Of a stretch of DNA of 49,304 nucleotides, positions 1 through 49,304 are shown piece after piece. This DNA is from Hydrogenophilaceae bacterium (GTDB lineage: Bacteria; Pseudomonadota; Alphaproteobacteria; Caulobacterales; Aquidulcibacteraceae): the NCBI GenBank assembly GCA_013389015.1, contig JACAEE010000067.1, positions 1 through 49,304 of the forward strand, read 5' to 3'. Below the pieces are notes generated by a model. The model saw only the letters and a program-made list of their open reading frames with translations, ran no database searches and had not been told where the DNA came from. The translations under genes were made by a program, and so were the position numbers. Each line of letters starts with the position of its first letter. Within the stretch, counting starts at the first letter, position 1.

Positions 1-53
1 CCGGCACCGGGAGGGCGGAAATCGCGAGCCCCCGGCCCGGGGCGCCGTCGCGC

Positions 54-82
54 AAAAATAAACGGGGGGGGCCCGAAGGCCC
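54..82 (-). terminator. Rho-independent terminator of the first TonB receptor gene
   Basis: Read on the minus strand just after the receptor's stop codon, GGGCC-TTCG-GGCCC forms a 5-bp stem with a UUCG-type tetraloop. A C-run and then a T-rich stretch (TTTATTTTT) follow. The stem is short but GC-only, the loop is the stable kind, and the position fits the end of the upstream gene. Confidence 0.65.
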
Positions 83-112
83 GCCGCCGTACATGAGGGC
101 TGTTTGCTCGTC

Positions 113-3088
113 CTAGAAGTCGACGGTGACGCCGGCGAAGACCCAGCGACCCAGCGCATCATAGACTTGCGGGTAGGTGTTGCCGTTGCCGAAGCCGGCG
201 CCGACGTTGGCCGAGATCGGCGGCTCTTCATCGAACACGTTGTTCACGCCGAAGCGGATATTGGTGTTCTCGAACAGCGCGTAGTTCCCCGACAGATCGA
301 AGTAGTTTTGCGCGTCGAAGTCGGAGTCGAGCGTGTTCGGGATGTAGACGTTCGCCGCGCTGACGCGCTGCACTTCGCTGTAATGCCGCCACGTACCGAA
401 CAGATCGAGGTTCCACGGCGTGTTCCACTCCACCCGGAAACGGTGACGCCACTCGGGGTTCGGCGTGCCGCAGAGCGCCGCGCCGAACGAGCCCTTGCAG
501 TCATACGGCGCCACGCCCGTCGCCGCGCCTGGATCGGTGATCAGCTCCTCAAGGTAGGTGCCCACCAAGTGCAAGTTGATCCCGCCCATGGAGCCGATCT
601 CGAACGCATAGCTCGCGTTGATGTCGACGCCCGAGGTCTGCAGACCGCCGATATTGGTGTTCAAATCCTCGACGCGGCCCGCGCCGATCCAGAGCTGGCC
701 GGTGCCGGGGTTGCGCACGATGCGCTGACACGACGCCAACGTGCCGTTGAAGTAGCAGTCGTTGAGCGTGTTGGTGGCGCCCGTCGTGCTCACCAGGTTG
801 ACCACCTCAATGTCGAAATAGTCGACCGAGAGCGAGAACCCGCGCAGGAAGCTCGGCGTCAGAACAATCCCGGCCGTGAAGGTGTCGGCTTCCTCGGGGT
901 TGAGGTTGGGATTGCCGCCGAACAGGCCGTTATACTGGCCAGCCGGGCTGTTGAGGCCGGCCGAGCCGTATTGTGCGGCGGTGACCTGCCAGGGGTTCGC
1001 CCCTACGCACGCCGCCACCGATGCGATGCCGTCGCCGCCATCATCCAGACCGCACGGATCGTCATCGGCGTCAAACAAGCCGAAGCCTTGCGACGTGAAG
1101 AGTTCAATGACGTTCGCCGCGCGCACCGCCCGCTGGAAGCTGCCGCGGATGCGGAAATCTTCCGTCGGAGCCCATTCTACGCCGACCTTGTAGGTGTCGG
1201 TGGTGACGCCTGAGAGATAGTCGGAGTAGCGATAGGCGGCGTCGATCGACAGAAGGTCGGCGAATGGCGCGTTCTCGACCAGCGGGAAGCGTGCTTCGCC
1301 GAAGATCTCGACCACGTCGGTCACGCCCGACAACGGCAGCGTCGGACCGCCCTGACCGGACGCGTTGCCGGTCTGGAAGTTCTCGTCGACCACCGAATTG
1401 ATCTCGTCGCGCCGATACTCGACGCCGACGGCGACCTGGAGCGCGGTTTCCGCCGAGGGCATTCTCAGACCGGTGTCGCCGGTGATGGTGCCCACGACGT
1501 TCTGCTGAATCGCCTCGCCGCGCTGCAGCAACGGAACTTGCAGGTAGGCCAGCGCTTCGGCCGTCACGCCGCCCGGCGTGAAGATGTCCCACGGCACGCA
1601 ATTGGGATCGGTGCCATTGACGACCGAACGGCAGGTGGGCGTGCCGCCCACATCGACGATGTCGAGCGCGCGATTGAGCCGGGTCACCGAGAAGTCGTTC
1701 AGATAGGACCGGGAGAGGTTTACCCGATTGAACTGACCGTAGACGTCATAATCCCAGTTCGAATCGCCCAGCGGGCCGCGCAGGCCGACCAGCATGCGAT
1801 AGGATTCGTAGTTCAGGTCGTCCTGACGTCCGCCGCCTTCGACGTTGCGGCGGCCGATATAAAGCGTCGTGGGGGTGTCAGCCGCGATGTCGGCAGGCGA
1901 GCAGCCGATTGCGGCTGCGTTCCCCGCCGTCAAGAGCGGGTTGCCGCAATTGATGGTGCCGGTGCTGAAGAAGTCCCCCGACGGCGCGATCTGGGCGATC
2001 GAACGATAGTCGCTGAACATCATGGTCGCGTAGGCTTCCATGCTGTCGTTGATTTCGTAGCGCGCGAAGAATCCGCCCGTGTAGCGCTCATCCGGACGCT
2101 GGTAATAGTTCAGCGGGCCGAAATTGTACTGGTGGAGGCTGCTGTTGAACGGGATGAACGCGCCCGTCGTCTGGTCGATCGTGTAGGAGAACGTCGCGAA
2201 GTCCGTAAACGTGCCCGGGAAGCTCGTACCCGAACCGCCGCACGTCCAGTGAAGCGTGCCCGCCGGCGCATAGGGCCGCGCGGCCGTGCTGCCGTTTCCA
2301 AGCGCGCAGGCGGAATAGTCACGGTCCCGCTGCAACACCGCATCGTTGTTGCGGTAGCCGAGATAGGCGGTGATGTTGCCGCGCCCATCGGCCGTGGATG
2401 CGCCGAAGATGGCTGTGAGTTCTTTGCCGTAACCGTCGACGACATCATCTTCTGGGAGACGGAACTGGGCGGGGTTCGTCGCGCCGCGGAAGGCGATTTC
2501 ATCCCGGATGAAGCCGTTGTCGGAATCGTTCGTGTGCTGGTAGAAGCCGTACTGGGCGTCCAGACGCAGACCTTCGAAATCGTCGCGCATGATGAAGTTC
2601 ACGACGCCGGAGATAGCGTCCGAACCGTAGACCGCCGAGGCGCCGCCCGTCAGCACTTCCACGCGCTCAACCAGAGCGCCGGGGATTTGGTTCAAGTCGG
2701 CCGGGGCCGAGTTCGGCGAGCCGTAGCCCATCCGGCGGCCATTGATGAGGACCAGGGTCCGCGCCGCGCCCAAGCCGCGCAGGTCGACCTGAGCGGTGCC
2801 GGAGGCGCCGTTGGAGACGTTCGAGCCCTGGGCCGCGAACACCTGCGGCAGCTCGTTGGTCAGGTCCTCAAGGCGGGTTACGCCCTGGGTGGTGATGTCC
2901 TCCGCGGTGACCTGAGTCACCGGGCTCGTCGAGATCAGGTTCGGCTGCGGAATCCGCGACCCCGTGACGATGATCGCCTCTTCCTCACCGGAATCCTGCG
3001 CCAAAGCCGGGCCCGCAAGCCCGAACACCGAGGCGCCCGCCATAATGGTCCCCGCCAGCAGGCGGTCTTTGTTGAGCCAGCTCTTCAC
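113..3088 (-). CDS. TonB-dependent outer-membrane receptor, substrate unknown
   Basis: A 991-residue outer-membrane receptor of the large class common in Caulobacterales. The signal peptide is residues 1-30 (cleavage after ALA). A TonB-box-like stretch (EEAIIVTGSRI) follows, then a plug domain to about residue 170 (GLGAARTLVLINGRR, then VERVEVLTGGASAVYGSDA). The beta-barrel ends in the expected terminal phenylalanine (VTVDF). I chose the GTG at 3088 rather than the ATG 37 codons upstream: GGAGG at 3095-3099 lies six bases before it, and the signal peptide then starts properly (KSWLNKDRLLAG). The longer N-terminus is Arg-rich and not export-like. Upstream on the same strand is an oligopeptide-binding lipoprotein, so peptide import is possible but only inferred. 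The pair is separated by about 400 bases and is probably not one transcript. Confidence 0.93.
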   Translation of the reverse strand: MKSWLNKDRLLAGTIMAGASVFGLAGPALAQDSGEEEAIIVTGSRIPQPNLISTSPVTQVTAEDITTQGVTRLEDLTNELPQVFAAQGSNVSNGASGTAQVDLRGLGAARTLVLINGRRMGYGSPNSAPADLNQIPGALVERVEVLTGGASAVYGSDAISGVVNFIMRDDFEGLRLDAQYGFYQHTNDSDNGFIRDEIAFRGATNPAQFRLPEDDVVDGYGKELTAIFGASTADGRGNITAYLGYRNNDAVLQRDRDYSACALGNGSTAARPYAPAGTLHWTCGGSGTSFPGTFTDFATFSYTIDQTTGAFIPFNSSLHQYNFGPLNYYQRPDERYTGGFFARYEINDSMEAYATMMFSDYRSIAQIAPSGDFFSTGTINCGNPLLTAGNAAAIGCSPADIAADTPTTLYIGRRNVEGGGRQDDLNYESYRMLVGLRGPLGDSNWDYDVYGQFNRVNLSRSYLNDFSVTRLNRALDIVDVGGTPTCRSVVNGTDPNCVPWDIFTPGGVTAEALAYLQVPLLQRGEAIQQNVVGTITGDTGLRMPSAETALQVAVGVEYRRDEINSVVDENFQTGNASGQGGPTLPLSGVTDVVEIFGEARFPLVENAPFADLLSIDAAYRYSDYLSGVTTDTYKVGVEWAPTEDFRIRGSFQRAVRAANVIELFTSQGFGLFDADDDPCGLDDGGDGIASVAACVGANPWQVTAAQYGSAGLNSPAGQYNGLFGGNPNLNPEEADTFTAGIVLTPSFLRGFSLSVDYFDIEVVNLVSTTGATNTLNDCYFNGTLASCQRIVRNPGTGQLWIGAGRVEDLNTNIGGLQTSGVDINASYAFEIGSMGGINLHLVGTYLEELITDPGAATGVAPYDCKGSFGAALCGTPNPEWRHRFRVEWNTPWNLDLFGTWRHYSEVQRVSAANVYIPNTLDSDFDAQNYFDLSGNYALFENTNIRFGVNNVFDEEPPISANVGAGFGNGNTYPQVYDALGRWVFAGVTVDF

Positions 3089-3486
3089 GTCAAACCTCCA
3101 AAGTCGAAACTTCAAGCGCCCGAACCTTCGCCCTCGGGGCGGCGCGTCGGCCTTTTCGCCGTTCCGCTTCCGCCACAAGGCTGGGCGCACGAGGACCACC
3201 CATCCTCGCCTTGGGGGCGACCTTGAACCGCTTGTCGCGAGACCGTCAATGAATGGATGTCAACCATAAGGAGACGAGGCGAAACTGTGGCCGGAAAGCC
3301 GCAATTCGGGGGTGCGGTCATGCCGTTCGTCGCAAGTTTCGGGGGCGAATCGGTGCGACGAGCTGCGTCCGGCTCGCGGCGCTGGCGCGCGACCAGCGGC
3401 GGCGCCCGCGCGGCGACTTGCGGCCGCGCCCCAGCCTTGTTCCCGGACCAGCCCGCCGCGGCCCCCTCCAGCGGCGCACCCCCCGG
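3089..3486. other. 398-base intergenic region upstream of the TonB receptor
   Basis: No convincing gene lies here. The stretch carries the receptor's ribosome binding site (GGAGG, 3095-3099) and presumably its promoter. A TTGACA hexamer occurs on the minus strand at 3258-3263, but no acceptable -10 stands 16-18 bases downstream. The part nearest the peptide-binding gene is extremely GC-rich with no clear hairpin. Short open frames on both strands look like shadows. Confidence 0.5.
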
Positions 3487-5112
3487 TCAGTTTCGGATCC
3501 CGAACCAGCGCGCGCGGTGGATGTCCTCGACATTGTCGGCATAGCCGGTCAGGTCCGGGTGGACGAGGTTGCGGGAGACCCCGAACACGGTGGTGCAGAC
3601 CGGGCAGTCGTCGAGCATGATCTGCTCGGCCTGCGCGATCATGTCCTGGCGCCTCGACTGGTCGACGACGCGGTCCGATTCGGCGACCAGGGCGTCGTAG
3701 CGGGGGTTGGAATAGCCGGGATAGTTCTGCGGGCCGGTGCGGGTTTCGAGCAGGAACAGGTAGTTCTTCGGATCGTTGAAATCGGCGACCCAGCCGCCGT
3801 CGCCGACGGTGAAATTCTTGGCGCGCAAATTGGCGTAGTGGATCTGAGTCTCCGTGGGCGCCAAATCGACGCGCACCCAATCGGCGAGCCCGCGCCAGTG
3901 CGCCTGCGCGACGGTGGCGACGCGCGGATTGATGCTGGTGGTGCGGTGAGAAAACTCGAAGCGCAGCGGCTTGGAGGGCCCGTAGCCTGCGGCTTCCAGC
4001 AATTGCACCGCGCGGCGACGGCGCTCAACGATGGGCTCGTCGGCCCAGCGGTAGCGGGCGCGGGGCGTGTAGTTCGCAAGGCCCGGCGGCACGAAATTGT
4101 AGGCCGGCGTTTCGCCTGTGCGGTAAATCTCGCGGGCCAGGAAGTCGCGATCGACCGCCATGGTCAGCGCCTGGCGCAAGCGCGGATCGTCGAACGGCGG
4201 GCGCGTGCAGTTGAACGAGAAATAGTTCATCAGCAGGTACGGCGCGACGCGCACATAGGCCGGCATCGCGGCGCGCAGCTCATCCACCTGCTGGGCGGGA
4301 AACTCCTTGGACCAGCCGCGCTCGCCGCTGGAGACAAGGCGTGCGGCGGTGTTCACGTCCGTGGTCGGATAAAAATAGAGATCCTCCAGGAAGACGTTCT
4401 GGGCGTCGTAGAAGGCTGGGTTCTTCTTCAGGTGCACGACGAAGTTCGACCACCAGCGCACCAGCGTGTAGGGGCCGCTGACCACGATGTTCTCCGGCTG
4501 CATCCAGTCGGCGCCGTAGCGCTCGATCGCGTGCTTCGGCACGGCGTAGGCGGTGTAGTGCTTGAGCAGCGAGGGCATGTAGGCGGCGGGGTATTCGAGC
4601 TCCATCTCCAAGGTGCGGTCGTCCAGCGCGCGCACGCCGACCGCCGAGGGCGGCAGATCGCCCCGGTTCACGATCTCGGCGTTCTTCAGCGTGTAGAGCA
4701 CGGCGGCGTATTCCGAGAGCGTTTCGGGATCGAGGATGCGCTGGAAGCCGAAGACGAAATCGTGCGCGGTGAGCGGCGCGCCGTCGGACCAGCGCGCCGC
4801 GCGCAAATGGAAGCGCCAGGTGCGCAGGTCGGGCGAGGATTCCCAGCGCTCGGCCACGCCCGGCATCGGCTGAGCGTCCGGGCCCTCGGTGGTCAGGCCC
4901 ATGTAGAGATTGCCGATGATGTTGTTCTCCCAGACGCCGGAGGCCTTGTGGGGATCAAGCGAGAGCGGCTCGCCGGAATTGGCGATGTCGAGCGAGCGGC
5001 GGGTCCTGTCGAGACCGATCGTGCGGGCGTTGGCGCAGCCGCTCAGCGTGGCGGCGGCGGAGAGGCCGGCGGCGGCGAACAGAAGTCCGCGGCGATCGGT
5101 GCGAAGGGTCAT
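3487..5112 (-). CDS. Oligopeptide ABC transporter substrate-binding lipoprotein (SBP family 5)
   Basis: A 541-residue periplasmic binding protein of the OppA/DppA family. It begins with a twin-arginine-like start (DRRGLLFAAAG) and a lipobox LSGC at residues 23-26, so it is expected to be lipidated at Cys26. Family hallmarks are visible: GEPLSLDPHKASG near residue 47, AERWESSPDLRTWRFHLR, WSDGAPLTAHDFVFGFQRILDP, and DPRLRQALTMAVDRD further on. Length is typical. No permease is adjacent: oppB and oppC lie about 5.5 kb away on the same strand beyond the haem-receptor operon, and no ATPase gene is in the window. The plus-strand gene at 5217 is divergent, sharing about 100 bases of upstream DNA. 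Function as a peptide binder is well supported by family; partner permeases are inferred. Confidence 0.93.
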   Translation of the reverse strand: MTLRTDRRGLLFAAAGLSAAATLSGCANARTIGLDRTRRSLDIANSGEPLSLDPHKASGVWENNIIGNLYMGLTTEGPDAQPMPGVAERWESSPDLRTWRFHLRAARWSDGAPLTAHDFVFGFQRILDPETLSEYAAVLYTLKNAEIVNRGDLPPSAVGVRALDDRTLEMELEYPAAYMPSLLKHYTAYAVPKHAIERYGADWMQPENIVVSGPYTLVRWWSNFVVHLKKNPAFYDAQNVFLEDLYFYPTTDVNTAARLVSSGERGWSKEFPAQQVDELRAAMPAYVRVAPYLLMNYFSFNCTRPPFDDPRLRQALTMAVDRDFLAREIYRTGETPAYNFVPPGLANYTPRARYRWADEPIVERRRRAVQLLEAAGYGPSKPLRFEFSHRTTSINPRVATVAQAHWRGLADWVRVDLAPTETQIHYANLRAKNFTVGDGGWVADFNDPKNYLFLLETRTGPQNYPGYSNPRYDALVAESDRVVDQSRRQDMIAQAEQIMLDDCPVCTTVFGVSRNLVHPDLTGYADNVEDIHRARWFGIRN

Positions 5113-5216
5113 TTGGGGTCCCTGAAAACACCCCCATAAGGACGCTGCGGCCCGCCATTGTCATCCGAAATGCGGCGAGCTTAGATCGCGCGCTGCAGTC
5201 GCAGGGAGGGGTCAGC

Positions 5217-5744
5217 GTGCGCGCATTGGTGATGGTCGTCAGCGTGGCGGCGGCGCTCGTCTCCGCGCCCGGCGCGTCGGCGCAGGAAGCTGCGTCGACG
5301 CCGGATGTCTTGGAGCGGGTTTACGCCTGCCGGGCGATCGCCGAGGACGCCGCGCGCCTGGCCTGCTTCGACGCGGCGACCACCGCGCTCCAGGCGGCGG
5401 AGACGGCGGGCGAGTTCGCGGCGGTGGACCGCGAGCAACTGGCCTCGGTGGAGCAGGAGTCGTTCGGATTCCGAATCCCCTCGCTCTCGGCGCTCGTCCC
5501 GCGATTCGGGGCCAGCGAGGAGATTCCGAGCGTAGAAATGACGGTGGAGCGCGTCGTGCGGCGTGCGAGCGGCCACCACGCGTTCGTGATGACCAACGGC
5601 CAGGTCTGGGTCCAGGTGCTGGCCGAGGACGCCGACAATGTCGAGCCGGGCGACACGGCCACGATCCGGCGTGCGATCGCCGGCAGCTTCATGATGTCCT
5701 CCTCCGGCGGGCGCGGGGCGCATCGGGTCCGGCGCGAGCAATAG
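5217..5744 (+). CDS. Exported hypothetical protein with a C-x(12)-C motif
   Basis: A 175-residue protein I cannot name. It starts at GTG 5217 with GGGAGG at 5204-5209 seven bases upstream. An N-terminal signal peptide (residues 1-22, ending GASAQ) sends it to the periplasm. After it comes the motif YACRAIAEDAARLACFDAA, a pattern (C..I..D..RL.C[FY]D) seen in several small exported proteobacterial proteins. The C-terminal half looks like a small beta domain (GQVWVQV, then PGDTATIRRAIAGSFM) ending in a basic tail (RVRREQ). It is divergent from the peptide-binding gene and lies about 130 bases before the haem receptor, separated by the candidate iron box, so it is probably its own unit. Confidence 0.8.
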   Translation: MRALVMVVSVAAALVSAPGASAQEAASTPDVLERVYACRAIAEDAARLACFDAATTALQAAETAGEFAAVDREQLASVEQESFGFRIPSLSALVPRFGASEEIPSVEMTVERVVRRASGHHAFVMTNGQVWVQVLAEDADNVEPGDTATIRRAIAGSFMMSSSGGRGAHRVRREQ

Positions 5745-5808
5745 GACCTCCACGCCTTTGCATCTCTGACGTCTGGTCATTAGGCGCAGCGAGTTCTTAA
5801 GAATATTT

Positions 5809-5829
5809 TGCGATTGATTCTTATTCGCG
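5809..5829. promoter_or_regulatory. Candidate Fur/iron-responsive operator upstream of the haem receptor
   Basis: An AT-rich island in GC-rich DNA, with a 21-base imperfect dyad (TGCGA, 11-base centre TTGATTCTTAT, then TCGCG) 46 bases before the haem receptor start. AT-rich -10-like sequence (GAATATTTTG) lies just upstream. The centre resembles Fur boxes, and TonB haem receptors are usually iron-repressed. The match is by eye only. Confidence 0.4.
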
Positions 5830-5875
5830 TTCGCATTAGCGCTGGTCCGCTCAAGCGGTTTGAGGGGACGAGCGA

Positions 5876-8104
5876 ATGCGGAAATGGACGGCGACGGCGG
5901 CGATGGTCACGGCCCTCTCGGCCGCGTGCGGGGTCGCTGAGGCGCAGGAGGCGCCGGATCAGGAGGGGCTCTCGGGCGGGGACGCTGCGCCGATCACAAT
6001 CATCGCCACGCGGCTCGCGCGGAGCGCCGAGGCGGCCCCCTCCACGGTCACGGTGATCACGGACGAGGATATCGAGGCGCAGCTCGCGACGGACATCAAG
6101 GATCTCGTCCGGTTCGAGCCGGGGGTGGCGGTGCGCGCGGCCCCTGCCCGCTTCACCGCGGCGCTGGCGGCCACCGGGCGCGACGGCAACGCCGGATTCA
6201 ATATTCGCGGCCTTGAGGGCAACCGCGTGCTGTTCCTGGTGGACGGGGTGCGCGTGCCGGACGGGTTCTCGTTCGGGCCGGCTGCGTTCGGGCGGGGCGA
6301 CTATGTCGATCTCGATCTCTTGCGCTCGGTGGAGATTCTGCGGGGACCCAGTTCGGCGCTCTATGGCAGCGACGGGCTCGCCGGCGCGGTCAGCTTCACC
6401 ACCAAGGATCCGGATGATCTTCTGTACGCGGACGAAGATTTCATGGCGCGCGTGCGCGTCGGCTATGCGAGCGCCGATGAAAGCTGGGCGGAGGGGCTTT
6501 CCGCCGCCGGGCGCTGGGGCGATTGGCAGGGGCTGCTCGTCTACACCCGCCGCGACGGGCATGAGACGGACAATCAGGGCGAGAACGATGCGGCGAACGC
6601 CTCGCGCACGGCGCCCAATCCGCAGGACATCTCCTCGAACGCGGCGCTGGCGCGGATCGTCTATGCGCCGAATGCGGGCAACCGCTTCCGGCTGACGGCG
6701 GATTACGGCGACCGCGAGATCGTGACCGAGGGGCTGACGGGGCGTTCGATCCCGCCGCTGGGCGCAACCAGCGTGATCGATCTCGACGGCCTCGACGAGA
6801 GCGAGCGCTGGCGCGTGGCGTTCGATCACCGCTTCACCGGGGCGGGCCCCTTCGAGGGCGGCCATTGGAGCGTCTACTATCAAGAAAGCGCGCTCTCGCA
6901 GTTCAGCGACGAGGACCGCAACACCGCCGCCGACCGCACGCGGCTCACCACGTTCGACAACAGCGTCTGGGGCGCGAGTCTGCAGCTTGAAAGCGCGTTC
7001 GCCAATCATCGCCTCGTCTATGGCGGGGACTATTCCTCGACGCGGCAGGAAGGCGTGCGCGACGGAACTACGCCGCCGGCCGGAGAAAGCTTCCCGGTTC
7101 GCGCTTTTCCGAACACGGACTATGTGCTGGCGGGCGCCTTCGTGCAGGACGAGATCAGCCTGCTCGACGGGACGCTGAACCTCTATCCCGCGCTGCGCTA
7201 TGATTATTACGACCTGTCGCCGGAGGCGGACGCGCTCTATCCGGCGCCGGCGCTGGGCCAAAGCGACGAGCGCGTGACGGCGAAGTTCGGCGCCGTGGCG
7301 TGGCCGACGGATCATTTCGGCGCGTTCTTCACCTTCTCGGAAGGCTTCAAGGCGCCCTCGCCCAGCCAAGTGAACAATTTCTTCGCCAATCCGCTCTTCG
7401 GCTACACCTCGATTCCCAATCCTGATCTGGGGCCCGAGACGAGCGAGTCGTTCGAAGTCGGCGTGCGGCTGCGCGACGTCGCGCTGTTCGGCGGCGCGTG
7501 GCGCGGCAGCCTCGCCGCCTTCGCGGCGGACTATGAGGATTTCATTTCGCAGCAGGTCGTGGGCGGCACAGGCGCGCCCGGCGATCCGCTGATCTTCCAA
7601 TTCGTGAACCTGAGCGCGGCGTCGATCTCCGGACTCGAAGCGCGCGCGGAAGGCCGCTGGGAGAACGGCCTCGGACTAATCCTGGCGGCGTCGATCGCGG
7701 AGGGCGAGCAGACGACGCTCGGCGCGACCACGCCGCTCAACAGCGTGGAGCCGCTGAAGGTCGTGGCCGGGCTCTCCTATGCGCATCCGAGCGGCGCGTT
7801 CGGCGGGCAATTCATCCTCACCCATATCGGCGAGAAGGATGCGGGCGACGTCGCGCAGACCTGCACGAACAGCCTGGGGCAAGCCTCGCCCTGCTTCATC
7901 CCCGACAGCGCGACGTTCCTCGACCTCAACGCCTATTGGACCATCACGGATGCGGCGACGCTGCGCGCGGGCGTCTTCAACCTCACCGACGAAACCTATT
8001 GGTGGTGGAGCGACGTGCGCGGCCTCGATTCAACCAATTCCGTGCTCGACGCGTACACCCAGCCCGGGCGCAATGTGAGCGTCTCGCTCGCCTACCGCTT
8101 CTAA
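5876..8104 (+). CDS. TonB-dependent haem/haemoglobin-type receptor
   Basis: A 742-residue outer-membrane receptor. It has a signal peptide (1-23), a TonB-box region (PITIIATRLARSAEAAPSTV), a plug (NIRGLEGNRVLFLVDGVRVP near 111-130, then SVEILRGPSSALYGSDGLAG) and a barrel ending in phenylalanine (SLAYRF). The FRAP-like (GFKAPS, about 489-494) and NPNL-like (NPDL, about 515-518) boxes identify the haem/haemoglobin receptor branch. The histidine usually found between these boxes is absent, as is any histidine in the visible plug loop, so the ligand may differ. GAGGGG at 5862-5867 is the ribosome binding site. The DUF6607 gene follows after 10 bases, so the two form an operon. Iron regulation is inferred from the upstream dyad. 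Confidence 0.9.
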   Translation: MRKWTATAAMVTALSAACGVAEAQEAPDQEGLSGGDAAPITIIATRLARSAEAAPSTVTVITDEDIEAQLATDIKDLVRFEPGVAVRAAPARFTAALAATGRDGNAGFNIRGLEGNRVLFLVDGVRVPDGFSFGPAAFGRGDYVDLDLLRSVEILRGPSSALYGSDGLAGAVSFTTKDPDDLLYADEDFMARVRVGYASADESWAEGLSAAGRWGDWQGLLVYTRRDGHETDNQGENDAANASRTAPNPQDISSNAALARIVYAPNAGNRFRLTADYGDREIVTEGLTGRSIPPLGATSVIDLDGLDESERWRVAFDHRFTGAGPFEGGHWSVYYQESALSQFSDEDRNTAADRTRLTTFDNSVWGASLQLESAFANHRLVYGGDYSSTRQEGVRDGTTPPAGESFPVRAFPNTDYVLAGAFVQDEISLLDGTLNLYPALRYDYYDLSPEADALYPAPALGQSDERVTAKFGAVAWPTDHFGAFFTFSEGFKAPSPSQVNNFFANPLFGYTSIPNPDLGPETSESFEVGVRLRDVALFGGAWRGSLAAFAADYEDFISQQVVGGTGAPGDPLIFQFVNLSAASISGLEARAEGRWENGLGLILAASIAEGEQTTLGATTPLNSVEPLKVVAGLSYAHPSGAFGGQFILTHIGEKDAGDVAQTCTNSLGQASPCFIPDSATFLDLNAYWTITDAATLRAGVFNLTDETYWWWSDVRGLDSTNSVLDAYTQPGRNVSVSLAYRF

Positions 8105-8114
8105 GGAGGAACCG

Positions 8115-9068
8115 ATGTCCCTGCAGATTACGCGTCGCGCCTCGCTTTTCGGCGTTGCAGCGCTCGGCGCGCTCGCGGCGGCGCGCCCCGCGCTTGCGAG
8201 CGCGCCTACGACCGATCGCGCCGCGATCCTGGCGATGGCCGGCGATTTCCGCGTGCGCTTCGATTTCCGCGAGACGGCCGCGTTCACGCCCGATTACACG
8301 CCGCTCGAACCGAAACTCTCCGGCGGCCATGAAAGCGTGCGCGTGGTCGAGGACCGCGGCGATTTCATCATGCTGCAGCACCTGCTGGTGGCTGAGCACG
8401 AGGGCCGGACTTTCGTGATCAAGCACTGGCGCCAGGACTGGACGTACGAGCCGCGCAGCGTGCTCGTCTACACCCGCGCCAATCGCTGGGACGTGCGCGA
8501 AGTCAGCGCTGCGGAGCGCGCGGGCGCGTGGTCGCAAACCGTGTGGCAGACCGACGATTCGCCGCGCTATGGCGGCGTCGGGCGCTGGGCGCACGAAAAC
8601 GGCGCAACCGTGTGGACGAGCGGGCGCACGCTGCGCCCGCTGGCGCGGCGCGACGCGATCCGGCATCCGCCGTACAACCGCTATGACGCGATCAACCGTC
8701 ATGCGATCACGCCGTTCGGCTGGATCCATGAGCAGGACAATTCCAAGATCGGCGAGCGCGACGGCGCGACCATGACGTTCGTGCATGAGGACGGGATCAA
8801 CACCTATACGCGGTTCGCGGACTATCCCGTGGCGGCGGCGGATTCGTATTGGGCCGATACGCAGACTTATTGGGCCGGCGTGCGCGCGGCGTGGGACGAC
8901 GCGATCGCGCGCGACAACGGCGTCTCGGTGGAGGAAGAGCCGGAGAACGGCGCCGTCACCGGGCCGACGCTGATGGGCCTCGCCGCGCGCATCCATGACG
9001 GCGAAGCCGAAACCGCCGCCGCGCTCGCGGAAGCGCGCGCCTGCATCGCGCAGGCGACGAGAGTCTGA
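8115..9068 (+). CDS. DUF6607 family exported protein
   Basis: A 317-residue protein with a twin-arginine signal (TRRASLFGVAALGA; cleavage near residue 29). The mature part matches what I know of DUF6607: DFRVRFDFRETAAFTPDY, FVIKHWRQDWTYEP, QTDDSPRYGGVGRWAHENG, then NRHAITPFGWIHEQDN. It is rich in Trp, His, Asp and Arg, with no membrane segment after the signal. The biochemical function is unknown to me. Its ribosome binding site (AAGGAGG, 8103-8109) overlaps the stop codon of the haem receptor, so co-translation is likely and a role in haem or iron handling is suggested. That role is inferred from context only. A terminator-like hairpin lies about 70 bases downstream. Confidence 0.85.
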   Translation: MSLQITRRASLFGVAALGALAAARPALASAPTTDRAAILAMAGDFRVRFDFRETAAFTPDYTPLEPKLSGGHESVRVVEDRGDFIMLQHLLVAEHEGRTFVIKHWRQDWTYEPRSVLVYTRANRWDVREVSAAERAGAWSQTVWQTDDSPRYGGVGRWAHENGATVWTSGRTLRPLARRDAIRHPPYNRYDAINRHAITPFGWIHEQDNSKIGERDGATMTFVHEDGINTYTRFADYPVAAADSYWADTQTYWAGVRAAWDDAIARDNGVSVEEEPENGAVTGPTLMGLAARIHDGEAETAAALAEARACIAQATRV

Positions 9069-9070
9069 TC

Positions 9071-9125
9071 TGGCGCGCAGGCGCCGTGACCGTGACCCCA
9101 TCGTCGCGGCGCGCCGATTGGATCA
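9071..9125 (+). repeat. Intergenic GC-rich repeat, copy A
   Basis: A 55-base element starting TGGCGCGC and ending GCGCGCCGATTGGATCA, directly after the DUF6607 stop. It aligns without gaps to the element at 30442-30496 (44 of 55 positions by my count). The two ends are near-complementary, so it can fold back on itself. Confidence 0.6.
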
Positions 9126-9139
9126 CCCTCCTCACCCAA

Positions 9140-9170
9140 CCCTCTCCCGCCGGCGCGGGAGAGGGCTTTT
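9140..9170 (+). terminator. Hairpin terminator after the haem receptor-DUF6607 operon
   Basis: CCCTCTCCCGC, a CGGC loop, then GCGGGAGAGGG gives an 11-bp perfect stem followed by CTTTT. It lies just before the convergent end of the MgtC-like gene. The T-run is on the plus side, so it mainly serves the plus-strand operon. The same hairpin core recurs in the coxA-ctaB gap. Confidence 0.7.
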
Positions 9171-9173
9171 GCT

Positions 9174-10445
9174 TCAAGTCAGCGCCAGCGCGACATAGAC
9201 GGCGACGCCGGCGATGAGGGCGGCGGCGGAGGCGAGCGCGTAGCGCCAGTAGAATCGCTGGGCGCCGGCGAAACCGGCGATGACCACCTTGGAGACGGTG
9301 TCGACCGCGGCGGCGAGCAGGATGGCGTTGGCCCCGTCATGGGGATGCAAGCCGTCGCGCACCAGGCCGCCGACGGCGAGGGCGACGGCGTCGACGTCCA
9401 CAAGCCCCGCAGTGGCGGCGAAGGCCATCAGCCCGCCCTCCCCGAACACCGACGCCACGATGCGCGCGCCGACTGTGATCGCGGCGAGCAGCAACGCGAA
9501 GCGAGCGACGGATATGAGATCGAGCGGACTCGTGAGCGGGGCCGCGCGCTGGTTCTCCTTGTCGGTCCGCGCCGCGGTGTGAACGAGGATCGCAATCGCT
9601 GCGGCCGAAGCGATCACGGCGGCCGCAAGCGCGGGCCAGGCGTCGGCGAGCGCCGGCGTGGCGAAGATCGCGATCAGCGCGCCGACGCGCAGGAACATGA
9701 CGATGTTGGCCAGGGCGGCGGCTGCGGCGGCGCGCAGAGGCGTCACCTCCCCCGCCGTGGTGCGTCGCGCAAGATCAAGCGTGACGATCGTGGAGGAGAC
9801 GAGCGCGCCGGCGGCGGCGGCGAAATAGGCGCCTGCCCTCGGCCCGGCGACGCGCAGCGCCACATAGCCGGCGAACGAGGCGAGCGCGAGGATGATGGTG
9901 AGCAGCCAGAGCTCGCGCGGATTGAACGCGCCGTAAGGATCGAGCGCGCGATCGGGCAAGAGCGGCAGAGCGACGAACGTGGCCGCCAGGATGAGCAGCG
10001 CCGAGCGCAATTCGGGCCAGGTGAGCCGATCGAGCCAGTCGTGCATCGCCTGCTTGAACGCCAGCACGGCCGCGATCAGCACGCCGGCGGCCGCCGCCAG
10101 CGCCAGATCGCCGACCATCGCGTACGCGCCGAGCGCGAAGACGAGCACGCCGGCGATGGCGCCGGTGACGGAGAGATCGCCGTCGCGCAGCGTCTCCATC
10201 AGTTTGAAGAGCGTCCAGGGCAGCGCGAAGGCGAGCGCAAGGGCGATGAAAGCGACGGCGCCGAGATGGACGCCCGCGAGCCCGGCTACGCCGCCCAAAA
10301 GGCCGATGAGCGTATAGGTGCGCAGGCCCGCGACGCGGGTCTCGTCCTCCAGGTCACGGCTCTTCCAGCCGCGCTCGACGCCCACAAGGAATCCGATCGC
10401 GACGGCGAGGCCCAGGCGCTGGAAGAGTTCGATGGTCTCCATCAT
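9174..10445 (-). CDS. MgtC/SapB-family membrane protein with DUF4010 domain
   Basis: A 423-residue, very hydrophobic protein with about 11-12 membrane segments. The N-terminal MgtC/SapB-like part (residues 1-150) carries the family pattern LGLAVAIGFLVGVERGW and TRVAGLRTYTLIGLLGG. The rest is the DUF4010 half (NPRELWLLTIILALASFAGYVALR, and GLVDVDAVALAVGGL near residue 350). The transported or sensed substrate of this family is not settled; magnesium is only suggested by the MgtC name. It lies downstream of oppC on the same strand, with about 200 bases between containing a repeat and a hairpin, so it is probably a separate unit. Two consecutive ATG codons are possible starts. Confidence 0.85.
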   Translation of the reverse strand: MMETIELFQRLGLAVAIGFLVGVERGWKSRDLEDETRVAGLRTYTLIGLLGGVAGLAGVHLGAVAFIALALAFALPWTLFKLMETLRDGDLSVTGAIAGVLVFALGAYAMVGDLALAAAAGVLIAAVLAFKQAMHDWLDRLTWPELRSALLILAATFVALPLLPDRALDPYGAFNPRELWLLTIILALASFAGYVALRVAGPRAGAYFAAAAGALVSSTIVTLDLARRTTAGEVTPLRAAAAAALANIVMFLRVGALIAIFATPALADAWPALAAAVIASAAAIAILVHTAARTDKENQRAAPLTSPLDLISVARFALLLAAITVGARIVASVFGEGGLMAFAATAGLVDVDAVALAVGGLVRDGLHPHDGANAILLAAAVDTVSKVVIAGFAGAQRFYWRYALASAAALIAGVAVYVALALT

Positions 10446-10466
10446 CTGTCTTGCGGCGATTTGTGT

Positions 10467-10522
10467 CGGCGCGCCGTCGCTGCGACAGGGACCTCGTCGC
10501 AGCCGCGCGCCGCTTGAATCAG
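10467..10522 (+). repeat. Intergenic GC-rich repeat, copy E (diverged)
   Basis: It begins TCGGCGCGCCG and ends GCGCGCCGCTTGAATCA, in the same orientation as the other copies. The ends are conserved while the middle differs and forms its own inverted repeat (GCTGCGAC with GTCGCAGC). It sits between the MgtC-like gene and oppC. Confidence 0.45.
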
Positions 10523-10617
10523 CGGGGCGCGAGGGCGCGTCTGCTTGCTGCGTCGCATCCTCATTTCATTCCGCATTGTCGGCGCAAGCCGCAAGCGGTT
10601 CCGCCTCGCTGGGGTTT

Positions 10618-10634
10618 GCGGGCTCGAAGCCCGC
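10618..10634. repeat. Perfect inverted repeat downstream of oppC
   Basis: GCGGGCT, CGA, AGCCCGC forms a 7-bp perfect stem with a three-base loop, 8 bases past the oppC stop. No T-run follows in either direction, so it may protect the 3' end of the mRNA or be a small repeat rather than a classical terminator. Confidence 0.45.
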
Positions 10635-10642
10635 GGTCCAAC

Positions 10643-11554
10643 CTAACGATCCTTGGGATCGAGGGCGTCGCGGAGGCCGTCGCCGAGGAAGTTCAAGGCC
10701 AGCAGCGTGACCAGCATGGTGATCGCCGGGCTGATCAGCATCCAGGGATAGGCCTCCATCTGGTCCTTGCCGTTGGAGATGAGCTTGCCGAGCGAGGTGA
10801 GCGGCTCCTGCACGCCGAGGCCCAGGAACGAAAGAAAGCTCTCGGCCAGGATGATGACGGGGATGTTGAGCGTGGCGAACACCACCACCGGGCCTAGCAC
10901 GTTGGGCACGATGTGGCGGAAGACGATCGCCATGCGCGAGGCGCCCGCCGCACGCGCGGCCTCGACGAATTCCTTCTGCCTGAGCGCGATCGTCTGCCCG
11001 CGGACGATGCGGCTCATGGTCAGCCACTCGACGGCGCCGATGGCGAGGAAGATGAGCCAGAGCTCGCGATTGAACACCGTCATCAGCAGGATGACGAAGA
11101 AGATGAACGGGATCGAATAGAGCACGTCGACGATGCGCATCATCACGGTGTCGACGACGCCGCCGAAGAAGCCGGCGACCGCGCCCCAGACGACGCCGAT
11201 GGTGATGGCGACGACGGTGGCGAGCACGCCGACCATCAGCGAAATGCGCAACCCGAAGAGCAGGCGCGCGACCATGTCGCGCCCTTCGGTGTCGGTGCCG
11301 AGGATGTGGCCGCCGGCGAAGGTCGGGCCGATGGCGACGCGGTCCTCGTAGATGCGGTCGAGCGGATGGATCCACAGCATGGGGCCGAAGATCGCGAGAA
11401 AGACGAGAACGCCCACGACCCACAGGCTGATCATGGCGGCGGGATTGCGCGCGAGGCGGCGGCGCGCGTCGTCCCACAGCGAACGGCCCTCCGGCGCGTC
11501 CTGGGGGCCGTTCGGGGGCGCAGCCGGCGGCGCGGAGGCGGCGAAATCGGTCAT
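10643..11554 (-). CDS. oppC: Oligopeptide ABC transporter permease OppC
   Basis: A 303-residue inner-membrane permease. I start it at the ATG at 11554, which overlaps the oppB stop by four bases (ATGA). An open frame extends far upstream but only inside oppB. The Pro/Ala-rich cytoplasmic N-terminus (1-30) is followed by a first membrane segment (about 38-58), the family segment GTDTEGRDMVARLLFGLRIS, four to five more helices, and the EAA loop (EFVEAARAAGASRMAIVFRHIVPN) that contacts the ATPase. ATPase genes (oppD/oppF) are not present in the window. The likely binding protein is the lipoprotein at 3487-5112, on the same strand but interrupted by other genes. Confidence 0.92.
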   Translation of the reverse strand: MTDFAASAPPAAPPNGPQDAPEGRSLWDDARRRLARNPAAMISLWVVGVLVFLAIFGPMLWIHPLDRIYEDRVAIGPTFAGGHILGTDTEGRDMVARLLFGLRISLMVGVLATVVAITIGVVWGAVAGFFGGVVDTVMMRIVDVLYSIPFIFFVILLMTVFNRELWLIFLAIGAVEWLTMSRIVRGQTIALRQKEFVEAARAAGASRMAIVFRHIVPNVLGPVVVFATLNIPVIILAESFLSFLGLGVQEPLTSLGKLISNGKDQMEAYPWMLISPAITMLVTLLALNFLGDGLRDALDPKDR

Positions 11555-12591
11555 GCGTGGCGCACCCGCGGGTCGAGAACCCGGTAGAGCAGATCGGCGG
11601 CGAGGTTCAGGAGGATGATGAGGCTCGCATAGAGGATCACGACGCCCATCACGAGCGTGTAGTCGCGCTGCAGCGCGCCGATCACGAACTGGCGCCCGAT
11701 CCCCGGCAGTTGGAACACCTGCTCGATCACGAACGAGCCGGTCAGCACGCCCGCCATCGCCGGCCCCAGATAGGAGACGATCGGCAAAAGCGCGATCGGC
11801 ATGGCGTGGCGCAGCACGACCTGCAGCTCCGGCAGGCCCTTGGCGCGCGCGGTGCGGATGGCGTTCGAGCGCATCGCCTCGATCATGCTGGCGCGCATGA
11901 GCCGCGAGACGATCGCGATTTGCGGCAACGACAGCGTCAGCACCGGCAAGAACAAGTGCGGGATCGAGAACTCGTCGCGCGCGAGCCCGCCCGCCGGCAG
12001 CCACTTGAGTTCGACGCCGAAGAGGAGCGAGAGGATCGGGCCCATCACCAGCGGCGGCAGGCACACGCCGACCAGCGCAAAGCCCATCACCGCGTAGTCC
12101 TGCGCGCGGTTCTGGCGCAGCGCGGCCATGACGCCGAGACTCACGCCGACGAGGAGCGCGATGAGGATGGCGCTGACGCCGAGGATGGCGCTGGTCGGGA
12201 AGCCCTCGGCGATGATGTCGGCGACGTCCTTGTCCTTGTACTTCATCGAGGGGCCGAGGTCGGGGGCGTCGAAGCCCCTCCAGCGCCACTGCGCGGGGCC
12301 CCAGCGCGGCGCGGTTTCATCCGCGGCGGCGCCGGGCGGCGGCGCCAGGCGCTCGGCGCGGACCTCGTAGTCGAGCGGCAGGAGGTCGCCGAGGTAGCGC
12401 GCGAACTGGATCCATTCGGGCTGGTCGAGGTCGAACTTCTCCGTCAGCCGACGCTCGACTTCCGGCGGCAGCCGGCGTTCGGAATCGAACGGGCCGCCCT
12501 CGGCCTGGCGCATCAGAAAGAACGCCGCCGCGATGATCGCGAGCAGCGTGGGGACGGCGATGAGCAGGCGCCGGGCCGCGAACGCCAGCAT
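11551..12591 (-). CDS. oppB: Oligopeptide ABC transporter permease OppB
   Basis: A 346-residue permease, about 40 residues longer than usual for OppB. Membrane segment 1 is residues 8-27, then a long periplasmic loop. This loop contains the family part FDLDQPEWIQFARYLGDLL and then a Pro/Ala/Trp-rich insertion (about 77-108) before LGPSMKYKDKDVADIIAEG. The later helices and EAA loop (SNAIRTARAKGLPELQVVLRHA) and the C-terminal YRVLDPRVR are normal. It is the first gene of the oppB-oppC unit. The region upstream is shared with the divergent phosphatase-like gene at 12819. Confidence 0.92.
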   Translation of the reverse strand: MLAFAARRLLIAVPTLLAIIAAAFFLMRQAEGGPFDSERRLPPEVERRLTEKFDLDQPEWIQFARYLGDLLPLDYEVRAERLAPPPGAAADETAPRWGPAQWRWRGFDAPDLGPSMKYKDKDVADIIAEGFPTSAILGVSAILIALLVGVSLGVMAALRQNRAQDYAVMGFALVGVCLPPLVMGPILSLLFGVELKWLPAGGLARDEFSIPHLFLPVLTLSLPQIAIVSRLMRASMIEAMRSNAIRTARAKGLPELQVVLRHAMPIALLPIVSYLGPAMAGVLTGSFVIEQVFQLPGIGRQFVIGALQRDYTLVMGVVILYASLIILLNLAADLLYRVLDPRVRHA

Positions 12592-12818
12592 CAGAATCCC
12601 GCGCTCACGACTGCGGCGAGCATGAGGGCGGCCTTTGCTTCATCGCTGGGGGTGCTCGCGGGCTGGGACGCGGAGGCGGGCCGCGGGGGCAAGCCCCTGG
12701 CGCGACGCGCTTTTCGGGAGGGGACCTTTTCTTTGCCCGCGGTTCATGTCAACGATGCCCCGCTGCCCAAGACCCCACCGGGCGCAGCATTTGCGACGAA
12801 CGCATCATGCAGGGCGGC

Positions 12819-13298
12819 ATGGCGACATTCCTTGAAATCACGCCAGGATTCTCTGTCTCGGCGCAGCTGACCGCCGAAGACGCCGCCGCCGCCGCCCAAG
12901 CCGGCTATCGCTGCATTGTGAACAACCGCCCCGATGGAGAAGTCGCAGGGCAGACGCCGGGCGCGGCGGTGAAGGCCGCGGCTGCGGCGCATGGCCTCGC
13001 CTATCGCGCGATTCCGGCCACCTCCCCGATCAGCGCGGACCACCCGGCCGTCGATGCGACCATCGAGGTCCTGACCACCGAAGAAGAGCCGATCCTCGCC
13101 TATTGTCGGAGCGGCACGCGATCGACCACGCTGTGGGCGTTGGCGCAGGCGAAGATGGGGGCGATGGCGCCGGAGGCGATCATCGCCGCCGCGGCGCGGG
13201 GCGGCTACGACCTGTCCGGCCTGCGCGCGACGCTGGAGCGGCTCGCGGCGCTTACTCCCCTTGCGGCGCCGGCGCCCACGAACGGCCACGATCGATGA
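12819..13298 (+). CDS. TIGR01244-family phosphatase/sulfurtransferase-like protein
   Basis: A 159-residue cytosolic protein of the cysteine-phosphatase-like family often annotated TIGR01244 or found fused to Blh-type hydrolases. It starts MATFLEITPGFSVSAQLTAED. The P-loop AYCRSGTRSTTLWA (about residues 91-104) has the catalytic Cys and Arg (C-x5-R). The C-terminus is an Ala/Pro-rich tail. The ATG at 12807 is in frame too but lacks a ribosome binding site; the ATG at 12819 has a weak AGGG. No partner gene (sulfide:quinone reductase, persulfide dioxygenase or Blh) is nearby, so the usual link to sulfide oxidation cannot be made here. Confidence 0.85.
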   Translation: MATFLEITPGFSVSAQLTAEDAAAAAQAGYRCIVNNRPDGEVAGQTPGAAVKAAAAAHGLAYRAIPATSPISADHPAVDATIEVLTTEEEPILAYCRSGTRSTTLWALAQAKMGAMAPEAIIAAAARGGYDLSGLRATLERLAALTPLAAPAPTNGHDR

Positions 13299-13515
13299 CC
13301 ACATCCGGGAGAGCCATGCGGACTGAATTCGCCCCAGAGGCGCGTGCACGCTCCACGCCCGCGGCCTTAGGCCCCGCCGCCTTCTCGACAGCGACGCGGT
13401 CATCGAACATGAGGGCGCCCGCGACCTTGGCGGCGGCGACCAGCGCCAGGGCGAGGCAGAACATCCTCACCCGTTCGGCCGTAAAGGCGAGTAGACGGAG
13501 CGCGCGACCGGCCAT
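13252..13515 (-). CDS. Possible small single-pass membrane protein (uncertain)
   Basis: An 87-residue open frame with one hydrophobic helix (RMFCLALALVAAAKVAGALM, residues 17-36) and a polar C-terminal half. Codon third positions are GC-rich as in real genes here. It overlaps the end of the phosphatase-like gene by 47 bases on the opposite strand and has no good ribosome binding site, so it may be a chance frame. I do not recognise it. Confidence 0.25.
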   Translation of the reverse strand: MAGRALRLLAFTAERVRMFCLALALVAAAKVAGALMFDDRVAVEKAAGPKAAGVERARASGANSVRMALPDVVIDRGRSWAPAPQGE

Positions 13516-13619
13516 AAGGATCGCCGCTGCAAGTCCAGGGCCGACCTTGCTCGCCCAAGCCGCGTCCGCGGCCAGGGCCGATCTTGTCTCTTCACGCTAA
13601 GACGCCGGAGCCAGCGCCT
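13299..13619. other. 321-base region between the phosphatase-like and ATP-grasp-like genes
   Basis: Apart from the uncertain minus-strand frame ending at 13252, I see no gene here. The ATP-grasp-like frame can be extended 12 codons upstream to a TTG at 13584, but GGAG at 13606-13609 supports the ATG at 13620. No clear promoter hexamers or hairpins were recognised. Confidence 0.4.
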
Positions 13620-14579
13620 ATGAGTGTGGACGCACAGACCAAGCCTCGCCAGCGATTCGAGTGGGTGCGCGATTTCGAATTCGGCGCGACGTCGCTCGTC
13701 TACCGCAAGACCGGCGTAAGGGTGCCCTATTCAAAGCCCATCCGGCAGGAATTCATCGCCTGGCTGCGCTACTTCCTGGCGGTCCGGCGCGAGACCAGGC
13801 GGATGCCCGGCGCGTTCACCATCGCCTTCTCTCCCGATCCAGGACGGCCCTGGTACCAGATGTGGTCGGTGGCGCGGCTCGCCGGCGGCAAGCTGGCGCC
13901 TGCGGCCGAGGCCGACGTGGTGTTCCATTTCGAGGACGCCACGATGAGCCCGAATGCGCCCCCGGCGCACAAGCCCGGCGCCAAGCTCATCAATTTCGGC
14001 TGCACCGACATCTCCAAGGGGCGCGTCGAGCAGGCGTTCGCGGAGACGTTCGGCTATTCGCTTTCGCTCAATCCGACGCTGCATATCGGGCCGGCGGTGG
14101 AGAAGTCGGAACTCAACGCCGCGCATGACGGGCGGATCGTCGCCTGCCCCGTCATCCCCGCGCCCGGCAAGACCTATCAGCGCGTCGTCGACAACCGGAT
14201 CGAGGACGGGCTGATCGAGGATCTCCGATGCCCGATGGTGGGCGGCAAGATCGCCTGCGTGTTCGTGAAGCACCGCCCGGTGGCGACGCGCTTCTCCAAC
14301 ACCAATTCCTTCGTCAAGGTGATGACGGCGGAACAGATCTTCACCCAGGAGGAGCAGGCCAAGATCGGCGAGATGTCGCTCCGGCTCGGGCTTGAAGTGG
14401 GCGGGCTCGACGTGCTGCGCGACCGCAATGACGGGCGCATCTTCGTCGTCGACGCCAACAAGACCGATATGGGCCCGCCGATCGCGCTGCCGCTGCAGGA
14501 GAAGCTGAAATCGGGGCGGATGATCGCCAAGACCTTCCGCGAGTACGTGCTCGCGCACTTCCCCGCGCGCGGCGCCTGA
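13620..14579 (+). CDS. ATP-grasp-like protein of unknown function
   Basis: A 319-residue soluble protein. The C-terminal third has the end of an ATP-grasp fold: GLEVGGLDVLRDRNDGRIF followed by VVDANKTDMGPP, where Asp and Asn would bind Mg-ATP. An upstream FVKVMTAEQIF and a His/Arg-rich stretch (FVKHRPVATRF) fit the nucleotide-binding sub-domain. The N-terminal half (RDFEFGATSLVYRKTGVRVPY and FHFEDATMSP) looks specific to this family. No signal peptide. The stop codon overlaps the start of the metallo-hydrolase gene (TGATG), so the two are translationally coupled and probably act together. The substrate is unknown. Some weakly conserved ATP-grasp residues cannot be judged without alignment. 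Confidence 0.75.
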   Translation: MSVDAQTKPRQRFEWVRDFEFGATSLVYRKTGVRVPYSKPIRQEFIAWLRYFLAVRRETRRMPGAFTIAFSPDPGRPWYQMWSVARLAGGKLAPAAEADVVFHFEDATMSPNAPPAHKPGAKLINFGCTDISKGRVEQAFAETFGYSLSLNPTLHIGPAVEKSELNAAHDGRIVACPVIPAPGKTYQRVVDNRIEDGLIEDLRCPMVGGKIACVFVKHRPVATRFSNTNSFVKVMTAEQIFTQEEQAKIGEMSLRLGLEVGGLDVLRDRNDGRIFVVDANKTDMGPPIALPLQEKLKSGRMIAKTFREYVLAHFPARGA

Positions 14580-15478
14580 TGGGGATCCCGTTCGTCCGGG
14601 AGATGAATTTCACCTACGGCGAAGCGCAGCAGGTTTCGCCGCTGATCCGCAGAGTAGTGGCCCGCAATCCCGGGCCGTTCACGTTCCACGGGACCGGCGT
14701 CTATATCGTCGGCGCGCCCGGCGGCGTAGTCGCCGTGATTGATCCGGGGCCGGACGATGCGGCGCATATCGAGGCGCTGAAGGCGGCGCTGCGGGACGAC
14801 CGCGTCGCCCACATCTTCGTCACGCACGGGCATCTCGATCACGCGCCGGCGGCGCGGCCGCTGGCGGAGGCGACGGGCGCGCGCATCCACGCCTCCGGCG
14901 CGCGTACGAAGCGGCATGCCGGCGCGCCGCGCATGGACGAGGACGAGGACGAAGGCTTCCGCCCGGACCACGCGCTGAGCGACGGCGAGCTCATTCGAGG
15001 CGACGGCTGGACGATGGAGGCGATCTTCACGCCGGGGCACACGTCCAACCATGTCTGCTATGCGCTCCACGAGGAGAACGCGCTGTTCTCGGGCGACCAC
15101 ATCATGGGCTGGTCGACCACCGTCGTCTCGCCGCCGGACGGCGACATGGACGATTACCTCGCCAGCCTCGAAAAAGTCCGCGCCCGGAACTTTGCGACGC
15201 TGTGGCCGACGCACGGGCCGCCGATCCGCGAGGTCCGCGCGTTCATCGACGCCTACGAGGCCCACCGGCTCGACCGCGAAGCGCAGATCCTGGCGCAATT
15301 GCGCGCCGGACGCACGAAGATCGCAGACATGGTGCCGGTCATGTACGCCGACGTGAACCCGGCGCTGCACCCGGCGGCGCGCCACAGCGTCTATGCGCAC
15401 ATGATCCGGCTCGCAAAGCGCGGCGTCGTCTCCACCAGCGGCGCGCCGGCGCCCGACAGCGAGTACCGGCTGGCCTAG
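14579..15478 (+). CDS. MBL-fold metallo-hydrolase (LACTB2/glyoxalase II-like)
   Basis: A 299-residue metallo-beta-lactamase-fold hydrolase. The metal-binding motif THGHLDH is residues 82-88 (His83, His85, Asp87, His88), His154 is in TPGHTSNH and Asp173 is in SGDHIMGW, so both metal sites look complete. The C-terminal part (residues 215-290) is a winged-helix-like region as in LACTB2 proteins (EAQILAQLRAGRTKIADMV). An acidic loop (MDEDEDEGFRPD) sits near residue 120. It starts at the ATG that overlaps the stop of the ATP-grasp-like gene. It ends directly against the stop codon of the convergent DUF1499 gene with no base between. Family members act on thioesters, lactones or RNA; the substrate here is not evident. 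Confidence 0.88.
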   Translation: MGIPFVREMNFTYGEAQQVSPLIRRVVARNPGPFTFHGTGVYIVGAPGGVVAVIDPGPDDAAHIEALKAALRDDRVAHIFVTHGHLDHAPAARPLAEATGARIHASGARTKRHAGAPRMDEDEDEGFRPDHALSDGELIRGDGWTMEAIFTPGHTSNHVCYALHEENALFSGDHIMGWSTTVVSPPDGDMDDYLASLEKVRARNFATLWPTHGPPIREVRAFIDAYEAHRLDREAQILAQLRAGRTKIADMVPVMYADVNPALHPAARHSVYAHMIRLAKRGVVSTSGAPAPDSEYRLA

Positions 15479-16285
15479 TTAACGCGCGACGCGGTCGTTC
15501 AGTTCGCGGGTGAAGGCGCGGACGCGGCGGGCGTTGGCGCCGAGATCGGAGAGGCCGACGCGCGAGACCGAACGGACGTCGACGATCGAGCCCTCGCCGG
15601 TGGGCGCAGGGCGGATGCGCACGACGAAATCGTCGACAAAGCCGTACCAGAAGCTTCGCGCCGTCGCCTCGATGCGGCCGTCGGCGCGATCCTGCACGCC
15701 GACGCGCAGGCCGATGGCGCGCACGGCGTCAAGCGCGCGGTCGAACGTCGTCTCGGGCGCGAGCGCGACGCGGATGGGGAGAATGTCGCTGTACTCGTTG
15801 CGCTGAACGTCCTGTACGCGCATGCCCGACCATTCGCCGAAACGCGGATCCTCGGGGAGACGCGCATCGGTCTCAAGGCCGTTGCCGCCGCCGACTTGCG
15901 CGCGCGCCGCCACCACGGCGTCGCTGAACGTCGGCGGATCGACGAAATCGGTGGTGATGTCGTGGATCGGGGGGATGGCCTGCGCCTGCTGGCGCACATA
16001 AAGCGCGTAGCCGAGGCCGATAGCGGGAACGGCGAGGGCGACGAGCGCGCTCTTCCAGCCCTGGCCGCGCGGCGGAACGGCCAGCGCCAGGATGAGGCCG
16101 ATGAGCGCAAGACCGGCGACCCCCATGAGCACCAATCCGCCGAGGCGGAACGTCATCAGCCCGAAGCCGATGCGCCAGTCGAGCAGGCCGAACTTCACGC
16201 CGAAGGCGGCGATGAGAAAATAGAGCGGCGTCGCCAGAGCCAAGACGAGAGCGACACGCACCCAGATGTTCCGCACGCCGTTCAT
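15479..16285 (-). CDS. DUF1499 domain membrane protein
   Basis: A 268-residue protein with three membrane segments in the first 100 residues. The periplasmic or cytosolic C-terminal DUF1499 domain is clear: IHDITTDFVDPPTFSDAV, then EATARSFWYGFVDDFVVRIRP and VDVRSVSRVGLSDLGANARR. The domain's function is unknown. It converges tail to tail with the MBL hydrolase. The acyl-CoA ligase lies 39 bases upstream on the same strand, so the two might be co-transcribed. Confidence 0.9.
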   Translation of the reverse strand: MNGVRNIWVRVALVLALATPLYFLIAAFGVKFGLLDWRIGFGLMTFRLGGLVLMGVAGLALIGLILALAVPPRGQGWKSALVALAVPAIGLGYALYVRQQAQAIPPIHDITTDFVDPPTFSDAVVAARAQVGGGNGLETDARLPEDPRFGEWSGMRVQDVQRNEYSDILPIRVALAPETTFDRALDAVRAIGLRVGVQDRADGRIEATARSFWYGFVDDFVVRIRPAPTGEGSIVDVRSVSRVGLSDLGANARRVRAFTRELNDRVAR

Positions 16286-16324
16286 CGCCTTCCCCTTCGC
16301 GCGTTCATCAGCGCTGACGCCGCC

Positions 16325-17983
16325 TCATTCCGCAGCCTGGGCGCTCGGCAGCACATAGTCCTTGAACGTCTCGCGCAGCGCCAGCTTGTTGATCTTGCCG
16401 GTGGCGCCCAGCGGAATCTTCTCCACGAAGACGACGTCGTCAGGCATCCACCATTTGGCGATCTTGCCTTCGAGATGGGCCAGGCATTGCTCGCGCGTGG
16501 GCTGTTCGCCGGGTTTGGGCTCGATGATCAGGAGCGGGCGCTCATCCCATTTCGGGTGGGCGACGCCGATGACCGCGGCGCAGGCGACGCCAGGCGCGCT
16601 GATGGCGATGTTCTCGATGTCGATCGAGGAAATCCACTCGCCGCCGGACTTGATCACATCCTTGGCGCGGTCGGTGATCTGCATGTAGCCGTCGGGATCG
16701 ATGGTGGCGACGTCGCCGGTGTCGAAGAAGCCATCCTCCTCCAGCACCGTGCCGTCGGCGCGGCGGGCGCCGGCGTTCTTGAAATAGGATTTCGCCACGG
16801 CGGGGCCCTTCACCACAAGCCGGCCAAACGTCTTGCCGTCGCGCGGCAATTCCTTGCCCTGGTCGTCGACGATCTTCATCTCGACGGTGAAAACGGCGCG
16901 GCCCTGCTTCAGCTTGAGGCGCATCCGCTCGTCGATCGGCGCGTGCTGGTGCTTCGGCAGAAGCGCCCCGAGCGTGCCGATGGGGCTCATCTCGGTCATG
17001 CCCCAGGCGTGGATGACGTCGACGCCGTAATCGACCTCGAACGTGCGCAACACCTTTTCCGGCACGGCGCTGCCGCCGATGGCGACGCGCTTCAAGGTGG
17101 TGAGCTTCTTGTCGTTGGCTTGGAGGAACTGGAGCAGCATCAGCCACACCGTCGGCACGGCGGCCGTCATCGTGACCTTCTCGCTTTCCAGGAGCTCGTA
17201 CACGCTTTCGCCGTCCAGCTTGGCGCCGGGATTGACCAGTTTCGCGCCGGCCATGGGCGCGACGAAGGCGATGGCCCATGCGTTGGCGTGGAACATCGGC
17301 ACGACCGGCATGACCACGTCATGGGCGTGGACGCCGAAGCAATCGGGCTGATTGGCGGCCAGCGCATGGAGCACGTTGGAGCGGTGCGAATAGAGCACGC
17401 CCTTAGGGTCGCCGGTGGTGCCGGAGGTGTAGCAGAGACCGGCGGCGGTGTTCTCGTCGAACGCGCCCCATTGGATGGCGTTCGTCGGGCGCCCGGCGAT
17501 GAAATCCTCGTAGGCGACGGCGTTGGGCAAGCTCGTCTGCGGCATATGAGCCGCGTCGGTGAGGATGACGAAGGTCCGAATCGTCTTCAGTTCGCCCGCG
17601 ATCTTCTCGATCAGCGGCACGAAGGTGAGGTCGAGGAAGAGGATCTTGTCTTCGGCGTGGTTGGCGATCCAGGCGATCTGCTCGGGAAACAGGCGCGGGT
17701 TGATGGTGTGGGTGACGGCGCCCATGCAGGAGGCGCCGTACCAGACTTCCATGTGGCGCCACGAATTCCACGCCAGCGTGGCGACGCGGTCGCCCTGGGC
17801 GATCCCGCTCTGCCACAGCGCGTGGGAAACCTGCTGGGCGCGGTCGTAAAGGGCGGCGTAAGTCTGGCGGTGGATCGGCCCCTCGACGCTGCGGGTGACG
17901 ATCTCGCGGTCCCCGTAATTGGTGCGCGCGTGGGCGATGATCTTGTCGAGCGTCAGCCCCCAATCCTGCATGCCGCCGAGCAT
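16325..17983 (-). CDS. Long/medium-chain acyl-CoA ligase (AMP-binding)
   Basis: A 552-residue acyl-CoA synthetase of the adenylate-forming superfamily. It activates a carboxylic acid with ATP and CoA. Motifs: P-loop YTSGTTGDPKG near residue 183, GGSAVPEKVLRTFE, WGMTEMSPIG, then FFDTGDVATIDPDGYMQITDR, and the catalytic lysine in GATGKINKLALR near the end. The start is the ATG at 17983 behind AAGGAGG; 11 further upstream codons are Arg/Lys-rich and unlikely. Sequence resembles the fatty-acyl and 3-methylmercaptopropionyl-CoA ligase group, so chain length is uncertain. It is divergent from a MarR regulator with a palindrome in between, which suggests control by that regulator. An acid or acyl-CoA as inducer is inferred. 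Confidence 0.92.
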   Translation of the reverse strand: MLGGMQDWGLTLDKIIAHARTNYGDREIVTRSVEGPIHRQTYAALYDRAQQVSHALWQSGIAQGDRVATLAWNSWRHMEVWYGASCMGAVTHTINPRLFPEQIAWIANHAEDKILFLDLTFVPLIEKIAGELKTIRTFVILTDAAHMPQTSLPNAVAYEDFIAGRPTNAIQWGAFDENTAAGLCYTSGTTGDPKGVLYSHRSNVLHALAANQPDCFGVHAHDVVMPVVPMFHANAWAIAFVAPMAGAKLVNPGAKLDGESVYELLESEKVTMTAAVPTVWLMLLQFLQANDKKLTTLKRVAIGGSAVPEKVLRTFEVDYGVDVIHAWGMTEMSPIGTLGALLPKHQHAPIDERMRLKLKQGRAVFTVEMKIVDDQGKELPRDGKTFGRLVVKGPAVAKSYFKNAGARRADGTVLEEDGFFDTGDVATIDPDGYMQITDRAKDVIKSGGEWISSIDIENIAISAPGVACAAVIGVAHPKWDERPLLIIEPKPGEQPTREQCLAHLEGKIAKWWMPDDVVFVEKIPLGATGKINKLALRETFKDYVLPSAQAAE

Positions 17984-18090
17984 CGTGGCCTTCCTCCTTG
18001 GTTTGCGTGTTCGCATTCGCGCTTTGGCGAGACCTTAACGCAGACGCGGCGTCATGGGCAATTCGGCCCGACTGCGGGCCGGGGCGCGAC

Positions 18091-18120
18091 TTGACTATAA
18101 CGTGCATATACACATATTGA
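18091..18120. promoter_or_regulatory. marR promoter with palindromic operator GTGCATATACAC
   Basis: A TTGACT (-35-like, 18091-18096) lies upstream of a near-perfect 12-base palindrome GTGCATATACAC (18102-18113). An AT-rich -10-like ATATTG (18114-18119, 17-base spacer) or TATTGA follows, just before the marR start at 18125. The same palindrome, perfect, recurs at 18592-18603. Autorepression by the adjacent MarR protein is the simplest reading. Confidence 0.6.
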
Positions 18121-18124
18121 GCGC

Positions 18125-18541
18125 ATGCTGACCCCCGGCGAGTTCCAGCGTCAGTGCCTGTGCCAAGCGCTGCGCCGCGCGGCGCGCAAAATCACGCGCG
18201 ATTATGAGGCGGCCTATCGCAGCGTCGGCCTCACGGCCGGGCAATTCTCCATTCTGGCCGCGCTGTCCGGCGACGCGCCAAAGCGGCTCGGGGAGATCGC
18301 CGCGGCGCTGGGCCTGGATCGCACGACCCTGACGCGGGATCTGAAGCCGCTGAAGCGGCGCGGCCTGATCGAAGAAACCACAACCGCCGACGCGCGCGTG
18401 CGTGCGCTGTCGCTGTCCAAGCAGGGCCGCGCCCTGTTTCGCACCGCCGCGCCGCTGTGGCGGGCAGCGCAGGCGGCCGCGAAGAAGCGGCTGGCGCCGC
18501 TGGAGATCGAAGCGCTGAAGGCCGCGCTCGATAAGGTTTAG
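18125..18541 (+). CDS. MarR-family transcriptional regulator
   Basis: A 138-residue winged-helix regulator. The recognition part is LGEIAAALGLDRTTLTRDLK (about 57-77), followed by the wing (IEETTTADARVRALSLS). Helices at both ends (QRQCLCQALRRAARKITRDY; the C-terminal EIEALKAALDKV) form the dimer interface. Two cysteines (Cys11 and Cys13 in the QCLCQ stretch) lie near the N-terminus; whether they sense oxidation is unknown. It is divergent from an acyl-CoA ligase and 34 bases upstream of a membrane protein gene, so both are candidate targets. The palindromes at 18102 and 18592 are candidate binding sites. Confidence 0.9.
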   Translation: MLTPGEFQRQCLCQALRRAARKITRDYEAAYRSVGLTAGQFSILAALSGDAPKRLGEIAAALGLDRTTLTRDLKPLKRRGLIEETTTADARVRALSLSKQGRALFRTAAPLWRAAQAAAKKRLAPLEIEALKAALDKV

Positions 18542-18575
18542 CTTCCCACCGCCGCCCTTTGCGCAGGAGAGAGAC

Positions 18576-19181
18576 ATGACCGATCCAATACGTGTATATA
18601 CACCTTATACGCCGGCGCCCGCGGCCGCCACGATCGCGCTCAGCGCCGCGATTTTGGCGCTTTGGGGCGGCGCGGTGGTGTTTGCGTCCGAAGCGGGGCT
18701 GCTGCGCCTGTTGCAGCCGCTCCAGGTCGCAGCCCTAGTCGCGAGCGGCATTGCGCTGCCGGCGGCGGCGTATGCGCTCTCGCCGCGCTTGCGCAACCTG
18801 GTCGCCTGGATCGGGCTCAGGCGGCTCACCATCTTTCATGCCTGGCGCATTCCTGCGGGGCTCGCGTTTCTCTGGTATGGCGCGCATGGCGAGTTGCCGC
18901 TCACATTCGCACTGCTCGCCGGCATAGGCGACGTGCTCGCCGGCGCGATCGCGCTTTGGGCCGCGCAAGGGCCGCAGACGCGGTCGCGCTATTGGTTCGC
19001 ACATTCGTTCGGGATGGTCGACTTCATCGTCGCCGTCGGCACGGGGTTGACGTTCACGATGCTCCAGGATCCGGCGATGGACACGATCCGTACGCTGCCG
19101 ATGAGCCTCATCCCAATGTTCGGCGTCGGGCTCTCCGGCGCCACGCACATCATGGCGTTGCACATGCTTTCCCGGCGCTGA
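18576..19181 (+). CDS. Conserved membrane protein of unknown function
   Basis: A 201-residue integral membrane protein with about six helices. After a short N-terminus (MTDPIRVYTPYTPAPAAAT) come segments at about 17-38, 45-65, 80-100, 107-128, 140-160 and 170-195. Conserved-looking motifs are LTIFHAWRIPAG, FAHSFGMVDFIVAVGTGLT and LPMSLIPMFGVGLSGATHI. I do not recognise a named family. The start is supported by AGGAGA at 18564-18569. Codons 4-11 end in A or T without exception, unlike the rest of the gene, because they overlap a palindromic operator. It is downstream of marR and convergent with pdxH. Confidence 0.8.
   Translation: MTDPIRVYTPYTPAPAAATIALSAAILALWGGAVVFASEAGLLRLLQPLQVAALVASGIALPAAAYALSPRLRNLVAWIGLRRLTIFHAWRIPAGLAFLWYGAHGELPLTFALLAGIGDVLAGAIALWAAQGPQTRSRYWFAHSFGMVDFIVAVGTGLTFTMLQDPAMDTIRTLPMSLIPMFGVGLSGATHIMALHMLSRR
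18592..18603. promoter_or_regulatory. Perfect palindrome GTGTATATACAC inside the start of the membrane protein gene
   Basis: A perfect 12-base palindrome spanning codons 6-9 of the gene at 18576. It differs by one base from the palindrome in the marR promoter 490 bases upstream. Since its codons are AT-ending in a GC-rich gene, it looks selected as DNA rather than as protein, most simply as a second MarR operator or roadblock. Confidence 0.55.
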
Positions 19182-19200
19182 GCCGTCGCGCCGGGCGATC

Positions 19201-19860
19201 CTAGGGAAAGAGCCGCCGCTTCTCCCAGGCGGCCTCGGGCGTCGCGCGCGCGAATTGCAAGCGGTCGTGCAGGCGGAAGGGGCGGTCGCGCCAGAACTCG
19301 ATCTGCACCGGCTTCACGCGCCAGCCGATCCAGTGCGGCGGGCGGGGGACTTCGCCGATTCCGAATTTGAGCGCGTATTCGGCGATGCGCTTCTCCAGCG
19401 CCAGGCGGGTCTCCAGCGGGCGAGACTGATCGGAGGCCCACGCGCCCAGGCGCGCGCCGCGATCGCGGCTGGCGAAATAGGCGTCGGCCTCTTGGCGCGT
19501 GACCTCCTCGACGAGGCCGCGGACGCGGACCTGCCGGCGCAGGCTCTTCCAATGAAAGACGAGCGCCGCCTTGGCGTTGACGGCGAGCTGGCGGCCTTTG
19601 GCGCTCTCGGCGTTGGAGTAGAACACGAAGCCGCGGGAATCGACGTCCTTCAGGAGCACCATGCGCGCGTCGGGGAGGCCGGATTCGTCCACGGTGGCCA
19701 GCGTCATCGCGTTGGGATCGTTGGGCTCCTTGGCGCGGGCGTCCTTGAGCCATTGGGCGAAGAGCAGAAACGGCTCTCCCTCGGCGAAAAAGGCCGGATC
19801 GTCGGGCTCAGGCGCGCCGGTCGGGTCATAGCGCGGCGAAGGCGGGATCAAATCGGTCAT
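19201..19860 (-). CDS. pdxH: Pyridoxamine 5'-phosphate oxidase
   Basis: A 219-residue FMN enzyme that oxidises pyridoxine or pyridoxamine 5'-phosphate to pyridoxal 5'-phosphate. Family motifs: [38 protein letters not shown], and [10 protein letters not shown]. Then [18 protein letters not shown] and [15 protein letters not shown]. The C-terminal [15 protein letters not shown] and the final RLFP are diagnostic. The start at 19860 ([13 protein letters not shown]) gives the normal length; the 8-codon extension upstream begins at GTG. It is divergent from yjbR-tag-aroC, with only 56 bases between, so the promoters overlap. Confidence 0.96.
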
Positions 19861-19916
19861 GACGATAATGTAGCCTGCTGACACGCGGCGCGCACGGGCT
19901 GTACTAAAGCGGGACC

Positions 19917-20267
19917 ATGGCCGTCACCCCTGCCCGCGCGCGGGCGCTCGCGCTCGCCCTGCCCGATGCGGAGGAGCGTCCCCACGTCGACCGCTTCGCC
20001 TTCCGCACGCCGCGCAAGACGTTCGCGACGCTGGCCGGCGACGGGCGCGACATCAACCTCATGTTCGACCACGCGCTGCAGGAGCATTATTGCGCCATGG
20101 CGCCGGAAGCGTTCGAGGTTCACCCCAGCGGGTGGGGGCGGATGGGGATCACGCGCTGCGCCCTAAAGCGCGTCGACGCGGCCACGCTCGCCTCCGCGCT
20201 TCAAGCGGCGCACGCGCTGGCGCAGCCGAAGCCGAAGGCGGCGCGCAAACGCAAGGCCAAGCCGTGA
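19917..20267 (+). CDS. MmcQ/YjbR family protein
   Basis: A 116-residue protein of the MmcQ/YjbR double-winged fold. Motifs: [20 protein letters not shown], then [11 protein letters not shown] and [19 protein letters not shown]. The tail ([13 protein letters not shown]) is strongly basic and could bind DNA. Its stop codon overlaps the tag start (GTGA), so the two are translationally coupled. The role of this family is not established. Confidence 0.9.
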
Positions 20268-20845
20268 GCGACGATCGCCCGCGCTGCGCCTGGCCGGGCG
20301 CGGATCCGCTCTATATCCGCTATCACGACGAAGAATGGGGCGTTCCAGAGCACGACGATCGCGCGCTGTTCGAGATGCTGCTGCTGGAGGGATTCCAGGC
20401 CGGGCTCTCGTGGATCACGATCCTGCGCAAGCGGGAGAATTTCCGCCGCGCGTTCGACGGCTTCGAACCGGCGAAGATCGCACGCTATCGGCCCGCGAAG
20501 ATCGAGAAGCTGATGCAGGACCCAGGCATCGTCCGTAACCGGATGAAGATCGAGGGCGCGGTCTCCTCCGCGCGGGCGTGGCTCACGCTGATGGAGGAAG
20601 GGCCCGGCTTCTCGGCGCACCTGTGGGGGTTTGTCGGCGGCGCCCCGATCGTCAATCGCTGGAAAAGCATGAAGGACGTTCCCGCCGAAACGCCGATCGC
20701 ACGCGCGCTTTCCAAAGACCTCAAGGCGCGCGGCTTCAAATTCTGCGGGCCGACGATCGTGTACGCGTTCATGCAGGCCGTCGGGATGGTGAACGACCAT
20801 CTCGTCACCTGCTGCAGGCATCCGGCGTTCAAACGCACGCGCTGA
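20264..20845 (+). CDS. tag: DNA-3-methyladenine glycosylase I
   Basis: A 193-residue base-excision repair enzyme that removes 3-methyladenine. Zinc ligands match the Tag pattern: Cys8 and His21 at the N-terminus, 13 apart, and the His and Cys in NDHLVTCC near the C-terminus, four apart. The substrate pocket motif [19 protein letters not shown] is clear, as is [20 protein letters not shown]. The start is a GTG overlapping the yjbR stop; no ATG fits the N-terminal motif [12 protein letters not shown]. It is followed after 55 bases by aroC, probably in the same operon. Confidence 0.95.
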
Positions 20846-20900
20846 GGCGGCGTTTCGCCGGTTTGCGCCGGCGCGCGCGGCATGTCAGATTCCGTGGCGC

Positions 20901-21992
20901 ATGTCGCATAACACGTTCGGGCACCTCTTCCGCGTCACCACCTGGGGCGAGAGCCACGGGCCCGCGCTCGGCTGCGTGATCGACGGCTGCCCGCCGGGGC
21001 TGGCGCTCACCGAAGCCGACATCCAGGCCTATCTCGACAAGCGCCGGCCGGGCACGAGCCGGTTCGTCACCCAGCGGCAGGAGCCGGATGCGGTGAAGAT
21101 TCTCTCCGGGGTGTTCGAGGACGACCGCACGGGCGGACAGGTCACGACCGGGACGCCGATCCTGTTGCTGATCGAAAACGTCGATCAGCGCTCGAAGGAC
21201 TATGCCGCGATCCGCGATCTCTATCGCCCAGGCCATGCGGACTACACCTATGATCTCAAATATGGCGTGCGCGACTATCGCGGCGGCGGCCGTTCCTCCG
21301 CGCGCGAGACGGCGGCGCGGGTGGCGGCGGGCGCCGTAGCGCGCAAGGTCATATCCGGCGTGACGATCCGCGCGGCGCTGGTGCAGATCGGACCGCACAG
21401 AATCGATCGCGCGCGCTGGGACTGGGCGGAGTGCGAACGCAATCCGTTCTGGTGTCCCGACGCGGAGACGGCGAAGACGTGGGAGACGTTCCTCGACCAG
21501 ACCCGCAAGGCCGGCTCAAGCGCCGGCGCGATCATCGAAGTGCATGCGGAGAACGCGCCTGCGGGGCTGGGCGCGCCGCTCTACGGCAAGCTCGACGCCG
21601 AACTCGCCGCAGCGCTCATGAGCATCAATGCGGTGAAGGGCGTCGAGATCGGCGACGGCTTTGCGGCCGCGGCGCTCGCGGGCGAGGAGAACGCCGATGA
21701 AATGCGCATGGGGCAAGACGGGCGCCCCGTCTTCCGCTCCAACCACGCCGGCGGCATTCTCGGCGGCATTTCGACAGGCCAGACGATCGTCGCGCGTTTC
21801 GCGGTGAAGCCGACCTCGTCCATCCTCACGCCGCGCCAGACTGTAAGCGCCCAAGGCGAAGACGCGGACATCGAGACGAAGGGCCGCCACGATCCGTGCG
21901 TCGGCATTCGCGCAGCGCCCGTCGGCGAAGCGATGGTCGCGTGCGTGCTGGCCGATCATGTCCTCCGCCATCGCGGCCAGACGGGGCGTTAG
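20901..21992 (+). CDS. aroC: Chorismate synthase
   Basis: A 363-residue enzyme catalysing the last shikimate step (5-enolpyruvylshikimate 3-phosphate to chorismate, needing reduced FMN). All signatures are present: [18 protein letters not shown] near the N-terminus, [19 protein letters not shown] near 128, then the C-terminal [17 protein letters not shown]. Length is normal. It is third in yjbR-tag-aroC and overlaps by four bases with the convergent small membrane protein gene. Confidence 0.97.
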
Positions 21993-22138
21993 CCTGTCAG
22001 CAGCGAAGCGAGGCCGATCCCCGTCAGCGCAAGGATCAGCGAGAGGATCAGAATTTGGCGCAGGTGGACCCCGGTCTGCCCAGCGCGGGCTTCCTCTTCG
22101 TCGAGCTCCACGTGTCCGCCGACTTTGCGTGCCGTCAT
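21989..22138 (-). CDS. Small conserved single-pass membrane protein
   Basis: A 49-residue protein starting [20 protein letters not shown] with one C-terminal helix ([19 protein letters not shown]). The ATG at 22138 is preceded by GGAGG six bases upstream, which decides the start over longer forms. Small proteins with an acidic EEARAGQTG stretch and one helix are widespread in alphaproteobacteria; the function is unknown. It converges with aroC, with a four-base overlap of the ends. Confidence 0.75.
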
Positions 22139-22207
22139 GGGGCGCCTCCGCACCCCCGCCTTGATCATCATACGCCCAACAGGGCGCACGCGAAACCGAA
22201 TCCTGGA

Positions 22208-22693
22208 TCAGGGCTGCGCCGGCGCCGCCGCGCCCGCGTCGTTCGCCGGCCCGGCGAGGGCGCCTGCGACCATGCGCAGTCCGGCGTAGCAGGGCTGCAT
22301 CGTGCAGCCGAACATGTGCAGGGAGACCTGGTAGCGGCCCGGCTCGGGCGGCGTGTAGACCACAAGCGGGTAGTTGTCGGGCAGATTGTCGAACGCAACC
22401 ACTTCGCCGCTGACAAGATTGACAAGCTGCATGTCGATATCGACGCACTCGTTGTCGCACGCGCCGATGAAGCGGTATTCCAGCCCGGGCTCGAGATCGA
22501 CCTGCACCATGTGCGCCTGCCCTTCGGCAAGAGGCGCGATCTGATCCTGCGCGACAGGCTCCAGGCCTGCGCCGAAGGTCTCGCCATAGTGGTTCAGATA
22601 GAGGCCGACAAGCGTGCGCAACTGGGCTTCCTTCGCCGTCGTGTCGCAGCCGGCGAGCGCGAGCGCCAGAACCATAGCGACCGCGCGGATCAT
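22208..22693 (-). CDS. Lipoprotein of unknown function
   Basis: A 161-residue lipoprotein with lipobox LAGC at residues 13-16 and lipidation expected on Cys16. The mature part is a beta-rich domain (AHMVQVDLEPGLEYRFIGAC, PLVVYTPPEPGRYQVSLHMF) resembling pre-peptidase-type sandwich domains. Four cysteines besides the lipid one (ACDNEC, FGCTMQPCYAG) may form two disulfides. It starts inside the last codons of the membrane-anchored hydrolase gene (ATGA overlap of four bases), so the two proteins are likely made together. I do not recognise a named family. Confidence 0.8.
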   Translation of the reverse strand: MIRAVAMVLALALAGCDTTAKEAQLRTLVGLYLNHYGETFGAGLEPVAQDQIAPLAEGQAHMVQVDLEPGLEYRFIGACDNECVDIDMQLVNLVSGEVVAFDNLPDNYPLVVYTPPEPGRYQVSLHMFGCTMQPCYAGLRMVAGALAGPANDAGAAAPAQP

Positions 22694-24105
22694 GCGGGCG
22701 CCCCCTTCTCGACGCGGGCGATGTAGTCCCCGATCAGATCGGCGATTTCGGGCTGGTCGAAATAGGTGGTGTGGACGAGGCTGTCCCAGGTCATGGCGTC
22801 CTGGGCGAGCTCGTTGATCGCGTTGCTCTGATCGGTCCCGACCTGGAACAGCGAGGCGCGATACTTGTCGAACAGGCGCCGGGTCGCTTCGGTGGAGCCT
22901 TCGAGCATCCGCTGGGCGACCGGGCCCGACAGCTCCACGCGCTCGGCGCTGTAATAGTGCGAACAGGTCGAGACGTCGCCGATGCGGTTGTCGCCGTCGC
23001 GGCCGAAGGCGACGCCCTTGAGCGCGCCGTCCACCGTCTTGTTGAGCACGCCGCGCACGCCGAGTTCGAGCACCAGCGCAGCGAAGAGGCGATAGAACAC
23101 ATAGACGATCGCGAACAGAAGCGGCGCCACGGCGATGCCGATGATCAGGAGGCCCAAGCCCATCACGAACGCGCTCTCGACGCCAAAGGCGCCCAGGATG
23201 AAGAACAGAGCCGAAGCGAGCGGAATCAGCATCACGGCGCGCACGCCCCAGATGATCGCGCCGGTGCGCGAGCCGCGCAGCATCGACCAGCGCGGGAACG
23301 GCTCGATCCGCAGCCCCTCAAGACGACTGAGGAACGCGATCGCCTCGTCATTGGGATGCCAGATCGAGAGCAGCGAGGCGTCGGCGCGCGCGCGGCGGCC
23401 GGCGCGGCGGATGCGGCCGACCCCGCGAAAGCCCAACGGCACCATGAAAACCAGCGCCCCGAGGCTTGCGAGCGCGAGCGTCGTGACCAGGCCGGCGGCG
23501 GCGTTCGCGCGCTTGCGCACTTCACCGCTTTGGGCCGCCTGCGTCTCCTCGCGCTTATCCTGGGCGCCCGGCTCGATATAGACGGTGCTCTTCGCCTCGA
23601 TGAGCATCACCTGCGACGCGGCCTCGTGAGCGAAGGCCAGCATCGGCGGGATGAGCAGCACGCTCAGGAACGTGAGCACGATGAAGAACCAGGCGCCGAA
23701 GCGCTCGCCGGCGGTGACGCGCGTGCGGAAGAAGGGCGTGCCCACGGTGGTGAGGCTGGCGATGCGTTTGCGGCGCTGCCGGTTCGACCAGTTGAGCATG
23801 CAGGCCGCGTCGTTGGCGACGTTGCCGCCGTGGCTGTGGCCAATGATGTGCACGGGCGCCTTCTTGGAGAGCGCGCGCACGCGCTTGGCGAGTTTGCGGG
23901 CGCCCTTCTCGCGCTCGCTCGCGCTGTTGGCGCCGGACCAGAGCAAGGGTTGGATGTCGGCCTCAAGCCCCTGCGCGGCGAGGCGCGCCTTGAGGCGCTC
24001 GGTGAAGACCGAGCCGTTCTGAAACCATTTGTCGCCGTCGGGGCCGGGCGCAGTGTCGCCGGTTCCGTGGACGGTGACGACGGCGATCCGGTCAGGCGCG
24101 GCCAT
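22690..24105 (-). CDS. Membrane-anchored alpha/beta hydrolase
   Basis: A 471-residue protein with an N-terminal alpha/beta-hydrolase region: oxyanion motif VHGTGD (12-17) and nucleophile elbow GHSHGG with Ser91. It continues with about five membrane segments: two between 150 and 260 (AWFFIVLTFLSVLLIPPML; LVTTLALASLGALVFMVPLG) and a cluster near 315-385. A soluble tail ends at GVEKGAPA-like residues. The start at 24105 (MAAPDRIAVVTVHG) has GAGGG upstream; the 46-codon extension lacks family character. It could be a lipase, esterase or acyl-protein hydrolase at the cytoplasmic membrane. The catalytic Asp and His are not pinned down. It overlaps the downstream lipoprotein gene. Confidence 0.8.
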   Translation of the reverse strand: MAAPDRIAVVTVHGTGDTAPGPDGDKWFQNGSVFTERLKARLAAQGLEADIQPLLWSGANSASEREKGARKLAKRVRALSKKAPVHIIGHSHGGNVANDAACMLNWSNRQRRKRIASLTTVGTPFFRTRVTAGERFGAWFFIVLTFLSVLLIPPMLAFAHEAASQVMLIEAKSTVYIEPGAQDKREETQAAQSGEVRKRANAAAGLVTTLALASLGALVFMVPLGFRGVGRIRRAGRRARADASLLSIWHPNDEAIAFLSRLEGLRIEPFPRWSMLRGSRTGAIIWGVRAVMLIPLASALFFILGAFGVESAFVMGLGLLIIGIAVAPLLFAIVYVFYRLFAALVLELGVRGVLNKTVDGALKGVAFGRDGDNRIGDVSTCSHYYSAERVELSGPVAQRMLEGSTEATRRLFDKYRASLFQVGTDQSNAINELAQDAMTWDSLVHTTYFDQPEIADLIGDYIARVEKGAPA

Positions 24106-24341
24106 CACGCGAGCCCTCATCAACGCGCGCATTTGCGAAGCGATCCGCCGGCGCCTTGCGCTCTTTGCGTCCGCAGAAGTTGAAGACGTCAGGCACCGAG
24201 GCCACCCCTCCTCCTTGTTAACCGTCGACGGCGCCGATCGCAACCGCCCTTCGTCCGCAGCGCGGGTCTGCCCGGCATGGTTGTGGAACGGGCGGATTTT
24301 CGCGTTCGAGGATGCGCGGGCAAACCTCCGCGCGGCGCCTG

Positions 24342-25412
24342 CTAACGGCGCGTGAAGCGCAGCACCTTGGTGAGAAAAGCGAGCTCGGTTTCGACGTGCG
24401 CGAAGCCGGCGTCCGCGAACAGCGCGACCAAATCCTCATCGAGATAGGATTGGTAGTACGGCTCGTGAAAGCCGACCGGAAAATATTCCAGCATGCGATC
24501 GAGATCGGGCGTGTCGCCGCTCTGCAGCGAGTCGGCGATCACGAGCGCGCCGCCGGGCTTGACGACGCGCGCCAGTTCGCGCGCGACCTCGCGGCGCACG
24601 CGCGGGGGCAGCTCGTGGAACAGGAAGACGCTGACCGCAGCATCGAACGCAGCCTCGTCGGCTGGGACGTTCTCGGCCTGGCCGGCGACGACATCGGCCT
24701 GCGGCCACGGCGCCAGGCGCGCGCGCGCGGCCGCAACATAGGCGGGCGACAGATCAAGGCCGACGACATTGAGCTTCGGAAACGCCGCCAATGTCTGGGC
24801 CAGAAAGCGGCCGTTGCCGCAGCCGACGTCGATGAGGCGAACACGGCGTTGATCACGGCCCTTCAAGGCCCGCGCCAGCGCGCCCAGCGCAATGCGGCGC
24901 ATGGCGTCGGCGGCGCCGCCGAACAACACCTCGACCTGGGTGTCGTAAAGCGCGGCGCTCTCCGAGGTGAGCCAGCCGCCGGTCTGATAGTGGAAGTTCT
25001 GCAGATAATAGGATGGGTAGCGCGCGCGATCGTTGGTCGCGCGCACTTCGGCGCCGGCGCGCTCCAGGCGGCGGCGATCGACGTTCGGCAGATCGGCAAA
25101 GAAACGGGCGCTGTCGCGCAGCGCCGCGAGCGCCTCGACGACGCCCACGTCGCTGGGCGCAGGATAGAGCCCGGCTTCGATATTGGCGCGGTCGCGGGCG
25201 AAGAGATTCAGAAAGGCGGCGCGGATGGCGCCGGGATCGCCGGGCGCGGCGCGCGGCTCGAACCGCGGCTCGCCGGGCCGATTGAACGGGCCCGAGAGCC
25301 GGCGCGCGAGCAGATAATGGCCCATGTACCAGGCCACGCGCGCGCCCTGGGCGGCCGCGTAGCGCGCCCGCGCAAGCGTGCGATCCAATGAGGGGCGTGC
25401 GGGCGAACTCAT
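24342..25412 (-). CDS. Class I SAM-dependent methyltransferase
   Basis: A 356-residue methyltransferase. Motif I (DVGCGNGRFL) begins near residue 195, with acidic motif II (VVGLDLSPAYV) after it, then FDAAVSVFLFHELPP and KPGGALVIADSLQ. The long N-terminal part (1-190) is specific to this subfamily, with YYLQNFHYQTGGWLTSES and ALYDTQVEVLFGGAADAMRR. The substrate is unknown. The upstream lipoprotein gene ends 37 bases before it on the same strand. No pathway context distinguishes lipid, quinone or small-molecule substrates. Confidence 0.9.
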   Translation of the reverse strand: MSSPARPSLDRTLARARYAAAQGARVAWYMGHYLLARRLSGPFNRPGEPRFEPRAAPGDPGAIRAAFLNLFARDRANIEAGLYPAPSDVGVVEALAALRDSARFFADLPNVDRRRLERAGAEVRATNDRARYPSYYLQNFHYQTGGWLTSESAALYDTQVEVLFGGAADAMRRIALGALARALKGRDQRRVRLIDVGCGNGRFLAQTLAAFPKLNVVGLDLSPAYVAAARARLAPWPQADVVAGQAENVPADEAAFDAAVSVFLFHELPPRVRREVARELARVVKPGGALVIADSLQSGDTPDLDRMLEYFPVGFHEPYYQSYLDEDLVALFADAGFAHVETELAFLTKVLRFTRR

Positions 25413-25449
25413 CCGCCCATGCTAGCAGGCGCGGCGCGGCGCTGCCACG

Positions 25450-26112
25450 TCAGGACGGGTTCGCCGGCGCGGCCGCATCCATCCGGAAGCGGCGGCCCTC
25501 GCGATTGAACTGCAATTGCTCCGGCGTGAGTTCGAACCCGACGAGCACCTCGAAGTTTTCGCCGGACACCTCCGTATTCGCGCGCGGAATGATGATGCGG
25601 CGAATCTCCTCGGTGCCGGTGACGACCTGCTCGTCATCGTCAAAGCGAACTTCGATATCGAAAAATTGCTTCTCGATCGGGGCGCGGCCGCGGCGCGCGA
25701 CCGCCACCCAATAGCGGAACACGCGCGAGCGTTCGCCCGCGGCGGCCTGGCCGCGGCCGAAGGCCATGTCGATCTCGAGATTCATCTCGATGGGATCGTC
25801 ATCGACATAGCGGCACAGGCCGCGCACGCCCTGCATCTCGCCGGTGAACCGGATATTGGAGTAACGCTGTTCAGCGGACGCAAACTCCACAATGCGGGAG
25901 GTTTCGTAGAGCACGCCCATGAGCGGGCACGGGCCGGCGTTGGGGCGATCGTCATTGCCGAACATGCGCGCCAAGAAGCCGGGCGGGCGGGCGTCAGGCG
26001 GCGACGATTCGGCCGGCCCGCCGCCCGGAATCTCGGCGGTGCGGCCCTCGCGGGTCGAGCATGCGGCCAGCGGCAGGAGCGCCAGCGCAACGACTACGGC
26101 CTTCCAATGCAT
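25450..26112 (-). CDS. Lipoprotein of unknown function
   Basis: A 220-residue lipoprotein with lipobox LAAC at 15-18. After a Pro/Gly-rich linker (about 25-50) comes a domain with PLMGVLYETSRIVEF, SNIRFTGEMQGVRGLCRYVD and EMNLEIDMAFGRGQ, ending FELTPEQLQFNREGRRFRM. The start at 26112 gives a proper signal peptide. It is divergent from ispH, with about 160 bases between. I think it belongs to a conserved alphaproteobacterial lipoprotein family, but I cannot name it. Confidence 0.8.
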   Translation of the reverse strand: MHWKAVVVALALLPLAACSTREGRTAEIPGGGPAESSPPDARPPGFLARMFGNDDRPNAGPCPLMGVLYETSRIVEFASAEQRYSNIRFTGEMQGVRGLCRYVDDDPIEMNLEIDMAFGRGQAAAGERSRVFRYWVAVARRGRAPIEKQFFDIEVRFDDDEQVVTGTEEIRRIIIPRANTEVSGENFEVLVGFELTPEQLQFNREGRRFRMDAAAPANPS

Positions 26113-26273
26113 GCTTTTCCCCTCTTCCGCGTCGTTTCCGCGCCGGCGCGCGCCCGCGGCGGACCGCCTCTGGCTCTCTGCGCCGCGCGGGCCGATATTG
26201 GCTCTGATAGCCGCCGCGCCGCCCCCCGGCAACGGGACGCGGCGCCTCCCTCCCCAGCCCCCTCCAGGAGCCC

Positions 26274-27242
26274 ATGACCCAGCCGGACGCCCCCTCGCCC
26301 AAGCCGCCGCTCACCGTGCTCCTGGCGGCGCCGCGCGGGTTCTGCGCCGGCGTCGACCGGGCGATCCAGATCGTGGAGCGGGCGATCCAGAAATGGGGCG
26401 CGCCCATCTATGTGCGCCACGAGATCGTGCACAACCGCCACGTGGTGGAGCGGCTGGAGGCGATGGGCGCGATCTTTGTGGAGGAGCTCGACGAATGCCC
26501 CGACGACCGGCCGGTCATCTTCTCCGCGCACGGCGTGCCCAAGTCGGTGCCGGCGGCGGCGGCCAGGCGCAACATGATTTATGTCGACGCCACCTGCCCG
26601 CTCGTCTCCAAGGTGCATGTGGAGGCGCAACGCCAGCATGAGGCGGGGCGCGAGATCGTGCTGATCGGGCACGCCGGCCATCCCGAAGTCATCGGCACGA
26701 TGGGCCAATTGCCGGAAGGCGCGATCACGCTCGTCGAGACAGTGGCGGACGCGCGCGCGTTCGCGCCGCGCGATCCCGCCAATCTCGCTTTCGCGACGCA
26801 GACGACGCTCTCGGTGGAGGACACCGCCGAGATCGTGGCGGCGCTCCAAGCGCGATTCCCCGACATCGCCGCGCCGCACAAGGAGGACATCTGCTACGCC
26901 ACCACCAACCGCCAGGAGGCGGTGAAGGCGCTCGCGCGCGGCGCGGACCTGGTGCTGGTGATCGGGGCGCCCAATTCGTCGAACTCGGTGCGGCTGGTTG
27001 AAGTCGCGCGGCGGGCGGGCGCGGGCGAAGCGCGATTGATCAGCTCGGCCGCCGATCTCGACTGGGCGTGCCTTGCCGGCGCGCGGCGCGTCGGCGTGAC
27101 GGCAGGGGCAAGCGCGCCGGAAGCGCTCGTCAGCGCGCTGATCGAGGCCCTGTCCGCGCGGTTCGCGGTGACGGTGGAGGAAGTGCGCGTGACGGAGGAA
27201 GACGTCGTGTTCAAGCTGCCGCGCGTGCTGGCCGAACAATGA
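26274..27242 (+). CDS. ispH: 4-hydroxy-3-methylbut-2-enyl diphosphate reductase
   Basis: A 322-residue iron-sulfur enzyme for the last step of the methylerythritol phosphate pathway, making isopentenyl and dimethylallyl diphosphate. The three cluster cysteines are Cys24 ([11 protein letters not shown]), Cys108 ([11 protein letters not shown]) and Cys207 ([10 protein letters not shown]). His53 lies in the HEIVHN motif. Length is normal. It is the first gene of a plus-strand operon and overlaps the next start codon by four bases. It has probably its own promoter in the 160 bases shared with the divergent lipoprotein. Confidence 0.97.
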
Positions 27243-28045
27243 CGGCGTCCGTGTTCGAAATCCTCGACGGATTGGCGCGCGACGTCATCGCACGGCGCCC
27301 GCAACGGCCCGCGGTGATCGGCCTGGGCGGGGCGCAAGGGTGCGGCAAGAGCTTTCAATGCCGCGCCTTCGTGCGCGACAGCGGCTTGCGCGTCGCGCAT
27401 TTCTCGCTCGACGACGTCTATCTCACGCTGGCCGAGCGCGAGGAGATGGCGCGCGCGATCCACCCGCTGTTCATCACCCGCGGGCCGCCGGGCACGCACG
27501 ATCTCGAACTCGCGCGCACGATCCTCGCGACGCTGCTGAGCGCAAAGCCGGATCAGCAGACGCGCCTGCCGCGCTTCGACAAGGCGCGCGACGACCGGGC
27601 GCCGGAGAAGGACTGGCCGGTGTTCGTCGGCCGGCCAGACGCGATCCTCATCGACGGCTGGCTCATTCCCGCGGCGACGCCGGTCGGCATGCCGACGGGG
27701 CCGATCAACGCGCTCGAAGAGATCGAGGATCCGCACCGGATCTGGCGCAACCACATGCTGACGCCGCTGGCCACGCGCTATCCGATCTTCTTCCGTCAGT
27801 TCGACGCGACCATCTATCTCAGCGCGCCGAGCTTCGAGATCGTGCGCGACTGGCGCGCGGAGCAGGAGAAGGAGACGCTGGGACGCCAGCTCACCGGACT
27901 CGAGCACGCCGCGCTCGACCGCTTCATCCAGCATTATGAGCGCGTGACGCGGGCCATGCTCGCAGGCGGGCACAAGGCGGATTATGTCGTGCGCCTCGAT
28001 GACGCGCGCAACGTCGTTTCGATCGCGCGCGGCGGAGGCGCGTGA
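27239..28045 (+). CDS. P-loop kinase of the glycerate kinase-like/Tda10 family
   Basis: A 268-residue P-loop kinase. Walker [10 protein letters not shown] is residues 30-38. Characteristic stretches are [18 protein letters not shown], then [36 protein letters not shown] and [15 protein letters not shown]. These fit the D-glycerate 3-kinase / uridine-kinase-like group. The start is the ATG at 27239 overlapping the ispH stop; a long upstream extension lies within ispH. It is translationally coupled to thrB. The physiological substrate is a guess from family. Confidence 0.85.
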
Positions 28046-29001
28046 TGGCCGTCTACACGGACCTCACCGACGAAGAACTGCGCGATCTTCTCGCGGCGTA
28101 CGATCTTGGCGAGGCCACCGCGCTCAAGGGCATCGCCGAAGGCGTGGAGAATTCAAACTTCCTCTTGGAGACGGAACGCGGGCGATTCATCCTGACCATC
28201 TATGAAAAGCGTGTCGCGCCCGCCGATCTGCCGTTCTTCATGCGGGTGATGGAGACGCTGGCGGATGCGGGCTTTCCAGCGCCGCGGCCGATGCGGCGGC
28301 GCGACGGCGCGCTTCTTTCCGGCGTACGCGGCAAGGCGGCGGCGATCATCGCCTTCCTCAAGGGCGTCTCGCCCCGGCGGCCCAATGTCGCGCAATGCCG
28401 CGCGCTCGGCGAGACGCTGGCGCGGATGCACGCGGCGCTCGCGGATTTCCCGGAGACGCGCGCCAACGCGCTGAACATCGCGGCGTGGGCCGATCTGGTC
28501 GCGCCGCGGCTTGGCGACGCTGAAGCGATGCGCGCGGGGCTCGGCGCGGCGCTGAGCGGCGACCTCGCAGCGCTGGCGGCGGCGTGGCCCGCGGATCTGC
28601 CGCAGGGAATCATCCATGCCGATCTCTTCCCCGACAACGCGCTCTTCCTCGGCGATGCGCTTTCCGGCGTGATCGACTTCTATTTCGCCTGCACCGACGC
28701 GCTCGCTTACGACCTCGCGGTATGCCTCAACGCCTGGTGTTTCGACGGGCGCGACTACAACATCACCAAGGGCGCGCATCTGATCGCCGGCTATCAGTCC
28801 GTGCGCGCGTTCAGCGCCGCCGAGCGCGACGCGCTGCCGATCCTGTGCCGCGGCGCGGCGATGCGCTTCTTCGCCACGCGGCTCGCCGACTGGAGCGCGA
28901 CGCCCGCGGGCGCGCTCGTGCGCCCGAAGGATCCCCTCGAATACGCCGACAAGCTCGCGTTTCACCGCAGGGCCAAGGGCGCGGAGGATTACGGCGCCTA
29001 A
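28045..29001 (+). CDS. thrB: Homoserine kinase (aminoglycoside-phosphotransferase fold)
   Basis: A 318-residue ThrB of the APH-like type, phosphorylating homoserine in threonine synthesis. The N-lobe has EGVENSNFLLET and RFILTIYEKRV. The catalytic loop IIHADLFPDNALF and the metal-binding IDFYFACTDALAYDLAV are intact. The ATG at 28045 is chosen over GTG 28042, because GGAGG at 28034-28038 is six bases from the ATG. It overlaps the stop of the kinase gene (TGATG). The partner thrC lies about 9 kb away beside the oxidase genes. Confidence 0.95.
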   Translation: MAVYTDLTDEELRDLLAAYDLGEATALKGIAEGVENSNFLLETERGRFILTIYEKRVAPADLPFFMRVMETLADAGFPAPRPMRRRDGALLSGVRGKAAAIIAFLKGVSPRRPNVAQCRALGETLARMHAALADFPETRANALNIAAWADLVAPRLGDAEAMRAGLGAALSGDLAALAAAWPADLPQGIIHADLFPDNALFLGDALSGVIDFYFACTDALAYDLAVCLNAWCFDGRDYNITKGAHLIAGYQSVRAFSAAERDALPILCRGAAMRFFATRLADWSATPAGALVRPKDPLEYADKLAFHRRAKGAEDYGA

Positions 29002-29057
29002 CTTGACGGCGCGCCGCGGCTCGCCCATGCGAGAGATGCGCGCAAACAGGACGAGGC

Positions 29058-29534
29058 ATGCAAGACGAACCGAAGGGCCACGCAGCCCGCGGCGCATCGA
29101 GAGGACACACGCTGCGCACGCGCGCCGTCGGATGGACGCGGCTCGCGCTCGCGGTTCTCGTCGCGGCGCCGCTGGCGATGGGGATCGCCACCGCATTCAC
29201 GCAAGCCAGCACGCCGTTCCTGCAGGGCCGCGTGGATTCGACGTTCAGCGCCTTCGGGCTCGGGGCGATGCTCGGGCTGGTCTATGGGGCGCCCTCCACG
29301 GCCGTGATCGGCTTGCCGGCGCACGCGGCGCTCGTGTTCTTCAGACGCACGCGGCTCGCGTACTACGCCGCGCTCGGTCTGGCCTCGTGCTTTCTCAATC
29401 TGGTCATCGTCGCGTTCACGATGCGCATCGGGGCGGCGCAATTCTTCGCCGTGCTGCCGACGGCGCTGATCGCGGGGCCGCTTGCGGGCGCGATCTTCTG
29501 GCTGATCCGGCGGCCCGATCAGATCGGGCGATGA
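29058..29534 (+). CDS. Small integral membrane protein (first of a related pair)
   Basis: A 158-residue membrane protein with four helices, ending with AGPLAGAIFWLIRRPDQ. A polar N-terminus (residues 1-28, MQDEPKGHAARGASRGHT) precedes the first helix. I do not recognise a named family. Its C-terminal motif is shared with the next protein, so the two look like paralogues or two halves of one system. The stop overlaps the next start (ATGA). It sits between thrB and rnhA. Confidence 0.7.
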   Translation: MQDEPKGHAARGASRGHTLRTRAVGWTRLALAVLVAAPLAMGIATAFTQASTPFLQGRVDSTFSAFGLGAMLGLVYGAPSTAVIGLPAHAALVFFRRTRLAYYAALGLASCFLNLVIVAFTMRIGAAQFFAVLPTALIAGPLAGAIFWLIRRPDQIGR

Positions 29535-30001
29535 ACGGCGATCCGATCTTCCGCGCGATGCTGATCGGCGCGCTCGCTGCGGGGACGATCGGCGCTCTCG
29601 GCTCGTTCGCGCTGGCCGGCGCGATCGGCGGGGCGGAGGCGACGCTGTTCGCGCTGCCGTTCTGGCTGTTCATCACGCTTGCGCCCACGGTTTCGATCGC
29701 GGTGACGCTCGGCGTCGCCTGGCATCGGCTGGCGCTGCGGCGCGGCTGGCGTTCGCTTGCGGTCTATGCTGCGCCAGGCGCGGCGGTGGGCTTTCTCATC
29801 CCCGCGGCGGCCTATCTCCTCATCTGGGGCGCGCAGCTCGGTGAAACATTGCGCGGCGAAGGCTCGGCGGCGGCGGGAATCGTGCTGCCGCTCCTGGTGT
29901 GCGTCTATGGCGCGTTCGTCGGGGCGCTGACGGGCGCGATCGCATGGCTCATCCGCCGGCCCGATCGCGATGAGACGAATCCCCCTAAAGGCCCGGCATG
30001 A
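29531..30001 (+). CDS. Small integral membrane protein (second of a related pair)
   Basis: A 156-residue membrane protein with four helices, starting [19 protein letters not shown] and ending [18 protein letters not shown]. It shares the terminal pattern G.A..G.I.WLIRRPD with the preceding protein. The ATG at 29531 overlaps the previous stop by four bases, and its own stop overlaps the rnhA start. Function unknown; a hetero-oligomer with the first protein is plausible but inferred. Confidence 0.7.
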
Positions 30002-30438
30002 GCAGACCCGTGGAAATCTGGACGGACGGCGCGTGCAGCGGCAATCCCGGCCCCGGCGGCTGGGGCGCGATCCTCGTCTATGGCGACACCGAGAAGGAGC
30101 TCTCCGGCGGCGAAGCGGTGACGACCAACAACCGCATGGAGCTGATGGGCGCGATCGCGGCGCTCGAAGCGCTGACGCGGCCGGCGCATGTTCATCTGCA
30201 TACGGACAGCCAGTATGTGAAGAACGGCGTCACGCAATGGATCCATAGCTGGAAGAAGAACGGCTGGCGCACGGCGGACCGCAAGCCGGTCGCCAACGAG
30301 GATCTGTGGAGGCGCCTCGACGCGGCGCGCGAGCGCCACACCGTGCACTGGAAATGGGTGAAGGGCCATGCCGGCGATCCGATGAACGAGCGCGCCGATG
30401 CGCTCGCGCGCGCCGCGATCAAGGCGCTGCGAAGTTAG
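29998..30438 (+). CDS. rnhA: Ribonuclease HI
   Basis: A 146-residue RNase H that removes RNA from RNA-DNA hybrids. The catalytic residues fall exactly on the classical numbering: Asp10 ([17 protein letters not shown]), Glu48 (NNRMELM), Asp70 (HTDSQYV), His124 (KGHAGDP) and Asp134 (NERADALA). The basic protrusion ([10 protein letters not shown]) is present. It is the last gene of the operon and overlaps the membrane protein gene before it. The intergenic repeat copy B begins 4 bases after its stop. Confidence 0.97.
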
Positions 30439-30441
30439 TCT

Positions 30442-30496
30442 TGGCGCACCGGCGCCGTGACGCTTGCCCGGTCGGCGAGGCGCGCCGATTGGATTA
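30442..30496 (+). repeat. Intergenic GC-rich repeat, copy B
   Basis: A 55-base element starting TGGCGCACCG and ending GCGCGCCGATTGGATTA, aligning without gaps to copy A at 9071. The conserved ends and a shared GCGCCGTGAC block make common origin likely. It lies right behind rnhA. Confidence 0.6.
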
Positions 30497-30538
30497 TCGG
30501 CGCGCGAAGGCGCACTCCTTGCGGCCGCCGCTGCCCTC

Positions 30539-30581
30539 TTGACATAGTTCAAACTTGAACTTTTATTGTTCAATGTTGAAC
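30539..30581 (+). promoter_or_regulatory. Promoter with two MarR-type operators
   Basis: TTGACA at 30539-30544 is a perfect -35. A 17-base spacer follows, then TTTATT (30562-30567) as a possible -10. Two dyads of the form GTTCAA-NN-TTGAAC lie at 30547-30560 (centre AC) and 30568-30581 (centre TG), with starts 21 bases (two turns) apart. The first fills the spacer and the second covers the expected start. MarR-family proteins bind such sites, and a marR gene is in the operon. Confidence 0.75.
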
Positions 30582-30595
30582 CAATGGAGGCGGCG

Positions 30596-31738
30596 ATGCG
30601 GTCGAACAGGCGTGAGGTGATGGCGCTTCTGATGGCTGGGGCGGCGGCGCCGGCGCTTTCGTCCTGTACGGGCGGGCCTGATCCGGCGGCGGCGTGGCGC
30701 GCCCCAGGCGCGGGCGAAAGCGATCTGCGTCGCTTTGCGCTGGCGCACGCGATCCTCGCGCCCAATCCGCATAATCGCCAGCCGTGGCTCGTGGAGATGG
30801 TCGGCGACGACGAGGTGCGCTTCTTCGTGGATGTCGAGCGGCTCCTGCCGGCGACCGATCCGTTCGACCGGCAGATCACGATCGGCTGCGGCGCGTTTCT
30901 GGAACTGTTCGATCTCGCCGTGCGCCAGCGCGGCAAGACGGCGGAGATCGCCCTCTTCCCGGATGGAGAACCGCAGCCGCGGCTCGATCAGCGGCCGATC
31001 GCGCACATCCGCATCACTGACGCCGCCGCCGAACGCGATCCGCTGTTCGACCAGATCGTGCGGCGGCGGACGAACCGCGAGCCGTTCGGGGAGCGGGTCC
31101 CGGATGCGGCCTTGCTTGCACGCATTGCGGCGTTGGGGGCGATCGGCGCGGCGCAGAGCCTGACCATCGAGTCCGTGCAGGGCGGCGCGTTGCGCGATGA
31201 ATTGCGCCGGCTCGCCTGGGATGCGTTCGAGCGCGAATTCCGCACGCCCGCGGCGCACATGGAGACCGTCAATCTCATACGGGTGGGGCGCAAGGAAATC
31301 GCCGAGCATCGCGACGGCATCGCCATCGAAGGCGGGATGGTGGAGTTCGCCAAGATGCTGGGGATGGTGAACCGGAGCACGCTCGCCGACATCGACAACA
31401 GCCAGACGCGGGACGGTCTCATGGAGTGGCGTCCGCTCGCGCTCGAGGCGCCGGCCTATGTGTGGATCACGACGCCCGACAACACGCGCGCGACCCAGAT
31501 CGCGGCGGGGCGCGCCTATGCGCGGCTCAATCTGGCGGCGACGGCGGAGGGCCTCGCCATGCATCCGTGGAGCCAGGCACTGCAGGAATATCCCGAGATG
31601 GCGGCGCTGCATGCGCAAGCGGAGCGCCTGCTGGATGCGCCGGGCGAAGCGCGGGTGCAGATGCTGGCGCGCGTGGGCTACGGGCCCGAGGTGAAGGCGG
31701 CGCCGCGTCGCGGGCTCGACGCGCATATCCGCGCATGA
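30596..31738 (+). CDS. Exported Acg/nitroreductase-like flavin oxidoreductase
   Basis: A 380-residue protein of the Acg-type nitroreductase-like (FMN) family. A Tat-type start (RREVMALLMAGA) and lipobox-like LSSC (21-24) suggest it is exported and lipidated. Family features are AILAPNPHNRQPWLVEM, the two halves of the nitroreductase fold, RRRTNREPFG, and a C-terminal part with EGLAMHPWSQALQEY. The ATG at 30596 has GGAGG five bases upstream; the TTG at 30566 would put the operator in the gene. The substrate is unknown; quinones, nitro compounds or related electrophiles are plausible. It overlaps the marR gene by four bases. Confidence 0.85.
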   Translation: MRSNRREVMALLMAGAAAPALSSCTGGPDPAAAWRAPGAGESDLRRFALAHAILAPNPHNRQPWLVEMVGDDEVRFFVDVERLLPATDPFDRQITIGCGAFLELFDLAVRQRGKTAEIALFPDGEPQPRLDQRPIAHIRITDAAAERDPLFDQIVRRRTNREPFGERVPDAALLARIAALGAIGAAQSLTIESVQGGALRDELRRLAWDAFEREFRTPAAHMETVNLIRVGRKEIAEHRDGIAIEGGMVEFAKMLGMVNRSTLADIDNSQTRDGLMEWRPLALEAPAYVWITTPDNTRATQIAAGRAYARLNLAATAEGLAMHPWSQALQEYPEMAALHAQAERLLDAPGEARVQMLARVGYGPEVKAAPRRGLDAHIRA

Positions 31739-32187
31739 CGGAAGAGGAAGCGCTCACGCTCGCGTTCCAGGCGCTGAGCGAGATCGCCATCATCGGCCAT
31801 CTCGCGGACACCGCGCTTGCGCAGACCCTGCCGCCGGAGCTCTCCGTCGCCGGCTTCGGCGTGCTCAATCATTTCGCGCGCCTCAAGGTCGAGGGCGAGA
31901 GCCCGGCGCGGCTGGCGCGCGCGTTCCAGGTGACGAAAGGCGCGATGACCTACACGCTGCAGCGGCTGGAGGCCCAGGGCTATGTGCGCATCGATCCCGA
32001 TCCGCGGGATGCGCGCGCCAAGATCGTGCGCCCGACCCGCGCCGGCGAACGAGCGCGCGCCGCCGCCATCGCGCGTGTGCATCCAGGCCTCAGGGCGATG
32101 CTCGCCGTGGTGGGCGCCGAAGAGTTCGCGCGGGCGCTGCCGTTTCTGATCAAACTGCGGCAGATGCTGGACGCGGCGCGAAATTGA
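31735..32187 (+). CDS. MarR-family transcriptional regulator
   Basis: A 150-residue winged-helix regulator. The DNA-binding part is ARLARAFQVTKGAMTYTLQR, then LEAQGYVRIDPDPRDARAK and the wing. The ATG at 31735 overlaps the oxidoreductase stop (ATGA), so it is co-translated with it. It probably binds the two dyads in the operon's promoter and autoregulates. No cysteine is present in its sequence, so OhrR-type cysteine sensing is unlikely and a small ligand is more plausible. Confidence 0.9.
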   Translation: MTEEEALTLAFQALSEIAIIGHLADTALAQTLPPELSVAGFGVLNHFARLKVEGESPARLARAFQVTKGAMTYTLQRLEAQGYVRIDPDPRDARAKIVRPTRAGERARAAAIARVHPGLRAMLAVVGAEEFARALPFLIKLRQMLDAARN

Positions 32188-32191
32188 TCCG

Positions 32192-32241
32192 TGGCGCGCC
32201 GGCGCGGCAACGGGGCCCCATCGTTCGAGGCGCGCCGATCG
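32192..32241 (+). repeat. Intergenic GC-rich repeat, copy C
   Basis: It begins TGGCGCGCCGGCGC and ends GGCGCGCCGATCG, 4 bases after the marR stop. It aligns with copies A and B when one small gap on each side of the middle is allowed. Confidence 0.5.
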
Positions 32242-32301
32242 CCGTCCCCGCCAAAACCAGAAAACACAACCTCGACCGCTCGCCGCTTTTTCAACAGCCT
32301 G

Positions 32302-32760
32302 CTAGGCGCGGGAGACGGTGAGCGTGGGGCCGTCGGCGGAGACGACGACGACGGGATCGCCGGCGCTGATGGCGTCGGCGGAGAGCGCGCGCCAGCGCGT
32401 GTCGCCGAGCTTCACCGCGCCCTCGCCGTTGACGAAGGCTTCAAGCGCCTGGCCGCGCTGGCCGATCAATTGCGCGCCGCGTTCGTTGAGCTTCGAATCC
32501 TGAGCGGGCTGGAGCCAGCGGCCGCGCACATAGCGGGCGCCGAGCCAGGTGAGCGCGAGCGTCAAAACAGCAAAGACGCCGACTTGGCTGGGGCCGTCGA
32601 CTCCGCCGAGCCAAGCGACGAGCGCGGTGGCGCCGGCCGCGATCGCCGGCCACAGCAGAAACGTGGTGCCGGTGGAGATTTCCGCGATCAGCAGAACCAG
32701 GCCGAGCGCAGCCCAGTGCCAAGGCTCAAGAACGTTCACGAACGCGATGAGACCGTCCAT
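32302..32760 (-). CDS. NfeD-family membrane protein
   Basis: A 152-residue protein with two to three N-terminal helices (WHWAALGLVLLIAEISTGTTF to ALTWLGARYV) and a C-terminal OB-fold domain (QRGQALEAFVNGEGAVKLGDTRWRA, then AGDPVVVVSADGPTLTV). NfeD proteins are partners of SPFH membrane proteins. The SPFH gene lies upstream by about 60 bases on the same strand, so the pair forms an operon. This is the short NfeD type without a protease domain. Confidence 0.92.
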   Translation of the reverse strand: MDGLIAFVNVLEPWHWAALGLVLLIAEISTGTTFLLWPAIAAGATALVAWLGGVDGPSQVGVFAVLTLALTWLGARYVRGRWLQPAQDSKLNERGAQLIGQRGQALEAFVNGEGAVKLGDTRWRALSADAISAGDPVVVVSADGPTLTVSRA

Positions 32761-32823
32761 CGGTTTGGATCCTCCTCGACACCCGCATCATAGGGCGATC
32801 GGCGGGGCTGCGGCCAGCGTCTG

Positions 32824-33765
32824 CTATTTCACCACCGGCGCCGCCGTGCGCGGGCCCGCGCGCGGCTGATCGATCAGCGCCTTCAAGCTTTCGGCGAAGC
32901 CGGCGATGCCGCTGAAATCGGCTGGGACGATGACCGTGCGCTGCTGCTGCGCGGTGGCGAGCTGGCCGAACGCCTCGATATATTTGAGGCCCAGGAAGTA
33001 ATTGATGGCGTTCACGTCGCCCTTGCCGATCGCCTCGGACACGACGTCGGTCGCGCGCGCTTCGGCTTCGGCTTCGCGCTCGCGCGCTTCGGCGTCGCGG
33101 AAGGCGGCTTCGCGGCGGCCCTCGGCTTCGAGGATCGCGGCCTGCTTGGCGCCTTCGGCGCGCAGGATCGCGGATTGCTTCTCGCCCTCGGCTTCGAGAA
33201 TGAGCGCACGACGCTCGCGCTCGGCCTTCATCTGGCGGGCCATCGCGGCGGTGAGGTCGGCCGGCGGCTGCAGATCCTTGATCTCGATGCGCGTCACCTT
33301 CACGCCCCAGGGATGGGTCGCGGCGTCGATCACGGTGAGCAGGCGCGCATTGATGGCGTCGCGCTGGGAAAGCACTTCGTCGAGCTCCATCGAGCCCACG
33401 ACCGTGCGCACGTTGGTGAGCGCGAGGTTGAGGATCGCCAGCGTGAGATTCTCAACTTCGTAGGCGGCCTTGGGCGCATCGATCACCTGGATGAAGACGA
33501 CCGCGTCCACGGAGACGACGGCGTTGTCCTTGGTGATCACTTCCTGGCGCGGCACGTCGAGCACCGTCTCCATCATCGAGAGCCGGCGGCCGATGCGATC
33601 CACGAACGGCACGATGAACGCGATGCCGGGCTTCAGCACCCGGGTGAAGCGGCCGAAGCGCTCCACCGTCCATTGCCGGCCCTGCGGCACGGATTTGATG
33701 GCGGAGAACGCCACCACCACGGCAAGCACCAGGAAAACGAGCAGCGGAATGTTGATTTCGGCCAC
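32824..33765 (-). CDS. SPFH/stomatin-like membrane protein
   Basis: A 313-residue SPFH (band 7) protein. One N-terminal helix (about 4-22), then the SPFH domain ([59 protein letters not shown]). After that comes an Ala/Glu-rich coiled coil (about 190-260), then [20 protein letters not shown]. It organises membrane patches and interacts with NfeD. The GTG at 33765 has GGGGAG seven bases upstream. The ATG two codons before it (33771) is only one base from that site and is less likely. Confidence 0.92.
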
Positions 33766-33901
33766 CGGCATACTCCCCACCCAAGCGACGCCTTCTTCTA
33801 AGGCGTCGAGGTTACGCAAAGCTCTGCGCGCTCTTGCTCAAGGCTTAACGCGGCGCAGACTGCGTCATGATGGAGATGGCCCCTCGGCAGGCGGCGCGCA
33901 A

Positions 33902-33939
33902 TGGCGCGCCGGCGCGAGCGGCGCCGAATTCCGGATCGG
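33902..33939 (+). repeat. Intergenic GC-rich repeat, copy D (shortened)
   Basis: It begins TGGCGCGCCGGCGCGAGC and continues GGCGCCGAATTCCGGATCGG. The two ends resemble the other copies but the middle is missing. It lies between the SPFH and peroxiredoxin genes. Confidence 0.35.
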
Positions 33940-33943
33940 TCAA

Positions 33944-33959
33944 GGCGCGTGAACGCGCC
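33944..33959 (-). terminator. Hairpin downstream of the peroxiredoxin gene
   Basis: GGCGCG-TGAA-CGCGCC gives a 6-bp GC-only stem two bases past the peroxiredoxin stop codon (minus strand). Only TTGACC follows on that strand, so it is not a classical U-rich terminator; it may stabilise the mRNA end. Confidence 0.35.
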
Positions 33960-33961
33960 GT

Positions 33962-34444
33962 TCAGGCAAGTTGACCGAGCATGTATTCGGCGCTCGACAC
34001 CTTGTACTCCCCGGGGGCCTCGACATTGAGCTCGGAGACGACGCCGTCGCGCACGATCATGGAATAGCGCTGCGAGCGCTCGCCCATGCCGAAGCGGGAT
34101 CCGTCAAAGGTGAGGCCGAGCGCCTTGGCGAAAGCGCCGTTGCCGTCGGACAGCATCAAGATCTTCTCGTCCGTATGCTGATCTTTGGCCCAGGCGCCCA
34201 TGACGAAGACGTCGTTGACGGCGGTGCAGGCGATGAGGTCGACGCCCTTGGCCTTCAGCTCCTCGGCCTTGTCGCGGAAGCTCGGCAGGTGGCGCGCCGA
34301 GCAGGTCGGCGTGAAGGCGCCGGGCACGGCGAAGAGCGCCACCGTCTTGCCCTTGAAGACCTCCGCGGCGGTTATCGGCTTGGGGCCCTCCGCGGTCGGG
34401 GTGGTGAAGGTCGCCTCAGGCAGGGAATCGCCGATCTTGATCAT
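33962..34444 (-). CDS. Peroxiredoxin (Prx5/AhpE-like, redoxin domain)
   Basis: A 160-residue peroxidase of the Prx5 class, reducing hydroperoxides with thiol donors such as glutaredoxin or thioredoxin. The active-site motif PGAFTPTCS has Cys48 as peroxidatic residue. Cys73 (IACTAVND) matches the position of a second cysteine in part of the family. The Arg in GERSQRYSMI is also family-typical. Length is normal. It is divergent from algH, which has about 100 bases between. Regulation is not evident. Confidence 0.95.
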   Translation of the reverse strand: MIKIGDSLPEATFTTPTAEGPKPITAAEVFKGKTVALFAVPGAFTPTCSARHLPSFRDKAEELKAKGVDLIACTAVNDVFVMGAWAKDQHTDEKILMLSDGNGAFAKALGLTFDGSRFGMGERSQRYSMIVRDGVVSELNVEAPGEYKVSSAEYMLGQLA

Positions 34445-34545
34445 GTCCGTCTCCTCGCACGGTTCGTGTTCATGGCCGGCTTAGCGCGTCCGGGCGCGGA
34501 GTTCGACCCCTTGCCGGGGCGTGCGGGACGCGTAAGGTCCCGCCC

Positions 34546-35112
34546 ATGGACGGATCGCTCCAGGGCAAGCTCTTGGTGGCCATGCCGGGGATCGGGGATC
34601 CCCGCTTCGAGAAGGCCGTCATCGTGCTCTGCCTGCACACCGAGGAACAGGCGTTCGGGCTCGTGGTGAACAAGCCGCGCGACGAACTCAATCTCGGCGC
34701 GGTGCTCGAGCATTTGGGGATCGAGGCCGATGCGAAGCTGGCGCCGCGCCAGGTGCTCGACGGCGGTCCGGTGCGGCCCGATCGCGGCTACGTGCTGCAT
34801 TCGGAAGATTTCAGCCTGCCGCAGGCGACGCAGCCGGTCTCGCCGGGAGTATGCCTCACGGCGACGCGCGAGGTGCTGGAGACGATGAGCGGCGACGCAG
34901 CGCCGTCGCGCTTCGTCCTGGCGCTCGGCTGCTCGGGTTGGAGCGCGGGACAGCTTGAAAGCGAATTGCGCCGCAATGCGTGGCTCGTGGTTGAGCCCGA
35001 TCCCGACGATGCGATCATCTTCGGCGACGATCACGCCGACAAATGGAGCCAGGCGATCAAGCGGCTCGGCTTCGATCCCTCTCAGCTCGCCGGCGAGATG
35101 GGACGAGCCTAG
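34546..35112 (+). CDS. YqgE/AlgH family protein
   Basis: A 188-residue protein of the YqgE/AlgH family. Characteristic motifs are GKLLVAMPGIGDPRFEKAVI, then AFGLVVNKPRDELNLGAVLEH, LDGGPVRPDRGYVLHSEDF and LGCSGWSAGQLESELRRNAW. The biochemical role of this family is not settled. It is alone on the plus strand between two minus-strand genes and is followed by a terminator. Confidence 0.94.
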   Translation: MDGSLQGKLLVAMPGIGDPRFEKAVIVLCLHTEEQAFGLVVNKPRDELNLGAVLEHLGIEADAKLAPRQVLDGGPVRPDRGYVLHSEDFSLPQATQPVSPGVCLTATREVLETMSGDAAPSRFVLALGCSGWSAGQLESELRRNAWLVVEPDPDDAIIFGDDHADKWSQAIKRLGFDPSQLAGEMGRA

Positions 35113-35163
35113 CCGTCTGGATCACCGGCGAAGCAAGGCGCGTCATCCGCAAAATCGGAGCGC

Positions 35164-35194
35164 GGGCGTCCTCGGGCGCGACGCCCCGACTTTT
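35164..35194 (+). terminator. Terminator between algH and the EAL gene
   Basis: GGGCGTC, nine-base loop, GACGCCC, then CGACTTTT. The 7-bp stem lies about 50 bases after the algH-like gene and touches the stop codon of the convergent EAL gene, so it serves mainly the plus strand. Confidence 0.55.
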
Positions 35195-35937
35195 CAAAAC
35201 AGCGCAAAGGCTTCCGCGGCCGGCAGGGGCATGGCGAACAGGCCGCCCTGCCCCAGCGTGCAGCCGCGCGCGAGGAGTTCGGCGCGCTGCGCCTCGGTCT
35301 CCAGGCCCTCGGCGATCACGTCGAGCCCCAGCGCGCGGGCGAGGGAGAGCACAGCGGCGATGACCAGGCTCTCCACGCCCGGCTCGGTGATGCGGCTGAC
35401 GAAGGACCTGTCGATCTTGAGCGCATCCACCGGCAGACGCGCGAGCCAGGCGAGCGAGGAATGGCCGGTGCCGAAATCGTCAAGCGCGATGCGGACGCCG
35501 CGATCGCGCAGGGCGGCGAGCTCGGCCGCGGCGGCGGGCATGTCGGGGAGCGCATGATGCTCGGTGAGTTCGAGCACGAGTTCGCCCGGCGCGATCCCCC
35601 GCGCCTGCGCCAGGTCCGCCAGGCGGCGCGCGGCGCCGTCATAGAGATCGCGGCCGATGATATTGACCGAGAGGTGCGCCGCGCGCGGGCGCCGCCAGGC
35701 GGCGAACGCCTCGATGGCGGCGGCGCCGACGGCGCGGCCGATCTCGGCGTTTTCATCCGTCCACGGACCATTGGGAAAGAAGGAGGCGGCGCCTTCCACG
35801 CCGCCGTCATCGCGCCGCCAGCGCGCGAGCGCCTCGAAGCCGACGAGCGCGCCATCGGAAAGCCGCGCCACGGGCTGCAGGAACGGCTCGATCCGGCCCG
35901 GCCCTGCGACCGCGGCGAGTTCTGGAAATGCGCTCAT
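35194..35937 (-). CDS. EAL-domain cyclic-di-GMP phosphodiesterase
   Basis: A 247-residue stand-alone EAL protein that would hydrolyse cyclic di-GMP. The signature EAL is 35-37. Further conserved residues are Asn92 (SVNIIGR), Glu123 and Glu126 (ELTE), Asp153-Asp154 (LDDFGTGHSS), Lys174 (LKIDRSFV), Glu210 and Glu213 (IAEGLET) and Gln230 (GQGGLF). It looks catalytically competent. No sensor domain or membrane segment is visible. It is the last gene of the long oxidase cluster, and its start overlaps the stop of the GNAT gene (ATGA). Confidence 0.93.
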   Translation of the reverse strand: MSAFPELAAVAGPGRIEPFLQPVARLSDGALVGFEALARWRRDDGGVEGAASFFPNGPWTDENAEIGRAVGAAAIEAFAAWRRPRAAHLSVNIIGRDLYDGAARRLADLAQARGIAPGELVLELTEHHALPDMPAAAAELAALRDRGVRIALDDFGTGHSSLAWLARLPVDALKIDRSFVSRITEPGVESLVIAAVLSLARALGLDVIAEGLETEAQRAELLARGCTLGQGGLFAMPLPAAEAFALF

Positions 35938-36515
35938 GGCGCCTCCTCGCGCACGCGGGCGAAGAGCAGGTGATCGCGCCAGGCGCCGTTGATCTTGAGA
36001 TAGGAAAGCGCCTTGCCTTCAAGCTGGAAGCCGTTCTTGGCGAGCACGCCCTGGGAGGCGAGATTGTCCGGCTGGCAGGCGGCTTCGACGCGGTGGAGGT
36101 TAAGGTCCTCGAAGGCGAAGCGCACGACCAGACCCACCGCCGCGCTCACATAGCCGCGCCGCTGATAAGGCGCGCCGACCCAATAGCCGATGGTGGCGCT
36201 CATGGCTGCGCCGCGGCGCACCTGCGAAAGCGTCACGCCGCCGACGAGGCTGTCGTCCGACAGGCGGAAGACGAAGAACGGGTAAGCCTTGTCGTCCTCC
36301 ACGTCCTGCATGTAGCGGCGGATGCGGTAGCGGAACGCCGATTTGGAGAACTCGTCCTCCGGCCAAGTCGGCTCCCAGGGGGTCAGGAACGCGCGGCTGG
36401 CGATGCGCAGTTCCGACCACTCGGAATAGTCCTTGAGTTCGGGGTAGCGCACCATGACGCCGCCGCCGGACAGGCGGCCCTCGCGGGCGTCGGACTCGCG
36501 GCGGAGAAATGCCAT
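35934..36515 (-). CDS. GNAT-family N-acetyltransferase (RimJ/RimL-like)
   Basis: A 193-residue acetyltransferase. The fold markers are LVGGVTLSQVRRGAAMSATIGYWV, then YQRRGYVSAAVGLVVRFAFEDL (acetyl-CoA binding) and LHRVEAACQPDNLASQGVLAKNG. This resembles ribosomal-protein alanine acetyltransferases. The ATG at 36515 (MAFLRRES) is preferred; the longer frame upstream overlaps the M16 gene and is Pro/Arg-rich. The target is unknown. It overlaps the EAL gene and follows the M16 peptidase gene by 28 bases. Confidence 0.9.
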   Translation of the reverse strand: MAFLRRESDAREGRLSGGGVMVRYPELKDYSEWSELRIASRAFLTPWEPTWPEDEFSKSAFRYRIRRYMQDVEDDKAYPFFVFRLSDDSLVGGVTLSQVRRGAAMSATIGYWVGAPYQRRGYVSAAVGLVVRFAFEDLNLHRVEAACQPDNLASQGVLAKNGFQLEGKALSYLKINGAWRDHLLFARVREEAP

Positions 36516-36543
36516 GCGGGGGTCTGCGTCCTGGTTCGCGGGA

Positions 36544-37806
36544 TCAGCGGGCCAAGCGTGCCCGAAACGCCTCCGCGGCCGCAAGCCCCGCCTTGGGGCC
36601 GATGGCGGCGGCGCAGGCGGGCCCCTCGAGTGCTGCTGCGGCGGCGGCGCGCACATCGGCGGCGGTGACGGCCTCAATCTTGGCGCGAACCGCCTCGAAC
36701 GGGATCAGCGCGTCGCGCAGGAAGAGCTGGTTGGCGCGGGCGTCGGCGCGGGCGAGCGGGGCTTCCGCGCCCATGAGCAGGCCGGCCGCGGCGACCGCCT
36801 TGGCGCGCGCCAGCTCCGCCTCGGTGGGCCCCTCGGCGGCGAAAGCCTCCAGAAGGTCGGCGGCGATGCGCGCGACCTCGCCGGCGTTGGCCGCGTCGCA
36901 GCCGGCATAGATCCCGCGCCGGCCGGTCTCCTCCACCTGATCGATGAAGGAATCGATGGCGTAGACGAGGCCGCGGGCCTCGCGCACTTCCTGGAACAGG
37001 CGCGAACTCATGCCGCCGCCATAGATCTCGGACATGAGGCGGGCGGCGTAGGTGCGCTCGTCCTTGGCGCCGGGCGCGGCCAGCGAGAGCACAAGATGGG
37101 TCTGTTCGAGCTTGCGCGCCTCGATGCGCACCCCGCTCACGGCGCGCGCAGGCGGCGCCGGCGCATCGGGACGCACGGCCAGGCGCGCAAACCGGCGTTC
37201 GGCGACATCCAAGACGGCGCCGCGATCGAACGCGCCGGCGATCGCGATCACGACGCGCGACGGCGCCATGTGCTGCGCGCGAAAGGCGATCAGGCTGTCG
37301 ACGCTGACGCCCTTGAGCGTTTCGTCCGTGCCCAGAATAGGGCGGCCCAGAGGCTGATCGGGATAGAGCGCCGCCTGATGCAGTTCGAAGACGCGGTCTT
37401 CGGGCTGATCATAAGCCTCGCCGCGCTCCTGCGCGACGACGCCCTTCTCCTTCTCCAAATCGGCCGGCGCCCAGTGCGGATCAAGCAGGCTGTCGGCGAT
37501 CAGATCCAAGGCGAAGGGCGCGTGCTCGGACACGACGCGGGCGTAGTAGGAGGTGCGCTCATAGCCGGTCTGCGCGTTCATCGCGCCGCCGACGGATTCG
37601 ATGGCTTCGGCGAACGCGCGCGCGTCGCGCGATCCGGCGCCCTTGAAGGCCATATGCTCGAACAGATGCGCGACGCCGTTCTCCTCCGGCTTCTCCCAGC
37701 GCGCGCCCACGCGCTGCCACACGCCGACCGCAGCGGTCGCCAGAGCCGGCATCGGATCAAGCGCGACGCGCACGCCGTTCGAAAGCGTGACGAGCTCGAG
37801 GGTCAT
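36544..37806 (-). CDS. M16 (pitrilysin/mitochondrial processing peptidase-like) metallopeptidase
   Basis: A 420-residue zinc peptidase. The inverted motif HLFEH is residues 47-51, with downstream Glu127 (QERGEAY) completing the zinc site. The second half has the family motif LMSEIYGGGMSSRLFQEVRE. The size matches the bacterial single-domain members related to mitochondrial processing peptidase. No signal peptide. It lies between thrC and GNAT on the same strand. The natural substrate is unknown. Confidence 0.94.
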   Translation of the reverse strand: MTLELVTLSNGVRVALDPMPALATAAVGVWQRVGARWEKPEENGVAHLFEHMAFKGAGSRDARAFAEAIESVGGAMNAQTGYERTSYYARVVSEHAPFALDLIADSLLDPHWAPADLEKEKGVVAQERGEAYDQPEDRVFELHQAALYPDQPLGRPILGTDETLKGVSVDSLIAFRAQHMAPSRVVIAIAGAFDRGAVLDVAERRFARLAVRPDAPAPPARAVSGVRIEARKLEQTHLVLSLAAPGAKDERTYAARLMSEIYGGGMSSRLFQEVREARGLVYAIDSFIDQVEETGRRGIYAGCDAANAGEVARIAADLLEAFAAEGPTEAELARAKAVAAAGLLMGAEAPLARADARANQLFLRDALIPFEAVRAKIEAVTAADVRAAAAAALEGPACAAAIGPKAGLAAAEAFRARLAR

Positions 37807-37861
37807 GGCGGCGCTTTCCCTGTCCCAATGCGGGACATCGGGACAAGGAGAAGCGGGTTGA

Positions 37862-39271
37862 TCAGCGCCATGCGCGGCTCCGATCGCGGATGAGGGCTTT
37901 CACCTGCTCGATGTCGGCGGGGAGCGAGACGAAGTCTTCTTTGCGGTCGAAGAGATCGGCGCACCTGGCGGGGAGCGCAGGGCGGACGCCGGTCGCCGCC
38001 TCCACCGTGTCGGGGAATTTGGCGGGATGGGCGGTGGCGAGGGTGACGACGGGAGCGTCAAGATGCGCTGCGCCGTCGCGGCCGAACCCGAGCGCGACGG
38101 CGGTGTGCGGGCACGCGAGATAGCCGCCGTGCTCCCAGGTCTCCTGCATCACGGCCTGCGTCTCGGCGTCGGAGAGCGCGGCGGCGGCGAAGTGATCGCG
38201 CAGAAAGGCGAGCGCTTGCGGGGGAATGCCGAAGCCGCCGGACTGGGCGAATTGATCATAGAGCCGCGCGACATGATCGGCGTCGCGATCGAGCGCCTCG
38301 AACAGGATGCGTTCGAAGTTCGACGGGACCTGGATGTCCATCGCCGGCGAGAGCGTGGCGTGGGAGCGCGGCGCGCGTTCGTAGCGGCCGGTCTTCAGCG
38401 CGCGGGCGACGATGTCGTTGGCGTTGACGGCGATTCCGATCCTGCCGATCGGCGCGCCCATTTGCTTGGCGACGAAGCCGGAGAGCGCGTCGCCGAAATT
38501 GCCGGTGGGGACGACGAAATTCACCGGGCCGTGGGCGCAGAGAATCTGCGCGGCGATGTGGAAATAGACGCACTGCGCGGCGATGCGCGCCCAGTTCACC
38601 GAGTTCACCGCGGAGAGGCGCGCGCGGGCGGCGAAATCGCGGTCAGCGAAGAGCTGCTTCAAGATCGCCTGGCAAGCGTCGAAATCGGCGTCGAGCTCGA
38701 TGGCGTGCACGTTCGCCGCGCCCGACGTGGTCATGAAGCGGCGCTGCACGTCGCTGACGCGGCCCTTGGGCAGAAGCACGAAGAGATCGATGCGATCGCG
38801 ATTTTTCAGCGCCTCGACCGCTGCGCCGCCGGTGTCGCCCGAGGTGGCGCAGAGCACGGTCAGGCGCTCGTTCCGTTCGGAGAGCAGATGCTCATAGAGC
38901 GGCCCGATGAGCTGCATCGCCACGTCCTTGAACGCGAGCGAAGGGCCGTGGAAGAGTTCGAGGATCCAGGCGCCGGGAGAGCGCTGAGCAAGAGGCGTGA
39001 CGACCAGCGGCCAGCGCGGCGTCGGCTCATCGGCGCCGAGATAGGCGCGGTTCGCGATCTTGGGGCTGTCTTCCCACGGCGCGCCGGCGAACGCCCAGAG
39101 CGCGTGCATTGCGGCGCTGGCGTAGTGACCGAAAGCGATGCTGCGGGCGGACGATTGCAGCTGCGGCCACGTCTCCGGCACATAGAGCCCGCCATCGGGC
39201 GCGAGGCCGGCGAGGACGGCGTCGGCGAAGGAGACGGACGGCGCGCGGCCGCGCGTGGAGACGTAGCGCAT
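37862..39271 (-). CDS. thrC: Threonine synthase
   Basis: A 469-residue PLP enzyme making threonine from phosphohomoserine. The N-terminal YVSTRG motif and the PLP lysine (Lys115 in HGPSLAFKDVAM) are clear, followed by LCATSGDTGGAAVEALK and NFVVPTGNFGDALSG. The ATG at 39271 is taken as start; a TTG one codon before is possible. It starts six bases after the SURF1 stop, in the same run of genes. Its pathway partner thrB is in the ispH operon. Confidence 0.96.
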   Translation of the reverse strand: MRYVSTRGRAPSVSFADAVLAGLAPDGGLYVPETWPQLQSSARSIAFGHYASAAMHALWAFAGAPWEDSPKIANRAYLGADEPTPRWPLVVTPLAQRSPGAWILELFHGPSLAFKDVAMQLIGPLYEHLLSERNERLTVLCATSGDTGGAAVEALKNRDRIDLFVLLPKGRVSDVQRRFMTTSGAANVHAIELDADFDACQAILKQLFADRDFAARARLSAVNSVNWARIAAQCVYFHIAAQILCAHGPVNFVVPTGNFGDALSGFVAKQMGAPIGRIGIAVNANDIVARALKTGRYERAPRSHATLSPAMDIQVPSNFERILFEALDRDADHVARLYDQFAQSGGFGIPPQALAFLRDHFAAAALSDAETQAVMQETWEHGGYLACPHTAVALGFGRDGAAHLDAPVVTLATAHPAKFPDTVEAATGVRPALPARCADLFDRKEDFVSLPADIEQVKALIRDRSRAWR

Positions 39272-39277
39272 CAAGCC

Positions 39278-39967
39278 CTAGCCGGTTTCGGCGTTGCGGT
39301 TGGGGCCGACAGTCAAGCGGCCGGCGCTGATGTGATACGCGAAATAGACGCCCAACAACATCACGCCCAATCCCCACCAGGTGATGGCGTAGCCCATATG
39401 GCGTTCGGGCGGCAGCGGATCGGCGCCGCCGGCGCGGGCGAAACGGTTCTCGATGGGGCGGCCGTCCTCGCCGATATAGTCGATGGCGACATAGTAATCG
39501 GCGGCGCCGTCCATGCCGGCGGCGCGCGCCATCGCCGGCAGGTCGATGGCGTACCAGATGCGGTCGACAGGATCGGGCGGCGGCGCGATCGAGGACGGCG
39601 GTTCGGGGCGAATGGAGACCCCGCTGATCGGCGCGTCGATGCGCAGCGAGGCGGGGAAACGCAGCGTACGCCAATCGGGCGGATTGGGACCGGGGATGAA
39701 ATCAGCGTCGACGAAGACGTTGGTCTCGCCGTAGCGCACCGGCGCAAACACGCGCCAGCCGGCCTCGCCCTCGGCGAAGCCGTAGACGAGCTGAAGCCCC
39801 TCTTCGATCGGGCGATAGGATTCGATGGTCATCTCGGCGAGCGGCGCATCCGCCAGCGCGCGCTTCTCGACATAGCGCTCCCACTGCCAGCGGCCGAGAA
39901 TGGAGAGGACCGCGAGGGCGGCGATGGCGAGCGCGGTCATCACCGGCAGCGGGCGGAAGCGAATCAT
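39278..39967 (-). CDS. SURF1-family cytochrome oxidase assembly protein
   Basis: A 229-residue membrane protein with one helix at each end (PVMTALAIAALAVLSILGRW; ITWWGLGVMLLGVYFAY). Between them is the periplasmic domain with EEGLQLVYGFAEGEAGWRVFAP and DADFIPGP. SURF1 helps insert haem a into oxidase subunit I. The start overlaps the DUF983 stop by four bases. A longer open frame upstream lies in DUF983 and is not real. Confidence 0.93.
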   Translation of the reverse strand: MIRFRPLPVMTALAIAALAVLSILGRWQWERYVEKRALADAPLAEMTIESYRPIEEGLQLVYGFAEGEAGWRVFAPVRYGETNVFVDADFIPGPNPPDWRTLRFPASLRIDAPISGVSIRPEPPSSIAPPPDPVDRIWYAIDLPAMARAAGMDGAADYYVAIDYIGEDGRPIENRFARAGGADPLPPERHMGYAITWWGLGVMLLGVYFAYHISAGRLTVGPNRNAETG

Positions 39968-40365
39968 CGCCTCTCCTCGCGATCGATCTCGGGATCGGCC
40001 TCCGTGAGGCGCGCCTCGCCGGCCTTGTGCTTCCATTGCAGCGCGAACAGCGCGCCCTTGACCGGCGGCAAGAGCGCGAGCGAAAGCGCGAGCGTGGCGA
40101 TGAAGCTGATCGTGATCGTGGCCCAGCTCGGCAGTTCGAGGCCGAACTGCAGGATGAAGGCGAGCGGCACGACGACGGCGCCGACGACGAACATGACGAA
40201 CACCGCCGGACCGTCGCCGGAATCGGCGTGGGAGAAATCGGCGCCGCAAACCGCGCAGCGCGGCGCAAGCTTGAGGTAGGCTTGAAACAGCTTCCCCTGC
40301 CCGCATCTGGGGCACCGCGAACGCAGGCCCGCGATCACGGGCTCAGGCGAACGGGGCTCGGACAT
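39964..40365 (-). CDS. DUF983 protein of the oxidase cluster
   Basis: A 133-residue protein with a zinc-ribbon-like pair of CxxC motifs (Cys18, Cys21, Cys37 and Cys40) and two membrane segments (AVFVMFVVGAVVVPLAFIL; ATITISFIATLALSLALL). The motif HADSGDGPAVFV is typical. Such proteins occur beside coxC and surf1 in alphaproteobacteria and are thought to assist oxidase assembly, though the mechanism is unclear. Overlaps SURF1 by four bases. Confidence 0.92.
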   Translation of the reverse strand: MSEPRSPEPVIAGLRSRCPRCGQGKLFQAYLKLAPRCAVCGADFSHADSGDGPAVFVMFVVGAVVVPLAFILQFGLELPSWATITISFIATLALSLALLPPVKGALFALQWKHKAGEARLTEADPEIDREERR

Positions 40366-40378
40366 CGCCAGCGCCCCG

Positions 40379-41317
40379 TCACTCCTGCATCGTGAGGTAG
40401 GGCAGCACGTAGACGAACGTGAACAGGAACAGCCAGACGACGTCGACGAAGTGCCAGTACCAGGCCGCCGCTTCGAGGCCGAAATGCTTCTTCGGCGTGA
40501 ACTGGCCGGCCATCAGCCGGATGAGGCACACGGCCAGGAAGATCGTGCCGATGATGACGTGCACGCCATGGAAGCCCGTGGCCATGAAGAAGGAGGCCCC
40601 ATAGAGGTTGGCCGTCGAGATTTCATCATTGTTGCCGAACTTGAATCCGGCGTGCGGGTATTCGAGCACGAACTGGACGTAAGTGAAGGCGCAGCCCAAG
40701 AGCACGGTGATCAGCAGGCCCCACATGGCGCTGCGGCGGTCGCCCTGCTGGAGCGCATGGTGCGCCCAAGTCACGGTCGTCCCAGAGAGCAAGAGGATGA
40801 GCGTGTTCATCAGCGGCAGGTGGAACGGGTCGAACGTCTCCACGTTCGGCGGCGGCCAGTTCGCCCAGCGCGCGGCGGTGTCGGTGCCTTCCCACAGCGG
40901 CACCACCCAGTTCGCGCGGACGTCATGGAAGATCGAGAGCTCGAAGAACACCCAGAACCAGGCGGCGAAGAACATCACCTCGGAGGCGATGAACAGGATC
41001 ATGCCGTAGCGGAGGCCGATATCGACGACGGGCGTGTGATCGCCCTTGCGGCTCTCCTTGATCACATCGAGCCACCACCCGGCGGCCGACATGACGACGC
41101 CCGCCGCGCCGATGATGAAAAGCGGCAGCTTGCCCTTGACCAGGACCGTGTTGACGATGTGGCCCCAGAAGCCGGGATCCTCGCTGGCGGGCAGAACGCC
41201 GCGCATGGCGACAACGCCGCCGACCGCCATCAGGAACACAAAGCACGAGGCCACGAAGGGCCAGGGGCTCGGATCGACCAGGTGGTAGTCGTGCTTGACC
41301 TCGGCGTGAGCGGCCAT
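40379..41317 (-). CDS. ctaE: Cytochrome c oxidase subunit III
   Basis: A 312-residue, seven-helix subunit of aa3-type cytochrome c oxidase in the inner membrane. Typical stretches are YHLVDPSPWPFVAS, RYGMILFIASEVMFFAAWFW, then GTTVTWAHHALQQGDR and FHGVHVIIGTIFLAVCLIR, ending AWYWHFVDVVWLFLFTFVYV. A candidate FNR-type box (41332-41345) lies 14 bases before its start. CtaG precedes it with about 100 bases between. Confidence 0.96.
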   Translation of the reverse strand: MAAHAEVKHDYHLVDPSPWPFVASCFVFLMAVGGVVAMRGVLPASEDPGFWGHIVNTVLVKGKLPLFIIGAAGVVMSAAGWWLDVIKESRKGDHTPVVDIGLRYGMILFIASEVMFFAAWFWVFFELSIFHDVRANWVVPLWEGTDTAARWANWPPPNVETFDPFHLPLMNTLILLLSGTTVTWAHHALQQGDRRSAMWGLLITVLLGCAFTYVQFVLEYPHAGFKFGNNDEISTANLYGASFFMATGFHGVHVIIGTIFLAVCLIRLMAGQFTPKKHFGLEAAAWYWHFVDVVWLFLFTFVYVLPYLTMQE

Positions 41318-41331
41318 GGGGCGTTCCTGAC

Positions 41332-41345
41332 GTGATTTGAATCAA
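41332..41345. promoter_or_regulatory. Candidate FNR/FixK-type box before subunit III
   Basis: On the minus strand the 14 bases read TTGAT-TCAA-ATCAC, matching the FNR/FixK consensus TTGAT-N4-ATCAA at nine of ten positions. It is in the only large gap within the oxidase cluster. It is only 14 bases from the start codon, which is close for an activator. Confidence 0.4.
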
Positions 41346-41414
41346 AAGAGCTTTAGCGGAGGCCGCCGAGGGGGCCAAGCGGCCCGGCCAAGCGGCGCAG
41401 GGTCGCGGGCCTCC

Positions 41415-41984
41415 TCACTGCGCCGCCGCCAGCGCGTCGCCCGCCTCCTCCAGCGAGCGATAATAGGTGTAGGCCAGCGTGATCTGGGTGACTTCCTCGG
41501 TGTCGGGGTCGTCGGCGAGCGCGGGATCCACGAAGAACACGACCGGCAACTCGACCTCGGCGCCGGCGGGGATCACCATGTCGTTGAAGCAGAAGCAGGA
41601 CAGCTTCTGGAAGAACGCCCCGGTCTTGTATGGCGCGACGTTGAAGACGGCGACGGCCGTGACCGGCTTGTCGGTCGGGTTGGCGACCCGGAAATAGGCG
41701 AGGCCCGTCTCGCCCAGGCGCAGCGTCATCGTTCGCGCGACCGGTTCGAAGCGGATCGGCAGGCGGGAATCGACATTGGTGTCGAAGCGGACTTCGATCG
41801 TGCGCTCGAGCACGCGGCTCGGCGCGGCGGTCGCGACCTGGGTGGTTCCGCCGAACCCGGTGAGCTTGCAGAAAGCCCGGTAGAGCGGCGGGGCGGCGAA
41901 GGCGAGGCCGGTCATGCCCGCGACGATCGCGACGCAGAGGAAGGCGGTGAACGCCATGCGGCGGGGATCGGCGCGCGCGCTCAT
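41415..41984 (-). CDS. ctaG: Cytochrome c oxidase assembly protein CtaG/Cox11
   Basis: A 189-residue copper chaperone that delivers copper to the CuB site of subunit I. One N-terminal helix (about 11-31) anchors it; the periplasmic domain carries the copper-binding CFC motif (KLSCFCFNDMVIPAGAEVEL). The start is the ATG at 41984, overlapping the stop of the small CoxF-like gene. The longer frame upstream is inside that gene. The end (TLAYTYYRS) is typical of the family. Confidence 0.94.
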   Translation of the reverse strand: MSARADPRRMAFTAFLCVAIVAGMTGLAFAAPPLYRAFCKLTGFGGTTQVATAAPSRVLERTIEVRFDTNVDSRLPIRFEPVARTMTLRLGETGLAYFRVANPTDKPVTAVAVFNVAPYKTGAFFQKLSCFCFNDMVIPAGAEVELPVVFFVDPALADDPDTEEVTQITLAYTYYRSLEEAGDALAAAQ

Positions 41985-42160
41985 AGCGGGCGATCGAGGA
42001 CGGCTGCGCCAAGCTTGGCGAGGGTGATGAAGAAGACCAGCGCCATGAACGCGGCGAGCGACAACGCGATCCACAGATTGCGCCGCCGGCGCGCCCTCTC
42101 CTGCTCGGGCGTGAGCTTCACGGTCTCGCGCGCGCCGCCGGTGGAAGCGGTCTCATTCAT
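41981..42160 (-). CDS. Small CoxF-like membrane protein
   Basis: A 59-residue protein read directly from the sequence, starting [20 protein letters not shown]. An Arg-rich stretch (RARRRR) is followed by one helix ([20 protein letters not shown]) and a short tail ending RPL. Its start overlaps the ctaB stop and its stop overlaps the ctaG start, both by four bases. Such small proteins lie between ctaB and ctaG in many alphaproteobacteria and are called CoxF; their role is not firmly known. Confidence 0.85.
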
Positions 42161-43041
42161 CGCAGCAGGCTCTCCGCGAAGAGCGCCGCAAAGAGCGCGA
42201 AGAGATAGAAGATCGAGAACGCAAATAGCGCGCGCGCGTGGCGCAGGTCGGCCGAAAAGCGCACGCGCGCGGCGAAGAGGACGAACGCCGCGCCGAGCAC
42301 GGCGGCGACGGCGGCGTATAGCGGGCCGGCGAGACCGGTGACGGAAGGCGCAAGTCCAAGCGGCGCGAGCAGCAACGCATAGATCAGGATTTGGCTGCGC
42401 GTCGCCTTCTCGCCGTGCGTCACAGGCAGCATCGGAACGTCAGCGGCCGCGTAGTCCTTTGCTTGCGAGAGCGCGAGCGCCCAGAAGTGCGGCGGCGTCC
42501 ACATGAAGATGATCGCTGTGAGAATGAGCGGATCGAGGCCAAGCGCGCCGGTCTTGGCGGCCCAGGCCACCGCCGGCGGGAGCGCGCCGGCGAGGCCGCC
42601 GATGACGATGTTGTGCGGCGTCGTGCGCTTCAGCCACATCGTATAGACGACGGCGTAAAAGAAGATCGTGAAGGCGAGGAGCGCGGCGGCGAGGACGTTG
42701 GCGGCGAGCGCCATCGTCAGCACGCTGAGGAAGCTCATGACGAGGCCGAGCGCGAGCGCCTCGGCCGGCGCGATGCGGCCCGACGGCACCGGGCGCGCGC
42801 GCGTGCGCGTCATCACGGCGTCGATGTCGGCGTCATACCACATGTTGAGCGCGCCCGCGCCGCCGGCGGCGACCGCAAGGGCGAGGATCGCGGCGCAGCC
42901 GCGCACGGGATCGCCGGCGCCGGGCGCGGCGACATAGCCGACGAGCGCGGTGAACACGACAAGGCTCATCACCCGCGGCTTCAGAAGCGCGATGTAGTCG
43001 CCTGCAGATGCGGCGCGGACGGTGTGATCGACGAGACTCAT
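42157..43041 (-). CDS. ctaB: Protohaem IX farnesyltransferase (haem O synthase)
   Basis: A 294-residue UbiA-family prenyltransferase with about nine helices, adding farnesyl to haem b to make haem o, precursor of haem a. The polyprenyl-diphosphate motif [20 protein letters not shown] is present, and the second Asp-rich motif is in [13 protein letters not shown]. It starts with [25 protein letters not shown] strong hairpin separates it from coxA upstream. The haem A synthase (ctaA) is not in the window. Confidence 0.95.
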
Positions 43042-43063
43042 CGCTTCGACTTCGCGCTTTCTC

Positions 43064-43111
43064 CCCTCGCTTGCGCCGGCGGGAGAGGCGTCCCGCCGGC
43101 GCGGGCGAGGG
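43064..43111. repeat. Near-perfect 48-base hairpin between coxA and ctaB
   Basis: CCCTCGC-TT-GCGCCGGCGGGA, six-base loop, then TCCCGCCGGCGC-GG-GCGAGGG. This is 19 Watson-Crick pairs plus two T-G wobble pairs. It has no T-run. In the mRNA it would lie between the subunit genes and the assembly genes. Its CTCCCGCCGGCGC core resembles the terminator at 9140. Confidence 0.75.
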
Positions 43112-43129
43112 CCTCAATCGAGAGCACCT

Positions 43130-44791
43130 TCAATGGTGCGCGTCCGGCTTGATGACCGGCAGTTCGGCGAATTGGTGGAAGGGCGGCGGCGAGGACAGCG
43201 TCCATTCGAGCGTGGTCGCCCCCTCGCCCCAGGGATTGGCGCCGGCGCGGCGCTTCACCGCGAACAGATCGATCAGCACCAGCATGAAGATGCCGACGCC
43301 GACGGCGGCGATCCAATAGCCCAGGGTGGAGATGTGGTTCCAATACGCCAAGCCCTCGGCGTAGTCGACGTGGCGGCGGGGCATGCCCTGCAGGCCAAGG
43401 AAATGCTGCGGGAAGAAAATCAGGTTGACGCCGATGAACGTGACCCAGAAGTGCAGCGTCCCGAGGAAGGAATTGTAGCGGTAGCCGCTCATCTTCGGGA
43501 TCCAATAATAGAACCCGGCGAAGATCGTGAACACCGCGCCCATCGAGAGCACGTAGTGGAAGTGCGCGACGACGTAATAGGTGTCGTGCATGGCGGTGTC
43601 GATGCCGCTGTTGGCGAGCACGACGCCGGTGACGCCGCCGATGGTGAACAGGAAGATGAAGCCGAGCGCCCATTGCATGGGCACCGCGAACGTCATCGAG
43701 CCGCCCCACATGGTGGCGATCCAGGAGAAGATCTTGATGCCGGTGGGCACCGCGATGATCATGGTGGCGGCGATGAAATAGGCCTCGAGATCAAAGCCCA
43801 TGCCGACCGTGTACATGTGGTGGGCCCACACGATGAAGCCGATGAAGCCGATCGAGACCATGGCGTAGGCCATGCCGAGATAGCCGAACACGGGCTTGCG
43901 CGAGAACGTCGACACGATCTGCGAGATCATGCCGAAGCCTGGCAGGATCAGAATGTACACTTCCGGATGGCCGAAGAACCAGAACAGGTGCTGGTACATC
44001 ACCGGATCGCCGCCTCCGGCGGGATTGAAGAACTGAGTGCCGAAATTGCGGTCGGTCAGCAGCATCGTCAGCGCGCCGGCGAGCACGGGCAGCGCCAAGA
44101 GCAGCAGGAACACCGTCACCAGGATCGACCAGACGAAGAGCGGCATCCGGTGCAGCGTCATGCCCGGCGCGCGCATGTTGAAGATCGTGGTGATGAAGTT
44201 GATCGCGCCGAGGATCGAGCTGGCGCCGGCGATGTGCAGCGAGAGGATCAGCAGATCCATCGAGGCGCCGCCATGATGGAGGTCCGACGTCGAAAGCGGC
44301 GGATAGAGCGTCCAGCCGCCGCCGAAGCCGGGATAGGTTCCGTTGCCGGGCACGAACATCGAAATGAGCGCCAGGCCGAACGAGGCCGGCAACAGCCAGA
44401 ACGAGATGTTGTTCATCCGCGGGAAGGCCATGTCCGGCGCGCCGATCATAAGCGGCACGAACCAATTGCCGAACCCGCCGATCATCGCCGGCATGACCAT
44501 GAAGAAGATCATGATCAGGCCGTGCATGGTCACGAGCACGTTGTAGGCGTGCTTGGCGGCGTCGGGGTCGGTCTGATCCACCCAAGGCAGGCCGTGGAGA
44601 ATCTGGATGCCCGGCTCGGCGAGCTCCCAGCGGATCACGCCCGACATCGCGCCGCCGATGACGCCCGCGATGATCGCGAACACGATGTACATCGTGCCGA
44701 TGTCTTTGTGGTTGGTCGAATAGAGCCAGCGCTTCCAGTCCCAGATGCTGGGGCGGTGATCGTGGGCGGCGTCTACGGTGTCGGCGGCCAT
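43130..44791 (-). CDS. ctaD: Cytochrome c oxidase subunit I (aa3 type)
   Basis: A 553-residue catalytic subunit with 12 helices. Haem and copper ligands are visible: [50 protein letters not shown] with the Glu and cross-linked Tyr of A1-type oxidases, [11 protein letters not shown], and the double-His loop [15 protein letters not shown]. It reduces oxygen to water and pumps protons. It starts 19 bases after coxB ends. The first 18 residues are extra and His/Asp-rich. Confidence 0.97.
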
Positions 44792-44810
44792 CGGTGCTTA
44801 CCTCAAGATC

Positions 44811-45683
44811 TCAGGGCTGAGCCGGCGCGGCGTCCGCGGGCGCGGCCTCGGCGGGAGCGGCGGCCGGGGCGGTCTCGGCCGCGGCCTCGGCGGGCGGCTC
44901 GAGCGAACCGCCCTGCTCGACGATCCAGCGTTCGAACTCGGCGCGCGGCACCGCGCGCACTTCGATCGGCATGTAGGCGTGGTTGATCCCGCAGAGTTCG
45001 GAGCATTGCCCGTAATAGGTGCCGGCGCGCTCGACATTGAACCAGCCGACATTGGTGCGCCCCTGAATGGCGTCCTGCTTCACGCCGAAGGCGGGCACGG
45101 TCCAGGAATGGATCACGTCATTGGAGCTGATCAGCACCTGGACGTTCTCGCCGACGGGGACGTAGATCGGGTTATCCACCGCCAGCAGGTACGGACGCTG
45201 CTGCGCGACCGCCTGATCCTCCGGCAAAAGGTTCGAATTCACCGTCACGCCCAGGTCCTGATACTCGTAGGCCCAGGCCCAGGAGCTGGCGGTGACTTTG
45301 ATGGTGACGGCCGCCGGGGGAGCGCGTTCTTGCGCGTGCAGGATCGGGAACGAGCGGATCGCGATCACCACCAGGATCAGCACCGGGACGACCGTCCAGA
45401 TCACCTCGACAAGCGTGTTGTGGGTGAACTTGCGCGGCGTCGGATTGGTCCACCGGTTGTAGCGGATCATCACCCAGGCCAAGAGCGCCAGCACCAGCAG
45501 CGTGATGACGACGATGATCGGCAGGATGAAATTATGGAAATCCACGATCTGGCGCATCGACCCCGTCGCCGGGGCTTGGAAATTGATTGCGCCGTCCGTC
45601 GGCTGACCGGCAAAGGCCGGCGCCGCCGCGCTCATCACCATGCCCGTCAACAGAGCGGCCCTACAGGATTTTGATCGGCTCAC
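44811..45683 (-). CDS. ctaC: Cytochrome c oxidase subunit II
   Basis: A 290-residue subunit II with signal peptide (1-23), two helices and a periplasmic cupredoxin domain. The CuA site is complete: His in NDVIHSWTVPAFG, and CSELCGINHAYMPIEV. The C-terminal 35 residues are Ala/Pro/Glu-rich and probably disordered. GGAG at 45691-45694 is seven bases from GTG 45683 but one base from ATG 45689, so I take GTG. It is the first gene of the long oxidase cluster. The promoter must lie in the 216 bases shared with the divergent TPR gene. Confidence 0.95.
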   Translation of the reverse strand: MSRSKSCRAALLTGMVMSAAAPAFAGQPTDGAINFQAPATGSMRQIVDFHNFILPIIVVITLLVLALLAWVMIRYNRWTNPTPRKFTHNTLVEVIWTVVPVLILVVIAIRSFPILHAQERAPPAAVTIKVTASSWAWAYEYQDLGVTVNSNLLPEDQAVAQQRPYLLAVDNPIYVPVGENVQVLISSNDVIHSWTVPAFGVKQDAIQGRTNVGWFNVERAGTYYGQCSELCGINHAYMPIEVRAVPRAEFERWIVEQGGSLEPPAEAAAETAPAAAPAEAAPADAAPAQP

Positions 45684-45899
45684 CCGCATTCTCCACACAG
45701 CCCGGCCGGCGATGCTATGGCGCGCGCCGGGCGCTAGTCCTATACTCCTCGGGCGCGGCAAAACGACCGGTTTGACCCCGTCGTCCGCGCCTATGACGAT
45801 TCCGTTGTCGCCCAAGAGCTTGGGCCGAACATGTGTTCCAGGGTGCGTTCCCGGCAGGCCGCAGGCGCGGCGCGGCCGGACGAGGCGAAGGGTGCTAGC

Positions 45900-46595
45900 A
45901 TGAGCGGGCGCGACCGTCCAAGGCGGTTCCACGACGCATGGCGCGCGGGCTTGGCGCTCGTGGTCGCCGGCGTCGCGCTCATGCTGCTGGCCGCCGCCGA
46001 CGCCGCGGCGCAGCCGCGTCCCGACGCGGCCGCCCGCACCCAGATCGGCGGCACGAGCGGCGCCGGACGGTGCCACCGCGCGGTCGAGATGGGCATCCTC
46101 GACGACGACGCCGTCCACCAGTGCACGCGCGCCATCGAGCAGGAGCGGCTGGTCCGGGCCGACCTCATCGCCGCCTACAACAACCGCGGCGTGCTGCACT
46201 TGCGGCGGCGCGAAGGCGGCTTGGCGCTCGCCGATTTCGACGCTGCGATCGCCATCGACCCCGAAGTGGGCGAGGCGCACCTCAATCGCGGCGCGGCGCT
46301 GATGATGGTGGGGCGGCCGGGTCCAGCCGTGAGCGCCATCACCGAGGCGCTGTCGCTGGGCGTGGCCGAGCCGCACAAGGCCTATTTCAACCGCGCCGCG
46401 GCGCGCGAGCAGTTGGGCGACGTTCGCGGCGCGTTCGAGGATTATTCGGCGGCGTTGCAGATCCGGCCCGAATGGCCGCCTGCCGAAGCGGAGCTCGAGC
46501 GCTTCGTCCGCAGCGGGCGCGACCGCATGGAGCAGGCGATGCGCAACGGCGCCGACAACGACGAACAGGAAGCAGAAGGCGACGGATACAACTAG
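45900..46595 (+). CDS. Exported TPR protein (first of a pair)
   Basis: A 231-residue protein with one N-terminal hydrophobic segment (about 14-34). It carries a Cys pair (GRCHRAVEM and VHQCTRAIEQ) and then about three TPR-like repeats (NNRGVLHLRRREGGLALADF; LNRGAALMMVGRPGPAVSAI; FNRAAAREQLGDVRGAFEDY). An acidic tail ends EGDGYN. The start has GAAGGG upstream. It is divergent from coxB and lies just upstream of its shorter paralogue. Function unknown, probably a periplasmic scaffold. Confidence 0.85.
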   Translation: MSGRDRPRRFHDAWRAGLALVVAGVALMLLAAADAAAQPRPDAAARTQIGGTSGAGRCHRAVEMGILDDDAVHQCTRAIEQERLVRADLIAAYNNRGVLHLRRREGGLALADFDAAIAIDPEVGEAHLNRGAALMMVGRPGPAVSAITEALSLGVAEPHKAYFNRAAAREQLGDVRGAFEDYSAALQIRPEWPPAEAELERFVRSGRDRMEQAMRNGADNDEQEAEGDGYN

Positions 46596-46650
46596 ACGGA
46601 TGATCCGTCCGTGACGACATCTCACGGTTCGAGAGTCCAAGGAGGGCCCC

Positions 46651-47208
46651 ATGCTGAGAACCGTCATCGCTTGCGCCGCGCTCGGCGCGCTAAGCTGGGC
46701 CGGCGCCGCCTCCGCCGCGGTGATGGTGCTGGGGGAGGGTCCGGCAAGCGCCTGCTACGAAGCCGCGCGCGCCGACCGCAGCGACCGCGACGCGCTGCAC
46801 GATTGCGACATGGCGCTCGAAGGCCCCATCACCATGCGTGACCGCGTGGCCACCCGCATCAATCGCGGGATCATCTATGTGAACCGCAGGCAGGCCGATC
46901 TGGCGCTCGCCGATTTCAACGAAGCCATCCGGCTTTCCCCCGAACTGGGCGAAGCGCATGTCAATCGCGGCGCGGCGCTCATGCTCAGCGGCGACTTCGA
47001 GGCGGCGATCGCGAGCATCAACGAAGGCATCGCGCTCAACACCAACGAAATGCACAAGGCCTATTTCAACCGCGCCATCGCGTATGAAGAGCTGGGCCAG
47101 CTGCGCCTGGCCTATGAAGACTATCAGCGCGCCGCGAGCCTCGCCCCGGACTGGGGGTCCCCGCGGGCGGAGCTGGCGCGCTTCAGCGTGCGCCGGCGCG
47201 GCGAATAG
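46651..47208 (+). CDS. Exported TPR protein (second of a pair)
   Basis: A 185-residue protein with signal peptide (1-22) and AAGGAGGG as ribosome binding site. It has the same layout as the preceding protein: a Cys pair (SACYEAARA and LHDCDMALEG), then three TPR-like repeats (INRGIIYVNRRQADLALADF; VNRGAALMLSGDFEAAIASI; FNRAIAYEELGQLRLAYEDY). The two are clear tandem paralogues. Unlike the first it has no acidic tail. Function unknown. Confidence 0.85.
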   Translation: MLRTVIACAALGALSWAGAASAAVMVLGEGPASACYEAARADRSDRDALHDCDMALEGPITMRDRVATRINRGIIYVNRRQADLALADFNEAIRLSPELGEAHVNRGAALMLSGDFEAAIASINEGIALNTNEMHKAYFNRAIAYEELGQLRLAYEDYQRAASLAPDWGSPRAELARFSVRRRGE

Positions 47209-47223
47209 CGCGACAAGCAGCGC

Positions 47224-47703
47224 TCAGGCGCACGCGTCCAAGACCGGGCGGACGCGGCCTTCGCCCGGCGGCGGGAACGGCGTCTTGAAGGTGAAAGCGG
47301 CGGGCGTCGGCCCGAGGCGCGTCAGCGTCTCGATCGCGGCCTTGCCGTCTTCGACTCTGGGAATCCTTCCCGCCTCGACCCACCAGAGCGCCAGATAGAC
47401 GTCCATGTGCGCGAACCATTCGCGCCGGCGGCGCATGATCGCCCAGTGCGCGGGGTTGCGGTAGACGAAGGCGGCGAGCGCATCGAGATCGCGCCACAGC
47501 GACATGTTCACCGCGACCTGGGGATCCGGGTAGGGGCGCAGATCGATGGCGTTGTCGCCCTCGCCCTTCAGCCGCCAGATGAATCCCTCCTGGGCCTCGG
47601 CGACGGCGTTGACCTCGTCCAGCGCGTTCATGAAGTCGGCGTTGGCGGGATGCGCCGACGGCAGCCGGAAGCGGGCGATGTTGATCTGGGCCAAGTGATG
47701 CAT
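47224..47703 (-). CDS. DUF3291 domain protein
   Basis: A 159-residue protein starting MHHLAQINIARFRLP with AAGGA upstream. DUF3291 features: ALDEVNAVAEAQEGFIWRLK, SLWRDLDALAAFVYRNPAHWA, FAHMDVYLALWWVEAG. The fold resembles antibiotic-biosynthesis monooxygenase/ferredoxin-like dimeric domains; the activity is unknown. It lies 35 bases downstream of the acyltransferase gene on the same strand, probably in the lipid A unit. Confidence 0.9.
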   Translation of the reverse strand: MHHLAQINIARFRLPSAHPANADFMNALDEVNAVAEAQEGFIWRLKGEGDNAIDLRPYPDPQVAVNMSLWRDLDALAAFVYRNPAHWAIMRRRREWFAHMDVYLALWWVEAGRIPRVEDGKAAIETLTRLGPTPAAFTFKTPFPPPGEGRVRPVLDACA

Positions 47704-47738
47704 GCGTTCCTTCTCGCCGATGCGCGCGGGGTTGTCGA

Positions 47739-48647
47739 TCACAGCACGCCCGCCGCCTCCCAGGCCTCCTTCGGCCAGCGGCGATGGACCCAGAACCATT
47801 GCTCCGGCGCTTCGCGGATGCGCGCCTCCATGAAAGCGTTGACGCGGCGCACGGTCTCGGGGACCGCCGCCTCGCCCTGCTCGTAGTCGATCGGGATCGC
47901 CTCGTGCACGGTGGAGCGGAAGCGCAGGCCGCCGAGGCGCTTCAGCGAAAACGGAATGAGCGGCACGCGGTTGGCGATGGCGAGGCGCGCGGGGCCGTCC
48001 GCGGTCATGCAGTCGTGGCCGAAGAGCGGCGCGGCGACGCCTTCATTGTATTTCTGATCGTTCATCAGCACGACCGTCTCCTTCCGCTTCAGCGCGCGGA
48101 TGAGCGCCATGCCGCCTTCGCGCCCTTTCGCGGCCTGCAGTTTCACACCGTAGCGGCGGCGGGTTTCGATGATGCGCTTGTCGATGATGGGATTGTTGGC
48201 CGGGCGATAGGTGACGTGGCAGGTGACGCCGCTCTCGACCAGCGCGATCGCCATGATCTCCCAGTTCGAGAAATGCCCGGCGATGAACACAGCGCCCGTC
48301 CTGGCCGCCTCCTGATAGCGCTCGGCGCCGACGACCTCGATCTCGGCGAGCCGCTCGGGGCGGCGAAATTCGTGCATGTGCGGAAACTCGCCGAAGGTGC
48401 GGCCGAGATCGTCCCACATCGCCCGCGCGACGTCGCGGCGCCAGGCTTCGCTCTCGTCGGGAAAGGCTAGGCGCAGATTGCGCAGCGCCGTCCGATGAGC
48501 GCCGGTGAGCGGGCCGAGAGCGCGGGCGAAGCCGGCGCCTGCCGCGGAGGCGCGCGCCAAACCCATCGCGCCGAAGAGGCCGAGATAGGCGTCGAAACCC
48601 AAGGCCTCGATGCGATGGCCGAACGTGATCTTGGTGGAAACCGCCAT
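47739..48647 (-). CDS. LpxL/HtrB-like lipid A acyltransferase
   Basis: A 302-residue late acyltransferase of the LpxL/LpxM family, adding a secondary acyl chain to lipid A at the inner membrane. The catalytic H-x4-E motif is in AGHFSNWE (His125, Glu130). Further family marks are TYRPANNPIID, KETVVLMNDQKYNEGVAAPLF and the C-terminal APEQWFWVHRRWPKE. The acyl donor and position cannot be told from this alone. Its start overlaps the stop of lpxK (TGATG). Confidence 0.93.
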   Translation of the reverse strand: MAVSTKITFGHRIEALGFDAYLGLFGAMGLARASAAGAGFARALGPLTGAHRTALRNLRLAFPDESEAWRRDVARAMWDDLGRTFGEFPHMHEFRRPERLAEIEVVGAERYQEAARTGAVFIAGHFSNWEIMAIALVESGVTCHVTYRPANNPIIDKRIIETRRRYGVKLQAAKGREGGMALIRALKRKETVVLMNDQKYNEGVAAPLFGHDCMTADGPARLAIANRVPLIPFSLKRLGGLRFRSTVHEAIPIDYEQGEAAVPETVRRVNAFMEARIREAPEQWFWVHRRWPKEAWEAAGVL

Positions 48648-49304
48648 CAGCGCGCCGTCCTGGCCAGAAGCGACGCCAGCCCCGCCTCATCCTCGAAGCG
48701 CGCGGCGACCGCAAACGACGCCACGCGGCTGCGCCATGCCGGCGGCAGGCGAACATGGTCCTTCTCGGTGGCGATCAGCGCCGCGGCGCGCTCCTTGGCC
48801 AGCGTCTCCAGCCAGCGCAGCTCGGCCTCGGAGAAGCGATGATGATCCGCATACGGAACGGCCTCGGCGATCGCGCCGCCGGCGGCCTTGAGGCCGTCGA
48901 AGAACTTCTCCGGCCGCGCGATGCCGGCGAAGGCTACAAGCGGACCCGAGGGCGGCGCAGCAAGCGGCTCAAGCCGCGCGCGGAACACGGGCTTTCCTGC
49001 CGCCTTCGCCCAGTCCGGGACTTCGCCCTCGCCCATCAGCACGAACGCGTCGGCGCGGGAGAGACCGTCGGCAAGCCGCTCGCGCAAGGGTCCGGCGGGA
49101 AAGACCTTGCGGTTGCCGACGCCAGCCTGCGCGTCGATCACGACGAGCGCGAGATCCTGGCGCAGCGTCGGGTTCTGGAAGCCGTCGTCCATTACAATCA
49201 CGCGCGCGCCGGCGGCGATCGCGGCCTTCGCGCCCGCGACGCGGTCGCGCGCGATCCAGGTCGGTCCGTCCGCGGCGTGGAGCAGCGCCTCGTCGCCGAC
49301 CTCG
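48647..49304 (-). CDS. lpxK: Tetraacyldisaccharide 4'-kinase (partial, start outside window)
   Basis: The C-terminal 218 residues of LpxK, which phosphorylates the 4' position of the lipid A precursor. The frame is open to the window end. The stretch there reads VGDEALL then TWIARDR and, near the middle, VIVMDDGFQNPTLRQDL, which is the family signature. The Walker A segment lies upstream, outside. Later parts are FPAGPLRERLADGLSRAD, ADHHRFSEAEL and ATEKDHVRLP. It overlaps the acyltransferase start by one base. Confidence 0.95.
   Translation of the reverse strand, partial: EVGDEALLHAADGPTWIARDRVAGAKAAIAAGARVIVMDDGFQNPTLRQDLALVVIDAQAGVGNRKVFPAGPLRERLADGLSRADAFVLMGEGEVPDWAKAAGKPVFRARLEPLAAPPSGPLVAFAGIARPEKFFDGLKAAGGAIAEAVPYADHHRFSEAELRWLETLAKERAAALIATEKDHVRLPPAWRSRVASFAVAARFEDEAGLASLLARTAR

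Follow-up and report, generated by a model that had tools for sequence, protein, structure and literature searches.

In the Escherichia coli marRAB operon, MarR represses its own expression through marO, an operator with one palindromic site inside the promoter and a second one downstream. This operator controls MarA and MarB, and marR is the first gene of that operon. A similar arrangement is found in Streptomyces, where the gene for the MarR-family regulator SCO3205 is preceded by a pair of pseudopalindromic sites, TTnAAnnnTCAA; a comparison of orthologues revealed them, and SPR together with a DNA complex confirmed them (PMC3737563). The mycobacterial acg gene, which encodes a flavoprotein, is induced by DosR (PMC11841060). 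In the 49,304-nt stretch of DNA that we analyzed (the window), an acg gene is followed by a marR gene and preceded by two dyads (Table 1). A search of literature that came mainly from outside subscription journals returned no description of this acg-marR operon or its operator, and no hit on the operator consensus or on the NCBI family name.

Table 1. Coordinates of the promoter, candidate operators and genes of the acg-marR locus in the window
Feature	Position	Strand	Remarks
-35 element, TTGACA	30539..30544	+	6/6 match; TTGAC at the matching place in most relatives
Candidate operator 1, GTTCAAACTTGAAC	30547..30560	.	perfect dyad; fills the -35/-10 spacer
Putative -10 element, TTTATT	30562..30567	+	weak, 4/6 match; TATA-type -10 here in many relatives
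Candidate operator 2, GTTCAATGTTGAAC	30568..30581	.	perfect dyad; abuts the -10 and covers the predicted start site
Putative ribosome-binding site, GGAG	30586..30589	+	
acg, Acg-family FMN oxidoreductase	30596..31738	+	380 aa; Tat-type signal NRREVM; lipobox LSSC
marR, MarR regulator	31735..32187	+	150 aa; ATGA overlap with acg
Recognition-helix codons, KGAMTYTLQRLEA	31936..31974	+	residues 68-80; in the most conserved stretch of MarR

The first-pass annotation had described two GTTCAA-NN-TTGAAC dyads starting 21 bp apart, and both are present and perfect, each 14 bp long with starts at 30547 and 30568. Its placement of the first dyad in the promoter spacer and of the second at the start site also agrees with the promoter anatomy, in which transcription would start at about 30574, inside operator 2. 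TTTATT is the only plausible -10 at a 17-bp spacer from TTGACA and lacks A at position 2; a strict promoter scanner rejected this -10. The four-base overlap between the two genes was likewise found. Three dyad matches with up to two mismatches were seen in the window, against 0.31 expected from shuffled sequences. In the 2.97-Mb assembly of the same genome (83% complete), the only perfect dyads are the two copies at this promoter. One-mismatch dyads occur at four further places, each single and unpaired, and a wider regulon in this genome was therefore rejected. The genes on the 5' side of the operon (window positions 28042-30438) are thrB-like and rnhA-like, and L102, a Caulobacteraceae MAG, shares this gene order; the acg-marR operon can therefore follow the corresponding housekeeping genes in another family.

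Scanning genome contigs with the window MarR yielded 80 loci, nearly all from Alphaproteobacteria. An acg match stands directly before marR in 76 of these, usually overlapping it or within tens of bases, and three of the 76 are cut by a contig end. No acg was found beside marR in L079, L081, L094 and L101, and a search for plasmid relatives returned none. Loss of the dyads upstream of orthologous operons, which the first-pass annotation had named as fatal to its reading, is not what we observed. Among 74 testable promoters, the window promoter included, 70 contain one or more GTTYAANNTTRAAC sites when two mismatches are tolerated (2.05 in shuffles), and a GTTYAANNTTRAAC pair 18-26 bp apart was kept in 67 (0 in shuffles). 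The consensus across relatives widens to GTTYAA-NN-TTRAAC, with CG as the most frequent centre. The order of -35, site, -10 and site was found in 40 of 57 scored promoters. The two helical turns noted earlier between the dyads correspond to the commonest start-to-start spacing, 21 bp, but they are not a rule: the spacing runs from 20 to 26 bp in relatives, and strict helical phasing was rejected on this ground.

The dyad pair appears to belong to the regulator and not to the enzyme gene. An acg-centred survey of the class recovered the pair upstream of acg again, and it was missing at all seven testable acg loci without a neighbouring marR. In Sandarakinorhabdus oryzae (L081:376-410), the pair lies directly before marR with no acg found in the locus, indicating that the sites follow the regulator. 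Some loci carry additional genes between the operator and acg. A DUF4386 membrane protein gene (PF14329) is inserted there at L082:1109-1831 and L097:1098-1820, which shows that a membrane protein can join the operon. Short hydrophobic open reading frames occupy the same position at L089:1749-1844 (31 aa), whose stop codon runs into the start codon of acg (TGATG), and at L111:1675-1806 (43 aa).

The marR product scores above the curated cut-offs for the MarR winged-helix domain (PF12802, 38.8 bits against 27; PF01047, 28.8 against 24.6). Its AlphaFold model (pLDDT 94.8) is a winged helix with residues 68-80 as the recognition helix. The fold matches of this model are MarR-family proteins throughout, and some of the nearest experimental structures are MarR proteins in complex with operator DNA. 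Residues K68-T72, which begin the recognition helix in the model, are invariant in 47 MarR orthologues. The named MarR equivalogs of NCBIfam (MarR, HpaR, SlyA, FabT and BilQ) all scored far under their cut-offs, as in the case of BilQ with 27 against 125 bits. A 578-aa open frame in L021 and L049, considered as a MarR fusion protein, was only a run of masked N. The description of this MarR as cysteine-free is correct for the window protein, but not as a family trait, since 29 of 81 relatives contain cysteine. These cysteines share no common position, which speaks against a signal based on thiol oxidation, and an OhrR-type thiol-sensing MarR was rejected accordingly. The urate-type MarR site contains Trp, and the window MarR has no Trp residue, so a site of this type is not present.

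The recognition helix and the operator sequence change together among the relatives. The TKGAMT helix is paired with GTTYAANNTTRAAC in 87 of 91 loci. All four exceptions have an extra open reading frame before acg; three of them carry the pair further upstream, and L095 has only weaker partial matches. Each of the other helices is paired with its own operator: QPGITK with TTCCNNGGAA (12/12), PKTTMTH with GTNCGANNTCGNAC (5/5) and TRATMTN with RTTNGANNTCNAAY (5/5), although these same loci served to define every operator class except the first. There were no crosses between helix and operator classes among the loci with these four helices, and two dyads around the -10 are kept in most classes. 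On the tree, the association needs about seven switches and provides only 2 to 4 independent pairs, and with so few pairs the sign test was not significant. In L122, L126 and L135, the region upstream of acg contains three unrelated dyads, TAGTAAGG..., TTAGTTAGCTAACTAA and TTTCGTGA..., and the three MarR proteins have three further recognition helices. A TTCC-NN-GGAA operator class was also observed (L133, L134, L138, L139, L140, L143 and others), in which a strongly diverged MarR of about 28-35% identity pairs with acg. This class is apparently the same acg-marR module in other lineages.

We also built a sequence model from the paired site and ran it against 60 family genomes. The model matched 32 of the 33 genomes with a close MarR (E <= 1e-34), in each case mainly at the operon. 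Two genomes, G002 and G048, have the paired site without a MarR match, and the site lies at a contig end in both. All other matches had poor scores (E about 0.01 or worse), and none of the 60 genomes showed another strong paired site elsewhere. The presence of one main place per genome argues for a dedicated switch and against a regulon.

The conservation of the pair, the sites that stay with marR and the co-variation of helix and operator together suggest that MarR very probably binds both dyads and represses its own operon. The double operator and the self-regulation by a co-transcribed MarR, both proposed in the first-pass annotation, are strongly supported by this comparative evidence. We are confident that the operon is negatively autoregulated, with bound MarR blocking the polymerase until a ligand releases it and Acg is exported. 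One MarR dimer would occupy each 14-bp dyad, the first in the -35/-10 spacer and the second beside the -10, over the start site. The promoter anatomy and the co-variation suggest that bound MarR keeps RNA polymerase off the promoter, and the position of the dyads points to a steric block. A small ligand, rather than a cysteine oxidant, would free MarR from the dyads. Upon induction, the flavoprotein would fold with FMN in the cytoplasm and then leave through the Tat pathway; in the source genome, its signal sequence suggests a lipoprotein that is held outside the inner membrane. More MarR would also be made from the shared transcript, and the switch would reset once the ligand is gone; both the ligand release and this feedback are what the MarR family leads one to expect.

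The acg product passes the curated cut-off of NF047509 (Acg family FMN-binding oxidoreductase; 241 bits against 199) and also matches PF00881. Its structure model (pLDDT 90.5) has the Acg fold, with MsAcg (PDB 2YMV) as the top Foldseek match (E 1.9e-16) and as the closest PDB entry by sequence. Residues P58-H59-N60, Q62, W64 and R157 of this predicted FMN protein are invariant. Two arginines among its first six residues, followed by a hydrophobic stretch, mark it as a probable Tat substrate. The arginine pair is near the N terminus in all 73 Acg relatives, whose start codons were picked with this motif in view, and a lipobox-like sequence is present in 37. An exported Acg or nitroreductase-like protein had been annotated; the Acg family, the Tat-type signal and the lipobox bear out the first part, while a nitroreductase or quinone role finds no support, since the characterised Acg makes no use of NAD(P)H. 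The periplasm is also not known to offer NAD(P)H.

Alternatively, the exported Acg could reduce nitro compounds or quinones as a classical nitroreductase or quinone reductase, with MarR sensing nitroaromatics or quinones; this would be compatible with MarR autorepression. We consider this unlikely, although the Acg fold belongs to the nitroreductase superfamily and NfnB and other nitroreductases are among the weaker fold matches of the model. The best match, MsAcg, is a monomeric FMN protein with a lid over the FMN, and NAD(P)H cannot serve as its electron donor (PMC11841060). The Acg subgroup is now named flavin-dependent oxidases (FDO), and some of its relatives act in lipid oxazolone biosynthesis (PMC10404671), which also argues against this assignment. 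Quinones and nitroaromatics had been suggested as candidate inducers from the nitroreductase name, and we do not favour them because of the missing NAD(P)H use of the characterised Acg, its lid and the flavin-dependent oxidase subgroup. Our cautious view is that the oxidation or dehydrogenation of one specific compound is the likeliest reaction of Acg, ahead of an NAD(P)H-dependent nitroreductase activity.

Some MarR proteins act as activators, and the weak -10 would suit a MarR that activates the acg promoter from the dyads rather than repressing it. This is improbable, because in most relatives (the 40 promoters above) the polymerase footprint takes in the sites of the spacer and the start region, and the -35 of the window promoter is perfect. 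It is still less probable that the dyads serve LexA as SOS boxes or bind some other global regulator. The alphaproteobacterial LexA box is GTTC-N7-GTTC; the GTTC and GAAC ends of the dyads resemble it, and one GAAC-N7-GTTC arrangement lies between the sites (30557-30571). However, the direct repeat is absent, with the two GTTC starts 21 bp apart. The GAAC-to-GTTC gap is variable in relatives owing to the variable dyad spacing, and position 4 frequently carries T in place of C. Moreover, each genome has the paired site at a single main place, which does not look like a regulon, and the site changes along with the neighbouring MarR. We therefore rejected the LexA reading. Each dyad is able to form a short hairpin, but RNA hairpins or chance palindromes have practically no probability given the excess over shuffles, the conservation of the dyad sequence itself beyond pairing, and the position of operator 1 upstream of the predicted start, where it would not be transcribed.

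Beyond MarR autorepression at this locus, we tentatively propose a broader picture, which is plausible at best: an undescribed module, widespread in Alphaproteobacteria, whose cytoplasmic MarR would sense the substrate of an Acg-type flavin oxidase exported by the Tat pathway. Its layout of dyad, -10 and dyad would be fixed, with at least four operator sequences that change with the recognition helix. If this is true, the module is a natural series for reading MarR specificity, and its helix-matched operator classes lend themselves directly to work on MarR DNA recognition. It would tie an exported Acg flavoprotein branch to a dedicated regulator in many species, and the MarR ligand, once found, would point directly to the Acg substrate.

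The closest described systems share parts of this arrangement. Like marO, the acg-marR operon has two palindromic sites and a MarR that, here by inference, represses itself; the half-site is different, the target is a flavoenzyme and marR is the second gene. SCO3205 and the window MarR both have two sites, whereas the inner spacing and the half-site differ, and SCO3205 is actinobacterial with no acg partner described. Among operator-bound MarR structures, MftR and PecS (8YLG and 8YLI) are the top fold matches, at about 25% identity to the window MarR. MsAcg and the M. tuberculosis Acg (Rv2032) belong to the same Acg family as the window product; mycobacterial acg is under DosR and has no control by an adjacent MarR, and the window Acg adds a Tat-type signal and a lipobox. 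This kind of device is thus already known from marO and SCO3205, and the acg-marR switch is a new and widespread instance of it.
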